From Cetobacterium sp. NK01 (lineage in GTDB: Bacteria; Fusobacteriota; Fusobacteriia; Fusobacteriales; Fusobacteriaceae), in the NCBI RefSeq assembly GCF_024506395.1, contig NZ_JANIBO010000001.1, positions 1,364,001 to 1,428,000 of the forward strand: DNA of 64,000 bases, in the 5' to 3' direction. A model generated the notes under the pieces. It was not told where the DNA came from. It saw nothing but the letters and a program-made list of their open reading frames with translations, and made no database searches. Both the position numbers and the translations under genes were made by a program. Shown here in pieces: positions 1-64,000 of the stretch (its first letter is position 1; every line of letters begins with the position of its first letter).

Positions 1-249
1 TCGCTCCTCTGCAGTTAAGACATTAAAATTATTAAATAATGTTCTCCACTGATCTTTTGTGAGAATTAAATAAAAAATATCCTCTTTTTTTTCAATTTTC
101 GGTAAATCAATAGACTCTAAAAAATCATTAATTTGCGAAATTGTTTTTAAAATGGCATTTTTTTCAACGTTTAAATACAGGTGCATATCTTCTACAGACA
201 TTTCAGTTTGTGATAAAATCTTTAAAATATTAGCAGCTGTTGTATTCAT
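1..249 (-). CDS. Mga-like HTH regulator, N-terminal fragment (cut by window edge)
   Basis: Reading leftward from ATG at 249 gives an open frame that runs off the window after 83 codons, starting MNTTAANILKILSQ. The start is supported by the Shine-Dalgarno GGAGGTGG (complement of 254-261), 4 bases upstream. The sequence aligns closely with the start of the next gene (338-1732), sharing MNTTAAN and the helix-turn-helix stretch around residues 15-45. I infer the N-terminal DNA-binding part of the same Mga/BglG-like regulator family. The EIIB-like C-terminus expected of the family lies outside the window. A hairpin at 306-333 separates it from the upstream paralogue, so the two are probably separate transcription units produced by tandem duplication. 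Confidence 0.75.
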   Translation of the reverse strand, partial: MNTTAANILKILSQTEMSVEDMHLYLNVEKNAILKTISQINDFLESIDLPKIEKKEDIFYLILTKDQWRTLFNNFNVLTAEER

Positions 250-305
250 TGAACCACCTCCTACATGAAATAGTGTATCATATCTTTAATAAGAATAAAA
301 CTTAA

Positions 306-333
306 AAAAGAACACCTGAAAAAGTGTTCTTTT
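306..333 (-). terminator. Rho-independent terminator of the Mga-like gene 338-1732
   Basis: Complementary arms AAAAGAACAC (306-315) and GTGTTCTTTT (324-333) with an 8-base loop. Read on the minus strand, the stem is followed by a U-rich run. It lies just past the stop of the gene ending at 338. Confidence 0.7.
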
Positions 334-337
334 ATGT

Positions 338-1732
338 TTAATTATTGTTTAATTTTTTTAAACCACTTGTTAAAGCGTGATTTTCTAAAATATCATGAAC
401 ATTAATAGTACTATAATATTCAACAACTTCTACATTAGAGACAATGTTACTGTCACTAATAATGATATCATAGTTTTCATGATTTTGGATAATATTTTTT
501 TTATGAAAAAAAGTAGCTTCAACATCAAAGTTGATATTAGGAAGAAATACTCTAAGAGATTTTTTAAAAATAATCTGATCAGTAGCAGCAACTTCGTTAA
601 AAAGAAGTAACACATTTTTTATATTAGAAAAGTTTTCATCTATAATAATTCTTCTAATAGCATAAACAATCATAAACTTATCAACTAAATACAAATCATA
701 ATTAAAATCTTTTAAAATAGATTCAAAATTATTTAAAATAAATTTGTGTGGCTTATTAAACGATACATTAATAATTTTTATAATTTTATTATTATATTTA
801 AAAAATGAAAGATATAACTTATTAAAAAGCATTTTTTCAAGCTCTTTATTTTTTATATCTATTTTAAATTTCAATTTAATAGATTCAATGAGATTAAAAC
901 AAATACTTTTTATACTATTTTCTAAAATTCCCTTTTCCAAATAAAGATTCGTTAAAAAATGAGAAAGTTGATTTTTAAACTCTTCATTAAACTCTGGACC
1001 AAAAGTATCTATATTTTCTCTAATCTCTTTAAACTTATCTAAAGTTAAATTTGATTTATCAATAAAATTAAATCCTCCAAAAATATTTATACAAATTTCT
1101 AAAGAGCATATAAAAGAGAGTAAAAAATAGTTAATAGAAATATTAGAGTTTTTAAGTATAGGATAAAGTTGAGAAAGTCGTTCTTTTGTATCAAATGGTT
1201 TAATTGTATTTAAAAGATTTTTTCTTGCAGGAACAAGAATATCCTCCTCAATAAAAAGTTTCATAAGCTTTTTATAAAAATTTTGTTTATCTTTAAGTGA
1301 GAGTTCTTTTAAAACAAGGCCTTTTCCATGGTTATATTCATAGGTACTTCCATTCTTTGAAAATTCATCTTTAACATTTTGAAAGGATCTTAAAATAGTG
1401 CTTCTTGAAATATCTAAAATCTCTTTTTCTCTTTCTAAATTTAAAAACCCAGTGGAAATAAATTTAATAAAAAGATAATCAATTTTTTCATCAAAAGTTA
1501 AAATTGTAAAATTTTCAAAAACTATCTCTAGTTCTTTAGGTGTTAGTTTTAAAAAATAAATGTCATGAAATTTTGAAATAATAGGAAGTTCAATTGATTC
1601 TAAAAACTCATTAAGTTGTGTAATTGTTTTGATAATTGAGCTTCGCTCAACGTTAAAATACAGTTGCATATCATCAATAGACATCTCATTTTGAGATAAA
1701 ACTTTTAGAACATTAGCAGCTGTTGTATTCAT
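338..1732 (-). CDS. Mga/BglG-like transcriptional regulator
   Basis: A 464-residue protein. I place the start at ATG 1732 (MNTTAANV), because paralogues begin with the same residues and a G-rich Shine-Dalgarno (complement of 1738-1746) precedes it; an in-frame start 11 codons upstream lies before this site. The N-terminus has an HTH region. A second HTH near residues 110-150 has the pattern LDISRSTILRSF, followed by a short linker with YEYNHGKGL. The central all-alpha part contains FGGFNF, shared with the paralogue at 4254. The C-terminus (about 370-460) has the alternating fold KNVLLLFNEV...YDIIISD seen in EIIB-like domains of Mga/MtlR-type regulators, but has no phosphorylatable Cys. Probable DNA-binding regulator; target unknown. 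A weaker alternative is a BglG-type antiterminator. Confidence 0.75.
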   Translation of the reverse strand: MNTTAANVLKVLSQNEMSIDDMQLYFNVERSSIIKTITQLNEFLESIELPIISKFHDIYFLKLTPKELEIVFENFTILTFDEKIDYLFIKFISTGFLNLEREKEILDISRSTILRSFQNVKDEFSKNGSTYEYNHGKGLVLKELSLKDKQNFYKKLMKLFIEEDILVPARKNLLNTIKPFDTKERLSQLYPILKNSNISINYFLLSFICSLEICINIFGGFNFIDKSNLTLDKFKEIRENIDTFGPEFNEEFKNQLSHFLTNLYLEKGILENSIKSICFNLIESIKLKFKIDIKNKELEKMLFNKLYLSFFKYNNKIIKIINVSFNKPHKFILNNFESILKDFNYDLYLVDKFMIVYAIRRIIIDENFSNIKNVLLLFNEVAATDQIIFKKSLRVFLPNINFDVEATFFHKKNIIQNHENYDIIISDSNIVSNVEVVEYYSTINVHDILENHALTSGLKKLNNN

Positions 1733-1737
1733 TAATA

Positions 1738-1747
1738 CCACCCCCCG
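1738..1747 (-). promoter_or_regulatory. G-rich Shine-Dalgarno with perfect complement to an sRNA-like loop
   Basis: The minus strand reads CGGGGGGTGG just upstream of ATG 1732. This is an unusually long G-run for a ribosome site. It is exactly complementary over 10 bases to CCACCCCCCG at 51039-51048, in the loop and flank of a terminator hairpin. Confidence 0.6.
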
Positions 1748-1949
1748 ACTATAATAGTTTATCATAGATAGAGCAAGATTAGAATAGTAACACTATAAAA
1801 ATGACTAAAGATCCAATATATCACTTTTGCTTCTCTAAAAAGAAAAATTGAAATATTTAATTTATAGATTATATATGATACTATAAATGCATATAAGAGA
1901 TTAATTAAATCTCTATAAAGCTTTTATAAATGCGGAGGGGAACAGAATT

Positions 1950-2150
1950 ATGACAAAAGGAACAGTAAAATGGTTTAACAAAGAGAAAGGATTTGGATTT
2001 GTAACTTGTGAAGAGGGAAAAGATTACTTTGTACACTTTTCAGGAATCATTGGTGATGGATTCAGATTTTTAGAAGAGGGACAAAACGTATCTTTCAAAA
2101 TTGAAAGTGGAGATAAAGGACCTTTAGCAAAAGAGGTTCAAGCTAACTAG
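1950..2150 (+). CDS. Cold-shock protein (CspA family)
   Basis: A 66-residue single OB-fold protein of the usual CSD length. It has the RNP1 motif KGFGFV near residues 13-18 and an RNP2-like stretch DYFVHFS near 25-31. The start [12 protein letters not shown]-type sequence (here [17 protein letters not shown]) is diagnostic. CspA proteins bind single-stranded RNA and DNA and act as RNA chaperones in the cytoplasm. RNP2 has Tyr in place of the more usual Val before FVHFS. The Shine-Dalgarno GGAGGGG lies ahead of the ATG. More than 200 bases separate it from the divergent regulator; cold-shock mRNAs often have long structured leaders, but I could not fix the promoter. It is closed by the hairpin at 2175-2204, so it is monocistronic. 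Confidence 0.95.
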
Positions 2151-2174
2151 CACCTAATCCTAATAATAAAATAT

Positions 2175-2204
2175 AAAAAAGGATGGATTTATTCCATCTT
2201 TTTT
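2175..2204 (+). terminator. Terminator of the cold-shock gene
   Basis: Stem GATGGA (2182-2187) with TCCATC (2193-2198), extended by flanking A-run and T-run pairing, then six Ts. Confidence 0.85.
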
Positions 2205-2246
2205 ATTTATTATTGTTTTTAAGTTATATTCTAATTAAAAAAAGTA

Positions 2247-2275
2247 TTGCAGAAAAAGATGTAAGTAGATATAAT
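2247..2275 (+). promoter_or_regulatory. Promoter of the riboswitch-controlled regulator
   Basis: TTGCAG (2247-2252), a 17-base spacer and TATAAT (2270-2275). Transcription would begin about 2282, a few bases before the aptamer, as expected for a leader riboswitch. Confidence 0.7.
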
Positions 2276-2289
2276 ATAAAAAATAAAAA

Positions 2290-2357
2290 TATACGGCAAA
2301 CTATGAGAAATCATAGGACGCAAAGCTATAGGGCCTTTAAAATGGTAGCCAGTTGCA
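2290..2357 (+). ncRNA. c-di-GMP-I (GEMM-I) riboswitch aptamer
   Basis: The sequence shows the class I core in order: GCAAACT, then a hairpin CTATGA-GAAA-TCATAG with a GNRA tetraloop (2301-2316), then GGACGCAAAGC (2317-2326), the GGGCC segment, and ATGGTAGCC (2342-2350), closed by AGTTGC (2351-2356), which can pair with GCAAACT. These are the conserved parts of the GEMM-I consensus: GNRA tetraloop, the invariant GACGCAAAGC junction and the P3 tetraloop-receptor side. It is followed directly by a Rho-independent terminator and then a small winged-helix gene. Class I aptamers bind c-di-GMP. The sequence suggests transcriptional attenuation, but the on/off direction cannot be read safely: aptamer and terminator share only about one base. 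Confidence 0.9.
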
Positions 2358-2393
2358 CTTATTCTTTAATCAAGGGGTAAGTGTTTTTTTTTT
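2356..2393 (+). terminator. Riboswitch expression-platform terminator
   Basis: Stem CACTTATTC (2356-2364) with GGGTAAGTG (2375-2383), including G-U pairs, followed by ten Ts. It starts at the last base of the aptamer closing stem, so ligand binding could affect its formation. Confidence 0.8.
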
Positions 2394-2423
2394 GAAAAAA
2401 TATTTTAAAGAAGGAAATAAAAA

Positions 2424-2446
2424 ATATCTATAATATAAATAGATAT
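2424..2446 (+). promoter_or_regulatory. Palindromic operator candidate ahead of the winged-helix gene
   Basis: Perfect 8-base inverted repeat ATATCTAT / ATAGATAT with a 7-base spacer, between the riboswitch terminator and the gene. A TATAAT-like hexamer (2429-2434) lies inside it. MarR-like proteins usually bind such dyads in their own promoters, so autoregulation is plausible but inferred. Confidence 0.45.
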
Positions 2447-2473
2447 AGATTAAATAATTAGGGGTGTTGTATT

Positions 2474-2764
2474 ATGCATAAAACAGAGATAAAAAAGGAG
2501 TTAAATAAATATCATATTAATTCCACGCATGAAAAGATATTGAGAAGAATAAATGAAAACCCAGGGATAACATTATGCGAATTGACAAAGGGGATAGAAC
2601 TATCAAAGGGTTCAGTATCAATTTGTATAAAAAAATTAGAAGAGAAAAATTTAATTCAAAAATATGGAACATTTGATGATAAAAGAGTTTTTAGACTTCA
2701 TCCAACAAAAATGGGAAAAGATCTATGTAGTAGAATAAAATTAATGCAAATATTAAAAATATAA
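2474..2764 (+). CDS. Small MarR-like winged-helix regulator under c-di-GMP riboswitch
   Basis: A 96-residue protein. Residues about 18-80 form a winged helix: a scaffold helix (THEKILRRINENPG), the recognition-helix region (CELTKGIELSKGSVSICIKKLEEKNLI) and a wing (KYGTFDDKRVFRLHPT). This is the MarR/HTH_20 pattern. Canonical MarR proteins are about 140 residues with N- and C-terminal dimer helices; this one keeps only short extensions, so its dimer interface must differ or be small. GGGGTG precedes the ATG. Its leader holds a c-di-GMP-I aptamer and terminator, then a palindrome, so both second-messenger attenuation and autoregulation are likely. No partner gene follows before the terminator; targets must be elsewhere. 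Confidence 0.8.
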   Translation: MHKTEIKKELNKYHINSTHEKILRRINENPGITLCELTKGIELSKGSVSICIKKLEEKNLIQKYGTFDDKRVFRLHPTKMGKDLCSRIKLMQILKI

Positions 2765-2796
2765 CCTCTATAATTTTTATAGAGGTTACATTTTTA
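2762..2796. terminator. Bidirectional terminator
   Basis: Perfect 12-base arms TAACCTCTATAA (2762-2773) and TTATAGAGGTTA (2777-2788), T-rich on both sides. It lies between converging genes ending at 2764 and 2794. Confidence 0.85.
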
Positions 2797-4176
2797 TATG
2801 GGTAAAGAATATTGTTTTATAAAAGGGTAACGATTTATAACTTTTAGTTTTTCAAAAGTTATAACTGATAGATTTTCATCATTTGATATATAAGAATCTA
2901 ATTCAGACTCCATTATAAATTTAGATATTCGAATGTTTTCTTTTATAAAGAAAGTATTTTGAATAATAGGATGTAAAAACTTAGGAATTTCTTTAAAAAC
3001 AACAATAGTATCAGTAAGTTCTGAAATATTACTTTTATTTAAATTCCAAAGATAAAGAAAAATAATATTAGATAGTTGAATATTAAAATATATTTTTTTT
3101 AATTCTAAAAAAAGAGCAGCACATTCAAATTTAATTTTATTATCTAAAGATAGATTTAAAAATGAAAGATCAAACATACCTAAGAAAGAACTTTCTTTAC
3201 TTGCTGTATTAACTCTATTTAAAAATTTTTCAAAAAAATTATCTTCAGATACACTGAAAGAGACATTTTTTAAAAAAAGTTCTTTTAATTTCAGGTTTTC
3301 TTTTTTTAGTGAAACACCATCTTTTTTTAATGTTCCATTGCAAAATTGTAAAGTTAAAGTAAAAATTCTTATATATTTAATTGGAAAATCTCCTAATAGT
3401 GAATTTTTGAAAAATTTGTATGCCCTTTCCATAGTTTTCATTGGAAAAACATCAAGAAAATATTTTTTAAACTCTTCAAAAGAAAGAGTTTTAATTTTAT
3501 TTAAAGAGTTTTCATAACCATAAACTATATATAAGCTTTTAATTAATTTTTTATTGTTTATAAATATATCAAAATCAAATGTATAAGTAAAATAATCAAT
3601 CTCATTATTTAATTTTATATAGATATTTTGTTGAAAAAATTCAGAATAATCTTGAGACATTATAAATGGAAGTTCATCAACTTCAATTAAAAATTTAAAA
3701 AGATACGATAAAGAACAAATTTTTTGGTCATCACAATCACCTAAAATACTAATTCCTTTACTAGGAATACTAGATATTTCCAAGTTATAAATTTTCAATT
3801 TTTTTTTAATACTTATTAAATCATCATTTAAAGTTCTTCTTGAAACATTGAAGATAATAGATAGAGTATTAAGGTTTAAATCATAATCTCTTAACAGTTT
3901 TAAAATAATATAAAAAATCCGATCATCTTTGCTAAAAATTTGATGTTTTTTTAAAGTTTTAAAAATAGTTTTATTATTATTAATCTCATTAATTATACTA
4001 GCTAATGAGTTGTTAGAATTTTTATTATCAATATAGTGATAAATTTGTTTTATATATAAAATTACATTTTGTTTATTCATTTTTAAGAATTTTGCAATGA
4101 ACTCTATATTTTTTTCTGGAAGAAAATTTAATAATCGATATATTCTAATATGAGTAGTTGTAATATTTATTTTCAT
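2794..4176 (-). CDS. Mga/BglG-like transcriptional regulator (second subfamily)
   Basis: A 460-residue protein. An N-terminal HTH lies at about residues 10-50 and a second, clearer one at about 95-135 with FNVSRRTLNDDLISIKKKL, followed by the linker phrase SIPSKGISILGD. The same second HTH plus SKG/NKG-G-x-x-L-x-G linker occurs at 30587 and 31954, so these form one subfamily. The C-terminus (about 385-455) resembles a degraded EIIB-like domain with no Cys. GGG lies upstream of ATG 4176. It converges on the riboswitch-controlled winged-helix gene and shares its terminator. Cytoplasmic DNA-binding regulator; target unknown. PRD phosphorylation histidines are not obvious, so sugar-PTS control is not supported from sequence alone. 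Confidence 0.7.
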   Translation of the reverse strand: MKINITTTHIRIYRLLNFLPEKNIEFIAKFLKMNKQNVILYIKQIYHYIDNKNSNNSLASIINEINNNKTIFKTLKKHQIFSKDDRIFYIILKLLRDYDLNLNTLSIIFNVSRRTLNDDLISIKKKLKIYNLEISSIPSKGISILGDCDDQKICSLSYLFKFLIEVDELPFIMSQDYSEFFQQNIYIKLNNEIDYFTYTFDFDIFINNKKLIKSLYIVYGYENSLNKIKTLSFEEFKKYFLDVFPMKTMERAYKFFKNSLLGDFPIKYIRIFTLTLQFCNGTLKKDGVSLKKENLKLKELFLKNVSFSVSEDNFFEKFLNRVNTASKESSFLGMFDLSFLNLSLDNKIKFECAALFLELKKIYFNIQLSNIIFLYLWNLNKSNISELTDTIVVFKEIPKFLHPIIQNTFFIKENIRISKFIMESELDSYISNDENLSVITFEKLKVINRYPFIKQYSLPI

Positions 4177-4253
4177 TTTAAATCCCTTTCAAAATAATAT
4201 CAATCTAGTATATCATTTATATCAAAAAAATAAAACAAAAACAAAAAAATATT

Positions 4254-5648
4254 TTATTTATTAGAACATAGTTTTTTTAAAGTATTTTCTAAAATATGAC
4301 TATTAATAGCAGATAAAATCTGGATAGGATTAAAGCTATTTACAATTAAAGTATTTATATTTAAACTAGGTTCATCACTTAAAATTAGGTCATATTTATT
4401 TTTATAATTTTCAGGATTTAATTTATAAAAAAAAGTGGACTCAATATCAAAATTAAATTTTTTACTATAATCAGCTAGATTATCTTTAAGGTATCTATCA
4501 TCTGAAATAACGACTTCGTTAAATAATAAAAGAATATTTTTTAGAGAACTTTTATGATGTTCAACAATTATTTTAGTTAAAATTTGAATAATAGATATCT
4601 TGTCACAAAAGAATAACTTTATATTATTATAATCTAAAATATCATCAAAAATATTTAAAAGAAGTTTTTCATTGTCGTTTATTATAATGTTTCGAACTTT
4701 AAAAATATAGTTATCATGTTTAAAAAGTGAAAAGCATAATTTTTTTAATAAAACTTTTTCTAAAACAGGATCTAAATTATGTAAGTCTAGTTTATCTTTT
4801 AAGTTATTAATAACTGTTAAAGCTTTTTTTAATATATTTGGTTCAAAGTTAATATCATTATTTATTAAAGAGACTACAAAGAAAAAAACCTGATTTTGAT
4901 AGTTAGAGTTATAATCTTTTAAAGTAGTTTTTATAACTTTTTCTAATTTAATATACTTATTATAATCATAATCTTTTTTAAAGTTAAATCCTCCAAAAAC
5001 GTCTATAGATATATAAAGAGAACATAAAAAAGATATGATAAAGTGCGTAGTAGGAATATCTAAAGTTTTAAATATTGTATAGAGTTTATTGAGTAAAGAC
5101 TTTATATTGTAATCCTTAATTAAATCAGTTATGAAAATAGAATGATTTAAAGAAAAGTCACATTTTACAAAAAATTTAACTAATTTTTTTGAAAAAATAG
5201 CTTTGTCCATTTCAGATAAAAAAGCTAGTCTTAGTCCTCTTCCTACACTATATTCATATTGTGATCCATTATTTTCTAATGTCCTTTTTACTTCATTAAA
5301 ATATCTTATTATTGAACTTCTAGATAGATCTAATCGTTCTTTTTCAGCTTCTAAATTAATAAATTTATTATGTATGAATTTTATGTATAAGTAGTCTACG
5401 ATCTCATCACTGGTGATGAAATCATTTCGCTTGAAAAGAGTTTCCCATTGAAACTTTGAAAGTTTAAGAGAATAATTGGTATTATTAAGTTCTATTAAAG
5501 GAAGTTTTTCATCCTTTAAAAAAGAGTTAATAGAATTGATATTTTTGTAAATAGATTTTTTTTCTAAGTTTAAATATAAAGAAAATTCATCTAAAGAAAA
5601 CTCTCCTTGTGAAAGAAGTGTTAATATATTTATATTTGTTGTATTAAT
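4254..5648 (-). CDS. Mga/BglG-like transcriptional regulator, probable ATT start
   Basis: About 464 residues from the proposed start. It is a close paralogue of 338-1732: second HTH LDLSRSSIIRYFNEVK, linker YEYSVGRGLRL, central FGGFNF, and a C-terminal EIIB-like segment NILLLFNEVVIS...YDLILSD. Paralogues start at MNTT; here the aligned codon (5646-5648) is ATT, 6 bases after GGGGTG, and the bases around it match the paralogue GGTGGTTCA-ATG-AATACAACA with a single inserted A. In-frame ATG 5681 and GTG 5657 exist upstream but lack a convincing ribosome site. If ATT is not used, the protein gains 11 or 3 N-terminal residues. ATT starts are known (infC) and keep translation low. Function otherwise as for the family. 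Confidence 0.7.
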   Translation of the reverse strand: MNTTNINILTLLSQGEFSLDEFSLYLNLEKKSIYKNINSINSFLKDEKLPLIELNNTNYSLKLSKFQWETLFKRNDFITSDEIVDYLYIKFIHNKFINLEAEKERLDLSRSSIIRYFNEVKRTLENNGSQYEYSVGRGLRLAFLSEMDKAIFSKKLVKFFVKCDFSLNHSIFITDLIKDYNIKSLLNKLYTIFKTLDIPTTHFIISFLCSLYISIDVFGGFNFKKDYDYNKYIKLEKVIKTTLKDYNSNYQNQVFFFVVSLINNDINFEPNILKKALTVINNLKDKLDLHNLDPVLEKVLLKKLCFSLFKHDNYIFKVRNIIINDNEKLLLNIFDDILDYNNIKLFFCDKISIIQILTKIIVEHHKSSLKNILLLFNEVVISDDRYLKDNLADYSKKFNFDIESTFFYKLNPENYKNKYDLILSDEPSLNINTLIVNSFNPIQILSAINSHILENTLKKLCSNK

Positions 5649-5751
5649 TTGAATCACCCCATTATAGGTTATATCATACAAGAAAAATAAAGAAAATATG
5701 AAAAATTTTATATTTAACCTAAAAATACATATAAAAATCTTCTATAAATAA

Positions 5752-5784
5752 AAAAGATAGTTATAAGATTAATAACTATCTTTT
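5752..5784 (-). terminator. Terminator of the XRE-cupin regulator
   Basis: Arms AAAAGATAGTTAT (5752-5764) and ATAACTATCTTTT (5772-5784) with a 7-base loop, T-rich on the minus strand, just past the stop at 5795. Confidence 0.8.
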
Positions 5785-5794
5785 ATATAATTTT

Positions 5795-6334
5795 TTAAAA
5801 TGATGGTGGATTAGAAACCCACAGTATTTTTGCATGTCCTTTTCCACAGTTAGATAAGTAATGATTTTTTCCAGAGCTGTAATAGAAGGCTTCACCTTTT
5901 TTAGCTTTATGAATTTTATCACCTAAATGAATAAGAATTTCACCTTTTAAAACATAACCGAACTCTTGTCCATCATGGGCAATCTCTTCTTTATACCTTC
6001 CTCCCTCTTCTAAAGTCAAAAGAATAGGTTCCATTTGATTTTTTTGAGCATTGGGAATAATCCACTCAACTTTATATTTTAGTTTAGAATCAGTAAGTTC
6101 GAAGGCATCATTCTCATCAAAAACAATTTTTTCGTCACTATCATCACTAAAGAAATCTTTTAAATTTGTTCCAAGACCTTCAAGTATATCAGCTAAATTG
6201 GCAATAGAGGGAGATGTTAAATTTCTTTCTACTTGAGATATAAAACCTTTAGATAGCTCGCACCGACTAGCTAGCTCATCTTGAGTAAGATATTTTTCTT
6301 GTCTTAGTCTTTTTATTTTTTTACCGATTTCCAT
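5795..6334 (-). CDS. XRE-family HTH / cupin regulator, probable polyamine-responsive
   Basis: A 179-residue protein. Residues 1-60 are a Cro/CI-type HTH (IGKKIKRLRQEKYLTQDELA, then KGFISQVERNLTSPSI). Residues about 105-175 form a small cupin barrel with the motif EFGYVLKGEILIHLGD and the second motif FYYSSGKNHYLSN. This two-domain plan is that of PuuR and similar regulators that sense small metabolites through the cupin. It is transcribed divergently from speD-speE, and the -35 boxes of the two promoters touch, so it most likely controls spermidine synthesis and itself in response to a polyamine or SAM-derived ligand. The ligand is an inference. The start has a good Shine-Dalgarno (AGGAGAG). 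Confidence 0.88.
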   Translation of the reverse strand: MEIGKKIKRLRQEKYLTQDELASRCELSKGFISQVERNLTSPSIANLADILEGLGTNLKDFFSDDSDEKIVFDENDAFELTDSKLKYKVEWIIPNAQKNQMEPILLTLEEGGRYKEEIAHDGQEFGYVLKGEILIHLGDKIHKAKKGEAFYYSSGKNHYLSNCGKGHAKILWVSNPPSF

Positions 6335-6364
6335 ATAGATCTCTCCTTAAGTTATAGATAATAT

Positions 6365-6393
6365 AGTATATGATCTTTTCTATAAAAAAGCAA
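6365..6393 (-). promoter_or_regulatory. Promoter of the XRE-cupin regulator
   Basis: On the minus strand TTGCTT (complement of 6388-6393), 17-base spacer, TATACT (complement of 6365-6370). Its -35 box abuts that of the divergent speD promoter. Confidence 0.65.
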
Positions 6394-6422
6394 TTGACAA
6401 AAAATTAAAAAATGAATATTAT
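6394..6422 (+). promoter_or_regulatory. Promoter of speD-speE
   Basis: Consensus TTGACA (6394-6399), 17-base spacer, TATTAT (6417-6422). The start would be about 6429, giving a leader of about 105 bases. Confidence 0.8.
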
Positions 6423-6430
6423 GTAATAAA

Positions 6431-6500
6431 AGTTAAAAATATTAAATATTAAATATATTTTTTTAAACAAAAGTTTAATATTTTAATATTTAAATTTAAT
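6431..6500 (+). promoter_or_regulatory. A+T-only imperfect inverted repeat in the speD leader
   Basis: The leader holds two facing A/T arms, AAATATTAAATATTAAA on the left and TTTAATATTTTAATATTT on the right, around AAACAAAAG. It could be a weak mRNA hairpin or a regulator site. The composition is so A+T-rich that chance pairing is possible. Confidence 0.3.
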
Positions 6501-6533
6501 TTTTTATTAAAAAACTGATTTTAGGAGGGAAAA

Positions 6534-6950
6534 TTGAAATTAGAAACACTTGGAAGACACATATTAATTGAGTTTTATAACTGCGATGAGGAGATATTAA
6601 AAAATCCCACTCTCATTGAAAAACACATGAATGAAGCAGCAGAGATTGCTAAAGCAACAATAGTTCAATCTGTATTTCATCATTTTAATCCTTATGGAGT
6701 ATCAGGAGCAGTGATTATCTCAGAATCACATTTAGCTATACATACTTGGCCAGAATATGGTTATGCAGCAGTGGATGTCTTTACTTGTGGAGATAAAATA
6801 GACCCTTGGACAGCTTTTAAGTTTTTAGAAGATGTTTTTAAATCAGATAGAAGTGAATCAATAGAAGTGCCAAGAGGAATGGTAGAAAAAATAAGAAATT
6901 ATTCAAAAAAAGATTTAGGAAAAATAACTTTTAAGCCTGAGGAGGAATAA
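6534..6950 (+). CDS. speD: S-adenosylmethionine decarboxylase proenzyme (class 1B)
   Basis: A 138-residue proenzyme that decarboxylates SAM to give the aminopropyl donor for spermidine. The start is TTG at 6534, chosen because AGGAGGG sits just ahead and the protein begins at the expected family position (LETLGRHILIE). The self-cleavage site is the Glu64-Ser65 bond in VIISESHLAIHTWPE; Ser65 becomes the pyruvoyl group. His70 and Cys85 (VFTCG) match the processing and catalytic residues of the Thermotoga/Bacillus-type enzyme. The length is slightly above the usual 120-130 residues because of a short charged tail. It is in an operon with speE, one base apart, and divergent from the XRE-cupin gene. 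Confidence 0.96.
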   Translation: MKLETLGRHILIEFYNCDEEILKNPTLIEKHMNEAAEIAKATIVQSVFHHFNPYGVSGAVIISESHLAIHTWPEYGYAAVDVFTCGDKIDPWTAFKFLEDVFKSDRSESIEVPRGMVEKIRNYSKKDLGKITFKPEEE

Positions 6951-6951
6951 G

Positions 6952-7806
6952 ATGCTAGATTTATGGTTTACAGAAAGATGGTCAAAAGATACTAAGTTTT
7001 CAATAAAAGTAAAGGAACATCTTTATTCAGAGGAAACGCCTTTCCAAAAAATAGATTTTTTTACATCTGATGAGTATGGAAGATTTTTTACTTTAGATGG
7101 AATGATAATGATAACAGAGAAGGATGAGTTTATATATCATGAGATGATAACTCACGTGCCTATGTGTACAAATTTAAATATAAAAAAAGTTTTAGTTATC
7201 GGAGGTGGAGATGGAGGAACTGTGAGAGAGCTTACAAGATATAAAACTATTGAAAAAATAGATATGGTTGAAATTGATGAAAGAGTTGTAAGATTATCAC
7301 AAAAATACCTTCCTTTTACAGCTGATAAATTAAAAGATAAAAGAGTTACCCTTTATTTTCAAGATGGTTTAAAATTTGTAGAGGAGTGTGCAAAAGATAG
7401 CTATGATTTAATTCTCGTAGATTCAACAGATCCAATATCAGTGGGAGAAGGCCTTTTTACAACAGAGTTTTATAAAAATTGTTATAGAGTTTTAAAAGAG
7501 GATGGAATTTTAGTAAATCAACACGAATCACCATATTATGAGAGATATTCTCAAGAGATGAAAAAAGCTCATAATAAAATAAAAAATATATTTTCAATTG
7601 CAAAAGTTTATCAATTTCATCAACCTACATATGCATCAGGGCATTGGTTATTTGGATTTGCTTCTAAAAAATATAATCCTATTTTAGATTGTAAATGTGA
7701 AGAGTGGAATAATTTAAATTTAACTACAAAATATTATAATACAGATATTCAGAAAGCGGCATTTGCTTTACCAAATTATGTAAAAAAACAATTGGAAGAA
7801 AAATAA
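6952..7806 (+). CDS. speE: Spermidine synthase (polyamine aminopropyltransferase)
   Basis: A 284-residue protein of normal family length. It transfers the aminopropyl group of decarboxylated SAM to putrescine. Visible features: the N-terminal beta domain with LWFTERW and the gate region QKIDFFTSDEYG; the Rossmann motif VIGGGDGGTVRE (about residues 82-93); the acidic nucleoside ligand VEIDERVV; and the active-site loop LVDSTDPISVGEGLF. Its ribosome site GAGGAGG lies inside the end of speD and the start is one base past its stop, so translation is probably coupled. Putrescine could come from arginine/ornithine decarboxylation, and an Orn/Lys/Arg decarboxylase is encoded near 60 kb. No terminator is obvious before the next gene. 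Confidence 0.96.
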   Translation: MLDLWFTERWSKDTKFSIKVKEHLYSEETPFQKIDFFTSDEYGRFFTLDGMIMITEKDEFIYHEMITHVPMCTNLNIKKVLVIGGGDGGTVRELTRYKTIEKIDMVEIDERVVRLSQKYLPFTADKLKDKRVTLYFQDGLKFVEECAKDSYDLILVDSTDPISVGEGLFTTEFYKNCYRVLKEDGILVNQHESPYYERYSQEMKKAHNKIKNIFSIAKVYQFHQPTYASGHWLFGFASKKYNPILDCKCEEWNNLNLTTKYYNTDIQKAAFALPNYVKKQLEEK

Positions 7807-7871
7807 ATTTGGAGACATAAAAGAGATTTTGCTAAAATATACTATAAGAAAACTATAGTAGGGAGGCAAAA

Positions 7872-8306
7872 TTGAAAAAAATACTTGGAGTGATGGTTTT
7901 TCTTTTAACAACACTTACATTTACAATGAATGATGATCAAAAGGTTATTTTAAATTTGGTGAATAAAGAAAGAGTTAGTAGAGGGTTAAAACCTATGAAA
8001 TTAAATACTAAACTAAATAAATTAGCTAAAATTAAATCAGATGATATGCATAGAAATAGTTATTTTAGTCATAAATCACCAGTTTATGGCTCTCCATTTG
8101 ATCTTATGAAAAAATATAATGTAGATTATATGACAGCAGGGGAAAATATAGCCAAAGGACAGGATACCCCAGAATTTGTTATGAAATCATGGATGAATTC
8201 ATCCGGGCATAGAAAAAATATTTTAAATCCTAGATTCAAAGAGATGGGAGTTTCTAGAGATGAATATGGAAATAACATATGGACACAGATGTTTATAGGA
8301 AGTTAA
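7872..8306 (+). CDS. Secreted CAP/SCP-domain protein (YkwD-like)
   Basis: A 144-residue protein. The start is TTG 7872, behind the strong ribosome site AGGGAGG. A hydrophobic signal peptide (KKILGVMVFLLTTLTFT) covers about residues 2-19. The rest is one bacterial CAP domain: an N-terminal helix LVNKERVSRGLKPM, the paired histidine motifs DMHRNSYFSHKSP, then AGENIAKG and SGHRKNILNPRF. The two His and the Glu form the CAP cavity. Bacterial CAP proteins are exported and often associated with the cell envelope; their activities remain poorly defined. It is followed by its own terminator. I cannot link it to spermidine synthesis beyond proximity. Confidence 0.88.
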   Translation: MKKILGVMVFLLTTLTFTMNDDQKVILNLVNKERVSRGLKPMKLNTKLNKLAKIKSDDMHRNSYFSHKSPVYGSPFDLMKKYNVDYMTAGENIAKGQDTPEFVMKSWMNSSGHRKNILNPRFKEMGVSRDEYGNNIWTQMFIGS

Positions 8307-8313
8307 ATAATAA

Positions 8314-8346
8314 TAGTAGGTTTTTATTAAAACCTGCTATTTTTTT
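8314..8346. terminator. Terminator between converging genes
   Basis: Arms TAGTAGGTTTT (8314-8324) and AAAACCTGCTA (8329-8339) with one G-U pair, followed by seven Ts. The stop codon of the minus-strand gene lies in the right arm. Confidence 0.8.
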
Positions 8347-8699
8347 ATTGTGTCAACTCTTATAATATGGAAAATAACCCCTACAAGTATAAAGAAAAGA
8401 AAAATTTTTCCAATAATAAAAGGCATAAAAAACATTCCTAAAGTCATACCAAAAATTGTTGATACTATGCCAATAATTTTATTTTTTTTAGTAATTCCTT
8501 TATTTATTCTGTAATCTTTTAAGTGTTCGCCAAAATATTTATTATTAAGTAACCATTCATAAAATCTATCAGATCCTCTTTCAAAAAAATAAGCTGCAAC
8601 TAAGATAAAAGGGACTGTTGGAACAATGGGAAGGAAAGCTCCTATAATTCCTAAAGCTAAAAAAATAAAACCTAAGAAGGTAAAAAATTTTCTTTTCAC
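8337..8699 (-). CDS. DUF454 (YbaN-type) inner-membrane protein
   Basis: A 120-residue protein. I choose GTG 8699, 8 bases after GGAGG; an upstream in-frame GTG at 8714 lies before that site. It has hydrophobic segments at about residues 5-30 (FFTFLGFIFLALGIIGAFLP), the family phrase PTVPFILVAAYFFERGSDRFYEWL, and two more C-terminal membrane segments (IIGIVSTIFGMTLGMFF and IGKIFLFFILVGVIF). This is the DUF454/YbaN pattern of small membrane proteins of unknown function. Its stop codon overlaps the terminator of the converging CAP gene. Confidence 0.85.
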   Translation of the reverse strand: MKRKFFTFLGFIFLALGIIGAFLPIVPTVPFILVAAYFFERGSDRFYEWLLNNKYFGEHLKDYRINKGITKKNKIIGIVSTIFGMTLGMFFMPFIIGKIFLFFILVGVIFHIIRVDTIKK

Positions 8700-8789
8700 A
8701 GCGAAAACCTCCACATAAAAAGTTTTGGTAAGGATTTAAAAATAAATATAGTATAATACATAAAAGAAAAAAATAAAAGGGAGGAAATT

Positions 8790-9344
8790 ATGATTTTAGG
8801 AATAGTATTTGTAATTATATTAGTTATATTAATCGCTTATATTATAGGGGTTTATAACAAATTAGTGAAGGAGAGAAACTTTGTAGATGAGGCGTTTTCA
8901 ACTATTGATGCTTATTTAAAGAAAAGATATGATTTAATACCAAATTTAGTAGAAACAGTAAAAGGATACAAAAACTATGAAGGTAGTACATTAGAAGCTG
9001 TTATTGCAGCAAGAAACAGATATATGACAGCAACAACTCCAGAGGAAAAAATAGAAAATGAAAATATGATAACAGGAGCTTTAGGTAAGTTATTTGCTTT
9101 AACAGAAAATTATCCTGATTTAAAAGCTAATGAAAATTTTATGAAATTACAAAATGAATTAGTAAATATAGAGGAAGATATTTTACAAGCAAGAAAATAT
9201 TATAATGGTAGCGTAAGAGTTTATAATACAATGTGTGAGACATTTCCAAGTGTTATAGTGGCTAATAACTTTGGATTTAAAAAATATCCATTCTTTAAAG
9301 TTGAAAATGAAGAGGAAAGACAAAATGTTAAAGTACATTTCTAG
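8790..9344 (+). CDS. lemA: LemA family protein
   Basis: A 184-residue protein with one N-terminal transmembrane helix (residues 2-22) followed by the long helical bundle characteristic of LemA: YNKLVKERNFVDEAFSTIDAYLKKRYDLIPNLVE, the AVIAARNRY segment, ENLITGAL-like and the QNELVNIEEDILQARKYYNG segment, ending with FPSVIVAN and F-x-Y-P-F-F. The role of LemA is not settled; it usually accompanies a membrane protease or a TPM/DUF2207 protein. Here it overlaps the DUF2207 gene by 20 bases, so the two are translationally coupled. Confidence 0.95.
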   Translation: MILGIVFVIILVILIAYIIGVYNKLVKERNFVDEAFSTIDAYLKKRYDLIPNLVETVKGYKNYEGSTLEAVIAARNRYMTATTPEEKIENENMITGALGKLFALTENYPDLKANENFMKLQNELVNIEEDILQARKYYNGSVRVYNTMCETFPSVIVANNFGFKKYPFFKVENEEERQNVKVHF

Positions 9345-11010
9345 TTTGTTCTTTATATTTGTAACATTTATATTTGCAGATGCAGGTTATGTTATAGATA
9401 ATTATAATATAGATATAAAAATAAATGAAAAAAATATCTATGATGTAAATGAAAATATAAGAGTGGATTTTTTACAGCCAAGAAGAGGAATATATAGAGT
9501 TATTCCAGAGGAGTTTAATGGAAGAGAGATAAAAATTTCTGATATAAAAACAAATGCTCCAACAGTTGCAAAAGATGAAGGGAACTATATCTATCTAAGA
9601 TTAGGTGATCCAAACAGATATTTGACAGGTTTAAAAGACTATATAATTAAATATAAATATAATATTGGTTGGGACAGAGATTCTAGTTATGATGAAGTTT
9701 ACTATAATTTAATTGGAAATGACTGGGATACAGATATAAATAGAGTTGAGTTTAAAATAGAATTGCCTAAAAGTTTTGACGCTAGTAAAATTAATTTTAC
9801 AGTTGGAAGCTATGGTAGTACAAATACAAAAGGAGTTACTTATAGTGTTAATGGTAATACCATAACAGGCTATACAACTGTTATTTTAAAGCCAAAGGAA
9901 AGTGTAACAATAGCTCTTCCTTTACCAGAAGGATATTTTAATTTTACAGAGCAAAAAATAATGTTTTATGTATTTAAAGGTGTTTTATACTTAATATATT
10001 TAATAATACCAATAATTGCCATAACTCTTATGAAAAAATATAGAGATAAAGAGACTATTATCCAAACTGTAGAGTTTTATCCTCCTGATAACTTAACACC
10101 TACAGAGATAGGTTACTATATTGATGGAATTATACATTCAAAGGATTTAACAAGTTTAATTTTCTATTGGGCTAATAGGGGATATTTGAAAATATATGAG
10201 TTGAAAGGTAGTGGAATTTTTTCAAGAGATGAGTTTGAAATAGAATTTTTAAAAGACAGAATTGATTCAGAAAAAGATTTTGAAAAATATATGTACAATG
10301 CTCTTTCAGCATATAAAAATTCAGAGAATAAAGTAAATATAAAAAATTTAAGAAATAAATTTTATAAACATATAGATAAAGCAGCTGAGATTTTAGAAAT
10401 AGATTTAATTATGAATAAAAAATCTTTATATAGTTCAAAGAGCTTAAGGGCTGGAAACACTATGAGAACTTCAATACTTTTTATAGCTGCAGCAAGTTTT
10501 GGTTATTTCTACTACTTTGGGGCAACTCAAGGGCTAAGCACTTTTATAACGGTTATTTTAGGGATGACCTCAGCTTTAGTAACACTAGCTGTTAGTGGAA
10601 AAATAAAAAGTAAAACACCATATGGATCGGAGATCTATGGAAAAGTATTAGGATTTAAAAGATTTTTAGAAACTGCAGAAAAAAGAAAATTAGAGATGCT
10701 TTTAGAAGAAAATCCTAGTTATTTTTATAACATACTTCCATATACGATTGTTTTAGGTGTAAGTAATATATGGGCAGATAAGTTTAAAGATCTTGTTGTA
10801 GAACCACCGCAGTGGTATGGCGGACCTAATGTTGGAGATGCTTTTGTATTAGGAGTTTTCATGGGTAGTTTTACTAACTCTTTATCAGCTTTTAATGATA
10901 CGATGTTATCAGCTCCAAAAGCCCCTACTAACTTTGGAGGAGGCTCTTCATCTATGGGAGGCGGATCTTCTGGTGGCGGTGCCGGCGGAGGCGGAGGCGG
11001 AAGTTGGTAG
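9325..11010 (+). CDS. DUF2207 membrane protein with Gly-rich tail (YciQ-like), LemA partner
   Basis: A 561-residue protein from ATG 9325 (MLKYISSLFFIFV), which follows AGAGGAAAG. An upstream in-frame TTG lies deep inside lemA and has no ribosome site. Order of parts: signal peptide (1-20); extracytoplasmic DUF2207 beta domain (about 20-205) with YDVNENIRVDF and RRGIYRVIP; transmembrane helix about 220-242; cytoplasmic part with PPDNLTPTEIGYYIDG (about 255-270); two more membrane segments about 380-425; and a C-terminal run of Gly and Ser ending in GGSW. The Gly-rich tail is typical of the family. Function unknown. The 20-base overlap with lemA suggests a membrane complex. The tail DNA is locally G-rich. 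Confidence 0.88.
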   Translation: MLKYISSLFFIFVTFIFADAGYVIDNYNIDIKINEKNIYDVNENIRVDFLQPRRGIYRVIPEEFNGREIKISDIKTNAPTVAKDEGNYIYLRLGDPNRYLTGLKDYIIKYKYNIGWDRDSSYDEVYYNLIGNDWDTDINRVEFKIELPKSFDASKINFTVGSYGSTNTKGVTYSVNGNTITGYTTVILKPKESVTIALPLPEGYFNFTEQKIMFYVFKGVLYLIYLIIPIIAITLMKKYRDKETIIQTVEFYPPDNLTPTEIGYYIDGIIHSKDLTSLIFYWANRGYLKIYELKGSGIFSRDEFEIEFLKDRIDSEKDFEKYMYNALSAYKNSENKVNIKNLRNKFYKHIDKAAEILEIDLIMNKKSLYSSKSLRAGNTMRTSILFIAAASFGYFYYFGATQGLSTFITVILGMTSALVTLAVSGKIKSKTPYGSEIYGKVLGFKRFLETAEKRKLEMLLEENPSYFYNILPYTIVLGVSNIWADKFKDLVVEPPQWYGGPNVGDAFVLGVFMGSFTNSLSAFNDTMLSAPKAPTNFGGGSSSMGGGSSGGGAGGGGGGSW

Positions 11011-11047
11011 TTAAGATAAAAAACATATATAAAAGCCTAGTATTAAA

Positions 11048-11076
11048 TTGACCCCTTTAGTAGGATTTGATATAAT
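11048..11076 (+). promoter_or_regulatory. Promoter of the GGDEF-EAL gene
   Basis: TTGACC (11048-11053), exact 17-base spacer, TATAAT (11071-11076), 34 bases before the ATG. Confidence 0.75.
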
Positions 11077-11109
11077 AAAAGTCTATGTATAAATAAAAAG
11101 GGAGGATGA

Positions 11110-13893
11110 ATGCTAAAGGTTTTTATATTATGTTTTCTTTTAACTCAGCTATTATTTGCTACAACTTACATACCTAAAAATATAAAAGAGGAAAAAATAT
11201 TAGAGAGTTATAAAGGTCGACAATTAATTTTAGGTTTAAAAACATCAGAATTTGATAACACCATAGTAGATAATAAGTCGGTAAATAGTATAATAGAGGA
11301 TCTATTGAAAAATTATTTAGGTCTTAATATCAAGGTAGTAAAAGGAAATTGGAATGAAATAATATCTATGTATAATAAAAAAGAGATAGATATTATAGGC
11401 TCAATAACTCAAAGTGAAGAGAGAAAAGAAAATAGTGTATTTAGTTTACCTTTATATGATGATTCAATATATTTAGCATCATCTAGTGATAAAAAGTTTA
11501 ATCCTAAAGATTTAAAGAGTTTAGAGGGAAAAAATATTTTTGTAACAAAAGACTCTATTTATAAGGGATATTTAAAAAAGTTTTTAAGAGGAAATGATAT
11601 AAATGTAAATTTAATAGAAGTAGATGATAGTTTTTCTAAAAAAGATGAAATAATTTTAACTTCTAAATATAATGTATATGGTTGGGAAAATATTCTGAAA
11701 ATTGGGTATCTTCCAGATTCGACTATAGGATTAAAAAAAACTTTAGGAGACTTAAGAGTAATTATAAATAATGCGCTTTTAGAAAAATATCAGGGGGAGT
11801 TAGCTAAGCATCTTGAAAAACAATCTAATGTTGTGTTTAAAAAAAGTTTTTTGAACTCTTTAACAGCGGTAGAGCAAAATTATTTAGCAACACTACCTGA
11901 TTTAACAATAGCTTTAGAACCAAATCATACCTTAAGTTACTATTCAAAAGAGTTAAATAAATTTGTAGGAGTTATACCATTTTTTATAGAAAGATTTTCT
12001 AAAAGAACAGGTGTAAAATTTAAAATTGTAAATGATAGAAATAACAATTGGGATGATATATATAAGGATTTTTTAAGGGAGAAAATTAGGATAGTACCTC
12101 TTCCTGAAAATAATGAATGGAATGATGAGATAGTTTTTACCGAACCTATATATAATCCAACTCTTTATAAGGTGTCGAGTTTTTTTTCTCATAACACAAA
12201 AATAGGAGTTGTAAAAGGCTCAATAGAAGAAAGTTTTGTTCAGGAATATTATTTGAAAAATGATATTTTATTTTTTAGAAATTATGATGATCTTGAAAAG
12301 GCTTTAAATAATTATATGATAAATGCAGCTTTTTTATTTGATATTAATAAGATGGATACAAGTAAATTTAAAGTTGATGAATTTATGAAAATTCCTATCT
12401 CTTTAGGACTTCATAAAAGTGATGAAACTTTAAAAGAGATATTTAATAAAGGAATAAAAAATGGATTGAGTCTAAAAAGACTAGAAGAGGAAGCAGATAT
12501 TATAAAAAAGCAAGAGGCTTTTAACGAGTATCAAAAATTTCAACTGACTAATAAAATACTATATTTATTATTAGGAATTTCAATACTATTAGTAATGAGC
12601 TCTGTATATAAAATGCTTTTAAATCATAAAATAACGAAAGAGTTAAAGAAAGATTCAATTACAGGGCTTGCTAATAGAGTTGAGTTTTTAAATTTTATTG
12701 AAGAAAAAAAAGATACAAGGGGTTGTGCAGTAGTAATAGATATAGATAATTTTAAAGAGATAAATGATAAATATGGGCAAAGCTCAGGAGACTATATTTT
12801 AAGGGTTGTTGGACAATATTTAAAAAATATTTTTATGAATCAAAAAATATTTAGAGTTTCAGGAGATGAATTTAATATTTTTTATGAAGAGGAGTTTCTA
12901 TTTAAAAAATTAGAACAATTAAAAAAAGAGCTACACTCTTTAAAATTAAGTTATCAAGTCAACCTAAGCATAGGGGTTTATGAAAATATTGATAAGGAAT
13001 TAGAAGAAGCTTTTAAATATGCAAATATGGCTATGGAAGAGGCAAAAAAAAATAATGATTTCTCCTATATAAATGCAACAAAGGATCTAATTGAAAAAAA
13101 GGAGAGAGAACACTCTATAAAATCACTTTTAAGAAATAAAGAATTAGATGGAATTTATGCAGTATATCAACCTAAATTTCATATAAAAAATAAAAACATT
13201 ATTGGAGCAGAAAGTCTTGCTAGATGGAAAGATAAAGAACTAGATATCATATATCCAGGAGAGTTTATACCAATAGCAGAGGATATAAATCTTATCTATT
13301 TAATAGATTATAAAATAGCAGAAGAAACTATAAAATTTATAAAAAGTTTGAAGGATAAGCATTTAATAGACAGTAATTTTAGAATATCTTTTAATTTATC
13401 TATGAAGTCTTTAGAAAGAGACGATGTAGTAGAACATATAAAGAGATTATTAAATGAAAATGAAGTATTAGGAGAAAATATTGAAATAGAAATAACAGAA
13501 TCAATATTTTCAACAAATTTAAAGGAAACTCTAGGAAAAATAAAAGAGTTAAAAAGTTTAAATATAGCTTTAGCGATGGATGACTTTACAGCAGGACATT
13601 CAACAGTTAGTTTGCTACCAATTTTACCATTAGATGTAATAAAGTTTGATAAAGGAATTTTAGATGCAATAGGAACTAAAGATGATTTAGTAGCATCAAA
13701 TATATATATGGCTTTAATAGGGCTTGTAAAAGATTTAAATCTTAAAATTGTATCAGAGGGAATAGAAACAACATCCCAATTAGTGTTTTTAGAAAAAGCA
13801 GATGTTGATATTGGACAAGGATATATTTTTAGCAAACCTATAGAAGGCCCAGAGTTTCTAAAAAAACTCAATAAAAATACAGGTCCTCAATAG
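11110..13893 (+). CDS. Membrane GGDEF-EAL protein with tandem periplasmic solute-binding domains
   Basis: A 927-residue protein. Signal peptide 1-18; two SBP_bac_3-like periplasmic domains (about 35-235 and 255-460), the arrangement of BvgS sensors; transmembrane helix about 482-503; GGDEF domain from DSITGLANR (about 515), with the catalytic loop reading SGDEF (about 583-587) in place of GGDEF; then an EAL domain from about 670, with ESLARW in place of EALxRW. EAL residues that remain: the catalytic Glu of ESL, NLSMKSL, EITES, the DD of MDDFTAG, K in VIKFDK and SEGIE. No RxxD inhibitory site lies before SGDEF. Phosphodiesterase activity is plausible and cyclase activity possible. Likely input is a periplasmic amino acid or similar ligand. 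It has its own promoter and terminator. Confidence 0.92.
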   Translation: MLKVFILCFLLTQLLFATTYIPKNIKEEKILESYKGRQLILGLKTSEFDNTIVDNKSVNSIIEDLLKNYLGLNIKVVKGNWNEIISMYNKKEIDIIGSITQSEERKENSVFSLPLYDDSIYLASSSDKKFNPKDLKSLEGKNIFVTKDSIYKGYLKKFLRGNDINVNLIEVDDSFSKKDEIILTSKYNVYGWENILKIGYLPDSTIGLKKTLGDLRVIINNALLEKYQGELAKHLEKQSNVVFKKSFLNSLTAVEQNYLATLPDLTIALEPNHTLSYYSKELNKFVGVIPFFIERFSKRTGVKFKIVNDRNNNWDDIYKDFLREKIRIVPLPENNEWNDEIVFTEPIYNPTLYKVSSFFSHNTKIGVVKGSIEESFVQEYYLKNDILFFRNYDDLEKALNNYMINAAFLFDINKMDTSKFKVDEFMKIPISLGLHKSDETLKEIFNKGIKNGLSLKRLEEEADIIKKQEAFNEYQKFQLTNKILYLLLGISILLVMSSVYKMLLNHKITKELKKDSITGLANRVEFLNFIEEKKDTRGCAVVIDIDNFKEINDKYGQSSGDYILRVVGQYLKNIFMNQKIFRVSGDEFNIFYEEEFLFKKLEQLKKELHSLKLSYQVNLSIGVYENIDKELEEAFKYANMAMEEAKKNNDFSYINATKDLIEKKEREHSIKSLLRNKELDGIYAVYQPKFHIKNKNIIGAESLARWKDKELDIIYPGEFIPIAEDINLIYLIDYKIAEETIKFIKSLKDKHLIDSNFRISFNLSMKSLERDDVVEHIKRLLNENEVLGENIEIEITESIFSTNLKETLGKIKELKSLNIALAMDDFTAGHSTVSLLPILPLDVIKFDKGILDAIGTKDDLVASNIYMALIGLVKDLNLKIVSEGIETTSQLVFLEKADVDIGQGYIFSKPIEGPEFLKKLNKNTGPQ

Positions 13894-13908
13894 GAACCTG
13901 TATTTTTT
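13874..13908. terminator. Terminator, shared by converging genes
   Basis: Stem AATACAGGT (13876-13884) with ACCTGTATT (13896-13904), followed by T6. The stop codon (13891-13893) lies in the loop side, and the complement is also T-rich. Confidence 0.85.
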
Positions 13909-13950
13909 ATTATATATAACGGGAATTTATTGAAAAAGTTTAAATCTTTA

Positions 13951-14280
13951 TTATTGTGCTGGTTTTGTTTCAGGAGCAACTTCTTGAACTTGTTCTTCAA
14001 CAGTTTCTTCTACAGCTTGTACTCCAGGTTTACTTGCAGCTTCTTCAGCAGCTTTAATCTCTGCAGGAGTAGCAGGAGTAACCTCTTCTACAACAGTTTC
14101 TTCAATTGCTTCAACAGGTTGACTAGCGCTGTCAGTAGCTTGAGTATTAGAAGCTTCAGCTGGCTGTGCTAAATCAGTAGTTTGAACAGGTGGATTTGGG
14201 TCATTAGGAACAGCATCTTGTTTTTCTCCGCAAGCTACCATTGCTAAAGATAAAGCTAACATTGCTAATAATTTTTTCAT
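13951..14280 (-). CDS. Small acidic lipoprotein
   Basis: A 109-residue protein. Residues 1-17 are a lipoprotein signal with the lipobox AMVAC, so Cys17 would be lipidated. The mature part is low-complexity, rich in Glu, Ala, Pro, Thr and Val, with repeated phrases such as EETVVEEV and EETVEEQVQEV, ending in KPAQ. No enzymatic motif is visible. It is probably extended or disordered and anchored in a cell membrane. GGAGAG precedes the ATG. It stands alone between the GGDEF-EAL gene and the divergent EIIA-CBS operon. Confidence 0.8.
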   Translation of the reverse strand: MKKLLAMLALSLAMVACGEKQDAVPNDPNPPVQTTDLAQPAEASNTQATDSASQPVEAIEETVVEEVTPATPAEIKAAEEAASKPGVQAVEETVEEQVQEVAPETKPAQ

Positions 14281-14382
14281 AATAAATCTCTCCTTTTTAA
14301 AATAAAGTTATTTTTACAATGTATTATACTAAGAAAAAAAGTTGTTCCTTTAAAAAGAAATAAAAAAAAAGTTGAACCACGA

Positions 14383-14406
14383 TTCAAAAAGTATTTACTT
14401 TTTGAA
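14383..14406. promoter_or_regulatory. 24-base perfect palindrome, operator candidate
   Basis: Arms TTCAAAAAGTA (14383-14393) and TACTTTTTGAA (14396-14406) are exact inverted copies around TT. The site covers the -35 box of the EIIA-CBS operon promoter, where a bound protein would block RNA polymerase. A further half-site TTGAA lies at 14372-14376. Confidence 0.6.
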
Positions 14407-14421
14407 AAAATGTGCTATACT
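14394..14421 (+). promoter_or_regulatory. Promoter of the EIIA-CBS / permease operon
   Basis: TTTACT (14394-14399), 16-base spacer, TATACT (14416-14421), overlapping the 24-base palindrome. Confidence 0.55.
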
Positions 14422-14468
14422 AAAAATGAACAAAAGATAAAAGAGTGTAAAAAAACGGAGGTGTTTAC

Positions 14469-15392
14469 ATGAAGCTGTCTAGCTATCTATCAGAAAAAGT
14501 AATTATTCCAAACATTAAAGGGAATAATATCAACGAATTGGTAGAAAATCTTTTAGACCAAGTTGTTGAAAACAACAAATCATTAAAAAATGAAAAGGCT
14601 CTTATGAAAAAGGCTGTATTAAAAAGAGAGGAAGAAGCATCTACATATTTAGGGCACGGAGTAGCTATTCCCCATGCAAGACTAGATCATTACGATGATA
14701 TTTTAGTAGCCATTGGATTTCCAGAAAAACCGGTTATGGTTAAAACTCATGATAACAAAGAGGAAGAACTAAAAATAGTTATTCTTGTTATTGCAGATGT
14801 TTTAAAAGGTAAAAAAATTCTGAAAATAATGTCAGGTATATCTAAATTAGCTATGAAAAATAAGATGATTTTAGATAGAATAATAGAGGAGAAAAATCCT
14901 ATTGAAACTATTAAGATATTAGAGGCTGCTAATATAGAAGTAGATCATAATATTACAGCAGAGGATTTAATGACAAATGTACCAAAACCAGTAAAAGAAA
15001 CAAATACATTAGAGGACATTGCCAAAATAATAATAATGGATAAGGTAAGCGGAATTCCAGTAGTAGATAAGAACAATAATTTTTTAGGAGAGATAACTGA
15101 AAGAGAACTAATAGCTTTTGGAATGCCAAAATATACAACAATTTTAAATGACTTAAACTTCATGACTGTGGGAGAGCCATTTGAAAACTATCTAATAAAT
15201 GAAAAAACAACAACTATCGAAGAGTTATATAGAAGAGAGGGTGTTGTAACAATAGATAGAGAGGCTTCATTAATGGAGGTATCATACCTATTTATGAACC
15301 GTGGTGTAACGAGAATATATGTTGTTGAGAGTGGAAAGTATCTTGGAATTATTTTAAGATCAGATATTATAAGAAAAATATTACATATATAA
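14469..15392 (+). CDS. PTS EIIA (fructose/mannitol type) fused to a CBS-domain pair
   Basis: A 307-residue protein. Residues 1-145 are a PTS_EIIA_2 domain with the active-site phrase GVAIPHARLDHYDD; His69 is the phosphoryl acceptor. Residues about 160-307 form a pair of CBS motifs (DLMTNVPKPVKETNTLEDIAKI, SGIPVVDKNNNFLGEIT, then a second repeat with VVTIDREASLMEVSYLFMNRGVTRIYVV). CBS pairs bind adenylates and gate transporters or enzymes. There is no EIIB or EIIC in the operon. Instead, an SLC13/ArsB-type permease follows 17 bases later. The fusion therefore looks regulatory: PTS phosphorylation and adenylate state would tune the permease. That is inference. Confidence 0.88.
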   Translation: MKLSSYLSEKVIIPNIKGNNINELVENLLDQVVENNKSLKNEKALMKKAVLKREEEASTYLGHGVAIPHARLDHYDDILVAIGFPEKPVMVKTHDNKEEELKIVILVIADVLKGKKILKIMSGISKLAMKNKMILDRIIEEKNPIETIKILEAANIEVDHNITAEDLMTNVPKPVKETNTLEDIAKIIIMDKVSGIPVVDKNNNFLGEITERELIAFGMPKYTTILNDLNFMTVGEPFENYLINEKTTTIEELYRREGVVTIDREASLMEVSYLFMNRGVTRIYVVESGKYLGIILRSDIIRKILHI

Positions 15393-15409
15393 GAAGGAAG
15401 TGAAGATTT

Positions 15410-16687
15410 ATGATAAGCTTAATATTAGGGCTTGGTATTTTTATAGCAGTGTTCTATTGTATCATAACAGAAAAAGTACCTGGAGCATGGGCAACGATGC
15501 TAGGTGGATTAGCAATGTCTATGGTAGGTATTTTTAATGAGGAACAGGCATTACATGCTATAGCAAGTAGATTAGAGATTTTATTTTTATTAATTGGTAT
15601 GATGATAATAGTTCATCTTATATCTGAAACAGGTGTGTTCCAGTGGTTTGCTATTACATTAGCAAAATTTGTTAGAGGAGAACCATTTTTACTTATAGTT
15701 TTCCTAGCAATAGTAACAGCAGTTTGTTCGGCATTTTTAGATAACGTAACAACAATTTTACTAATGGCACCAATATCAATATTACTAGCGGGAGAGCTAA
15801 AATTAAACCCATTCCCATTTGTAATAACAGAGATAATGGCAGCTAACATCGGTGGTACTGCAACATTAATAGGTGACCCAACTCAACTGATCATAGGTCA
15901 CGAAAGTGGATTAGGATTTAATGAATTTTTATTTAATACATCACCAGTAGCAGTAATTTCAATGATTATACTATTAGCTAATGTTTACTTTATTTATGGG
16001 AAAGATTTCCATGTTTCAACAGAGTTAAAAGCTAGAATTATGGAGATGAACCCAAGTAGAAGTTTGAAAGATAAGAAGCTATTAAGAGAAGCAGGAATAA
16101 TATTCTCATTAGTAATTCTTGGATTTGTATTGAATAACTTTATAAATAAAGGACTTGCAATAATTGCTTTAAGTGGAGCATTTTTACTTGTAACATTGGC
16201 AAAGAAAAAACCAGCAGATATATTTAAGCATGTAGAGTGGGATACTCTGTTCTTCTTTATTGGATTATTTATGATGGTACTTGGAATCGAAAAAATTCAT
16301 GTAATAGATATAGTAAGTGATAAAATGATTGCTTTAACTAAAGGAAACTTTGAGTTTGCAACAATGTCTGTTATGACATTATCAGCACTATTTACATCAG
16401 TAATTGGAAATGTTGCTAATGCTGCAACAGTTTCAAAAATTATAGATGTTATGGCTCCTACATTTAAAGGAGTTCATACAGATGCTCTTTGGTGGGCACT
16501 ATCTTTTGGTTCATGTTTAGGTGGAAACATCTCTATTCTTGGTTCTGCAACAAACGTAGTAGCAGTTGGTGTAGCAGGAAAATCAGGATGTAAAATAGAT
16601 TTCGTAAAATTCTTAAAGTTTGGTGCATTAATAGCAATACAAACTTTAGTAGTAGCAGGAATATATCTAAAATTAAGATATATGTAA
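15410..16687 (+). CDS. SLC13/ArsB-type anion or ion permease
   Basis: A 425-residue polytopic membrane protein with about 11-12 hydrophobic segments. Ion-transporter superfamily motifs are present twice, as expected for inverted repeats: AFLDNVTTILLMAPISI and GGTATLIGDPTQLIIG in the first half, SVIGNVANAATVSKIIDVMAPT and LGGNISILGSATNVVAVGVA in the second. These are the substrate- and ion-binding hairpins of SLC13/ArsB/NhaD-type proteins. The substrate cannot be read from sequence (dicarboxylate, sulfate, arsenite or H+/Na+). It follows the EIIA-CBS gene by 17 bases with its own AAGGAAG site, so the pair form an operon. Confidence 0.87.
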   Translation: MISLILGLGIFIAVFYCIITEKVPGAWATMLGGLAMSMVGIFNEEQALHAIASRLEILFLLIGMMIIVHLISETGVFQWFAITLAKFVRGEPFLLIVFLAIVTAVCSAFLDNVTTILLMAPISILLAGELKLNPFPFVITEIMAANIGGTATLIGDPTQLIIGHESGLGFNEFLFNTSPVAVISMIILLANVYFIYGKDFHVSTELKARIMEMNPSRSLKDKKLLREAGIIFSLVILGFVLNNFINKGLAIIALSGAFLLVTLAKKKPADIFKHVEWDTLFFFIGLFMMVLGIEKIHVIDIVSDKMIALTKGNFEFATMSVMTLSALFTSVIGNVANAATVSKIIDVMAPTFKGVHTDALWWALSFGSCLGGNISILGSATNVVAVGVAGKSGCKIDFVKFLKFGALIAIQTLVVAGIYLKLRYM

Positions 16688-16785
16688 TATAAAAAATAAT
16701 TAAAATACCCTCTAGTAAAAGAAGTAGCAAAGGTATATAATAACGGAGCAAGTTATTTTGTTACAATTTACGGAGGGATTTTTTT

Positions 16786-17985
16786 ATGAAAAATAATATG
16801 AGTTCAAAGAGTGGTGGTGCTGTTTTAGGTGCCGCTTTTTTAATGGCGATGTCAGCAGTAGGACCGGGCTTTTTAACTCAAGCATCAATTTTTACAGAGC
16901 AATTTAAAACAGATTTTGCTTTTTCAATTTTAGTTTCAATAGTTATAACGTTAATAGTTCAGTTAAATATATCTAGAATTATTGGAGTTTCAGGGTTAAG
17001 AGGACAGGATTTAGCTAATAAGATTGTTCCAGGGCTAGGATATTTAATAGCTATATTAATTGTATTAGGAGGATTTGCTTTTAATATAGGTAATGTAGGA
17101 GGAGCTGCCTTAGGTTTAAATGTGTTATTTGGAATCGATCTTACATACTCAGCATTATTAGCTGGGGGAGTGGGGGCATTAATTTTTATTTCAAAAGATG
17201 CTGGAAAAATAATTGATAAATTTACTAGAGTACTTGGGATAGTTATGATTTTGGTAATATCTTATGTGGCTTTAGAAAGTAAACCACCAATATCAAAAGC
17301 AGCTTATAGTGCACTTTTTCCAGAGTGTTACAGTGATCTAAGTTTTTCTCTACTAACATTACTTGGAGGAACTATTGGAGGATATATAATTTTTGCAGGA
17401 GGACATAAACTTCTAGATGCAAATATAAAAGGAAAAGAAAATTTAAATAATATAGATAAAAGCTTATTAATAGGAGTTAGTATAGCCTCTATAATAAGGA
17501 TAGTTTTATTTTTAGCTGTTTTAGGAGTAGTTTCAGCGGGAGCTACATTGAATCCAGAAAATCCACCTGCTTCAGCTTTTATGCAGGGAGCAGGAGTTGT
17601 AGGTTATAAAATATTTGGAGTTGTTATATTGGCTTCATCGTTAGGAACAATAGTAGGAGCAGCATATACCTCAATCTCATTTTTAAAAACTCTTTTTCCA
17701 GTTGTTTTACATCATGAAAAAGAATTTATAATAGGTTTTATACTTTTATCAACACTAGTTATGGCAAGCATAGGAAAGCCAGTATCTCTACTTCTTTTAG
17801 CTGGTGCATTAAATGGATTAATTTTACCAATAACTTTGGGGATTACGCTACTAGCTTCTAGAAAAAAAGAGATAGTAGGAGATTATAAGCATTCAATGAT
17901 TTTAACGATCTTTGGTATAGCAATAGTTTTTATTATGGGGTACGAAGGTGTGATATCTTTAGGAAGCATAGCATCAATATTATAG
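16786..17985 (+). CDS. NRAMP-superfamily transporter lacking the metal-site motifs
   Basis: A 399-residue membrane protein with about 11 hydrophobic helices. The opening VGPGFLTQAS, the TM6-like TIGGYIIFAGGHKLLDA and the overall spacing are NRAMP-like. Two expected metal ligands are absent: the TM1 DPGN motif is replaced by IFTEQF, and the TM6 MPH motif reads FAGGH. The family includes divergent members (YcsG-like) not shown to carry Mn2+. The substrate is therefore open; a small organic solute is as likely as a metal. CGGAGGG lies before the ATG, and a TATAAT at 16736-16741 may be its own -10 box. It ends with a strong bidirectional terminator. Confidence 0.8.
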   Translation: MKNNMSSKSGGAVLGAAFLMAMSAVGPGFLTQASIFTEQFKTDFAFSILVSIVITLIVQLNISRIIGVSGLRGQDLANKIVPGLGYLIAILIVLGGFAFNIGNVGGAALGLNVLFGIDLTYSALLAGGVGALIFISKDAGKIIDKFTRVLGIVMILVISYVALESKPPISKAAYSALFPECYSDLSFSLLTLLGGTIGGYIIFAGGHKLLDANIKGKENLNNIDKSLLIGVSIASIIRIVLFLAVLGVVSAGATLNPENPPASAFMQGAGVVGYKIFGVVILASSLGTIVGAAYTSISFLKTLFPVVLHHEKEFIIGFILLSTLVMASIGKPVSLLLLAGALNGLILPITLGITLLASRKKEIVGDYKHSMILTIFGIAIVFIMGYEGVISLGSIASIL

Positions 17986-17990
17986 AGTAG

Positions 17991-18018
17991 AAAAGGAGCT
18001 AATTATCTAGCTCCTTTT
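17991..18018. terminator. Bidirectional terminator
   Basis: Arms AAAAGGAGCTA (17991-18001) and TAGCTCCTTTT (18008-18018), 6-base loop, between the converging genes ending at 17985 and 18036. Confidence 0.88.
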
Positions 18019-18035
18019 ATCATATGTTTAAATAT

Positions 18036-19157
18036 TTATCCTTGAGTTTGGAAAATTTTAAAGCTTCCACGATTTTCAATATAAGTTCCAAAGACAATAT
18101 AATTTTCATCTCTATAAAAGAAAGTATCACCTTCTTTAAACTCCTTAATATCTTTTAAAAATTTAAAATTTAAAGAGTAGTAAAAGTTATAACCGATCAT
18201 AATATTATAAATAGTTTTAGTAAAGGTTGTCACATCTTTATATAGAGATATCTTCTCTTTAATAAGTGTGTGATTATTTAATTGTAAAATTTCTTCAATA
18301 TTTTCACCTTTTCTTTTTAAGTAGTTTATAAGTTCATCATCTGAAAGAGTAAGATTATTTTCTTTTAAGAAAAGAATAGCTCTTTTACACTGAATAAATC
18401 CAATCTCATTAATAGATGAATTGATACTTTCCCAAATCTTTTTATAGTCTTTAACATTACTTTTTATAAGTTGAATTAAATAGTTAGTTTCAGCACTTTT
18501 TTCAATAATAGAGTTATTTTTTAAAATAAATTCAATAGCAGTAACTTTATTATTTTTAGATTCACCTTTTTTTATTTTATTGTAGATAAGAGTGTAATTT
18601 GAATAAGAGTTTATATTTTCTACTAAAGGTTTTAAGAGAGCTTTTTCAAAATCAAAAAAACGATCGTAAGACTCATCTTTTACATTAAAAATCTCTTTTA
18701 ATTCATCAATAGTTAAAAGAAGGTTTATATTTTCAGAACTATTTTTTAAGACTAAGTTAAAAAAGTTATGAGAAGATTTTTTTCTAAAATAGAAAAAAGT
18801 TTTTAGAGATATAAAGTTTTCAACACTATTCTTTTTAAAAGCATTGATAATCATAGGCGGTACAGAGATATAGAAGATATCTTTAGTTTGAGTGAAAAAA
18901 CTGATGTGTGGAAAAGTGGTAAAAACACTGTTGTTATCACTATCAGTATAGGAGTAAGATATATATTTTCCCATTAATCCTTGAAGACCTACTTGAATAT
19001 CTTGAGAGGATAATTTTTTAAAATCATTAGTTTCTAGAATTATATTTTCTTCGATATTATTTTCTAGTTTACTTAAAATGTTTAAAAATATAGTATTTTC
19101 TAGTTTTGAAGTTCGTTTATCTATATTTATATTTTGATTGGAAATTTTTAAATCCAT
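18036..19157 (-). CDS. Rep_3 (RepA/RepB-type) plasmid initiator homologue, probable regulator
   Basis: A 373-residue protein. Residues about 55-160 and 160-245 look like the two winged helices of Rep_3 initiators. The best segment is LLLTIDELKEIFNVKDESYDRFFDFEKALLKPLVENIN, then TLIYNKIKKGE...KVTAIEFIL, which matches the family pattern (TI-x-ELRE, F-K-x-x-VL-x-PA-x-EIN, Y-E-x-x-KKGRK-V-x-x-I-x-F). The long C-terminal part (250-373) is not recognised. Nothing nearby looks like a plasmid (no par, mob or tox genes). Upstream, between this gene and fruA, lies an iteron-like array. I infer a domesticated initiator now acting as DNA-binding regulator of itself and fruA. A cryptic integrated replicon is the alternative. 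Confidence 0.7.
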   Translation of the reverse strand: MDLKISNQNINIDKRTSKLENTIFLNILSKLENNIEENIILETNDFKKLSSQDIQVGLQGLMGKYISYSYTDSDNNSVFTTFPHISFFTQTKDIFYISVPPMIINAFKKNSVENFISLKTFFYFRKKSSHNFFNLVLKNSSENINLLLTIDELKEIFNVKDESYDRFFDFEKALLKPLVENINSYSNYTLIYNKIKKGESKNNKVTAIEFILKNNSIIEKSAETNYLIQLIKSNVKDYKKIWESINSSINEIGFIQCKRAILFLKENNLTLSDDELINYLKRKGENIEEILQLNNHTLIKEKISLYKDVTTFTKTIYNIMIGYNFYYSLNFKFLKDIKEFKEGDTFFYRDENYIVFGTYIENRGSFKIFQTQG

Positions 19158-19197
19158 AGATTCTCCTCTTATAAAAAATTTTTTTAATTTTTTTAAT

Positions 19198-19313
19198 CTA
19201 TTTTAACATAAAAATAGACGAAACAAAAAATAAAAAATAGATAATAAAAATCTGAAAACTTGAAAATAGACGAAACGAAAATTTAAAAATAGCAAATTTG
19301 ACAAAAAAAATAG
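19198..19313. repeat. Iteron-like array of AAAATAG repeats
   Basis: AAAATAG occurs at 19211, 19234, 19263, 19286 and 19307 (first bases), spaced 23, 29, 23 and 21, i.e. near whole or half multiples of a helical turn, with an inverted copy CTATTTT at 19198-19204. Two of the repeats extend to AAAATAGACGAAAC (19211-19224 and 19263-19276), exactly 52 bases apart. Rep_3 proteins bind direct repeats of this sort. The last two copies bracket the fruA -35 box. Confidence 0.65.
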
Positions 19314-19327
19314 AAATAATGTATATT
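19298..19327 (+). promoter_or_regulatory. Promoter of fruA
   Basis: Consensus TTGACA (19298-19303), then TATATT (19322-19327) with an 18-base spacer, or GTATAT with 17. One AAAATAG repeat sits in the spacer and another directly upstream, so a protein bound there would interfere with transcription. Confidence 0.6.
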
Positions 19328-19363
19328 GAGAGCATAAGACAAAGAAAATAAGGGAGTGAAAAA

Positions 19364-21181
19364 ATGTTAGAAAAAAAGTATATAAAGCTAAAACTAACAG
19401 GGAAGACAAAAGATGAGATACTACAAGAACTTGTAGAAGTTTTAAATAATGGTGGGGCATTAGAGAATAAAGATGAGTTTTTAAAAGTAGTAAAAGCTAG
19501 AGAGGCAACATCTTCAACAGGTTTAGAAGAAGGAATTGCAATACCTCATGGAAAAACAAAAGCGGTTAGAAAACCTGCTGTAGCATTTGGAAGATCAGAA
19601 GGAGTAGATTTTGACTCTTTAGATGGAGAACCATCAAAACTATTTTTTATGATTGCAGCTCCAGAAGATGCAACAGATTCTCATATAGAGACATTATCTA
19701 AACTTACTAATAAACTATTAGATGATGAAGTAAGAGAAAAATTAGAGAATGCTCAAACTGAAGAAGAGATAATTGAGATATTAAATGAAGAGAAGAAAGC
19801 AGAAAGCAAAACAACTGAAAAAAGAGATGGATATGTAATAGCAGTAACAGCTTGTCCAGTTGGTATTGCTCATACATATATGGCAGCTGACTCTTTAGTA
19901 AATAAAGGAAAAGAGTTAGGAGTGGAGATAAAAGTTGAAACAAATGGAAGTGTAGGGGTTAAAAATGAACTTACACCAGAGGATATAAAAAGAGCTACTG
20001 GAGTAATAGTTGCAGCTGATAAAACAATAGATATGGATAGATTTGCAGGAAAAAAAGTTATACAAGTTCCAGTAAAGCAAGCTATTAGAGCTCCGAAAGA
20101 GTTAATAGAAAAAACATTAAATGGAGAGGGAGAAATCTATAGAGCAACTTCAAAAGATTCAAAAGAAGCTCCTAAAAAAGAGAAAACAGGTATTTATAAA
20201 CATTTAATGAATGGTGTTTCACATATGTTACCTTTAGTTGTATGTGGAGGAGTTTTAATTGCACTATCTATAGCACTTTCAGGAATTAAAGCTGGATCAG
20301 GAGCAGATGTAACAAACCCATTCTTTAAATCTATGTTAGATTTAGGAGTTGCAGCATTTGGACTTATGATTCCAATTCTTTCAGGATATATAGCTATGAG
20401 TATAGCTGATAGACCAGGACTTGCTCCAGGACTTGTTGGTGGTGCTTTAGCAAATACAGTTGGAGCAGGATTCTTAGGTGGTATGGTTGCCGGTTTTGCT
20501 GCAGGATATATAGCTAAGTGGGTAAAATCTTGGAATGTACCTGAGGGATTAAAACCTATTATGCCAATATTTGTAATACCATTAGTATCAACATCTTTAG
20601 TTGGAGTTATAATGTATTTCATAGGAGCACCTATTAGTGGATTTATGAATCTTTTAACAGATGTACTAAAAGGAATGGAATCTGGATCAGTATTTTTAGC
20701 ACTTATTTTAGGATGTATGATATCATTTGATATGGGTGGACCAATAAATAAAGTTGCATTCCTATTTGGATCAGCAATGATAACTCAAGGAGTTCCAACA
20801 GTAATGGGACCAATAGCAGTTGCAATATGTATTCCACCAATTGGAATGGGAATAGCAACTATGATAGCACCTAAAAATTATGAAGTAGGAGAAAGAGAAG
20901 CAGGAAAAGCTGCTTTTGCAATGGGACTTATAGGAATTACTGAAGGAGCTATACCTTTCGCAGCGGCAGATCCATTTAGAGTTATTCCATCTATAATGGT
21001 TGGAAGTGGAGTTGGAGCTGTTATAGCAGCAATAGGAAAAGTTGCAGATCATGCTCCTCATGGGGGACCAATTGTTCTACCAGTTGTAGATAATAAGTTG
21101 ATGTTTGTTATTGCAATTGTAGTTGGTTCTTTAATAAGTGCAATAATGGTTAATATTCTTAAAAAATTTAAAAAGCAATAG
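19364..21181 (+). CDS. fruA: PTS fructose transporter subunit IIABC
   Basis: A 605-residue fusion that imports and phosphorylates fructose. EIIA is residues 1-145 with the active-site phrase GIAIPHGKT (His62). EIIB is about 156-255 with VTACPVGIAHTYMAA (phosphocysteine Cys164). EIIC is about 275-605 with eight or more membrane segments and the family motifs FDMGGPINKVAF, GITEGAIPFAA and DHAPHGGPIVLP. Domain order A-B-C is that of FruA of Gram-positives and fusobacteria. GGGAGTG precedes the ATG. No fruK or fruR is adjacent; its divergent neighbour is a Rep_3-type protein. A hairpin terminator at 21210-21254 separates it from an orphan IIC paralogue. Confidence 0.95.
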   Translation: MLEKKYIKLKLTGKTKDEILQELVEVLNNGGALENKDEFLKVVKAREATSSTGLEEGIAIPHGKTKAVRKPAVAFGRSEGVDFDSLDGEPSKLFFMIAAPEDATDSHIETLSKLTNKLLDDEVREKLENAQTEEEIIEILNEEKKAESKTTEKRDGYVIAVTACPVGIAHTYMAADSLVNKGKELGVEIKVETNGSVGVKNELTPEDIKRATGVIVAADKTIDMDRFAGKKVIQVPVKQAIRAPKELIEKTLNGEGEIYRATSKDSKEAPKKEKTGIYKHLMNGVSHMLPLVVCGGVLIALSIALSGIKAGSGADVTNPFFKSMLDLGVAAFGLMIPILSGYIAMSIADRPGLAPGLVGGALANTVGAGFLGGMVAGFAAGYIAKWVKSWNVPEGLKPIMPIFVIPLVSTSLVGVIMYFIGAPISGFMNLLTDVLKGMESGSVFLALILGCMISFDMGGPINKVAFLFGSAMITQGVPTVMGPIAVAICIPPIGMGIATMIAPKNYEVGEREAGKAAFAMGLIGITEGAIPFAAADPFRVIPSIMVGSGVGAVIAAIGKVADHAPHGGPIVLPVVDNKLMFVIAIVVGSLISAIMVNILKKFKKQ

Positions 21182-21209
21182 TAATAGATTAATATATTGA
21201 TGAAATAAG

Positions 21210-21254
21210 ACTCCCATGATACTATTTAGTAAAAAAGTACGTGGGAGTTTTTTT
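21210..21254 (+). terminator. Terminator whose 3' arm carries the next gene's Shine-Dalgarno
   Basis: ACTCCCATG (21210-21218) pairs with CGTGGGAGT (21240-21248), extended by TAC/GTA after a bulge, and is followed by seven Ts ending at the ATG (21255). The right arm contains GGGAG, at the right distance to be the ribosome site of the IIC gene, so it would be masked in the folded RNA. Confidence 0.75.
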
Positions 21255-22208
21255 ATGAGGAAAAGAGTTTTAAAAAGTGTTGTTCAAGTTATTCCTGTGT
21301 TTATAATTGGAGGGATTTTATCAGTAATATCATTATATACAGATAATCAATTTTTAAAAGATCTAAGTGGATATAGTTTTTTAATGGCACCACCACTTTT
21401 AGCAGGGTATATAGCTAAGGAGATTTCAGGAAGTGTTGGTTTTATTCCAGGATTAATTTTGGGGTATCTATCTGGAGTTATTGGACTTGGAATGTTTGGA
21501 GGGATATTAGTTGGAGTAATTCTGGGGTATTTTATAAATGCCTTAAAAAAAATAGAGATATCTATAGAGATGTCTTCAATAATGTATATAGTTGTAATAC
21601 CGATACTATCAACTTTAGTTGTAGGTTTAGGACTTTATTATATTTTTCAAGGACCAATGAAATTTGTATTAGATGAACTAGGAGTATATTTAAATAGTTT
21701 AGATGATAAAAATAATGTTTTTTTAAATTTTGTTTTAGGAGGACTTATAGGAGTAGATTTAGGAGGACCAATAAATAAAGTGGCATATGTTTATGCTGTA
21801 AATACTTTAGAGTATGGAAGAGGAGATATAATGGGACCAATAGCAGTGGCTATATCAACGCCACCTTTAGCTTTGGGTTTATCTCAGTTTATATTGAAGA
21901 AAAGATTTTCAAAGACTGAAAGAGAAGCTGGAGTAATCTCAATATTGTTAGGTTTTTTAGGAATTACAGAGGGAGCACTTCTGTTTTTAACAAGAGATAT
22001 AGCAGTTTTACCAACAACAGTTATAGGCGCAGCAATAGGTGCTGGTGCAGCATCAATATTAGAAGTAAAATCAGTTGTGCCTCATGGGGGAATTATAATA
22101 CTTCCCTTAATAGAAAATAAACTTGGTTTTTTAATTGCACTTTCTATTGGGGTTACTTCGACAATATTTATGTTATATTTTTTAAAAAAAGGGGAAAGCA
22201 ATGGATAG
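21255..22208 (+). CDS. Orphan fructose-type PTS EIIC-like membrane protein
   Basis: A 317-residue protein homologous to the EIIC domain of fruA upstream: DLGGPINKVAYV, GITEGALLF and VVPHGGIIILP match FruA motifs. It has no EIIA or EIIB part. I start at ATG 21255 (MRKRVLKSVVQ); an in-frame ATG at 21216 lies in the left arm of the terminator hairpin with no ribosome site. Without EIIA/EIIB it must borrow phosphoryl transfer from FruA or act as a facilitator or sensor. It probably arose by partial duplication. Expression needs read-through of, or escape from, the hairpin at 21210-21254. It overlaps the GNAT gene by 8 bases. Confidence 0.85.
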   Translation: MRKRVLKSVVQVIPVFIIGGILSVISLYTDNQFLKDLSGYSFLMAPPLLAGYIAKEISGSVGFIPGLILGYLSGVIGLGMFGGILVGVILGYFINALKKIEISIEMSSIMYIVVIPILSTLVVGLGLYYIFQGPMKFVLDELGVYLNSLDDKNNVFLNFVLGGLIGVDLGGPINKVAYVYAVNTLEYGRGDIMGPIAVAISTPPLALGLSQFILKKRFSKTEREAGVISILLGFLGITEGALLFLTRDIAVLPTTVIGAAIGAGAASILEVKSVVPHGGIIILPLIENKLGFLIALSIGVTSTIFMLYFLKKGESNG

Positions 22209-22758
22209 AAACGTAGAAAATATACATCTTCTTATGATAAAAGAGGATTTAAACTTTAATGAGAAAAAACTTCCAGAAGGATATAAATTTGTTATGTATA
22301 AACCTGAAATGATGGATAGATGGGTAGATATTCAAGTAGCATCAGGGCATATTTTAGATAGAAGTGAAGGAGAGGAATACTTTAAAGAGATATTTTTAAA
22401 AAAAGAAGATCTATTAGAAGAAGTTATGGTTTTTATAGAGGATGAAAATGGAGAGTTAGTTGGAACAGGAGCTATTTGGGAAGGGAAACATTTTCTAGAG
22501 GATAAAAACAAACAGATGCGTTTGCACTGGATAGCAGTGGATCCAAAACACGGAGGAAAAGGTTTAGCAAAAGCTTTAGTATCAAAATTATTATCAATAT
22601 TTAAAGATAAAAAAATGGGAGAGGGATTATACCTCTCCACACAAACATGTAGCTATGTAGCTATAAAAATATATTTAGACTTTGGATTTAAACCTTACGA
22701 TTTTGAAAAAAATAGAAAAGGTTGGAATATAGTTTTTGAAAAAATTAATGTTCAATAA
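22201..22758 (+). CDS. GNAT-family N-acetyltransferase
   Basis: A 185-residue protein. The acetyl-CoA binding motif A is clear at about residues 103-130: LHWIAVDPKHGGKGLAKAL, where HGGKGLA is the R/Q-x-x-G-x-G/A loop. Motif B follows with YLSTQTCSYVAIKIYLDFGF. The N-terminal 45 residues carry PEGYKFVMYKPEMMDRW. Substrate unknown. It starts inside the end of the IIC gene (ATGGATAG overlap) behind AAAGGGG, so the two are coupled. Its last 14 bases overlap the converging HD-GYP gene. Confidence 0.85.
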   Translation: MDRNVENIHLLMIKEDLNFNEKKLPEGYKFVMYKPEMMDRWVDIQVASGHILDRSEGEEYFKEIFLKKEDLLEEVMVFIEDENGELVGTGAIWEGKHFLEDKNKQMRLHWIAVDPKHGGKGLAKALVSKLLSIFKDKKMGEGLYLSTQTCSYVAIKIYLDFGFKPYDFEKNRKGWNIVFEKINVQ

Positions 22759-24868
22759 AAATTTTATCAAATTCATTATGATAATCTAAAAATATATCTA
22801 CAAGAGTGGGATCGAAATGTTGACCGCGCTCTTTTTTTATTATTTCAACAGTTTCCTCATGAGAAAATCCATGTTTATAAACTCTTTTTTGTCTAAGAGC
22901 ATCATAAACATCAGCTAAGGCAACAATTCTAGCTTCTAATGGGATTTCGCTCTCTTTTAATCCGTAATAGTATCCTTTTCCATTCCATTTTTCATGATGG
23001 TAAAGTGCAACATTTTGAGCAACAGTTCCTAATTGCATTTTATCAATAAGTTTTTTACCTAAAAGAACATGTTTTTTCATCTCTTCAAATTCATGTGGAG
23101 ATAATTTTCCAGGTTTTTTTAATATAGAATCAGAAACACCAATTTTTCCAATATCATGTAAAGAAGCATATTCTCCAATTTCTTCAATAAATTTTTTGTT
23201 ACATTTTAATTTTTCAGCTAAAAGTTTAGAATAAAGGTTAACTCTTAAGATATGGTTTCCAGTATCTTCATCGTTTAATTCATTGGCGGCTTCAAAACTT
23301 TCAACTAAAGCTCGGGTAATAAGTCTCTCTTTTTTAGTAGCAATAATAGCTTTTCTAAGAAAATAAAATAAAATTGAAATAATTGATGTGGATATCAAAA
23401 ATAAAATTAAAAAATATTTATAATTAGGAGACAATTTTCTAGGAACAACAAGTTCACTATAAAGTATTTTGCTTTCAGATAGATGACTTGGAAAAAGTTT
23501 ATCAATAAAATTAGCTAAATCAGAATCACTTTTTATTCCAAATCCAACAGGAGTAATTTTATTAAAAAAACCAGCTACTTTAATATCACTTTCTAAATAT
23601 TCATTAGAAATAGCCATAGAAATAATTTTAAAGTCTCCATAAAGATAATCGATATCTTTATTTAATAGAGAGGTTAGTGCTGATTTTGTATCTTCAAAAA
23701 ATCTAAAGCTGTTAGAGGTAGTAAGATTTTTTATATCATTAATCTTAAGTGTTTCATAAGAAACAAGACCAATTTTTTTATTTTTAATATCTGAATATGA
23801 ATCTACAAAATTATTATTTTTAAGAGAAAAAGCAGCTAATTGTGAGGCATAGTATGGAATAAAATATTTCTCAGAAGAATCGAATATTTTAGTATCAATA
23901 GCCTTAATATCATAGTTTCCCTTAGGATTATTTGTGTAATAAATGGGAATATCTGTTAGGTATGAAAGTTCGTTAAGACGATCAACAACATAGCCTTTAT
24001 ATCCATTTTTTGAAGAATAAAATAAAGGTACGATATCTCCATTACCAGGTATTAAAACCTTAAAATTTTTATAATTTTTTTTCAATCTTCCAATGACAGG
24101 ATCATCTTTTAAAAGTTGTTTATAAAAAATTAGTCGTTCTTTTTTTAGTGACTTAACAACATCTTGCTCAGAAAAGTCCAATCTAAATTTTTCAATAATA
24201 TCTCTTAAAATTGGGTATTTTTTGTTAACAACCATCCAAAGTTGAGAGGATGGGATATCATTTAAAGGAGTAAAGTTGTAATGTTTAAAAATATCATTAC
24301 TGCTTTTTCCTACAATAGCATCTACTTCATTATTTTCTAGGGCAGAAAATCCAAAATTTCCATTGTCATCAACAGAAGTGAGATTTTTAAAATTAGGATA
24401 AAACTCTTGAATTAATATAGAATCAGAAGTTCCTTCAATATGGCCAATTTTATATTTGTTAATATTATTTAAATTAAGAGAAGTTCCTTTTTTACTGAAT
24501 AATCCAACATTGTAGGTATTATAAGTTGGAATAAAAAAATAGTTTTTTTCTCTTTGTGCAGTTTTAGCCACATTAAAAAGAATATCTCCTTCCCCATTGG
24601 TAAGTAAATTTTTCATTTTATTTTTTCCAGAAGCTTGAATTTTGAATTTTAAACCTGTTTCTTGTTCTAATTTTTCAAAAAATTCTATATAAACTCCTGC
24701 TAGTTCACCAGAGTCTTTTTTATATAAATAAACATGATTTGGATTATAGCTATCAACTAAAAAAACTTTATTTTTATTTTCTTTAATCCAAGATTTTTCA
24801 GATTTAGTTAAATCAAGTGAAAATGCATTTAAAAATATGAGAAAAAAAAGAAAAAAAGATTTAAACAA
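22745..24868 (-). CDS. HD-GYP protein with tandem periplasmic solute-binding domains
   Basis: A 707-residue protein starting at TTG 24868 behind GGGGGAGGTG. Signal peptide 1-18; two SBP_bac_3-like domains (about 25-235 and 255-470); transmembrane helix about 483-505; HD-GYP domain about 530-690. HD-GYP residues: DTGNHILRV, HDIGKIG (about 571), ALYHHEKW and LADVYDALRQKR. The GYP motif itself is altered: NGKGYYYGLKESEIP where GSGYPxGLxGxxIP is expected. Metal ligands look intact, so c-di-GMP hydrolysis to pGpG/GMP is possible but the substrate-binding loop differs. It has its own promoter at 24895-24923 and a very short leader. It is a paralogue of the protein at 53731. Confidence 0.92.
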   Translation of the reverse strand: MFKSFFLFFLIFLNAFSLDLTKSEKSWIKENKNKVFLVDSYNPNHVYLYKKDSGELAGVYIEFFEKLEQETGLKFKIQASGKNKMKNLLTNGEGDILFNVAKTAQREKNYFFIPTYNTYNVGLFSKKGTSLNLNNINKYKIGHIEGTSDSILIQEFYPNFKNLTSVDDNGNFGFSALENNEVDAIVGKSSNDIFKHYNFTPLNDIPSSQLWMVVNKKYPILRDIIEKFRLDFSEQDVVKSLKKERLIFYKQLLKDDPVIGRLKKNYKNFKVLIPGNGDIVPLFYSSKNGYKGYVVDRLNELSYLTDIPIYYTNNPKGNYDIKAIDTKIFDSSEKYFIPYYASQLAAFSLKNNNFVDSYSDIKNKKIGLVSYETLKINDIKNLTTSNSFRFFEDTKSALTSLLNKDIDYLYGDFKIISMAISNEYLESDIKVAGFFNKITPVGFGIKSDSDLANFIDKLFPSHLSESKILYSELVVPRKLSPNYKYFLILFLISTSIISILFYFLRKAIIATKKERLITRALVESFEAANELNDEDTGNHILRVNLYSKLLAEKLKCNKKFIEEIGEYASLHDIGKIGVSDSILKKPGKLSPHEFEEMKKHVLLGKKLIDKMQLGTVAQNVALYHHEKWNGKGYYYGLKESEIPLEARIVALADVYDALRQKRVYKHGFSHEETVEIIKKERGQHFDPTLVDIFLDYHNEFDKIFIEH

Positions 24869-24894
24869 CTTAACACCTCCCCCTGTTTTAGAGA

Positions 24895-24923
24895 ATTATA
24901 TCATAGAAGTTGAAAAAGTTAAA
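24895..24923 (-). promoter_or_regulatory. Promoter of the HD-GYP gene at 22745
   Basis: Minus strand: TTTAAC (complement of 24918-24923), 17-base spacer, TATAAT (complement of 24895-24900). The transcript would start about 20 bases before the TTG. Confidence 0.55.
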
Positions 24924-25066
24924 TAAATAGGAAATTATTTTTCAAAAGAAAAATAGTTCAAGAAAAATGAAAAAGGGTGTAAGGAGGTTAAAAAAAGAGT
25001 AAAAAAAATTTGGCGAATAAAAGGGCATGAAAGTAAAACATATGATTAAAAATTTTGGAGGGGATT

Positions 25067-25834
25067 ATGAAACTAAGAAATTTATTTTACGGAATTGCAT
25101 ATTTATCATTATTTACAAAAATAATGGCATTTAATATAGGAATAGCTCCAACAGGATTTTATACATCTTTAGATAAAAATCAGACTCATGAGATTATGGT
25201 TACTAATAATACTCCAGAATCAGTAAGAGTAGAAATTAATGCTGAGCCTGCTCAAGGTTGGGAAAAATATGATATGAAAGATATGATGAAGATATATCCT
25301 AGAAGTATAACAGTTAAACCAAATGGAAGTCGAAGTGTAAGATTTGCTGTAAGAGGAGATAAGGATTTACCAGATGGAGAATATAAAACAAAGTTAGTTT
25401 TTAAAGAGGTAGGATCAAAACCACAAGAAATAAAGCAAAAAATTCAAGGGGAAAATGGCGAAGATATAGATGTGAAGTTTGAAATGTTAACTGAGCTACA
25501 TTTAGCAGCTTATGGTTTAAAGGGAGAAAGAAAGGTTCAAGGTCAACTTACAAATAGTCAAATAAAAAGCGATTCTAGCGGAAATAAACATTTAGTAGCG
25601 AACTTTAACTTAAAAGGTAACAGCGGGTTTGCAGTAGTTGGGAATTTTGAATATCTTGATGCAAGTAAAAAAGTATTGGGAAAAGAGGAAATAAAGTTAG
25701 GAATAACTTCAAGAGAGCAAAATACAAAAATAGAAACATCTTTAGGAAATATTCCAAAAGGAGCTAAGTTTGTTAGAATTGATTTTAAAGATAAAAGTGG
25801 ATTAAAGCTAGGTAGTAAAGAACTACCACTATAA
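25067..25834 (+). CDS. PapD-like periplasmic fimbrial chaperone
   Basis: A 255-residue protein from ATG 25067, just after GGAGGGG (an upstream TTG at 25055 precedes this site). Signal peptide about 1-22. Residues 25-140 have the first immunoglobulin-like fold of pilus chaperones: GIAPTGFYTSL, VTNNTPESVRVEI, and the signature KIYPRSITVKPNGSRSVRFAVR, the strand-edge region preceding G1. The second domain (about 140-255) carries GFAVVGNFEYLD. Chaperones of this class hold fimbrial subunits by donor-strand complementation in the periplasm. First gene of a five-gene operon with two subunit-like proteins, an usher-like barrel and a thioredoxin. Sequence identity to classical PapD looks low. Confidence 0.75.
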   Translation: MKLRNLFYGIAYLSLFTKIMAFNIGIAPTGFYTSLDKNQTHEIMVTNNTPESVRVEINAEPAQGWEKYDMKDMMKIYPRSITVKPNGSRSVRFAVRGDKDLPDGEYKTKLVFKEVGSKPQEIKQKIQGENGEDIDVKFEMLTELHLAAYGLKGERKVQGQLTNSQIKSDSSGNKHLVANFNLKGNSGFAVVGNFEYLDASKKVLGKEEIKLGITSREQNTKIETSLGNIPKGAKFVRIDFKDKSGLKLGSKELPL

Positions 25835-25887
25835 CTTGTAACTCAACTAAATTGAGTATATAAAAATAAACAGTGGAGGTATTAAGT

Positions 25888-26415
25888 ATGAAGAAATTAT
25901 TATCAGCATTATTTATTTTAGGATCAGTAGCAGCATTAGCAGAAACAGATTTAAGTCACGGTGGAGGAAACGGTGGAGGAAACGGTGGAGGGAATCCATC
26001 AGATTGCTATACGAGTGCATGTAAAGTGGAAGAGGATATGTATATAAAAGTACAAATACCTACACAATTAAAAATTAAATGTTTAGAGAATATTAATTTA
26101 GGAAAATGGTGTGGAACAAAAACTATAAAAGGAGAAGCGAGTTATAATTTAGAAGGTGAAGAAAATGCAAAAGTAAAAGTTAGTTTTAAAGAAGAAGAAG
26201 TTGAGTTTAAGAAAAAAACAAAAGATGGAAATCATGGAGCAGGGTTCTATGCAAAGATGTCTTTAGATTCAAAACATAAAATTTTAGATGATGAAGGAAA
26301 GGCAGATGGAATTGTAAAAGCTACACTAAATCCTGTAGATCACAATGTAAAACTAAAAGCAGGTGGAGAATACTTAGCAAAAGCTACTTTAATAGCTGAA
26401 TATGACTCATTCTAG
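25888..26415 (+). CDS. Major fimbrial subunit candidate with Gly-rich N-terminus and four cysteines
   Basis: A 175-residue protein from ATG 25888 behind GGAGG. Signal peptide 1-18 with a clear ALA cleavage site. The mature protein begins with a Gly-rich spacer of three GGGN units (residues 25-36), followed by Cys40, Cys45, Cys65 and Cys75. The rest is predicted beta-rich: QIPTQLKIKCLENINLGKW, then SYNLEGEENAKVKVSF. It resembles DUF4402-type fimbrial subunits, but I cannot prove the family. Four cysteines plus a thioredoxin at the operon end suggest disulfide bonds. The strong hairpin directly after the stop would make this the most abundant product. Possibly the main pilin. Confidence 0.65.
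   Translation: MKKLLSALFILGSVAALAETDLSHGGGNGGGNGGGNPSDCYTSACKVEEDMYIKVQIPTQLKIKCLENINLGKWCGTKTIKGEASYNLEGEENAKVKVSFKEEEVEFKKKTKDGNHGAGFYAKMSLDSKHKILDDEGKADGIVKATLNPVDHNVKLKAGGEYLAKATLIAEYDSF
25960..25995 (+). repeat. Three 12-base tandem repeats in the pilin gene
   Basis: GGTGGAGGAAAC at 25960-25971 and 25972-25983, and GGTGGAGGGAAT at 25984-25995. The unit is in frame and encodes GGGN; slippage would change spacer length without breaking the frame. Confidence 0.8.
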
Positions 26416-26428
26416 GAATAAAATATTT

Positions 26429-26457
26429 AGGGCATAGTTCAGTACTATGCCCTTTTA
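26429..26457 (+). terminator. Attenuator hairpin after the major pilin gene
   Basis: Arms AGGGCATAGT (26429-26438) and ACTATGCCCT (26444-26453), 5-base loop, then TTTTATAT. It sits inside the fimbrial operon, 14 bases after the pilin stop and before the next gene, so it probably reduces downstream transcription, a common way to favour the major subunit. Confidence 0.8.
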
Positions 26458-26473
26458 TATAGGAGTGGTGAAG

Positions 26474-27310
26474 ATGAGAAAAAAATTAATGTTAATATTT
26501 TTAATCTTATGTAATTATTTATTTTCTTTTGATATGGTAGGTCAAATATATAATTTACAAAAAAGAGGGTCAAGTTATAAGGGAACTCTTGATATTAAAA
26601 ATAATAGTAAGAAAAAAAATTCTAGAATACAATTAATTCCATCTAAAGATATCGAATTGTTAGGAGTTAATGGACATAAAAATGAAAATAATATCTATGA
26701 AATAAATACTAATAGTTTAAAAATAGATTTTATATATAAAGATAAAATTAATTCTATAGAAGAAAAAATTCTAGTAGGTAAATTAGAATTTTTAAATGAA
26801 ATTGGTAGAGTAGAAAATCTATATGGAAATATAGCTGTAGAATTTAGAAAACTGGGAAGTATAGATATGAAAGTAAAAGGAGATATAGATTTTGGTATTA
26901 TTTCCTCAAAGATTCCAAAAAATGGTTTTAAAAGTAAAAGAGACTCACAAGTTGATATAACTTTAGATATAGATAAAAGAGATGTGGGAAATACAAAGAT
27001 GTATTTTCAGTATCCTAAGGAAGTAAGTATGGCAAATGGTCAACTAATTGTAAAAATTGAAAGTAAAGAAAAAGGAGACTTTGTTTTAGAAAAAGTAGAA
27101 AATGGAAAACACGTAAAAATAGTGGGATTTATTCCTAAAAAAGAAAATACTAGAGAAAAAATTAAACTTGAAGGAAGAGTATATTCAACAGCACCAAATG
27201 TATCTCCAGGAAAATATAAAGAGAGTGTAATTTTAAAAGCTTACTATGAATATTTAGATTATTCGATTGAAAATAAGAGCTCTGATAAAAAAGTAATAAT
27301 TAGAAGATAA
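26474..27310 (+). CDS. Minor/tip fimbrial subunit-like secreted protein
   Basis: A 278-residue protein. The start is ATG 26474 behind AGGAGTGG; an earlier in-frame ATG lies in the attenuator stem. Signal peptide 1-19. The first part (20-140) has beta-rich segments such as SYKGTLDIKNNS. The second part (about 145-278) is DUF4402-like: IDMKVKGDIDFGIISSKIPKNG, then MYFQYPKEVSMANGQLIVKI and APNVSPGKYKESVILKAYYEY. The closing G-x-Y-x-x-x-V-x-L-x-x-x-Y-Y pattern is usual in pilin subunits that end in a beta strand. No cysteine is visible. It is probably an anchoring, adaptor or tip subunit between the major pilin and the usher. Confidence 0.6.
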   Translation: MRKKLMLIFLILCNYLFSFDMVGQIYNLQKRGSSYKGTLDIKNNSKKKNSRIQLIPSKDIELLGVNGHKNENNIYEINTNSLKIDFIYKDKINSIEEKILVGKLEFLNEIGRVENLYGNIAVEFRKLGSIDMKVKGDIDFGIISSKIPKNGFKSKRDSQVDITLDIDKRDVGNTKMYFQYPKEVSMANGQLIVKIESKEKGDFVLEKVENGKHVKIVGFIPKKENTREKIKLEGRVYSTAPNVSPGKYKESVILKAYYEYLDYSIENKSSDKKVIIRR

Positions 27311-27331
27311 TTTAGATGGTGGGGAGGGACA

Positions 27332-29950
27332 ATGAAAAGAAAAAAAAAAATAATTGTTTTATTTATTATATTTAAAACAATTATATTTTCAGCGCCTGAA
27401 GAGGCATATATAGAATTAAAGATGGGAAGACAAATAAATGAATTTTATAGAGTATTGATAGATGAAGGAAAACAAGAAGTATATGTAGGAATAGGAGAGT
27501 TTATAGACTTTATGAGATTTCCAGATTTAAAATTCGATAAAAAAAAATTAAGAATAAAAGGAAGATTAGATGGAAATATAAGTATTGATACTAGAATTTC
27601 TAAAGAGTCTATTATAGAAATGGATGATGATATTTTTTTAAAAGTAGAAGATTTAAAGAGGTATTTTCATATAAAAGATTATACTTGGGATGAAGAGAGG
27701 TATATTTTAAATTTAAATCCAAATTTTAAAACACAAAAAGAACAAGAGGAGGAATTAAATGCCCAAAGATCTCTTTTAGCTATAGCTAAAAGAGAAGAGG
27801 AATTACTGGGAAATGATGACTATATAAAAGCTAAAAAAAGTGTTTTAAGTCCTGGAATATTAAAATTGGTTTACATCAATGATGATTTTCAAGAAAATGA
27901 TTACTCTTTTGACATAGATTATGGAACAGAGCTTTTATATGGAGAGTTTCAAGTTTCTCAAAAGATATATCCAGAAAGTAGTTTGGAATACATAAGATTA
28001 CAATATAGCGAGATATTTGGAGATTATTTTTTAACATTTGGAGATTTTTATTTAGAAAGTGATAGTATATTTGATGCTGAAAGAAGTTTAAGAGGAGTTA
28101 GTTTTTCAAAAAATGAATATTACGGAGTACGAATAGACAATAGTACTATAATAGAAGGTCAAGCTTATAATGCAAACTTGGTAGAGTTATATAGAAACGG
28201 ATTTCTATCAGATTTTCAGCTTATGACAGGAAATGATTTTAGATTTGATGTAAGAAATGTCTCTTCAGCAGATAGATATACAGTAAAGATTTTTTATAGA
28301 GATGGGAGAGAGGAAACAAAAGAAATATATATACTTGGAAATCAAAATATATTAAATAAAGGTGAAAGTGATTTTGTTTTACAAGGAGGACAAGGAATAC
28401 AGGACAAAAAAATACAATACTTAGGTAAGTATTCCTATGGATTAACTAAAAATTTGACTAGTACTATTGGAACCTCATTTTTAGAAAATGATGAATCAGA
28501 AAAATATAATGTTCTTGAGGGAGGGTTGATTTATAGATTTGGACTAGAAAAATATCCTACACTAATCTCAGGAACAATTTTAGAGGAATTAAATGATAGT
28601 GAATTAAATTTTAAAGGGTTTGCTGAACAAAAATTACCTTGGGAAACCAATTTAATATTAAGATATGAAACCTATGGAAGTAAAACAGCTGAAAGGTTAA
28701 GAAGAGAAAAAACATATAATATAGAGCTTAATAAAACATTCAAACGTTTAAGTGGAAGTTTAGGTTATACTAAAGATATGTATATAGATGACGAGTATGA
28801 AGAGATTTATTTAAATCTAGATTATGTATTAGCAAGTAATCTTATGTTAAGTTTGACTAATGAATATTATAGAAATAATATTAGAAATGAAGATGTTACA
28901 AAATTAGAGGGATATGGCGTGGAAGCAAGGATGACATATTCTGCATCAAATGGAATAGTAGCTATATTAGAGGGAAAAATAAATTATGAAGAAAACGAAA
29001 GAATAGATGATGAAATAAAATTAGGAGTAGCTCGAACACCTACTGCTACGGGATTTTTTAAGAATATAGATACAACTTTTGAAGTTGGACATTCAACAGA
29101 AAAAGGAACATTTTTTGAAATGAGATTTACATATATATTTGATAATAATATATATATTGAATTCCCTGATATAAAAACGGAAGATAAGAAGACTAGAGTG
29201 GGAGGAAGAGTAGAAAAAGCTTTTTATTTAGGAAATCCATTGCTGCCTATAAACAATGACAATGTAACAGATGGATGGGTAGAAGGAAAAGTTTTTGTAG
29301 ATGAAAATGGGAATGGGATAATGGATGGAAAAGAAGCAATATATGAAGGGGCAGAAGTAGTAACTCCAGGTGGAGATGGATTAGTAGATCAAAAAGGTAA
29401 ATATATAGTTGGAAATATAAGTAATAGGGATATTCATACAATAGAAGTTAATAGAGAAACTATTGATCCTATGCTAATTCAAGGCAAAGAGATGATTAGA
29501 TTTAAAGGTGGCATATCTTCTGGAGTAAAAGTAGATATACCTTTAGTACCAGTTTCTATGGTATCTGGTTTTATTGAGAGTGGAAAAGAAATCGAAGAAA
29601 GAAGATACAATGGAGTACTATCAGGAATAGATGTAATCTTGAAAAAAGACAATGAAGAGATAAAAAGAACTCAACCAGAAATAGATGGATATTATTTCTT
29701 TGAAGATATATTGCCAGGAGATTATGTTGTTGAATTAGTACCATCAAGTAAGCGTTATAAAGGTGACTTTGATAAGCAAAAAATAGAGATAAAGATAAAA
29801 ACTGGTAGAGAAGGAGATTATTATGAAGATAATAATTTCTTAGTAAAAAATATTGAGATAGTTGAAGATGAAATTTTAGATGAAGAAGAAAAATCAGAAG
29901 AGTTAACTCAAGAAAATACACAGGAGGGAGAAAATGAAAAAAATAGTTAA
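27332..29950 (+). CDS. Outer-membrane usher-like protein
   Basis: An 872-residue protein, close to the 800-900 of fimbrial ushers. Signal peptide about 1-20. N-terminal domain (25-140) with EAYIELKMGRQIN and VYVGIGEFIDFM; a charged helical insert (about 145-170, EQEEELNAQRSLLAIAKREEE); then a large beta-barrel region (about 185-630) with usher-like phrases LTFGDFYLESD, RGVSFSKNEYYGVRI, YNANLVELYRNGFL and YTVKIFYRDGREE. The C-terminus has a SdrD-type segment VEGKVFVDENGNGIMDG and a carboxypeptidase-regulatory-like domain YNGVLSGIDVILKKDNEE, then a Glu-rich tail. Context (chaperone and subunits) supports secretion and assembly of fimbriae. It resembles CS1/alternate ushers more than FimD. It overlaps the thioredoxin gene by 17 bases. 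Confidence 0.7.
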   Translation: MKRKKKIIVLFIIFKTIIFSAPEEAYIELKMGRQINEFYRVLIDEGKQEVYVGIGEFIDFMRFPDLKFDKKKLRIKGRLDGNISIDTRISKESIIEMDDDIFLKVEDLKRYFHIKDYTWDEERYILNLNPNFKTQKEQEEELNAQRSLLAIAKREEELLGNDDYIKAKKSVLSPGILKLVYINDDFQENDYSFDIDYGTELLYGEFQVSQKIYPESSLEYIRLQYSEIFGDYFLTFGDFYLESDSIFDAERSLRGVSFSKNEYYGVRIDNSTIIEGQAYNANLVELYRNGFLSDFQLMTGNDFRFDVRNVSSADRYTVKIFYRDGREETKEIYILGNQNILNKGESDFVLQGGQGIQDKKIQYLGKYSYGLTKNLTSTIGTSFLENDESEKYNVLEGGLIYRFGLEKYPTLISGTILEELNDSELNFKGFAEQKLPWETNLILRYETYGSKTAERLRREKTYNIELNKTFKRLSGSLGYTKDMYIDDEYEEIYLNLDYVLASNLMLSLTNEYYRNNIRNEDVTKLEGYGVEARMTYSASNGIVAILEGKINYEENERIDDEIKLGVARTPTATGFFKNIDTTFEVGHSTEKGTFFEMRFTYIFDNNIYIEFPDIKTEDKKTRVGGRVEKAFYLGNPLLPINNDNVTDGWVEGKVFVDENGNGIMDGKEAIYEGAEVVTPGGDGLVDQKGKYIVGNISNRDIHTIEVNRETIDPMLIQGKEMIRFKGGISSGVKVDIPLVPVSMVSGFIESGKEIEERRYNGVLSGIDVILKKDNEEIKRTQPEIDGYYFFEDILPGDYVVELVPSSKRYKGDFDKQKIEIKIKTGREGDYYEDNNFLVKNIEIVEDEILDEEEKSEELTQENTQEGENEKNS

Positions 29951-30446
29951 AATAATAGTTATGATGTTAGCGGTTTTTAGTATAGTATTTTCCAATGAAA
30001 GAGATCCAAGAGAAGAGGAATTAACATATTTAATAGGTGAAAAAGTTGATAACTTTGAGGTAACATCTTTAGATGGAACAAAAACTATAAGTTTAGATGA
30101 TTTAAAAGGAAAGAAAGTATTTTTAAATTTTACAACAACATGGTGTCCAGATTGTATAAAAGAAAAGGAGATATTAGGTCCTGAATATGCAGAGAAGTAT
30201 AAGGATAGTAATGTTGAATTTATAATTGTATTTGGTCCATACAAAAGCGATAACAAAGAAAAAGTAGAAGAGTATATGAAGAAAAATGGATATACATTTA
30301 CAGCATACTATGATACAGAGGGAAAAGAGCTTTATAATCAATTTGGTGTAGTAAATATTCCAACAACATTTTTTATAAATGAAGAGGGAGTTTTAGAAGA
30401 TGTAAATGTAGAATCAGGATATAAAGAGATGAAATATTTCAAATAG
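29934..30446 (+). CDS. TlpA-like thioredoxin-fold protein of the fimbrial operon
   Basis: A 170-residue protein with a signal peptide (1-20). The thioredoxin fold covers about 33-165. The active site is WCPDC (Cys72-Pro-Asp-Cys75 approximately) within FLNFTTTWCPDCIKEKE, and the cis-proline loop is VVNIPTTFFI. This is the TlpA/ResA pattern of membrane-exposed thiol-disulfide oxidoreductases acting outside the cytoplasm. It is coupled to the usher gene (17-base overlap, AGGAGGGAG site). The major pilin has four cysteines, so the likely job is pilin disulfide formation or correction. Whether it oxidises or reduces cannot be told from sequence. Confidence 0.88.
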   Translation: MKKIVKIIVMMLAVFSIVFSNERDPREEELTYLIGEKVDNFEVTSLDGTKTISLDDLKGKKVFLNFTTTWCPDCIKEKEILGPEYAEKYKDSNVEFIIVFGPYKSDNKEKVEEYMKKNGYTFTAYYDTEGKELYNQFGVVNIPTTFFINEEGVLEDVNVESGYKEMKYFK

Positions 30447-30586
30447 TGTGAAAAAAAATTTAAATATAAAAAAAAATTTTTCATAGAGAAAAAAAATATA
30501 ATAAAAATAAATTTTTTTTCATAAAGACTCATTTTGAAAAAAAAGATACAATATCTATATAAATTATTATTGGGGGAGGATATCAA

Positions 30587-31912
30587 ATGGTTATAAATGA
30601 AAGATGCATAAATATATTATCTGTTTTAAATGAAACAAATGAATTTACTTTAAAAAAACTTTCAGAGAATTTTAATGTCCACACAAGAACAATAAGATAT
30701 GATATAGATAATATAAATTATATTTTAAAAATGTATAAACTAAATACAATAAAAAAATGTGAAAAAGGTGTTTTTACTGTAAATTTAAAAAATAATGAGA
30801 TAAATAAAATAATCAATGATTTTAGTGGAATGTTTTCTGAAAATAGAAGAAGATATTTGAAGCTTAAACTTTTTTCAAAATATATAGTGAATCTAACAAA
30901 AGAAGCAGATTATTTAAATACATCTAGAACAACACTAAAAAAGGATTTAATAGTAATAAAAGAAGAGTTTTTAAAAAAATCTTTAGAGATAAAAGAACTT
31001 CCATCAAAAGGGATAAAGATTGTAGGAAATGAAGAGATTATATCAGAAGTTTTAGAAAAAGAGATATTTGAAACAATGGAAAAACAGTTTATAAATCTTC
31101 CAAACTTAATAAAAAATATTGTTGGAAAAATAGTTGGAGATATAGCACCAGATGTTTTAAGAAATAGAGTTAAAGAGGTTCTTGGAGAGAACTATAGTAG
31201 AAACTCTTATAATAAAGTGTTTTGTAAATTAGCAGCTGTAAATACAAGACATAAATTAGATAAAAACATAAAAAAGTATAATACAGATGAGATTACTGAA
31301 TTTATTCTTTGTGAATTAGGAGAAGAGTTTATAAAAAAAGTAGTTGGAGAAAATAACGATAAAAATAATAAAAAAGATAAAATAATAGAGATAAAAAGCA
31401 TATTAAAAGATGTAATTGCAGAGTTAAAATTAGAAGATGAAGAAGATCTTCTAAATAGTCTTCTTTTAGAAATCAACGATGTTAGAGAGAGACTTCCAAT
31501 TCCAGAAAAAATATGTGAAACTAATTTTTATAAAGAGTTTTGTGAAAAGATAAAACATACAGAACTTATAAAAAAGGATACACAGAGCGTATTTTATATT
31601 CTATATAATAATTTATTATTAAAAAATTATAAATCTTTTCAAGAAATGAAAATTTTATTTGTTTCAGATGAGATTGATAGTGTAAAAAATATTATATTAG
31701 GAAAATTAAAAAACATGTTTAATTTTCAAGAGGTAGATAAAGTATCCTCTCATATATTTGAGATATTTGGATGTGAGAAAGACTATGATTTAATAATAAC
31801 AAGTGGAAATATAAATGATATACTTGATACACCAGTATATAGAATAAATAGATTTCCATTAGAATCAAATCTTTTAGATTTAAAATTTTTTATTTTAAAA
31901 AATATAAAGTAA
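30587..31912 (+). CDS. Mga/BglG-like transcriptional regulator beside the fimbrial operon
   Basis: A 441-residue protein. An N-terminal HTH_11-type winged helix (about 8-60: FTLKKLSENFNVHTRTIRYDIDNINYIL) is clearer here than in the paralogues and is the DeoR/BglG form. A second HTH is at about 105-135 (LNTSRTTLKKDLIVIK), then the linker KELPSKGIKIVGNEE. The C-terminus (about 345-440) is EIIB-like, with MKILFVSDEIDS and YDLIITSGN, without Cys. No obvious PRD histidines. G-rich ribosome site GGGGGAGG. It lies 140 bases after the thioredoxin gene and converges on another regulator. I infer control of the neighbouring surface genes, as Mga does for streptococcal surface proteins. Confidence 0.78.
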   Translation: MVINERCINILSVLNETNEFTLKKLSENFNVHTRTIRYDIDNINYILKMYKLNTIKKCEKGVFTVNLKNNEINKIINDFSGMFSENRRRYLKLKLFSKYIVNLTKEADYLNTSRTTLKKDLIVIKEEFLKKSLEIKELPSKGIKIVGNEEIISEVLEKEIFETMEKQFINLPNLIKNIVGKIVGDIAPDVLRNRVKEVLGENYSRNSYNKVFCKLAAVNTRHKLDKNIKKYNTDEITEFILCELGEEFIKKVVGENNDKNNKKDKIIEIKSILKDVIAELKLEDEEDLLNSLLLEINDVRERLPIPEKICETNFYKEFCEKIKHTELIKKDTQSVFYILYNNLLLKNYKSFQEMKILFVSDEIDSVKNIILGKLKNMFNFQEVDKVSSHIFEIFGCEKDYDLIITSGNINDILDTPVYRINRFPLESNLLDLKFFILKNIK

Positions 31913-31916
31913 TATT

Positions 31917-31955
31917 AAAAGGATTAAATCCAATTGTAGGATTTAATCCTTTTTT
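31917..31955. terminator. Bidirectional terminator between two regulators
   Basis: Arms AGGATTAAATCC (31920-31931) and GGATTTAATCCT (31939-31950), 7-base loop, T-run on both strands. Confidence 0.9.
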
Positions 31956-33351
31956 ATGTTGGTATCATTCTTTTATAGTTAGGAATAGGAAAAAATAGGT
32001 TTTTAACAGGGATGTTATTTTCGTAAATTTTAATGTTTTCTATTGTAATAATACTATTGATTGTATTATTTTTTTTATAATGATTAAAATCTTTTATATC
32101 AACTGATTCATAAATTTTAATATTATGTTTTTTATAAATCTCTTCAACAAGAGTCGGAATAATGGATTTTGGAAGATATTTAAATACAAAAATATTTTTA
32201 TTTTTATTAGTTTCAATTTTAGAAAAATTGTACCATATAAAAATACTTTCAAAAAGTGTAAATTTAGGAATAATAAGATTTATCTCCTTTGTCATTTCAT
32301 CAATGTTAGAATTAGCAAAATAATTTAAATTTAGGTTTAAAAAAGAATAATCTTCAATATTAAAGAGATCTTTAAGATAACTATAATTTATCCACGGATT
32401 AACTATATGAAAAAAATTAGGATCTTTATATACGTGATCTCCAATATATTTTGCAAAAATTGGACGAATTTCTTCAGCTTTATTATGAACAGATTTATTG
32501 AAACGACTTTTAAAATATTTAAAGATATCGATTAGATCGAAAATTCCGCTAAGAGAAGTAGAAGAGATATCCTTGAAAACACTATTTTTTAAAAATGTTA
32601 AAATTTCATAAAAAAAATCAGTGTTATAGTAATTGGGTTTATATTTTAAAGATTCTTGAAGAGATATATCTTCAATTTTTTTTTCTTGATTAGATGCTCT
32701 TAAACAGATATAAAAACAAAATAATGCTATTTCAGAATGAGTTGAAAAAGGACAATCTAATAGAGATATAAATGCTGTTATATCTTTTCTAATTTTATAA
32801 AAATTTTTAATTTTTATAAAACTTGTTAACTCCTCTCTTAATTTTTTTGGTAAAAAGTCTTTTTCTATAAAAAATTTAAAAATAAGAAGATAAGTGAATT
32901 TATTTATAGCATAGGGAGACCCTAAAAGAGTTAATCCTTTATTAGTTATCTTGATTTTCAAGTTATATGGATCAATAATTTTAGATATTTCTTCATAGTA
33001 GTTATTTAAATTTCGCTTTGTAAGTTCTAAATCTTCGCAAATATGCGAAAGTTTAATTTGCCGATCCTTAACTAATCTAAAAATAAGATAAAATATTTTT
33101 TGATTTTTAGTAAATTGTTGTGAATTTTTTAAAATATTTTTAGAGTTAGGAAAGTCTTTGATTTTTTTTATGATAGATTCTGTTTTTAAATCTCCTGACG
33201 ATTCAAGAAAAAGTTCGCAGTAAATATCTTCGAGATGTATTTTAGTGTGTTGATTAGAAAGTAGAAAAATATCACTAATCTCTTTGATTGAAGAAACTTG
33301 GTTATTTTTTATAAATTTTAATATTTGAAGATGTTTGCTGTTAATATACAT
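31954..33351 (-). CDS. Mga/BglG-like transcriptional regulator divergent from the surface-protein operon
   Basis: About 465 residues from ATG 33351 (MYINSKHLQILKF), 7 bases after the run GGGGGG (complement of 33359-33364); an in-frame TTG upstream lies before this site. N-terminal HTH about 15-50, second HTH about 110-145 (CEDLELTKRNLNNYYEEI), linker KITNKGLTLLGS, then a helical part. The C-terminus (about 385-460) has NIFVFKYLPKSIIPTL and INSIITIENIKIY. It belongs to the same subfamily as 2794-4176. It is divergent from the barrel/giant protein operon, sharing a 316-base intergenic region, so it is the best candidate for its regulator. Function inferred from position. Confidence 0.72.
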   Translation of the reverse strand: MYINSKHLQILKFIKNNQVSSIKEISDIFLLSNQHTKIHLEDIYCELFLESSGDLKTESIIKKIKDFPNSKNILKNSQQFTKNQKIFYLIFRLVKDRQIKLSHICEDLELTKRNLNNYYEEISKIIDPYNLKIKITNKGLTLLGSPYAINKFTYLLIFKFFIEKDFLPKKLREELTSFIKIKNFYKIRKDITAFISLLDCPFSTHSEIALFCFYICLRASNQEKKIEDISLQESLKYKPNYYNTDFFYEILTFLKNSVFKDISSTSLSGIFDLIDIFKYFKSRFNKSVHNKAEEIRPIFAKYIGDHVYKDPNFFHIVNPWINYSYLKDLFNIEDYSFLNLNLNYFANSNIDEMTKEINLIIPKFTLFESIFIWYNFSKIETNKNKNIFVFKYLPKSIIPTLVEEIYKKHNIKIYESVDIKDFNHYKKNNTINSIITIENIKIYENNIPVKNLFFPIPNYKRMIPT

Positions 33352-33667
33352 AAGTTTTCCCCCCAATTATAAATTAAATAAAAATAAATAACGTGACAAT
33401 ATCTACTGTTTTTTTATTTTGTTCCTTTTTTTATAGTTGTAAAAAAATACAAAGAATAAAAAATAATTAAAAAAAGTAAGTTAATATAAAAAAGAATTTT
33501 TTATAATTTTATTTTATAAGTAATAAAAATATAGTACTTAAAAGTATATAAAAGTGTTCGTTTAATACTTTTTTTATTTTGTTCTAAAACTTTTTTTCGG
33601 TAAAAAGGAATGAAAAGAAAACGATAGAAAAAACGTTAAAAGAAAATATATAAAAGGGGTGAAGTGA
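33352..33667. promoter_or_regulatory. Intergenic control region with a 14-base direct repeat
   Basis: This 316-base gap divides the Mga-like gene from the barrel gene. TTTTTATTTTGTTC occurs twice on the plus strand, at 33411-33424 and 33571-33584, exactly 160 bases apart. The rest is A/T-rich with no single convincing promoter. The copies may be sites for the adjacent regulator; chance in A/T-rich DNA is possible, but the GTTC end is specific. Confidence 0.4.
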
Positions 33668-36600
33668 ATGAGGGATAAAAAAAATTTAAAAAAATTACTA
33701 TTTTTATCGGCATTTCTTGTTGTCACACGGAACACTTATACTGATGAGAAATTGGAGAATCAAGTTATTTTAAAAGAAATAACAACAGACAGTGAATTGC
33801 AAATCAATTTAGATGCACCTTATAAAGAGCAAAATTTAGTAACACCAGGAAGAATAACATTAAAAAATAATGGAGGATATATATATTCTATAGTAGATCC
33901 AATTCCTACAGATCCCAAACTTTCAATAGAAGCAAATAAAAAACAAAATATAGAAACAGAAGTAATAGAATTTTATGTATACTCAAATTATCAAGAAACA
34001 ATAAAAAAATGGGAACTTTTAATCTATGAAGAGGAAGATATACATAGACTTGATCCGATAGGAAAGATAGAAGGAACAGAACTACTTTTAAATAAACCAA
34101 TAATATTTAATTTTAATAAAAATAGCATTAAAGAGGGCGATAAATATTACTATACTTTAAAAGTTTATGATAAAGATGGAAGTTTTGATCAAACAGATAT
34201 ATATCCATTAGAATTTACAACTCCTATTAATGCAACTAAGAACGTAGATTTAGCTAATAAAGTGTATGGAGATGATGATACAGTAATAAGAAATATTCAA
34301 CTTAAAGGTTCTAAGGTAAGAGTTTATGGTAAAGATCTTCAAGGAGTTCAAAAATTATCAATTAATAATAATCAAATTAATTTAGATTCTAAAGGTGATT
34401 TTGCATATGAATATTATACAGATATGATAGGAGATTTAAATTTACCTGTTTTAATGACAGATGAAGATGGAAATAATTATGAATACCCAATGTATATAGA
34501 TTTACCCAAATCTTATGATTTTGCAGTTGGTATAGCAGATATATTCGTAGGAAGAAATTATGTTTCTGGAAGTGATGCGATACTTCAAGATAATTATAAA
34601 TATGATGATAATGTATTTTCTTCAGGTAGATTAGCCTTTTATTATAAAAAAGTTTGGGATGATTATAGATTAACTGCACAGGCAGATACATGGGAGCAAG
34701 AAACAAAGTATCTATTTAAAGGGTTTTCAAAAAGAAGACCCCGAGATCTTTTTGAAAAATTAGAAAGAGATGATATTGAATTTAATTTAGGAGATGAATC
34801 AACATACTATAGAGATACTGATACTGCAGGTAAGTTTTATGTTAAATTAGAAAAACAAAAATCAAGTATATTATGGGGAAGTTTTAATACTGGTTTTACA
34901 GGTAACTATTATGCAGATTATGATAGAAGTCTATATGGACTCCAAGGATTATACAATAGTAATGAATCTACAAAATTTGGAGATACAAGAACTCAAGCAA
35001 ATATTTTTGTAAGTGAACCAGAAACACTGTTTACTAGAGATGAATTTAGAGGGACAGGTGGAAGTGTTTATTTTTTAAGTTTCCAAGATATAGTAACAGG
35101 AAGTGCTAAAGTAAAAATTCAAGTAACTGATGGAAGAACAGGTAGAATTTTACGAGAGATAGTTTTACAAGATGGAAGAGATTATGATGTTAATGAACTT
35201 CAAGGTAGAATTATTTTGAAAAATCCATTACCAACAATAATTGCAACAACAGATGGTGGAATAATAAAAGATGAGCCTTATTATGGAGATAATGTAAATT
35301 TAGTTGTAGACTATGAATTTTATTCTAATGACACAGATTTTGCAAAAACAACTTATGGAATTAGAGGAAAATCTTGGGTAACAGATTATGTTGCAATAGG
35401 AGGAACATTAGTATCAGAAGCAAGAGGAGACGAGTTACAAGACTATGAGTTACAAGGAGTAGATGTAACTTTAAGAAAAACAGATAATACTTTTATGAGA
35501 GTTGAATATGCTCATTCAAAAGGGACTCAAGCTTTAGTAAATAATTTCTCTTTTAATGGTGGATATGATTCATTCTTAGATAGAGATAAATATGAAGAGA
35601 TTATAGCTAATCCTATGAAATATTTTAATAGTATATCAGGAGATGCTTATTCAATATCAGGAGAAATTGCTTTTAGAGATTTTAGTGATAAATTTGATAG
35701 TCGAGATAGTGGAACATTTTGGTATAACAGAAAAGATAAAGGATTTTCTAGTGCTGGATTTTCAAATAGTAGTGAGCATGATGATTACGGATTTACAAGT
35801 AAATTTCAATTAAATGATAAATGGGATATAGGATTTGGAGCAAATAAATTTAAAGAAAATGATTCAGATTTATATACAGGAAATCCGATATCGCTAGAGG
35901 AAGATAGAATAAATGGAACTATTGGATATCAATATACAGAAAAATTAAAATTATCAGCTGAATTAGAGTATTTAAAAAATAAAGAGAGTGGAATTGAAAA
36001 TCTAGGTAATCCAAATGAAGAGGCCCTTTTAGCAGGAATTAGAGCAGATTATGAGTTTCAACCAAACAGAACAATATATGGAATAGTACAAACTGCAATT
36101 TGGGATGAAAATTATGGAGCAAATAATATTTATACCTTAGGTACGGATTTAAGAGTAACAGATAAATTTAGACTAAATGCAGAAGGCAGTACAGGAAATA
36201 AAGGTAATGGAGTAGAAGTATTAGGAACATATGATTTCACACCTGAGCATAGTCTTTATATGGGATACGCATTAGATGATAATAATGACTTTGGATCAAA
36301 TTATGGACAAGAACATACATTTACAGTGGGACAAAAATTCTTGTATGATGAAAAGACATCTATGTATCATGAGAATCAGTTTTTAAAAGACAATGTTGGA
36401 AAGGGTATTCTACAATCTTATGGTGTGGATTACACATATTCTGAAGATATGACAGTTGGAGCATTAATTCAAGATGGTGATTTAGATACTTATGATGGAA
36501 ATTTATCAAGAACATCAGTAAGTGTTTATAGCAGATACTATAAAAGAGATTTTATGATTAGAAATAAACTTGAATTTGGAAAAGATAGAGGAGCAGGTAT

Positions 36601-37222
36601 GTCAGCTGATAGATGGGCTACTATAAATAGAGGAAAGTTAATATTAAACGATGAATACACACTATTTGGAGAACTTAACTATTTATATAGAGATGCTAAG
36701 GAAGAAAAAGATGATAGATCAGTTGAAGCCGGTTTAGGATTAGGATATAGACCAATCTGGAATGATAGATTAAATCTTATAGGAAAGTATGAGTATGTAC
36801 AAAATATAGGAATTAATAATCAATTTAATGCAACAAATGATACTAAAGCTCATATAATATCTTTAGAAGGAATTTATGAATTAACTCAAAGACTTGATAT
36901 TGGTGGAAAATATGCATTCCGTACAGAAGAACTTCGTGCAGGTAGAGGAGAAGGAGATTGGTTCAATTCAAAATTAGATCTATATGCAGTTAGATTAAAT
37001 TATGAAGTTGTTAAGAGTTGGTATGCTTTTGGAGAATACCACTTGCTAAGAGAGATAGAGGATGATTCGTACGAGCACGGGGCAATTTTAGGAGTTTATA
37101 AAGAAGTGCAGCAGAATTTGAAAGTTGGAGTAGGATATAACTTTACTAAATTCGATGATGATTTAAGTGACTTAGACTATAATGCTAAGGGTTGGTTTAT
37201 TAACATTATAGGTAAATTCTAG
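33668..37222 (+). CDS. Large outer-membrane beta-barrel protein, partner of giant repeat protein
   Basis: An 1184-residue protein. Signal-like N-terminus (about 5-25). Residues 25-230 form a beta-rich extracytoplasmic part with NGGYIYSIVDPIPTDPKL and a segment YTLKVYDKDGSFDQTDIYP. From about 280 onward, alternating amphipathic strands dominate, with phrases such as IADIFVGRNYVSG, ILREIVLQDGRDYDVNELQ-type and GRIILKNPLP. The final residues GWFINIIGKF end in Phe, the usual signal of BAM-assembled barrels. The C-terminal half (about 600-1184) reads as successive strands and turns, fitting a large barrel. It is not a recognised TonB receptor (no plug motif seen). It precedes the giant GEVED/DUF11 gene by 14 bases, so it probably exports or anchors it. 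Confidence 0.75.
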   Translation: MRDKKNLKKLLFLSAFLVVTRNTYTDEKLENQVILKEITTDSELQINLDAPYKEQNLVTPGRITLKNNGGYIYSIVDPIPTDPKLSIEANKKQNIETEVIEFYVYSNYQETIKKWELLIYEEEDIHRLDPIGKIEGTELLLNKPIIFNFNKNSIKEGDKYYYTLKVYDKDGSFDQTDIYPLEFTTPINATKNVDLANKVYGDDDTVIRNIQLKGSKVRVYGKDLQGVQKLSINNNQINLDSKGDFAYEYYTDMIGDLNLPVLMTDEDGNNYEYPMYIDLPKSYDFAVGIADIFVGRNYVSGSDAILQDNYKYDDNVFSSGRLAFYYKKVWDDYRLTAQADTWEQETKYLFKGFSKRRPRDLFEKLERDDIEFNLGDESTYYRDTDTAGKFYVKLEKQKSSILWGSFNTGFTGNYYADYDRSLYGLQGLYNSNESTKFGDTRTQANIFVSEPETLFTRDEFRGTGGSVYFLSFQDIVTGSAKVKIQVTDGRTGRILREIVLQDGRDYDVNELQGRIILKNPLPTIIATTDGGIIKDEPYYGDNVNLVVDYEFYSNDTDFAKTTYGIRGKSWVTDYVAIGGTLVSEARGDELQDYELQGVDVTLRKTDNTFMRVEYAHSKGTQALVNNFSFNGGYDSFLDRDKYEEIIANPMKYFNSISGDAYSISGEIAFRDFSDKFDSRDSGTFWYNRKDKGFSSAGFSNSSEHDDYGFTSKFQLNDKWDIGFGANKFKENDSDLYTGNPISLEEDRINGTIGYQYTEKLKLSAELEYLKNKESGIENLGNPNEEALLAGIRADYEFQPNRTIYGIVQTAIWDENYGANNIYTLGTDLRVTDKFRLNAEGSTGNKGNGVEVLGTYDFTPEHSLYMGYALDDNNDFGSNYGQEHTFTVGQKFLYDEKTSMYHENQFLKDNVGKGILQSYGVDYTYSEDMTVGALIQDGDLDTYDGNLSRTSVSVYSRYYKRDFMIRNKLEFGKDRGAGMSADRWATINRGKLILNDEYTLFGELNYLYRDAKEEKDDRSVEAGLGLGYRPIWNDRLNLIGKYEYVQNIGINNQFNATNDTKAHIISLEGIYELTQRLDIGGKYAFRTEELRAGRGEGDWFNSKLDLYAVRLNYEVVKSWYAFGEYHLLREIEDDSYEHGAILGVYKEVQQNLKVGVGYNFTKFDDDLSDLDYNAKGWFINIIGKF

Positions 37223-37236
37223 AGAGGGAGGTTATT

Positions 37237-40200
37237 ATGAAGTTAAAGTATAAAGATCATATAAAAAATTTGATATTTATATTAGTATTTTTTATAAATA
37301 GCTTAATGTTGATAGCAGGGCAATCTCTATTAGATGGAAAATCGGTTGAACGAAGTTCTTCAAAAGAACTATTTGATTATGGAGATGCACCAGATACTGG
37401 AAATGGGAATGGAAATGGAGATTACAAAACATTAGGAACTTCAGGTGCAAGACATAAAAAAGTATTTGAAGGTCCATATTTTGGAGAAAGAGTTGATTAT
37501 GAGAGTGAAGAGGATATAATACCTTTAGGTATTAATGCAGACGCAGATGATAAAAATCAAAGTAACTATTATTTAGGAAATTCTAGTGGTGATGATGAAG
37601 ATGGTATTATATCAGTGAATGGAATTATTTATACAAATGGCCCAATATATTTAAGAGAAGGAGCTTCTAAACAAGATAAAAAGAAAAATATAATTAAAAT
37701 TAAAGTAAAAGGTGTAAGAAAAGAATCGCCAGCAAAAGTAAAAATATGGCTTGATGGATCTAACAATGGTAATATAAATTCTACGTTTGATAATGGAGAA
37801 TATATTTATGATCAAAAAATAGATAGTTCAGGAGAAATAGATATAGATTTTTATTTACCAAAATTAGATAAAGAAAGAACATACTTAAGAATGAGAATAG
37901 CGAGTACTAAAAAAAGTAATGATGTTTTAAATCAAGCAGGGGGAACAGAAGAGGATGGAGAAGTTGAAGACTATGCAGTAATAATAGAAACGGTAAAAGG
38001 AGAAATAGAAAAGACAGGAAAAATCTCAACAACTGATGCAACTTTAGTAAACTATACAGTAACATTAAAAAATACTGGAAATGTATTGATACCATTAAAT
38101 ACATTAAAAGATACAATATTGACTGAAGATAGAGAATATATAGTATCAACATCAGGAAGTTATAGATATGATTCATCAATAGATACCAATGATAAAACAG
38201 GAACATATGCATACGCATCAGGAGTAATATCATTTAATGGTTTACCAGCATCAATAGCAGCAGGTGAAATAGTGACATTAAGCTATGATGTAAAGATAGA
38301 TAGTTCGAAGTATACTCCAACAAATCCAAACATAACAAATACGGTTAGTATATTGATAGATAACAAGGATGAGAAAGCAGAATCAACGGTAGAGCTAGCA
38401 AAAGTAAATAAAGGAACAATCTCAAAAGTTGGAAAAATCTCAACAACTGATGCAACTTTAGTAAACTATACAGTAACATTAAAAAATACTGGAAATGTAT
38501 TGATACCATTAAATACATTAAAAGATACAATATTGACTGAAGATAGAGAATATATAGTATCAACATCAGGAAGTTATAGATATGATTCATCAATAGATAC
38601 CAATGATAAAACAGGAACATATACATATGCATCAGGAGTAATATCATTTAATGGTTTACCAGCATCAATAGTAGCAGGTGAAATAGTGACATTAAGCTAT
38701 GATGTAAAGATAGATAGTTCGAAGTATACTCCAACAAATCCAAACATAACAAATACGGTTAGTATATTGATAGATAACAAGGATGAGAAAGCAGAATCAA
38801 CGGTAGAGCTAGCAAAAGTAAATAAAGGAACAATCTCAAAAGTTGGAAAAATCTCAACAACTGATGCAACTTTAGTAAACTATACAGTAACATTAAAAAA
38901 TACTGGAAATGTATTGATACCATTAAATACATTAAAAGATACAATATTGACTGAAGATAGAGAATATATAGTATCAACATCAGGAAGTTATAGATATGAT
39001 TCATCAATAGATACCAATGATAAAACAGGAACATATGCATACGCATCAGGAGTAATATCATTTAATGGTTTACCAGCATCAATAGCAGCAGGTGAAATAG
39101 TGACATTAAGCTATGATGTAAAGATAGATAGTTCGAAGTATACTCCAACAAATCCAAACATAACAAATACGGTTAGTATATTGATAGATAACAAGGATGA
39201 GAAAGCAGAATCAACGGTAGAGCTAGCAAAAGTAAATAAAGGAACAATCTCAAAAGTTGGAAAAATCTCAACAACTGATGCAACTTTAGTAAACTATACA
39301 GTAACATTAAAAAATACTGGAAATGTATTGATACCATTAAATACATTAAAAGATACAATATTGACTGAAGATAGAGAATATATAGTATCAACATCAGGAA
39401 GTTATAGATATGATTCATCAATAGATACCAATGATAAAACAGGAACATATGCATACGCATCAGGAGTAATATCATTTAATGGTTTACCAGCATCAATAGT
39501 AGCAGGTGAAATAGTGACATTAAGCTATGATGTAAAGATAGATAGTTCGAAGTATACTCCAACAAATCCAAACATAACAAATACGGTTAGTATATTGATA
39601 GATAACAAGGATGAGAAAGCAGAATCAACGGTAGAGCTAGCAAAAGTAAATAAAGGAACAATCTCAAAAGTTGGAAAAATCTCAACAACTGATGCAACTT
39701 TAGTAAACTATACAGTAACATTAAAAAATACTGGAAATGTATTGATACCATTAAATACATTAAAAGATACAATATTGACTGAAGATAGAGAATATATAGT
39801 ATCAACATCAGGAAGTTATAGATATGATTCATCAATAGATACCAATGATAAAACAGGAACATATACATATGCATCAGGAGTAATATCATTTAATGGTTTA
39901 CCAGCATCAATAGCAGCAGGTGAAATAGTGACATTAAGCTATGATGTAAAGATAGATAGTTCGAAGTATACTCCAACAAATCCAAACATAACAAATACGG
40001 TTAGTATATTGATAGATAACAAGGATGAGAAAGCAGAATCAACGGTAGAGCTAGCAAAAGTAAATAAAGGAACAATCTCAAAAGTTGGAAAAATCTCAAC
40101 AACTGATGCAACTTTAGTAAACTATACAGTAACATTAAAAAATACTGGAAATGTATTGATACCATTAAATACATTAAAAGATACAATATTGACTGAAGAT

Positions 40201-40563
40201 AGAGAATATATAGTATCAACATCAGGAAGTTATAGATATGATTCATCAATAGATACCAATGATAAAACAGGAACATATGCATATGCATCAGGAGTAATAT
40301 CATTTAATGGTTTACCAGCATCAATAGTAGCAGGTGAAATAGTGACATTAAGCTATGATGTAAAGATAGATAGTTCGAAGTATACTCCAACAAATCCAAA
40401 CATAACAAATACGGTTAGTATATTGATAGATAACAAGGATGAGAAAGCAGAATCAACGGTAGAGCTAGCAAAAGTAAATAAAGGAACAATCTCAAAAGTT
40501 GGAAAAATCTCAACAACTGATGCAACTTTAGTAAACTATACAGTAACATTATATATACTGTAA
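37237..40563 (+). CDS. Giant GEVED/DUF11 surface protein, N-terminal portion (ends at frameshift)
   Basis: 1108 residues up to a premature TAA. Signal peptide about 10-32. A GEVED-type domain follows with the diagnostic FDYGDAPDTG (about 47-56), the GARH segment, NADADDK and DDEDGI, ending at GTEEDGEVEDYAV (about 240). From about residue 250 the protein is built of 138-residue DUF11-like units containing NYTVTLKNTGNVLIPLNTL and TVSILIDNKDEKAESTVEL, nearly identical to one another. The frame breaks at the start of unit seven (TVTLYIL then stop), while the downstream sequence continues in another frame to 44201. The intact protein would be about 2321 residues. Likely a long surface filament or adhesin stalk, paired with the barrel protein 14 bases upstream. 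Confidence 0.85.
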   Translation: MKLKYKDHIKNLIFILVFFINSLMLIAGQSLLDGKSVERSSSKELFDYGDAPDTGNGNGNGDYKTLGTSGARHKKVFEGPYFGERVDYESEEDIIPLGINADADDKNQSNYYLGNSSGDDEDGIISVNGIIYTNGPIYLREGASKQDKKKNIIKIKVKGVRKESPAKVKIWLDGSNNGNINSTFDNGEYIYDQKIDSSGEIDIDFYLPKLDKERTYLRMRIASTKKSNDVLNQAGGTEEDGEVEDYAVIIETVKGEIEKTGKISTTDATLVNYTVTLKNTGNVLIPLNTLKDTILTEDREYIVSTSGSYRYDSSIDTNDKTGTYAYASGVISFNGLPASIAAGEIVTLSYDVKIDSSKYTPTNPNITNTVSILIDNKDEKAESTVELAKVNKGTISKVGKISTTDATLVNYTVTLKNTGNVLIPLNTLKDTILTEDREYIVSTSGSYRYDSSIDTNDKTGTYTYASGVISFNGLPASIVAGEIVTLSYDVKIDSSKYTPTNPNITNTVSILIDNKDEKAESTVELAKVNKGTISKVGKISTTDATLVNYTVTLKNTGNVLIPLNTLKDTILTEDREYIVSTSGSYRYDSSIDTNDKTGTYAYASGVISFNGLPASIAAGEIVTLSYDVKIDSSKYTPTNPNITNTVSILIDNKDEKAESTVELAKVNKGTISKVGKISTTDATLVNYTVTLKNTGNVLIPLNTLKDTILTEDREYIVSTSGSYRYDSSIDTNDKTGTYAYASGVISFNGLPASIVAGEIVTLSYDVKIDSSKYTPTNPNITNTVSILIDNKDEKAESTVELAKVNKGTISKVGKISTTDATLVNYTVTLKNTGNVLIPLNTLKDTILTEDREYIVSTSGSYRYDSSIDTNDKTGTYTYASGVISFNGLPASIAAGEIVTLSYDVKIDSSKYTPTNPNITNTVSILIDNKDEKAESTVELAKVNKGTISKVGKISTTDATLVNYTVTLKNTGNVLIPLNTLKDTILTEDREYIVSTSGSYRYDSSIDTNDKTGTYAYASGVISFNGLPASIVAGEIVTLSYDVKIDSSKYTPTNPNITNTVSILIDNKDEKAESTVELAKVNKGTISKVGKISTTDATLVNYTVTLYIL

Positions 40564-41706
40564 ATGTATTGATACCATTAAATACATTAAAAGATACAAT
40601 ATTGACTGAAGATAGAGAATATATAGTATCAACATCAGGAAGTTATAGATATGATTCATCAATAGATACCAATGATAAAACAGGAACATATACATATGCA
40701 TCAGGAGTAATATCATTTAATGGTTTACCAGCATCAATAGCAGCAGGTGAAATAGTGACATTAAGCTATGATGTAAAGATAGATAGTTCGAAGTATACTC
40801 CAACAAATCCAAACATAACAAATACGGTTAGTATATTGATAGATAACAAGGATGAGAAAGCAGAATCAACGGTAGAGCTAGCAAAAGTAAATAAAGGAAC
40901 AATCTCAAAAGTTGGAAAAATCTCAACAACTGATGCAACTTTAGTAAACTATACAGTAACATTAAAAAATACTGGAAATGTATTGATACCATTAAATACA
41001 TTAAAAGATACAATATTGACTGAAGATAGAGAATATATAGTATCAACATCAGGAAGTTATAGATATGATTCATCAATAGATACCAATGATAAAACAGGAA
41101 CATATACATATGCATCAGGAGTAATATCATTTAATGGTTTACCAGCATCAATAGTAGCAGGTGAAATAGTGACATTAAGCTATGATGTAAAGATAGATAG
41201 TTCGAAGTATACTCCAACAAATCCAAACATAACAAATACGGTTAGTATATTGATAGATAACAAGGATGAGAAAGCAGAATCAACGGTAGAACTAGCAAAA
41301 GTAAATAAAGGAACAATCTCAAAAGTTGGAAAAATCTCAACAACTGATGCAACTTTAGTAAACTATACAGTAACATTAAAAAATACTGGAAATGTATTGA
41401 TACCATTAAATACATTAAAAGATACAATATTGACTGAAGATAGAGAATATATAGTATCAACATCAGGAAGTTATAGATATGATTCATCAATAGATACCAA
41501 TGATAAAACAGGAACATATACATATGCATCAGGAGTAATATCATTTAATGGTTTACCAGCATCAATAGTAGCAGGTGAAATAGTGACATTAAGCTATGAT
41601 GTAAAGATAGATAGTTCGAAGTATACTCCAACAAATCCAAACATAACAAATACGGTTAGTATATTGATAGATAACAAGGATGAGAAAGCAGAATCAACGG
41701 TGGAGC
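38011..41706 (+). repeat. Nine near-identical 414-bp units encoding DUF11-like repeats
   Basis: The marker TCTCAACAACTGATG begins at 38024, 38438, 38852, 39266, 39680, 40094, 40508, 40921 and 41335: constant 414-base steps except one of 413, where a base is missing. Units differ at only a few positions: GCATACGCA, GCATATGCA or ACATATGCA, and GCAGCAGG or GTAGCAGG. The second site alternates A,V,A,V,A,V,A,V,V (as Ala or Val) along units one to nine, suggesting duplication of two-unit 828-base blocks. The first unit has a different upstream linker. Confidence 0.95.
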
Positions 41707-44201
41707 TTTCATTTGTAAAAATATTAAAATCCTCGGATAAAACAGGAAAAGTAGTTCAAGCAGGAGAAGTAATAAGTTATACATTAAAATTGACAAATAC
41801 AACAAAAGTAGATGCAAAGAACTATGCAGTAAAAGATACGCTATTAAGTAATCCACTGTTAACAAAGCCAGAAGAAGTGTTAGTAGAAGGAGGAGAGTTA
41901 ACAGGAGATATATTTGAAAGTGAAGGAGGAAGTGTAACAGTACCAGCAGGAAAAACAGTAACGATAACATACAAAGTAACAGTACCAAGCGATTATCCAA
42001 ATGAGACAATAGTAAACTCAGTAAATAATGGAGAAGAAGTGGTAGTGGATTATGATGCTCCAAAGGTACTAGTAGCAAAGAGTTCAGATAAAACAGGAAA
42101 AGTAGTTCAAGCGGGAGAAGTGATAGAGTATAAATTGACATTAACAAATACAGGAAAAACTCCAGCGAATAATTATATAGTAAAAGACAATCTGTTAACA
42201 GCAAATACAGGATTAACAAAACCGACGAATCTAGCTATAACAGGGGGAACTTTAACAGGAGATATATTTGAAAGTGAAGGAGGAACAGTAACAGTACCGG
42301 CACAAATAGATACAATGCCAGGATTGGTAACGATAGTATATACAATAAAAGTACCAGAAAATTATTTGAATAAAACAATACTAAACTCAGTAAATGCTGG
42401 AGAAGATATAATAATCGAAGTAGATAAACCTGTAGTTAGATTGAGACACGATGCATTTGAATATGATGAAAAATTTGACAATTCAGATGAACTTATAAAT
42501 CAAGACAACGGTATAGTAACAGATTTTGAAAATATCGAAAATAAGAATAGCAATCCACCAGTTATATTTCCGGGCAACAAAGCGATCCAGTTTATAAGTT
42601 TAGTTAATCCTTCTAAGGTAGATTTAAAAGGTAAATCTGATATAAATCACCAATTAGACGGAAAACAACTAAAAGATGATGAAGGAAATCCTGTTTTTAG
42701 TGAGCATATGTTCCAAGGAATTGTATTGACAAATCTAGATACAAATGAAAAAGTCTTCTATAGTGAAAAAGAATTAAATGGAGGACAGACAAAAACTAAA
42801 AATACAAGAGCAGCAAGAATTTTACCAGGAGTTAGTGAATTAAAGATAACACCAAAAACTAGCAGCTTTACTTTTGAAGAGAAAATACCTTCAAGAACAG
42901 CTATTTCTTTTGTATTCTCTTCAACTGTTAATCCAAAAGGAGTGTTTAATAAAAATACAAGAATAACATCCTATGCATTCTTACCATTTGATCCAGAGCA
43001 AAATACTAGTGAAGGAGAATTAAGAAAAGCTGTAATTGTAATAGGAAGAAGGGAAGCTGATTTAGTATTAAGTAAGAGTGTTGAAATAGAAGAAGCTTCA
43101 GTAGGTAAATTTGTACCTTATACAATAGAAATCAAAAATATGGGGCAGGATCCTGTAGATAATATTATTATATCAGATAAACTTCCACCAGGATTTACAT
43201 ATGTAGAAGGTTCTGCTGTACAAGAACTAAAAGATGGATATGCACAGAAAAAACTTCAAGTGATAGGAACAAAAGAGATAGAGATCGGACCTATTTCTCA
43301 GATAAAATCTGGGGAAACAATAGTAATAAAATATTTATTAAAGGTTGGAGTTGGTGTAAAACCAGGAACATATAAAAATATAGCTGTTGTAAAAAATGAA
43401 AATAAAGAAAATATTTCAAATACAGACACTGTTGATATTGATATAGTTGCAGATCCAATATTTGAACATACAACAGTTATAGGGAAAGTTTTCCACGATA
43501 GAGATGAAGATGGAATTCAAGATTATGCTGACGCAAGAAAAGTTCATATAACAGTTAATATTCCAAAAGAGTATTATGCAAAAAATACAACAACAGTTTC
43601 TAAAGATGGAAAAACATACTCTTTTGCTGATAATTATGCAACAATAACAATAAGAAATATTAAGGGAAGAGTATCAGAATTAGAACCAGCAACAAATAAT
43701 ATGGTTGTTATAAGAAAAGAGTTAGTAAAACCTGTAATGGCAAGTGTAAGAGTTCAAACATTTGGTGGAACAGATATAACTCAACAAGGTAACGGAAAAG
43801 TTATAACAAATCATATAGGTGATAAAGCAAAAGGAATGACAAATCAAGACATAGTAATAACTCAAAGAGTAGTGAAAAATAAAGATAATAAAATAATGCT
43901 TGAGATTTTTGTATTAAATAATGGTATACAAGAAGAGGGATTACCAGGTGTTAGATTAGCTACTCCAGAAGGAATAGTTGTAGAAACTGATAGATTTGGA
44001 AGATATCATGTACCTCCAGTAGCAGAAACATTAGGGAAAAATTATATTATTAAAGTAGATCCAACTACTTTACCAAAAGATACACAGTTTACAACTGAAA
44101 ATCCAAGAGTTAGACATTTAGGAAAAGTTATGATGAAGTTTAATTTTGGGGTTAAATTACCGCCGCTAAAAGATTTAGAAATGGAAAAAAAGAATAAATA
44201 A
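40564..44201 (+). pseudogene. Giant GEVED/DUF11 protein, downstream portion after frameshift
   Basis: In the frame one base off from the upstream part, this stretch continues without a stop for about 1210 codons. It has the rest of unit seven and units eight and nine; two diverged DUF11 units (about 41710-42430, with SSDKTGKVVQAGEV twice and GDIFESEGG twice); a further DUF11 domain around 43060-43450 (EADLVLSKSVEIEEASVGKF, IISDKLPPGFTYVEG); a SdrD-like GKVFHDRDEDGIQDY; and a final GLPGVRLATPEGIVVETD / FGRYHVPPVAE carboxypeptidase-regulatory-like domain. No ribosome site or ATG opens it, so it is not a separate gene. Gene conversion with the other units could restore the frame. A terminator follows at 44201-44234. 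Confidence 0.8.
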
Positions 44202-44234
44202 AAAATGAGAGAGTTTTTAACTCTCTCATTTTTA
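44201..44234 (+). terminator. Terminator of the barrel/giant protein operon
   Basis: Perfect arms ATGAGAGAGTT (44205-44215) and AACTCTCTCAT (44219-44229), 3-base loop, T-run. Confidence 0.9.
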
Positions 44235-44242
44235 TAAATTTA

Positions 44243-44271
44243 TTGAAAAAGTTGAAATTCAGTGATAAAAT
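44243..44271 (+). promoter_or_regulatory. Strong promoter of the 22-codon gene
   Basis: TTGAAA (44243-44248), exact 17-base spacer, TAAAAT (44266-44271) with an extended -10 TG at 44263-44264. Confidence 0.75.
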
Positions 44272-44304
44272 AGAGTGATTAGTAAAAATAGGAGGAGTTT
44301 TAAG

Positions 44305-44373
44305 TTGGAAGAGAAAGTCACAATAACTATGCTAATTTTACTTACATTAATGTTCATGAGAAATATAGCTTAA
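44305..44373 (+). CDS. 22-residue hydrophobic small protein
   Basis: TTG start at 44305, nine bases after AGGAGG, and stop TAA at 44371-44373. The peptide has a charged start (MEEK), a hydrophobic core TITMLILLTLMFM and the end RNIA, so it would span or dip into the membrane. Its unit is complete and private: an extended promoter (44243-44271), a strong ribosome site and a terminator four bases after the stop. This makes it a likely real gene despite its size. No homologue is recognised. It could instead be a small RNA of about 125 bases with a fortuitous frame, a type I toxin (no antisense partner seen) or a membrane-protein modulator. Confidence 0.55.
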   Translation: MEEKVTITMLILLTLMFMRNIA

Positions 44374-44376
44374 AAT

Positions 44377-44402
44377 AAAAAAGCCCATATTTGGGCTTTT
44401 TT
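44377..44402. terminator. Terminator of the 22-codon gene
   Basis: Stem AAGCCCA (44381-44387) with TGGGCTT (44392-44398), A-run before and T-run after, so it may serve both strands (the converging gene ends at 44401). Confidence 0.85.
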
Positions 44403-44961
44403 ATTTTATATTTAAAGAAAGTATAATACCTTTTCCAACTCCTTCTAAATTAAAATTATTTCCACAAGCAATTAGAGTATCTCCAGCATTTAAAAGATAT
44501 TCATTAGTATTAATATACGCATGTTTACTTTCTTCTAAATTATAAAAAATATTTATAGCTTTTGAAGAAAGAGAGTTACCAATAAAATTTTTTTCCACAA
44601 TTTTAAATTCTAAAAGTTCAATGTTATCCTTATAAATTAAATTGAAGTCAATACAATTTTTACTAGTAGAACTGCTCGTATGACTATCACCTGAAAAAAA
44701 TATATGAGAAAGAGGTTCTAAAAAGTACTCTTTTTCATCAACTTCTAATTTTAGACTTCCTGAAAGAAGGATAAGGAGTCTTTTATATCCTTTAAAGGAT
44801 GTGAAATTGTATTCTCCGGGATTTATAGTTGCTGTTGAAACTCTAAAATTAAATGGGCTGTTAATAGTAGAACCATCAGGATATATATACAGTTCTTTAG
44901 AAACTCCCCCAGTCCAAAGACGTTCTTTTTGGTTTTCTTTTCTAACAATTTTATAATCCAT
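44401..44961 (-). CDS. HutD/Ves-family cupin-like protein
   Basis: 186 residues from ATG 44961, directly after GGAGGGT (an in-frame ATG four codons upstream lies in front of that site). Family marks: WTGGVSKELYIYPDG near residue 16, FRVSTATINPGEYNFTSFKGYKRLLILLSG (about 39-68), then an acidic sheet region. This is the HutD (DUF886) double-cupin plan. HutD is a small protein usually found in histidine-utilisation operons, with an uncertain role in limiting Hut flux; Ves has a related fold. No other hut gene is here, though a histidine decarboxylase lies 11 kb away. A standalone copy; function unknown. Confidence 0.8.
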   Translation of the reverse strand: MDYKIVRKENQKERLWTGGVSKELYIYPDGSTINSPFNFRVSTATINPGEYNFTSFKGYKRLLILLSGSLKLEVDEKEYFLEPLSHIFFSGDSHTSSSTSKNCIDFNLIYKDNIELLEFKIVEKNFIGNSLSSKAINIFYNLEESKHAYINTNEYLLNAGDTLIACGNNFNLEGVGKGIILSLNIK

Positions 44962-45041
44962 AGTACCCTCCATATATTGAAGTTAATCTCACTACTTATA
45001 TAGCTCATAAAATCCAAATAATCAAGGTAAATTTTACAAAA

Positions 45042-45077
45042 AATAAAAAAAACTCTCAAAATTATATTAAGAGAGTT
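45042..45077 (-). terminator. Terminator of the 49-residue gene
   Basis: Minus-strand arms AACTCTC and GAGAGTT (complements of 45071-45077 and 45051-45057), followed by a T-rich run. Confidence 0.7.
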
Positions 45078-45078
45078 A

Positions 45079-45228
45079 TTAAGCAATCTCCATAAGAGGT
45101 TTGTCATTTTTAAAAGTATTAATTATAGAATCGTTCTCATCAGTAGCTTCTAATCCTAGAATTATTAAGTCTAATAATTCATCCACAGTCTTACCTTTTA
45201 GTAGTTCTTTTATGTTAGTTTCTAGCAT
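45079..45228 (-). CDS. 49-residue protein of unknown function
   Basis: ATG at 45228 with the ribosome site GAGGTG five bases before it; stop at 45079. The protein begins MLETNIKELLKGKTVDELLD and continues LIILGLEATDEND, ending PLMEIA. It is acidic and mostly helix-forming, with heptad-like Leu/Ile spacing in the first 30 residues. No family recognised. It has a terminator directly after it. The convincing ribosome site, terminator and clean frame favour a real small gene. Confidence 0.55.
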   Translation of the reverse strand: MLETNIKELLKGKTVDELLDLIILGLEATDENDSIINTFKNDKPLMEIA

Positions 45229-45373
45229 TTTTACACCTCACTAAAAAAGTTTTAATCGTACACATATTATAATACAAAAATTTTATAAAATAGTCAAACA
45301 AAAAAGAGATTTTTTTTTAAAAAAATGTTATACTTTCTAGTGAAAATGATTTTTAATAGAACAAGAGGTCAAA

Positions 45374-46501
45374 ATGAAGAAGATAATATTACCGTTATTA
45401 GTAGTTATCTCTATTTTTATAATGGCAATTTACTCACCTAAACTCAGTGTGGATTTAAAGGGAAAGACAAAGTTTCCACAAGAGTTTGTAAAGGGTGAAG
45501 TAACTAAGGTTATAGATGAAGAGTTAATGAAAGATCCTATTATGAAAGGAAAATTTAGAGGTGGACAAAATTTAGAAGTAAAAATATTAGAAGGAAAGCA
45601 TAAAGGTGAATCTTTTAAGGTTTATAACTCTCTTAGTGCTCTTCATAATGTTTATGCAGATGTTGGTTTAAAGGCGATATTTACTGTAAGAGAGGAGAAA
45701 GATAAGACAACAGTTTGGTTATATAATCTGAAAAGAGATCGAGCAATCTATCTTTTAGGAGCAATTTTTATAGGGGCAGTTTTAATATTAGGTAAAATGA
45801 AAGGCTTAAAATCTCTTTTAGCTTTAATTTTTACAGGGTCAGTAATAATTTATATATTATTACCACTTCTTTTTAAAGGAGTAGATCCAATTTCTACTTC
45901 GATACTATTATCATCAATTATAATAGTTGTGAGTTTCCTTCTTATAGGAGGTTATGACAGAAAGACATACTCTGCAATAATAGGAACAATAAGTGGAATA
46001 ACAATTGCAGGATTAATATCTTATGGATTTGGAAAAATAATGAGTTTAAGTGGATTAAATTTATCAGAAGGACAGCAATTACTTTATATAACAAGAGATT
46101 TTAAACTTCAAATAGAGGGGCTACTATTTGTTTCGATATTAATAGCTTCTTTAGGGGCAGTTATGGATGTGGCGATGTCTATATCATCATCTGTAAATGA
46201 AATTTATCAACATAAAAAAACTTTAACATCAAAAGAACTATTTCATTCAGCAATGGAAATAGGAAAAGATATTGTAGGAACAATGATAAATACATTAATA
46301 CTTGCATTTGCAGGAGGATCATTACCTCTTATGATGATGATTTGGGGATATGGAATGGTTTATCAACAATTTATAAATATACCAGCTATAGCTATTGAGG
46401 TAGTGAATGCTTTGGCTGGAAGTATAGGTATAATAGCAACTGTACCGGTAACGGCAGTTGTTTCAATATTATTAATAAAAAGAAAAGGGGAGGAAAAATA
46501 G
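45374..46501 (+). CDS. YibE/F family membrane protein
   Basis: A 375-residue protein. One N-terminal membrane segment (5-22), an extracytoplasmic beta part (35-115, with KGEVTKVIDEELM), then seven hydrophobic helices from about 128. Family phrases: LGKMKGLKSLLALIFT, YDRKTYSAIIGTISGI, SLGAVMDVAMSISSSVNEI and MINTLILAFAGGSLPLMM. YibE/F proteins are widespread and of unknown transport function. It ends TAGTG, one base overlapping the start of the 5'-nucleotidase lipoprotein gene, so the two are translationally coupled. Confidence 0.9.
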   Translation: MKKIILPLLVVISIFIMAIYSPKLSVDLKGKTKFPQEFVKGEVTKVIDEELMKDPIMKGKFRGGQNLEVKILEGKHKGESFKVYNSLSALHNVYADVGLKAIFTVREEKDKTTVWLYNLKRDRAIYLLGAIFIGAVLILGKMKGLKSLLALIFTGSVIIYILLPLLFKGVDPISTSILLSSIIIVVSFLLIGGYDRKTYSAIIGTISGITIAGLISYGFGKIMSLSGLNLSEGQQLLYITRDFKLQIEGLLFVSILIASLGAVMDVAMSISSSVNEIYQHKKTLTSKELFHSAMEIGKDIVGTMINTLILAFAGGSLPLMMMIWGYGMVYQQFINIPAIAIEVVNALAGSIGIIATVPVTAVVSILLIKRKGEEK

Positions 46502-48366
46502 TGAGAAGTACTAAATTCTTAGTTTTAGGAGCTCTTTTATCTATGACTTTAATAGGTTGTGGAAAGAAGGAGGAAGCACCTAAAACAGCAACAAACACAG
46601 AGGTTAAGGAGTATAAGGAAAATAAACTTGATCTAGAGAAAAAAGTTATTAAAAAGGGAGAGGCAGGACCAGAAGAGGTAACTCTTTCATTTGCAGCTAC
46701 ATCAGATGTACACGGAAGAATATATCCATATGAGTATGGAATAGATTCTGAAGATAAGAGTGCAGGATTTGCTAAAACATATACAATTGTAAAAAATTTA
46801 AGAGAGAAAAATCCAAACTTAATTTTAATGGATATTGGAGATACTGTTCAAGATAATAGTGCTGAGTTATTTAACAACTTAGAAACGCACCCAATGGTTG
46901 AAGCTATGAATACAATGGATTATGATGCATGGATTTTAGGAAACCATGAATTTAACTTTGAAAAAGATTTCTTATTAAGAAATGTTAAAAATTTCAAAGG
47001 ATCTGTAATTTCTGTAAACATAGAAAATGAAGATGATGGATCAAAATTTGTATTGCCATATCAAATATATGATATTCAAGGAGTAAAGGTAGCTTTAGTT
47101 GGAGGAATACCGCCTCATGTACCTATGTGGGAAGCTTCAGCACCAGAACACTTTAAAGGACTTACTTTTGAAGATCCTATGACAGCAGTAAAAGAAACTT
47201 TAGATGAGTTAGAAGGAAAGTATGACGTACTTGTAGGAGCATTTCACTTAGGAAGAAAAGATGAGTACGGGAAAACTGGAGTATTTGATTTAGCAGAAGC
47301 ATACCCTCAATTTGATCTTATATTTGCAGGTCATGAGCATGCTAGATATGTAACAGATGTAAATGGAACTACTGTTCTTGAGCCAGGTGCTTATGGATGG
47401 GGAGTTTCAAATGGTGAGATTAAAGTAGTTAAGAAAGATGGAAAATGGGAGATTAAAGATATTGTGGCTAAAAACGTTGAAACAAAAGATGTTCAAGCAG
47501 ATAGCTCAATGTTAGATCAATTTAAAAATGTTCATGATGAGTCTAGAGCAGATGCAAATAAAGTAGTTGGAAAAGTTAATGGCAAATTTATTGAAGGAAC
47601 AGATTATATAACTGGTGAAGACAAAGTTACAACAATGCCAACATCTCAACTTCAAGATAATGCTATAATAGAGCTTATTAATGAAGTGCAAAATCATTTT
47701 GCTAAATCTGACGTATCAGCAGCAGCGGTTTTCAATTTTGACTCTAATTTAAATGCAGGAGATTTTAAAAAGAAAGATGTAGCATTTATCTATAAGTATA
47801 CAAATACTTTGATGGGTGTAAATATGACTGGAGAAAATCTATTGAAATACATGGAATGGTCAATGGATTATTATAATCAAACTAAACCTGGTGATGTAAC
47901 TGTATCATTTAATCCAAAAGTTAGAGGATACAACTATGATATGTTTGATGGTGTGAACTATAAAGTAGATATATCTAAACCAGCTGGACAAAGAATCGTA
48001 GATGCTACAATAAAGGGAGAGCCAATTGATCCTAAAAAGACATACAAAGTAGCAGTAAATAATTATAGATTTGGAACACTTATGAATTTAGGTCTTGTAA
48101 CAGATAGGGACAAATATTATGATTCATATGAAGAATTACAAGATGGTGGAAGAATTAGAGATCTTATTGTAAGATATGTTCAAGAAAATTTAAATGGAGA
48201 ATTAAATCCAAAAGTAGATAACAACTGGGAAATAATAGGGTTTGATGAAAATGTACCTGGAAAAGCTGAAATTATTGAAAAAATAAAAACAGGTGAAATT
48301 AAAATACCTATGTCTGAGGATGGAAGAACGTTAAATGTTCAATCAGTAAACGTTAATGATCTATAA
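46501..48366 (+). CDS. 5'-nucleotidase / 2',3'-cyclic phosphodiesterase family lipoprotein
   Basis: A 621-residue protein, GTG start at 46501 behind GGGGAGG. Lipobox LIGC places the lipidated Cys at residue 20. The metallophosphatase domain (about 60-340) has TSDVHGRIYPYEYG, GDTVQDNS, GNHEFNFEKDF and FAGHEHARY, all the metal-binding blocks of the UshA/CpdB family. The C-terminal nucleotide-binding domain (about 360-620) has FNFDSNLNAGDF, YKYTNTLMGVNMTGENLLKYMEWS and KTYKVAVNNYR. It hydrolyses extracytoplasmic nucleotides, probably for nucleoside scavenging, and is anchored in a cell membrane. Exact specificity (5'-nucleotide or cyclic 2',3') cannot be fixed. Confidence 0.9.
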   Translation: MRSTKFLVLGALLSMTLIGCGKKEEAPKTATNTEVKEYKENKLDLEKKVIKKGEAGPEEVTLSFAATSDVHGRIYPYEYGIDSEDKSAGFAKTYTIVKNLREKNPNLILMDIGDTVQDNSAELFNNLETHPMVEAMNTMDYDAWILGNHEFNFEKDFLLRNVKNFKGSVISVNIENEDDGSKFVLPYQIYDIQGVKVALVGGIPPHVPMWEASAPEHFKGLTFEDPMTAVKETLDELEGKYDVLVGAFHLGRKDEYGKTGVFDLAEAYPQFDLIFAGHEHARYVTDVNGTTVLEPGAYGWGVSNGEIKVVKKDGKWEIKDIVAKNVETKDVQADSSMLDQFKNVHDESRADANKVVGKVNGKFIEGTDYITGEDKVTTMPTSQLQDNAIIELINEVQNHFAKSDVSAAAVFNFDSNLNAGDFKKKDVAFIYKYTNTLMGVNMTGENLLKYMEWSMDYYNQTKPGDVTVSFNPKVRGYNYDMFDGVNYKVDISKPAGQRIVDATIKGEPIDPKKTYKVAVNNYRFGTLMNLGLVTDRDKYYDSYEELQDGGRIRDLIVRYVQENLNGELNPKVDNNWEIIGFDENVPGKAEIIEKIKTGEIKIPMSEDGRTLNVQSVNVNDL

Positions 48367-48382
48367 TCGGAACAAAAGCATT

Positions 48383-48412
48383 AAAGAGGAAAGTTTTTTC
48401 CTCTTTTTTTTT
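48383..48412 (+). terminator. Terminator of the YibE/F - nucleotidase operon
   Basis: Arms AGAGGAAA (48385-48392) and TTTCCTCT (48397-48404), then a run of Ts. Confidence 0.85.
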
Positions 48413-48504
48413 GTTTACTTTTTTGATAAATCAAGTTACAATAAAGGGAATTAAAAAAATCATATACTAAATATATGCCATTTGTGTAAGTTACAGGAGG
48501 AAAG

Positions 48505-49473
48505 ATGTATCTATTAAAATTTAAAAAAAATTTAGTTGAAAAAGTATGGGGAGGAAGAGGATTTCAAAAAACTTTGGGATTTGATCTACCAACAGATGAG
48601 TTATATGGAGAATCTTGGGAAGTTAGCTGCCATCCAGCTGGAATGTCTTATGTCGAAAATGGAGAATTAGAAGGAAAAAGTCTAGAGGAGATTTTTGTAA
48701 AATATGGAAAAGATCTTGTAGGTGAGGAAATTATAGAGAAATATGGAGATAAATTTCCACTTCTAATAAAGTATTTAGATATTAACGATAAACTATCAGT
48801 ACAAGTTCATCCAAGTGATGAATATGCATTGAGAGTAGAAAAAGAATTTGGAAAAAGTGAAGTTTGGTATGTAATGGAAGCAAGTTCAGATGCGAAATTA
48901 ATTTTAGGTCTGAAAAATGATGTTACACCAGAAATATATAAAGAGAAGGTTGATAAAAAAGATTTTACAGGTTTATTTAATGAGATTAGTGTAAAAAAAG
49001 GGGACTTTATAGATGTTAAACCTGGAGTAGTTCATGGTACACTAGAAGGATCTATATTGATATGTGAGATACAACAAAATTCAGATACAACATATAGAAT
49101 ATATGATTTTGATAGAGAGGTTAACGGAGTTAAAAGAGAGCTACACCTAGATAAAGCTATGGATGTTATTGAGTTTGGAAAAGATGTTGAAATAAGTTCT
49201 GAGGAATCAAGAAAAAAAATAAAAATTCAAGATGCAACGGTTGAAGAGCTAATAAGAGGAGATTATTTTTCAATTGATAGAATATTAGTTGATGGAACTT
49301 TTAGTGACAAGAGTTACAAAAATTTTAAAATATACTCGATATTAGACGGAGATGGAGTATTAAATTCTGAAGATAAAGAATATAAGGTAAAAAAGGGAGA
49401 TACTTACTTTATACCAGCTAAGATGTCAGTTGAAATTAGTGGGAAGTTAGAGATTATGAAAAGTTACATATAA
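48505..49473 (+). CDS. manA: Mannose-6-phosphate isomerase, class I
   Basis: A 322-residue protein. It interconverts mannose-6-phosphate and fructose-6-phosphate. Zinc-site and catalytic marks: VQVHPSDEYA (Gln, His), the KSEVWYVM segment with the Glu ligand, and PGVVHGT with the second His, followed by EIQQNSDTTYRIYDFDR. The short form (about 315-325 residues) is that of Gram-positive and related bacteria. AGGAGG precedes the ATG. A Mga-like regulator follows 20 bases later in the same transcript; whether that regulator controls mannose use is not shown. Confidence 0.95.
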   Translation: MYLLKFKKNLVEKVWGGRGFQKTLGFDLPTDELYGESWEVSCHPAGMSYVENGELEGKSLEEIFVKYGKDLVGEEIIEKYGDKFPLLIKYLDINDKLSVQVHPSDEYALRVEKEFGKSEVWYVMEASSDAKLILGLKNDVTPEIYKEKVDKKDFTGLFNEISVKKGDFIDVKPGVVHGTLEGSILICEIQQNSDTTYRIYDFDREVNGVKRELHLDKAMDVIEFGKDVEISSEESRKKIKIQDATVEELIRGDYFSIDRILVDGTFSDKSYKNFKIYSILDGDGVLNSEDKEYKVKKGDTYFIPAKMSVEISGKLEIMKSYI

Positions 49474-49493
49474 AAAAAATAGGGGGATGGTAT

Positions 49494-50903
49494 ATGTCAA
49501 ATAAAGCAATAGCTCTGCTAAAAGTTTTGTTACATGGAGATATCCAATTAGATGAGATAACAAAATATGTAGATTTAGATATTAATTCCATAGAAAGAAA
49601 TATAAACGTTTTAAATGAATATTTAAAAGAAAGAGGAATTGATCCTATAAGAAAAATTAATAATAGTTATAGTCTTCAAAATAAAGATGAAAAATTTTCT
49701 GAGTTTTTTTCAAAATTAGATATTTTATCATCAAGAGAAAGACAAGATATATATTGTATAAGATTATTACTAGATGGGTTTATTAATTTAGAAAAAGAAA
49801 GACAACTGATGGGAGTTTCAAGAACTACAGCTATAAAAGATTTGAAAAAAGTGAAAGAATTTTTAGAGGAAAAGAATATAAAAGTTGAATCAAGAAATTC
49901 TAAAGGAATTTTTTTGAAAGAAGTAAATGAAGGAAATTTGTATAATATACTTTGTGAAAAAATAATGAAACTTCTTATAGATAGAGAGTTTTTATCTAAG
50001 CAGAGGAAGGAACTTTTAGAAGAGATAGCAATACTAGAAGAGGATGTTTATTTAGAGATTTATAGCAGTATAACAGAAAAGTTTAATTTGAAAAAATCGG
50101 TATTTTCTTTTTATGCAGTTTATACTATGGCTATTATTGAGAAGTTAAAAGGACCAATAAATTATGAATTAAGTCAAATTGAAACGCATAAAAATTATCA
50201 TGATGTATGTTTAGCTTTGGAAAAAATGGAGTTTCCAATAGAATTGTCACCTCAGTTTAAAAATTTTTTAGCAAGTGTAATTTTAAAAATAAGATATAAT
50301 TGTAACTTAGATACACCATTAAAAGAGAGTTATAAAAAGTTTATTGATAAAATAAAAAATATTTTTAAACTTACAGAAAAAGAGAGCGAAGAGCTTCATA
50401 GACAACTAATTACTTGTTATACAATGGGTTACTTAGACAAGAAGTATGGAGTATTGTGGGTGAGAAAAAGTCCTAATTCTGAAAGGTGTAAAAGATTGGG
50501 GCAGTTAGTAGAAAGAGTTTTAAAAGAGTTAAATATAGAAATGATATATTCAGATATTTTAAGATTAGCAGGATGTATAACTAATTTTTTTATGATAGAG
50601 GAATATGTAGAGGGATTTAAAGTACTAAGCGTATCAAGAGATGTAAATAATGAATATAGTCAAAGAGTTATTAACTCATTAAAAGTTTTTTATCCAAAAA
50701 TCTCTTTTACAACAGAGTCTTTTTTAGAGTTTAGGTTTAAAAGTAAAAAAGAGATTGAAAGTTATAATTTAATAATATCAGATACAGAAAGCTATACTAT
50801 AAAAAATTTAAGAAAAGTTAATACATTAAGTTTAAGAGAGATTCAAAGATGTTTTATAGAATATGCATTGGATAAACGTTTTAAAAATCTTGAAGAAATA
50901 TAA
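49494..50903 (+). CDS. Mga/BglG-like transcriptional regulator downstream of manA
   Basis: A 469-residue protein in the same subfamily as 338-1732. N-terminal HTH (about 10-45: ALLKVLLHGDIQLDEI), second HTH about 115-150 (MGVSRTTAIKDLKKVKEFL), linker VESRNSKGIFL, then helices. The C-terminus (about 380-465) is EIIB-like with FKVLSVSRDV and YNLIISDTES, no Cys. The ribosome site is GGGGGATGG (49482-49490), again G-rich. It is probably cotranscribed with manA. Its 3' region holds a C-rich element and a terminator (50904-51062) that could pair with G-rich ribosome sites of this family. Confidence 0.77.
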   Translation: MSNKAIALLKVLLHGDIQLDEITKYVDLDINSIERNINVLNEYLKERGIDPIRKINNSYSLQNKDEKFSEFFSKLDILSSRERQDIYCIRLLLDGFINLEKERQLMGVSRTTAIKDLKKVKEFLEEKNIKVESRNSKGIFLKEVNEGNLYNILCEKIMKLLIDREFLSKQRKELLEEIAILEEDVYLEIYSSITEKFNLKKSVFSFYAVYTMAIIEKLKGPINYELSQIETHKNYHDVCLALEKMEFPIELSPQFKNFLASVILKIRYNCNLDTPLKESYKKFIDKIKNIFKLTEKESEELHRQLITCYTMGYLDKKYGVLWVRKSPNSERCKRLGQLVERVLKELNIEMIYSDILRLAGCITNFFMIEEYVEGFKVLSVSRDVNNEYSQRVINSLKVFYPKISFTTESFLEFRFKSKKEIESYNLIISDTESYTIKNLRKVNTLSLREIQRCFIEYALDKRFKNLEEI

Positions 50904-51062
50904 TATATTTTTTATGAAGAGAAAAACAATAAAAAAAGTATATATACAGAGGTAAGTAAAAATGATACTCTATACGTACAAATCCTTTTCTCTAATATAT
51001 CCCCCCTAATATATATTTGAGAAAATTCCAGAAGAACTCCACCCCCCGGAGTTCTTTTTTTA
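50904..51062 (+). ncRNA. Candidate C-rich small RNA from the 3' end of a Mga-like gene
   Basis: This non-coding stretch ends in a Rho-independent hairpin whose loop reads ACCCCCC, and contains a second CCCCCC at 51001-51006 flanked by TAATATAT on both sides. C-runs are otherwise almost absent from such A/T-rich DNA. C-rich single-stranded loops that pair with Shine-Dalgarno sequences are the hallmark of several bacterial sRNA families (RsaE/csRNA type). CCACCCCCCG (51039-51048) is a perfect 10-base complement to the ribosome site of the regulator at 338-1732. No promoter of its own was fixed, so it may be processed from the upstream mRNA. Inference only. Confidence 0.4.
51032..51062 (+). terminator. 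Terminator with C6 loop
   Basis: Arms AAGAACTCC (51032-51040) and GGAGTTCTT (51048-51056), loop ACCCCCC, then a T-run. Confidence 0.88.
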
Positions 51063-51077
51063 TTACTAATTTAATAG

Positions 51078-51113
51078 TAAAATAAAAACGGGATATATAA
51101 AAATATCCCGTTT
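51078..51113 (-). terminator. Terminator of the gap-pgk operon
   Basis: Arms AAACGGGATAT (51086-51096) and ATATCCCGTTT (51103-51113); the minus strand runs on into TTTTTATTTTA. Confidence 0.85.
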
Positions 51114-51155
51114 GTTTTAAAAATTAATGTGGTAGTCTTAATTTTTAAATATATA

Positions 51156-52355
51156 TTACTTGTTAGAAATAGATTCTACACCTGGTAATTTTTTACCTTC
51201 TAAATATTCTAGAGAAGCTCCTCCACCAGTAGAGATGTGAGAGAACTTATCAGCGAATCCTAAAGAGATAGCAGCAGCAGCAGAGTCTCCTCCACCGATG
51301 ATAGTTGTAGCGTTCTCTAAGTTAGCGATAGCTTCACAAACTCCGATAGTTCCTTTAGCGTAGTTAGACATCTCAAATACACCCATAGGTCCGTTCCATA
51401 CAACTGTTTTTGCTCCAACTAATTGATCAGCAAATAGCTTAACTGTAGCAGGTCCTACATCTAATCCCATCTCGTCATCAGGAATTGCATCTACAGATAC
51501 AACTGAGTGAGGTGCATCGTTAGAGAACTCTTTACAGATTACAGTATCAATAGGTAATACAATCTTTCCATTAGCTTTTTCTAATAAAGATTTAGCTAAC
51601 TCAACTTTATCCTCTTCAACAAGAGATTTTCCTGTATTTTTTCCTAAAGCTTTGAAGAATGTGAACATCATAGCTCCACCGATTAATATTTTATCAGCTT
51701 TAACTAATAAGTTTTCAATAACTCCAATTTTATCAGAAACTTTAGCTCCTCCTAAGATAGCAACTAAAGGTCTCTCTGGTGCATCAACAGCTCCACCGAT
51801 AAACTTGATCTCTTTTTCCATTAAGAATCCAGCAGCAGTGTTTCCTTCTCCAATGTTAGCAGCGATTCCAACGTTAGAAGCATGAGCTCTGTGAGCAGTT
51901 CCAAATGCATCGTTAACGAATAAATCTCCTAAAGAAGCCCAGTATTTTCCTAACTCTGGATCATTTTTAGATTCTTTTTTACCATCTAAATCTTCAAATC
52001 TAGTGTTTTGGAACATTAAGATTTCTCCGTCTTTTAAGTTAGCAACAGCCTTTTCTAACTCCTCTCCTCTTGTAGCATTGATGAAAGTTACAGGTTGTCC
52101 TAAAAGCTCAGCTAATCTCTTAGCAACAGGCTCAATATTTCTTTTTTCTAAATCAGCAGCTTCTTTAACTTTTCCTAAGTGAGAGAAAGCGATTACTTTT
52201 CCTCCATTTTCTAAAACATACTTTATAGTTGGTAAAGCAGCTACGATTCTGTTTTCGTCAGTGATTTTTCCATCTTTCATAGGAACGTTAAAATCAACTC
52301 TCATTAAAACTTTCTTACCAGCTACATTTAAATCAGTTACAATTTTCTTTGCCAT
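51156..52355 (-). CDS. pgk: Phosphoglycerate kinase
   Basis: 399 residues from ATG 52355 ([11 protein letters not shown]) behind GGGAGG; the open frame extends six codons upstream but starts before the ribosome site. It makes ATP from 1,3-bisphosphoglycerate in glycolysis. Family marks: [19 protein letters not shown] (about 17-35), the substrate His/Arg SHLGK, the hinge region [22 protein letters not shown], and the nucleotide motif [10 protein letters not shown] near the end, followed by [15 protein letters not shown]. Second gene after gap, separated by a weak hairpin. Confidence 0.98.
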
Positions 52356-52402
52356 TTTGTATGAACCTCCCAAAATTTTAATAAATTTCTTTATATTTTC
52401 TT

Positions 52403-52430
52403 AAAAAAAAGCGGAACTAAATAGTCCCGC
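52403..52430 (-). terminator. Intra-operon hairpin between gap and pgk
   Basis: Minus-strand stem GCGGGAC with GTTCCGC (one G-U), followed by eight Ts (complement of 52403-52410). A partial terminator would give more gap than pgk mRNA. Confidence 0.72.
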
Positions 52431-52465
52431 TATTCTGTTTATTCTGTTTTTCCTAGATGCTCTAA

Positions 52466-53473
52466 TTACTTAGAAATTTCTACGAAGTACTTTAAAGTTC
52501 TTATTAATTGAGCAGTATAAGACATTTCGTTATCGTACCAAGCAACAGTTTTAACTAATTGCTTATCTCCAACTGTCATAACTCTTGTTTGAGTTGCATC
52601 AAATAATGATCCGAATTCGATTCCGATGATATCAGAAGATACTAACTCCTCTTCAGTGTATCCGAATGACTCGTTTGCAGCAGCTTTCATAGCAGCGTTG
52701 ATTTCAGCAACAGTTACTGGCTTCTCTAAAACAGTTACTAACTCAGTTAATGATCCAGTGATTACTGGTACTCTTTGAGCAGCTCCATCTAATTTTCCAG
52801 CTAGTGCAGGGATTACTAATCCGATTGCTTTTGCAGCTCCAGTTGTGTTAGGAACGATGTTAGCAGCAGCAGCTCTACCTCTTCTTAAATCTCCTTTACC
52901 GTGTGGTCCATCTAATGTGTTTTGGTCATTTGTATAAGCGTGGATAGTAGTCATTAATCCTTCTACAACTCCAAACTCATTGTTTAATACGTTAGCCATT
53001 GGTGCTAAACAGTTAGTTGTACAAGAAGCTCCAGAAATTACTGTCTCTGTACCATCTAAAATTTGGTGGTTTACGTTATAAACTACAGTTTTGATATCTC
53101 CTGTTGCAGGTGCAGATATAACAACTTTCTTAGCTCCAGCTTCTAAGTGAAGTCCAGCTTTCTCTTGAGAAGTGAAGAATCCAGTACACTCAAGAACAAC
53201 GTCTACGTTTAACTCTCCCCATGGTAAGTTTTTAGGATCTCTATCAGCTAAAACTTTAATCTCTTTTCCGTTAACTGAGAATCCTCCTTCGATAACCTCG
53301 ATAGTTCCGTTGAATCTACCTTGTGCAGAGTCATACTTGAAAAGGTGAGCAAGAGTTTTTGCATCTGTTAAGTCGTTTATTGCTACTACCTCAAACTCAG
53401 GGTTGTTCATCATTAATCTTAATGCTAATCTTCCAATTCTTCCGAATCCATTAATCGCTACTTTAACTGCCAT
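52466..53473 (-). CDS. gap: Glyceraldehyde-3-phosphate dehydrogenase
   Basis: A 335-residue protein. NAD-dependent oxidative phosphorylation of glyceraldehyde-3-phosphate. Rossmann start [17 protein letters not shown], the active-site [17 protein letters not shown] with the catalytic Cys, the His partner in the following helix segment, and the C-terminal [22 protein letters not shown] precedes the ATG. The promoter at 53606-53634 is a strong consensus one. It is the first gene of the gap-pgk operon. Codon use is enriched in the codons of highly expressed genes relative to the surrounding regulators. Confidence 0.98.
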
Positions 53474-53605
53474 TTGGAAACCTCCTAAAAATTTATATTT
53501 TTTTTAAATTAAGTTCGATAAATATTTGTACATCTTTTAAGGAATACGAGAAAAACCTGTATTTCCTTTTTTCTTTTTTTCTAAAATGCTTTTGTTTATG
53601 TTTTA

Positions 53606-53634
53606 ATGATATATTATCTTGTTTAATTTGTCAA
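53606..53634 (-). promoter_or_regulatory. Promoter of the gap-pgk operon
   Basis: Minus strand TTGACA (complement of 53629-53634), exact 17-base spacer, TATCAT (complement of 53606-53611). The leader of about 130 bases contains a stem AAGGAAATAC / GTATTCCTT (53539-53568) with no T-run, possibly stabilising the mRNA. Confidence 0.75.
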
Positions 53635-53730
53635 TTTATTCATGGGAACTAAAATTAATCTTTTTATGATTACTTTTTCATTAAAATTATAGTATAATTG
53701 AAAAAAATAAATTTGAGGGAGATTAAATAC

Positions 53731-55809
53731 ATGTTAAAAGTTATACTCTTTTCTCTTTTTTTATATACCGCTATAGTGGGGAAAGAACATGTAATATTAC
53801 TAGAAAATGAAAATAGTTTTTTCTTTTATAAAGAAAAAAATGACTATAAAGGTTTATATCCTAAAATATTTAAAGATATAAATAAAAAGAAAAAAATGAA
53901 TTTAAAATTAAAAGAATTAGAGACTAATTTAATTTTAGATATGGAAAAGGGAAAAGATATATTAATAATGGATTTAATTGAAACTGATGAAAGAAGAGAA
54001 AAGTACTACTTTATTCCTACTTTTTTTTATTTAAAAGCAAATATGTATTTTTTAAATGATAAATATATAGATATAACTAATTTTTATAAAAAGAAAGTAG
54101 GAATTGTAAAAGGAACTTATTTGGATAAAGAATTTTTAGAAAAATATGATTTTTTAGAAACTCAAATTATAGATATTCAAACTCGTGAAAAAGGCTTAGA
54201 AATGCTTAAAAATAGAGAGATAGATGGATTTGTAACGGATAATCAGTATGGTTTTAAAGATAATTTAAGAAAAATAGAGTTAAATAGAATTCCTATAATG
54301 GTAACAACTTTAGCAGTTCCTAAAACAGAAAAAAAACTTTATACTGAATTGAAAAAATATTTTGAAGAGATATCACCTAAGGTTTTAAAAGCAATGATAA
54401 GTAAATCTCGTAAAGAATATTATATAGATAAGTTTAAAGATAAGTATGTTGATTTAAAAGGAAAAGAGATAGATGTAGTGTTTCCCACTGAAAAAAGCAA
54501 TTATCCTCTTTATTATATAGAGGATGGAGTAGAAAAAGGCTTGGCTATAGAATATCTAAAGGATGTAGAAGAGATATTAGAGATTAAAATTAAAAAAGTA
54601 TTTTTTTCTAAAAAAGAGGATTGGAAAATAAATCACATAACAATAGCTTCTACAATAGAGAGTAGCATAAAAGATAATAAAAATTATACAAATCCATATT
54701 ATACTTTAACTCCTGTTATATTTAATAGAAAAGAGGATGGCTTTATAAATAATTTAGTTGAAGCAAGAAAAAAAAGATTTGCAGTTGTAGAAAACTCCTA
54801 TTATATGGATTACTTGAAAAGATTTTTAAAAGAAGAAAATTTTATATATGTAAAAGATATAGATGAAGCAATAGAAAAAGTTAGAAAAAAAGAAGCTGAT
54901 TACAGTGTATGTGACTACAAAACATTAAGTAATAAACTTTATAATAGTGGATTTGATAAAGAGATTAAAATAGCTGGAATTTTAGATAAAAAATATGATG
55001 TATCTATGGTAACAAAAGATGATGAAGAGGATCTCTATGAAGCTTTAAAAGATATATCTGCAAGTTTTTTAAATGAAAATATGAGTAAAAATATATACTT
55101 AGAAAAAAATAGTTATGAGACAGATAAATCAAAAGAAATATTGTTATTTTCTTTAGGATTATTATTGTTAAGTTTAATCTTATTATATAGAGGAAGAAAA
55201 AATTTAATTGAAAAAAGAAAATACGAAGATTTAATGCTTTCTTTGGTTTCTTCTTTAGAAGCAGTAAATCAATTTAATGATTTAGAGACAGGGAATCATA
55301 TAAAAAGATTAAATATGTACTCAGAACTACTAGCTAATAAACTAGGATCTAGTAAGAAATTTTATGAAGAAATTGGAAGAGTTGCCTCGTTACATGATGT
55401 AGGAAAAATAGGTATAGATAGAAGTATATTGAAAAAACCAGGAAAATTAACTGATGATGAATTTGAAGCCATAAAAGCACACCCTGAAATAGGATATGAA
55501 ATTATTAAAAAATCAGGGGTTAGTATAATGGCTGAACATATAGCAAGATACCATCATGAAAAATGGGATGGATCAGGTTATCCGTGTGGTTTAAAAGGGT
55601 ATGAAATTCCTTTAGAAGCAAGAATAGTTTCTGTTGTAGATGTATATGATGCACTGAGACAAAAAAGAATATATAAAGAGGGATTTACTCATGAGAAAGC
55701 TATAAATATAATAAGAGAAGAAAGTGGAAGAAGTTTTGATCCATATATTGTAAAAGTATTTTTAGAAAATGAATTTAAATTTGAAAGGTTGTTTAATTCA
55801 AATATATAA
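53731..55809 (+). CDS. HD-GYP protein with tandem periplasmic solute-binding domains
   Basis: 692 residues from ATG 53731, behind GAGGGAG. An in-frame TTG at 53698 overlaps the -10 TATAAT (53693-53698), so it cannot be in the mRNA. Signal peptide 1-15; two SBP_bac_3-like domains (about 18-225 and 245-460); transmembrane helix about 468-490; HD-GYP about 520-685. HD-GYP residues are canonical: LETGNHIKRLN, HDVGKIG (about 554), HPEIGYEI, RYHHEKWDGSGYPCGLKGYEIP, VVDVYDALRQKR. Probably an active c-di-GMP phosphodiesterase controlled by an external ligand. It is a paralogue of the protein at 22745-24868, whose GYP motif is altered. Confidence 0.93.
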   Translation: MLKVILFSLFLYTAIVGKEHVILLENENSFFFYKEKNDYKGLYPKIFKDINKKKKMNLKLKELETNLILDMEKGKDILIMDLIETDERREKYYFIPTFFYLKANMYFLNDKYIDITNFYKKKVGIVKGTYLDKEFLEKYDFLETQIIDIQTREKGLEMLKNREIDGFVTDNQYGFKDNLRKIELNRIPIMVTTLAVPKTEKKLYTELKKYFEEISPKVLKAMISKSRKEYYIDKFKDKYVDLKGKEIDVVFPTEKSNYPLYYIEDGVEKGLAIEYLKDVEEILEIKIKKVFFSKKEDWKINHITIASTIESSIKDNKNYTNPYYTLTPVIFNRKEDGFINNLVEARKKRFAVVENSYYMDYLKRFLKEENFIYVKDIDEAIEKVRKKEADYSVCDYKTLSNKLYNSGFDKEIKIAGILDKKYDVSMVTKDDEEDLYEALKDISASFLNENMSKNIYLEKNSYETDKSKEILLFSLGLLLLSLILLYRGRKNLIEKRKYEDLMLSLVSSLEAVNQFNDLETGNHIKRLNMYSELLANKLGSSKKFYEEIGRVASLHDVGKIGIDRSILKKPGKLTDDEFEAIKAHPEIGYEIIKKSGVSIMAEHIARYHHEKWDGSGYPCGLKGYEIPLEARIVSVVDVYDALRQKRIYKEGFTHEKAINIIREESGRSFDPYIVKVFLENEFKFERLFNSNI

Positions 55810-55837
55810 AAAGGAGCTAGAATTAGCTCCTTTTTAT
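55808..55837. terminator. Bidirectional terminator
   Basis: Arms AAAAAGGAGCTA (55808-55819) and TAGCTCCTTTTT (55824-55835), 4-base loop, between converging genes. Confidence 0.9.
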
Positions 55838-55856
55838 TAAATCTAAATATTTAAAA

Positions 55857-56735
55857 TTATTTTTTTATGATAGGCTCTAATCCTTGAACATCTAACCATT
55901 GAGAAAGAGTAAGGTTATTTAGTTCACCAAAACCTTTTTCAGGAATAGCTTTTCTAGCTAAAGTAACATATGGTCCACAAGTTAAAGATGTACCTATTTC
56001 ACCAGGTTTCATAATAGTATAGGCAAATCCTACATACGTTCTATCATACGCAACATGAGAGTCTTTTCCACATTCAACAACAGACCAAATAATAGCTTTT
56101 CTATGATCTTCTAAGAATTTTTTTAAATCTTCAGGATTATCGTTTTCAGTCCAAACTCCAGCATCTTCTATAAATAAACTAGCGTCTTTATCTCTATCTT
56201 TAGCTATAGAAATTGCTATGAAACACCAAACTCCATACCCTTCGTTTTCTTTGAACTCTCTATCTTCAATTGGTCTATATGCAGTAACTCCTTTATTAGC
56301 ACAAATCATATGAGAACCAGGAAGTGGAGTAAATCTTCTTTTTGATTCAGTACCAAAAAGTTCAACACCAGCTTCTAAAAGGGGTTTGGCATCATACACT
56401 TTTAAAATTGAGCCATCAAATTGTGGAACTTCTAAAACTGTTGGATTTAAATCATCAGCAATTGAATCATGTTTAGCTAAATCATATCCCCAAACTTGAC
56501 CAGCAAGACCACAGAAAGATGAAGCAGTTAACATATTAATTTGTCCAACGTAAGCATCATTAACCTCAGCTCTATCGTAAGCAACAATCCCATCTATTAA
56601 AATATCATCTGTTTTAGGAACTGTACCTACAGAAACTTTTAAAACAGAAACATATCCATTTCCTGTCGATCCAGGAGCTCCATATCCATCACAATAATCC
56701 TCATAAAAACTAATAGCTGTTTTGTCAATTCTCAT
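55857..56735 (-). CDS. hdcA: Histidine decarboxylase, pyruvoyl type (proenzyme)
   Basis: A 292-residue protein, near the 310 of the Lactobacillus enzyme. It converts histidine to histamine and CO2. Family marks in order: GNGYVSVLKVSVG, DGIVAYDRAE, INMLTASSFCGLAGQVWGYD, PGSHMICANKGVTAYRP, EGYGVWCFIAISIAKD, FIEDAGVW, VECGKDSHVAYDR and VGFAYTIMKPGEIG. Self-cleavage at Ser72-Ser73 (TASSF) gives the beta chain and the pyruvoyl alpha chain. AAGGAGGAAC precedes the ATG. Last gene of the decarboxylation operon; consumption of a proton per turnover gives acid tolerance and, with antiport, a membrane potential. Confidence 0.95.
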   Translation of the reverse strand: MRIDKTAISFYEDYCDGYGAPGSTGNGYVSVLKVSVGTVPKTDDILIDGIVAYDRAEVNDAYVGQINMLTASSFCGLAGQVWGYDLAKHDSIADDLNPTVLEVPQFDGSILKVYDAKPLLEAGVELFGTESKRRFTPLPGSHMICANKGVTAYRPIEDREFKENEGYGVWCFIAISIAKDRDKDASLFIEDAGVWTENDNPEDLKKFLEDHRKAIIWSVVECGKDSHVAYDRTYVGFAYTIMKPGEIGTSLTCGPYVTLARKAIPEKGFGELNNLTLSQWLDVQGLEPIIKK

Positions 56736-56753
56736 TTTTGTTCCTCCTTTAAT

Positions 56754-57674
56754 TTAAAAAAGTTCGGCAATCATACATCTAACTGATCCCCCACCATATG
56801 TTTCAATAGTAGAGATGTCAGAATAAATAATATCAGACCTTTTTTTAATTGTTTTGATTTGGTCTTCTGTAAAGCCATTAAAAGCTGACTTTGACATAAG
56901 AGTGTAGTGTTTTCCTGAAGAATTTTTTAATTCTAAAACATTACCACAAAATTGTAAAACTTGATCTAAAGAGATATCTATAATCTCTTTTCCAGAATTT
57001 ATAATAGAATTTTTAACAAATTCACGTTCTTTCAAATCTATTATTGAATTTAAACAGATTACAACAAAACTTTCGGTAACTCCCATCATTACATTGGTAT
57101 GATATATAGCAGTTTCCTTGTTGTTAAAATCTTGCAAGGAATGAAATTTAATGGCTTTATAATTTAGCAATTTACAAAATTCTTCTAAAACATCTTCATT
57201 TGCTCTAGGAGAAATAGAACAATATGCAATTTTATTAACTCTATCTAAAACTAGCGCTCCTGTTCCCTCTAAAAATTTATTCTCTTTTTCAAAAGATGTT
57301 AAATCTATAATATTAATAGATTCAGTGTAAAAGCTTTTTAATGTTGGAAGGAATTTATCTCTTTCAAGTCTTCTATTTTCTGCAAACATAGGATATATAA
57401 TAAGTGTATTGTTCGAGTGAGAACTAAACCAATTATTTGGAAAAATACTATCAGGTGTATACGGTGTGGACGTATCTTGAATAACGTCCACATCAATTCC
57501 AACACTTTTCATTTTATTAACAAGAGAATCAAATTCATTTAAAGCTTTTTGTTCTACTATCTCAGGATTTTCCTCAAGATTTTTTTGATAGGCATTATTT
57601 ACAGCTGTTTGAGCATTATAATAAAATTTAATAGGCTTTATCATAAGAACTTTATTTGTAATTTGACTATTCAT
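56754..57674 (-). CDS. ctlX: Amidinotransferase-superfamily hydrolase, CtlX type
   Basis: 306 residues from ATG 57674, eight bases after AAGAG; an in-frame ATG three codons upstream is too close to that site. The pentein fold is shown by TPDSIFPNNWFSSH (Asp), FLEGTGALVLDR, YHTNVMM (catalytic His) and the final GGGSVRCMIAELF (catalytic Cys). These match citrulline-utilisation hydrolase CtlX, related to arginine deiminases and dimethylargininase. Located between a histidine decarboxylase and an amino-acid antiporter, it probably attacks arginine, citrulline or a related guanidino/ureido compound. Specificity cannot be read from sequence. Confidence 0.8.
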   Translation of the reverse strand: MNSQITNKVLMIKPIKFYYNAQTAVNNAYQKNLEENPEIVEQKALNEFDSLVNKMKSVGIDVDVIQDTSTPYTPDSIFPNNWFSSHSNNTLIIYPMFAENRRLERDKFLPTLKSFYTESINIIDLTSFEKENKFLEGTGALVLDRVNKIAYCSISPRANEDVLEEFCKLLNYKAIKFHSLQDFNNKETAIYHTNVMMGVTESFVVICLNSIIDLKEREFVKNSIINSGKEIIDISLDQVLQFCGNVLELKNSSGKHYTLMSKSAFNGFTEDQIKTIKKRSDIIYSDISTIETYGGGSVRCMIAELF

Positions 57675-57693
57675 TTTTATCATCTCTTTTCTA

Positions 57694-59157
57694 TTATCCT
57701 AGTAAAGATTTATAATTCATAATTAAGTATATAAGTCCTAATACTCCAAGTATAAATAGAATTATTGAGAAAACTTTTTCCTCTTTAGTAAATTCAGGAT
57801 TACTAGGATCAAATTCTTTTCTTGCTTTAACGAAAAATGGAATACCAATAGCGTAGATAACAGCAGCAAGTAACATGTAATTTAATCCAGCAGCATAAAC
57901 TAACCATAAACCATAAACAGTTCCTAAAAGTCCTGTGATTTCGGCATTTTTTCTGCTTGCAAATATATTAGTTGGATAATTATCGTTTTTAGCAGCAATT
58001 TTCCATAAGTAAGCTGTACAAACAATATAGCATGGTAATACCATTACTCCAGTTATACTAAGCATTAGATTCCAAGCGTTATTAGAGAAATAAACTACAA
58101 CCATTGTAACTTGCATAATGATACTTGAAATTAGTAGAGAGAATGATGGAGAATCATTTTTATTCACTGTAGCAAAAGCTTTAGGGAAAGTTTTACCCTT
58201 AGCAGCAGCAAATGGAAGTTCAGCAAGCATAATAGTCCAAACTAACCAAGAACTTAAAATTGCTATCATAACACCAATATTCATTAACCAGTCTCCCCAC
58301 TGCCCAACAATTCCACCTAAAACAGCAGCAGTTGATGGTGCTGCCATAGATGATAATTGACCTTGTGAGTAATGTCCAAGAGGAAGTAAAGATAATAAAG
58401 TATAAAGAATCAAACATCCTAAAAATCCTAAAAGAGTTGCTTTACCAACTTCAGATTGATCTTTTGCTCTATCAGATACAACAACAGCTCCTTCTATTCC
58501 AATGAATACCCAAAGAGTAACAAGCATAGTACCTTTAACTTGCTCTAAAAGGCTACCAAGAGGTTTGTCTGAAAGTGTAGTTATAGTTTCTGTTCCCCAA
58601 AAATTTGTAAAGAAAAATCCAACCTTGAACACAAAAGCGGTAATTAATAAAAATAATACAATTGGAACTAATTTTCCTATTGTTCCTATAGTGTTCAAAG
58701 AAGTAGCTCCTTTAACACCTGCAAGAACTATAAAATAAATAATCCAAATAACTAAAGAACCACCAATAACTGAGTTAAAGTTATTTCCACCTGTAAAATA
58801 CCCTGGGAAGAAATAATTTAATGAGTCCATTAGTAAAACTGCATAACCAATATTAGCAAAACAGTTACAAATCCAATAACCCCAAGCCATAAGGAAACCA
58901 GTGAAGTTTCCAAAACCAAGTTCTCCATAAGCATAAATTCCTGTTGTTGCATCAGGTCTAGCTTCTGCTAAAATTCTAAATGTATTAGCAACAAACCACA
59001 TACCTATACCCGTTATAACCCATGCAATAATAATTGCTCCTGCTCCCGCCGATTGAGCCATGTTTTGAGGTAGATTAAATACTCCTCCACCAATCATAGC
59101 ACTAATAACAACGGCAGTAAGAGCTACTAAACCAAGTTTTTTACTATCATCAGCCAT
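57694..59157 (-). CDS. APC-family basic amino acid / amine antiporter
   Basis: A 487-residue protein with 12-13 hydrophobic helices. TM1 has VISAMIGGGVFNLPQNMA, the ArcD/AdiC/HdcP-type glycine-rich loop. Further marks: GTIGKLVPIVLFLL, VFIGIEGAVVVSDRAKD, and SSWLVWTIMLAELPFAAAK, typical of basic amino-acid/polyamine antiporters. It lies between the decarboxylase and CtlX genes, 19-20 bases from each, so it exchanges an amino acid for the amine product: histidine/histamine, arginine/agmatine or lysine/cadaverine. Which pair cannot be decided; one antiporter serving two decarboxylases is possible. AAGGAGGG precedes the ATG. Confidence 0.9.
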   Translation of the reverse strand: MADDSKKLGLVALTAVVISAMIGGGVFNLPQNMAQSAGAGAIIIAWVITGIGMWFVANTFRILAEARPDATTGIYAYGELGFGNFTGFLMAWGYWICNCFANIGYAVLLMDSLNYFFPGYFTGGNNFNSVIGGSLVIWIIYFIVLAGVKGATSLNTIGTIGKLVPIVLFLLITAFVFKVGFFFTNFWGTETITTLSDKPLGSLLEQVKGTMLVTLWVFIGIEGAVVVSDRAKDQSEVGKATLLGFLGCLILYTLLSLLPLGHYSQGQLSSMAAPSTAAVLGGIVGQWGDWLMNIGVMIAILSSWLVWTIMLAELPFAAAKGKTFPKAFATVNKNDSPSFSLLISSIIMQVTMVVVYFSNNAWNLMLSITGVMVLPCYIVCTAYLWKIAAKNDNYPTNIFASRKNAEITGLLGTVYGLWLVYAAGLNYMLLAAVIYAIGIPFFVKARKEFDPSNPEFTKEEKVFSIILFILGVLGLIYLIMNYKSLLG

Positions 59158-59177
59158 TTTAAACCCTCCTTAAAAAA

Positions 59178-61433
59178 TTAATTTTTTATAACCATAGTAT
59201 GGAATCGTCTAACTCCATCATTGTCAACAAAAGCCTCTATTCCATGAATATCACTAAAATATCCAGGGAATACTCTTTCAAACTCTTCCCTTGCTAAAAG
59301 GAAATCTAAAATAGGTTTAGATACTTCATCTATTTTTTCTCCACCCATTAATACAGGAATTCCTGGAGGATAAGGTACAACAATAACTCCAGCTACTCTA
59401 TTAATACAATCTTTTATTGGTAAATGTTCAATATTTCCTCTAAATACTTCTCTTGAAGCTTCAGCAGGAGTTAATTCTTGCTTAGGAATAATTTGAAATG
59501 CTTTATCCATAAGCTCTAAAAGTTTTGATTCTATAATATATCTATGCATATCTAAACAATGATCTTTTAGTCCTTTGTTGAAATATTTCTCAGGATAAGA
59601 TTTAACTAAATCTGGGAATATTTCAATAAGTGGAGTATTTTTATCAAAATCTTTTTTAAAGTCCATTAAAACTTTAATAAGAGCTTCTTGTTTTGTTATA
59701 GTAGTTCCAATAGAGTGAAGGAATAGAAGAGAGTATGTATCCGTTTTTTCATTTACCACACCTCTATCGATAATGTAGTTACTTAAAATAGATGCAGGAA
59801 TACCAATATCTTCATATTTTCCATCAACATTTAAACCAGGACACTTTAATGTTAATTTTATTGGATCTAACATTACATAATCCTTTTCAATATCATTGAA
59901 ACCATGCCAGTTATTATTAGAATCTAAAGTCCAACAACTTTGATTTTCAAGTAAATATTTATCAGGAACATCTTCAAAATTAGTTAAAACACCATTATAT
60001 AAAACTTTTTCAGGTTGCCATAAAGAGAAAAACCACTGGTTGAAACTAGCATATTCTTTATTTAATTTAGCAATTCTTTTTCTAAAGTGAATTGCATTTA
60101 ATATAGTTTCATCCATAAGTTCTTTACCAGAAAAATCCATCATAGCAGTAGAGACATCTAAAGATGCAATCATACTGTACTGAGGAGAAGTTGAACCATA
60201 CATTAAATAAGCTTCGTCAAAAACAACAAAATCAACTTTATCTTTAGTTCCATCTTTTACATGAAGCATAGAAGCTTGAGAAAATGCTCCTAACAACTTG
60301 TGTGTAGAATGCGAAGCAAAAATTGGTGGATGTTCAATAAAGTTATCAGATTCAGTCATAGCATAGTGATTTTTATATATAGGATGAAACTTAGCATATG
60401 CATACCAAGCTTCGTCAAAATGTAGATTTTCTACATTATTATTTAAAGTTTCTTTTATTTTGTTGACGTTATAACAAAGTCCATCATAAGTGGAGTTTGT
60501 TAATGCAGACATCTTAATTTTTTGTTTTTTCTGTTCATCAGTTAATTTTGGATTACTGTTAATCATTTTTTCAATATATTCTTTTGTAAATTCATTTAAT
60601 TTAACAGGACCGATTATACCTAAACTATTTCTTCTTGGAATCATGTACATAGGAATAGCTTCAGTTATAACCATTCCATAGTTTAAAGATTTATGACAGT
60701 TACGATCGACAAAAGCTAAATTATCTTTAGTAACTCTACCTTTCCAAATAACTTGGTTAACTGAACTTGTACCATTTAATATATAATAAGTTTTATCTGC
60801 AGAGAAAACTCGAGCAGAATTACTTTCAGCATCTTTAACAGGTCCCTCATTGTCAAGAAGAGAACCTAGTTCAGGAACTGAGATAGAAAGGTCAGCTCTA
60901 AGAGTATTTTCTCCGTAAAAATCAAGCATCATTTTTCCAATTGGATTAGTCATAAACATAAGTCCACCAGCATGTCCTGGAGTGTGCCAAGGATATTTGA
61001 ATTTTTGAGTATAATCCATAAGTTCTCCGAAGAAAACAGGTTTTATAGATTTTAAATATTTTTCAATTTCAATTTCTAGTTGTCCAGCTAAGAATGTTGA
61101 ACTATCTTCGAAAATGTTCATAACAATATTAATTGAACTTAAAATTTGTAAAGGAATCTCAGAAGAACTTTTTTCTGTTAAAAGAATAATTGGGATTTTA
61201 GGGTTGCTTTTTCTGACAAATTTAACTAAATCTTCAAGTTGTTCTTTAGAGTCTAAAATAATTCCAGAAATAGCTTTATCTGAGGAGAAAACTCTTTTAA
61301 AATCAGTCGTATTATCAACAAAAGAAGTGTTGAAACATTCTAAAAGTGCATCTAGTTGTTTAGAAGATTCATAAGTTGAATCTAATTCATGAAATACTAA
61401 TAGTGGCCAATTTAAATAATCAATAGTCTTCAT
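59178..61433 (-). CDS. Orn/Lys/Arg decarboxylase, AdiA-like (PLP, fold type I)
   Basis: A 751-residue protein, matching AdiA (about 755) better than LdcC (713). N-terminal receiver-like wing domain 1-125. PLP domain from about 150 with TPGHAGG and FFG-like YGENTLRADLS, then FDEAWYAYAKFHP, and SHSTHKLLGAFSQAS with the PLP lysine at about 379. The C-terminal domain has WHGFNDIEKDYVMLDPIK, YPPGIPVLMGGE and FPGYFSDIHG. AdiA makes agmatine from arginine under acid. Lysine or ornithine decarboxylation cannot be excluded. GAGG precedes the ATG. The operon continues to the antiporter, CtlX and HdcA, with 18-20 base gaps. Confidence 0.9.
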   Translation of the reverse strand: MKTIDYLNWPLLVFHELDSTYESSKQLDALLECFNTSFVDNTTDFKRVFSSDKAISGIILDSKEQLEDLVKFVRKSNPKIPIILLTEKSSSEIPLQILSSINIVMNIFEDSSTFLAGQLEIEIEKYLKSIKPVFFGELMDYTQKFKYPWHTPGHAGGLMFMTNPIGKMMLDFYGENTLRADLSISVPELGSLLDNEGPVKDAESNSARVFSADKTYYILNGTSSVNQVIWKGRVTKDNLAFVDRNCHKSLNYGMVITEAIPMYMIPRRNSLGIIGPVKLNEFTKEYIEKMINSNPKLTDEQKKQKIKMSALTNSTYDGLCYNVNKIKETLNNNVENLHFDEAWYAYAKFHPIYKNHYAMTESDNFIEHPPIFASHSTHKLLGAFSQASMLHVKDGTKDKVDFVVFDEAYLMYGSTSPQYSMIASLDVSTAMMDFSGKELMDETILNAIHFRKRIAKLNKEYASFNQWFFSLWQPEKVLYNGVLTNFEDVPDKYLLENQSCWTLDSNNNWHGFNDIEKDYVMLDPIKLTLKCPGLNVDGKYEDIGIPASILSNYIIDRGVVNEKTDTYSLLFLHSIGTTITKQEALIKVLMDFKKDFDKNTPLIEIFPDLVKSYPEKYFNKGLKDHCLDMHRYIIESKLLELMDKAFQIIPKQELTPAEASREVFRGNIEHLPIKDCINRVAGVIVVPYPPGIPVLMGGEKIDEVSKPILDFLLAREEFERVFPGYFSDIHGIEAFVDNDGVRRFHTMVIKN

Positions 61434-61501
61434 AATAAAACCTCCTTAATTCAGAAAAAAAATTGTTCTAGTTATTGTTAAAAAAAATAATTTATTTTCC
61501 T

Positions 61502-62464
61502 TTAAAAAATATTTTTAATTCTAATTTTTATTAGATCCTTAATATTTTCTATAAGTAAAAAATAAGTAGCCTTATTTTCAATATTTAGATTTTTTTCATC
61601 AATTTCTTTTTTAAAACGATTTTCAGAGTGTTTGATTTTTTTTAAAAGGATATTATATGCGTAGGTGTTAGCATTAAGAGTAGCTAATTCCTTTAATATA
61701 GAAGCCAATTCAGAGGTGATTGGAATATCAGTAGATATTTTATTAAAACACTCTCTGATTTTTAAAAGAGTTACATATTCTGAAAATTTCAAAGAATAAT
61801 TTTTTGAGATATCGACTTTCTTAAAGAAGAAGTTGTTATCTTTTTCCATTTCTACTAAATTTTTGCAATTATCTAGATTTATCTTTAACTCTTCAAAAAG
61901 TTCATCTTGTCTCAAAGAAACCGCTTTGTATTTTAAAGCTTTAGCGAAATCAAAAATGATATCTTTCATGATTGAATCAATTTTTTCAAGTTGAGATAAG
62001 ATTTCATTATTTTGACTAGGCATATAAAGGTTAAAAATAATAGCGCAAAGAACTCCAACAAGTAAAAGAAGATATTGATCAAAAACAAATGTAAGAGAAA
62101 CATTTTTATCTAATAAAAAATGTGTTGCTAAAACAATGTTGGTAAAAAAACCTTGCATTAAATTGAAACGAATACAAAGAGGCATAAAAATACCTGTGAA
62201 TAAAACTAGAGATATCGGATTAAAATGAAAAAATTTAATTATGCAAGCAGATAAAATTAATCCAAAAGATGCTGCTAAAACTCTTTCAAAAGAACTTCTA
62301 AGAGAAGCTTTTCGAGTACTTTCTAGACTTAAAATACAAATGGTAGCAGCAGAGTACTGATATTCTAAGGAAAAATACTGAGCAATAAGAACTGCAGTAT
62401 ATGGAGCGAGCATGTTTTTAAAAACTTTATGTTTATCATAGGTACTTAACTTATCAAAAATCAT
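61502..62464 (-). CDS. Aromatic acid exporter family / FUSC-like membrane protein
   Basis: A 320-residue protein. Six hydrophobic segments in the first 150 residues with MLAPYTAVLIAQYFSLEYQYSAAT and LAASFGLILSACIIKFF, the ArAE_1 (YgaH/DUF939) pattern, followed by a cytoplasmic alpha-helical half (about 155-320) of the DUF939_C type. These proteins export aromatic or other organic acids, or have unknown substrates. It is the first gene of the decarboxylation operon, 68 bases upstream of the decarboxylase, and divergent from the symporter. Its link to amine metabolism is only positional. GGAGGAG precedes the ATG. Confidence 0.8.
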   Translation of the reverse strand: MIFDKLSTYDKHKVFKNMLAPYTAVLIAQYFSLEYQYSAATICILSLESTRKASLRSSFERVLAASFGLILSACIIKFFHFNPISLVLFTGIFMPLCIRFNLMQGFFTNIVLATHFLLDKNVSLTFVFDQYLLLLVGVLCAIIFNLYMPSQNNEILSQLEKIDSIMKDIIFDFAKALKYKAVSLRQDELFEELKINLDNCKNLVEMEKDNNFFFKKVDISKNYSLKFSEYVTLLKIRECFNKISTDIPITSELASILKELATLNANTYAYNILLKKIKHSENRFKKEIDEKNLNIENKATYFLLIENIKDLIKIRIKNIF

Positions 62465-62595
62465 AATAACTCCTCCAAATAAAAAATATTAGTATATAAA
62501 CTATATTCTGAAAAAAAATATAAAATCCTGTAAAACTAAAAACTAAAAAAATATTTTCAAAAAAAATAAATACAAAAAAATAATTTATTTTTTCC

Positions 62596-62624
62596 TTGAT
62601 TTTTTTGATTTTTGAATATATAAT
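62596..62624 (+). promoter_or_regulatory. Promoter of the symporter gene
   Basis: TTGATT (62596-62601), exact 17-base spacer, TATAAT (62619-62624). Confidence 0.7.
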
Positions 62625-62665
62625 TTGTTTTGTAAGAATAAGAATTTAAAAAGGAGTGAATTTGA

Positions 62666-63937
62666 ATGAAAAAATTAAGTTTAACTAACAAGATATTTAT
62701 ATCATTGATTTTAGGAGTTATAAGTGGGTTGGTTTTGTATCCCTTTAAAGATAACTTAATTGTAAAAAAATATATTATAGATTTCTTTTTTAACTTCTTA
62801 GGAACTGGTTTTATTAGAGCGATTAGAATGATTGTTGTTCCATTGGTATTTTGTTCTTTAACTGTTGGAGCAGCAGGAATAGAAGACATAAAAAAATTAG
62901 GAAGAGTGGGAGTAAAAACTTTAGCATTTTATCTTGGAACCACAGCAGTAGCAATAACATTAGCTTTAGGTGTGGGTTCTTTAATAAATCCTGGAAAAGG
63001 TATAGTTTTATCACAAATAGCTACAACTAATGTTTCGGTAGCTGAGACAAAGCCCTTTGTAGATATTTTATTGGGAATGATTCCTATAAATCCCATAGAA
63101 GCTCTGGCAAAAGGAGATATGTTACAAATAATAATTTTCTCTATTTTATGTGGTGTTGCTATGGCTATGTTAGGAGATAAAGTTTCAACGATAAGAAAAG
63201 GGATGGAAGAGTTAAATAACTTAGTTTTAAAACTAGTTGAAATAATTATGCAATTAGCACCATTTGGAGTATATGGGTTAATAGGAAAAACATTTGCAAC
63301 ATTGGGGTATGCAGCAATGTTACCGTTATTCAAATATTTTATAGGAGTAATAGTGGTTTTATTGTTACACTATTTAATAACTTATCAAAGTTTATTAGTA
63401 TTTGTCGCAAAATATAATCCAATTAAATTTTTGAAAAAGTTTTCAGGACCTATGATGGTAGCTTTTTCAACGTCTTCAAGTAGCGCTACTTTACCAGCAT
63501 CGATGGAAACATTGCAAGATGATTTTGGTGTGTCAAAGGGAATATCATCTTTTACACTTCCTTTAGGAAGTACAATAAATATGGATGGAACAGCAATAAT
63601 GCAGGGAGTTGCGACAATTTTTATAGCTCAGATTTACGGGGTTAACTTAACAATGGGAGATTTTGTAACAGTTATTATAACGGCAACATTAGCATCTATA
63701 GGTACAGCTGGAGTACCTGGAGTGGGAGTAATAATGTTAGGAATGGTACTTCAACAAGTTGGTCTGCCTTTAGAGGGAATGGCTCTAGTAATGGGAATAG
63801 ATAGATTTGTAGATATGTTTAGAACAACTGTTAATATAACAGGAGATGCAGTTTGTACACTGATTGTAGCTAGAACAGAGGGGGAATTAAAAGGAGAAGA
63901 GGTAGCTACAACAGTTAAGAAGAATAAATTAGCTTAA
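62666..63937 (+). CDS. Dicarboxylate/amino acid:cation symporter (DAACS family)
   Basis: A 423-residue protein with eight membrane helices and two hairpins. Family marks: the Ser-rich loop FSTSSSSATLPASMETLQ (HP1), LPLGSTINMDGTA with the NMDGT cation-site motif (TM7), and DRFVDMFRTTVNITGDA (TM8, Asp and Asn ligands). It imports glutamate, aspartate or C4-dicarboxylates with Na+ or H+. AAGGAGTG precedes the ATG. It is divergent from the decarboxylation operon. The Arg in DRFVDMFRT is the residue that usually pairs with the acidic side chain of the substrate, so an acidic substrate fits. Confidence 0.93.
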   Translation: MKKLSLTNKIFISLILGVISGLVLYPFKDNLIVKKYIIDFFFNFLGTGFIRAIRMIVVPLVFCSLTVGAAGIEDIKKLGRVGVKTLAFYLGTTAVAITLALGVGSLINPGKGIVLSQIATTNVSVAETKPFVDILLGMIPINPIEALAKGDMLQIIIFSILCGVAMAMLGDKVSTIRKGMEELNNLVLKLVEIIMQLAPFGVYGLIGKTFATLGYAAMLPLFKYFIGVIVVLLLHYLITYQSLLVFVAKYNPIKFLKKFSGPMMVAFSTSSSSATLPASMETLQDDFGVSKGISSFTLPLGSTINMDGTAIMQGVATIFIAQIYGVNLTMGDFVTVIITATLASIGTAGVPGVGVIMLGMVLQQVGLPLEGMALVMGIDRFVDMFRTTVNITGDAVCTLIVARTEGELKGEEVATTVKKNKLA

Positions 63938-63940
63938 AGT

Positions 63941-63972
63941 AAAAAAAGATACCATGTTTGGTATCTTTTTTT
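63941..63972 (+). terminator. Terminator of the symporter gene
   Basis: Arms AGATACCA (63947-63954) and TGGTATCT (63959-63966) with flanking A-run and T-run. Confidence 0.88.
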
Positions 63973-64000
63973 AATGTTAATAAAGTTATTTTGCAATGTG

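Follow-up and report, generated by a model that had tools for sequence, protein, structure and literature searches.

Near its start, the window (the whole stretch of DNA analysed, 64,000 nucleotides from a Cetobacterium genome of 3.1 Mb) carries a compact unit. A putative promoter leads into a GEMM-I (c-di-GMP-I) aptamer, which passes without a linker into an intrinsic terminator; beyond this lie a ribosome-binding site and a single gene with a terminator of its own (Table 1).

Table 1. Features of the riboswitch-regulator unit, in window coordinates
Feature	Position	Strand	Basis or remark
Putative promoter, TTGCAG (2247-2252) - 17 - TATAAT (2270-2275)	2247-2275	+	Letters; conservation of TATAAT
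GEMM-I (c-di-GMP-I) aptamer	2285-2360	+	RF01051, 60.2 bits; helix P2 covaries
Intrinsic terminator, 13-pair stem (2355-2384) and U tract	2355-2394	+	5' arm starts within aptamer and includes C2356; covariation
Inverted repeat, 8-base arms, ATATCTAT-N7-ATAGATAT	2424-2446		Probably chance, not part of the device
Ribosome-binding site, AGGGGTG region	2460-2466	+	TTAGGGGTGTT conserved in 8 of 9 orthologs
MarR-fold winged-helix regulator, 96 residues	2474-2764	+	PF01047; fold; orthologs
Terminator 3' of the regulator gene, 12 pairs	2762-2788	+	Terminator scan

The aptamer is the sole match in an Rfam scan of the whole window, with all 87 positions of the RF01051 model aligned (cut-off 35 bits, E = 2.9e-9). 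The initial annotation had proposed such an aptamer and had named its covariance score as a check; that check has now been run and brought no refutation. The ligand contacts in the Vc2 riboswitch are G20, A47 and C92 (PMC4744006), and a variant of the GEMM-I riboswitch for c-AMP-GMP has also been described (PMC9481103). When the aptamer was aligned by hand with the Vc2 sequence, all three contacts were present, at what we take to be the equivalent positions G2296, A2323 and C2356. The G at Vc2 position 20 fits c-di-GMP and not the c-AMP-GMP variant; c-di-GMP is the predicted ligand.

The terminator stem is followed by T10. In the surrounding region of 951 bases four terminator-like sites are seen, against 0.2 expected from shuffles, and the stem covaries among orthologs, with 95.4% of cells paired, a value as high as which was reached in none of 500 shuffles. 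The terminator predicted earlier at this place is thus borne out. The proposed promoter fares less well. Its letters are there, and the TATAAT box is unchanged in eight of the nine orthologous leaders, but the -35 box has only three of six matches and the pair was therefore not called in a consensus promoter scan. If it is used, transcription would start at about 2282. A second candidate promoter past the terminator (TTTAAA-19-TATAAT, the latter at 2429-2434) was rejected, being weak and absent from the shorter ortholog leaders.

A minimal MarR-fold regulator in a conserved unit

The gene behind the leader was first described as MarR-like, and this holds: the frame is complete and its product scores 40.2 bits against the Pfam MarR domain (gathering cut-off 24.6). 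It is not the broken remnant of a longer MarR protein, since a terminator lies right at the end of the frame and all orthologs have 96-98 residues. The AlphaFold model is a good winged helix (pLDDT 85.5) and in a fold search matches MarR proteins over all 96 residues, with Z-scores of 15 for FabT and MepR. The regulator shares with these both the winged-helix fold and the DDKR wing, but typical MarR proteins are some 40 residues longer. Its first helix (residues 3-12) is short and the chain ends after the helix 79-93, just where the last dimerisation helix of a typical MarR would follow. In size it is close to the archaeal protein 1ub9 (100 residues, Z = 13.1). The MarR_EPS family (TIGR04176) likewise contains short MarR-like regulators linked to surface structures, but with 26.4 bits against an NCBI cut-off of 88 the present protein is not a member. 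A phage origin was also considered and rejected: no relative was found among viral contigs, and matches to PHROG were only weak.

Two paralogs of the regulator were seen. One, of 82 residues, lies on the C. somerae plasmid NZ_CP092520.1 (L200, 5972-6220), without a riboswitch; an autotransporter gene and an RND efflux operon are close by. The other, in the host genome itself (C1:46561-46824), has two in-frame stops when aligned and is probably a decayed copy.

Orthologs of the regulator are found in eight other Cetobacterium genomes, at 50-88% identity. A GEMM-I aptamer in the same orientation lies upstream of the gene in all nine genomes that carry it, an arrangement that is not to be put down to chance. 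Most of these genomes also keep the flanks: a cold-shock gene lies 5' of the unit in the nearest five genomes, and a convergent gene for a 460-residue HTH regulator lies behind it in eight of nine. Elsewhere in the family, outside the genus, a profile made from the nine orthologs gave no better than marginal matches. Given the constant linkage within the genus, the unit of riboswitch and gene is real and genus-restricted. Next to relatives in Peribacillus, Paenibacillus and Lactobacillus no c-di-GMP riboswitch occurs.

The riboswitch gene is surrounded by an array of HTH_11/Mga-like regulators of 460-475 residues, at window positions 338-1765, 2794-4176 and 4254-5681 (all on the reverse strand) and, at the window's upstream edge, at -1145 to 249. 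This family, with as many as nine members in one genome, gave no match in 29 genomes outside Cetobacterium.

The inverted repeat between terminator and gene was found exactly where the initial annotation had placed it. Its suggested role as a second layer of control, with the regulator also binding the repeat and so regulating its own gene, appears very improbable. Related repeats do occur in two near relatives, but with spacings of 9 and 8 where the window has 7, and in the six other orthologs the palindrome is absent or unrecognisable. In addition, an arm of the same length turned up in 101 of 1000 dinucleotide-shuffled versions of the 79-nucleotide stretch around it, which is 85% A+T. The half-site pattern, which fits exactly the copy in one genome (G006) and not that of the window, was no commoner than its reversed control across 12 genomes. 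With arms at chance level, a drifting spacing, poor conservation and no enrichment, the palindrome was rejected as an operator and autoregulation is unsupported.

Overlap of aptamer and terminator and the direction of the switch

The terminator stem begins at G2355, one base 5' of the C92 equivalent, so that the leader has aptamer bases shared with the 5' arm of its terminator, a feature of transcriptional ON riboswitches. Throughout the genus the arrangement is similar: among the 53 leaders in which a terminator could be detected, 49 have a stem that begins at C92 or earlier. Elsewhere in the family the stem includes the C92 equivalent in 37 of 62 leaders, and many of the leaders there are built on a different platform and lack an overlapping terminator; the aptamer, therefore, does not force the overlap. 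When the nine leaders are aligned, columns 76-82, which form the lower part of the terminator 5' arm, do not vary, and pair changes there occur on the 3' side only, two-sided changes being confined to the stem above it. Such invariance fits a dual service of the arm to aptamer and terminator.

With the C92 equivalent inside the terminator arm, c-di-GMP would more likely promote read-through. An OFF switch would need an antiterminator, and none is seen in the leader. We consider it probable, therefore, that c-di-GMP, through this class I riboswitch, switches on a transcript of a single gene, that of the minimal MarR-fold transcription factor. While c-di-GMP is low, the nascent RNA would fold the terminator stem and transcription would halt at the U tract. 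Once c-di-GMP is bound, C2356 and the bases just 3' of it would be held in the ligand pocket and the P1 region, leaving a weaker terminator and allowing the polymerase to read through into the regulator gene. The regulator would then adjust a surface-attachment programme, together with the cell's other c-di-GMP riboswitches. The initial annotation had spoken of attenuation; the terminator that this implies is present, but the position of the C92 equivalent makes a lowering of expression doubtful.

An ON switch of this logic is experimentally proven for the Bc2 RNA upstream of cap in B. thuringiensis (PMC4933901). There too a class I aptamer is followed by an intrinsic terminator, and c-di-GMP raises read-through, the direction that we infer for the Cetobacterium leader. 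Bc2 controls an adhesin, however, whereas the Cetobacterium leader precedes a regulator. Vc2, upstream of tfoX in Vibrio, is likewise a class I riboswitch before the gene of a transcriptional regulator, but it does not control termination and TfoX is not a MarR-fold protein (PMC6366702). Cd1, upstream of the flgB operon of C. difficile, again combines a class I aptamer with an intrinsic terminator, but as an OFF switch on a structural operon and not on a single regulator.

True attenuation in the manner of Cd1, with c-di-GMP favouring the terminator and repressing the regulator, would agree with the OFF behaviour of the functional class I copies of C. difficile, although switch direction, as the same review cautions, is not transferable between species (PMC6366702). 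It would agree, too, with the predicted fold of the leader, in which P2 and P3 coexist with the full terminator (-25.8 kcal/mol). We nevertheless regard it as unlikely: the leader shows no antiterminator able to form without ligand, and the placement of the C92 equivalent in the terminator arm, here and in nearly all leaders of the genus, argues against it.

The same fold prediction indicates that freeing C2356 costs about 4 kcal/mol and leaves an 11-pair hairpin of -21.5 kcal/mol, so that the predicted competition between aptamer and terminator is modest. Helix P1, weak and A+U-rich, likewise speaks against the ON reading. The overlap in this leader is small, and the ON direction is for that reason no more than probable. 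A small overlap could also mean that aptamer and terminator are uncoupled or nearly so, the terminator being strong at any ligand level or expression being set by another factor or by a downstream promoter such as the weak pair 3' of the terminator. For this there is a precedent in Bc1, which is reported not to respond in vivo (PMC11218506). We think it less probable still than an OFF switch, since aptamer and terminator are both retained in orthologs down to 50% protein identity and the downstream TATAAT does not extend to the shorter leaders.

Sister riboswitches and the c-di-GMP network

The ON switch proposed here would not act alone. The host genome encodes eight GGDEF and six EAL domains and has six GEMM-I copies; across the genus there are 58 copies, in 11 of 12 genomes. 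A following gene could be read for 51 leaders. In nine of them it encodes the MarR-like regulator described here, in two a regulator of the HTH_11/Mga-like type and in one an HxlR regulator, while in the remainder it mostly encodes a secreted pilin-like protein, a chaperone-like protein or a membrane protein with solute-binding domains. The pilin-like proteins resemble DUF4402, one of the two tested passing the cut-off. For the chaperone-like protein a PDB sequence search with its profile gave nothing useful, but the best fold match of its model is CsuC of the archaic chaperone-usher pili; at a TM-score of about 0.46, this is a match at the level of the fold family. In a genome lacking the MarR-like gene (G004), a riboswitch, an HxlR regulator and a chaperone-like gene stand in a row (L195, 5693-7025). 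The sister riboswitches thus adjoin both pilus-type genes and regulators, and this association makes it probable that the small regulators act on attachment pili. The likely role of the unit is to couple c-di-GMP to an adhesion or pilus programme through a small transcription factor.

A pilus-like cluster (pilin-like, 872-residue usher-like and thioredoxin-like genes) is also present in the window at 25873-33366, 23 kb from the riboswitch and next to two HTH regulators. In two related genomes (L196, 7497-8849, and L086) an HTH_11 regulator beside such a cluster has its own GEMM-I riboswitch; its copy in the window (30587-31912) has none in the Rfam scan.

GEMM-I leaders elsewhere show further variety. 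On the C. somerae plasmid NZ_CP092521.1 (L201, 4001-4156) a leader of promoter and riboswitch that shares 79% DNA identity with window positions 2251-2396 precedes a large surface-protein-like gene, which suggests copying of the leader between genes. Other genera of the Fusobacteriaceae have a second type of leader, GUUGCCAAAACUUUUUUAGAGG (L115-L130 and others), with no terminator over the aptamer and a ribosome-binding site close behind it; leaders of this type may act on translation. GEMM-I aptamers arranged in tandem, with a distance of about 170 bases between them, were seen at three loci (L142, L150 and L154), with one secreted-protein gene downstream. Behind one pilin-like riboswitch locus, a segment (L006, about 2070-2250) resembles by eye a cobalamin riboswitch.

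More tentatively, the leaders might form a two-tier, RNA-based c-di-GMP circuit. Riboswitches would switch on pilin and chaperone operons and, in parallel, a minimal MarR factor (HxlR or HTH_11 in sister species) acting on the same attachment genes, giving a feed-forward loop; we hold this to be possible but less than even. The literature searched yielded no description of a riboswitch-sensed feed-forward loop of this sort for Fusobacteriota, nor any study of c-di-GMP riboswitches in that phylum. For the unit itself, a c-di-GMP riboswitch before a very small regulator, the type of device is already known, while the wiring is new.

The unit adds an example, conserved within the genus, of a second-messenger riboswitch that governs a transcription factor and not an effector gene. 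It also opens a genus-wide view, with several GEMM-I copies per genome, their terminators nearly all lying over the ligand-binding cytosine, before pilus-type genes and regulators. The control of attachment by c-di-GMP in a common fish-gut symbiont thereby becomes directly testable.
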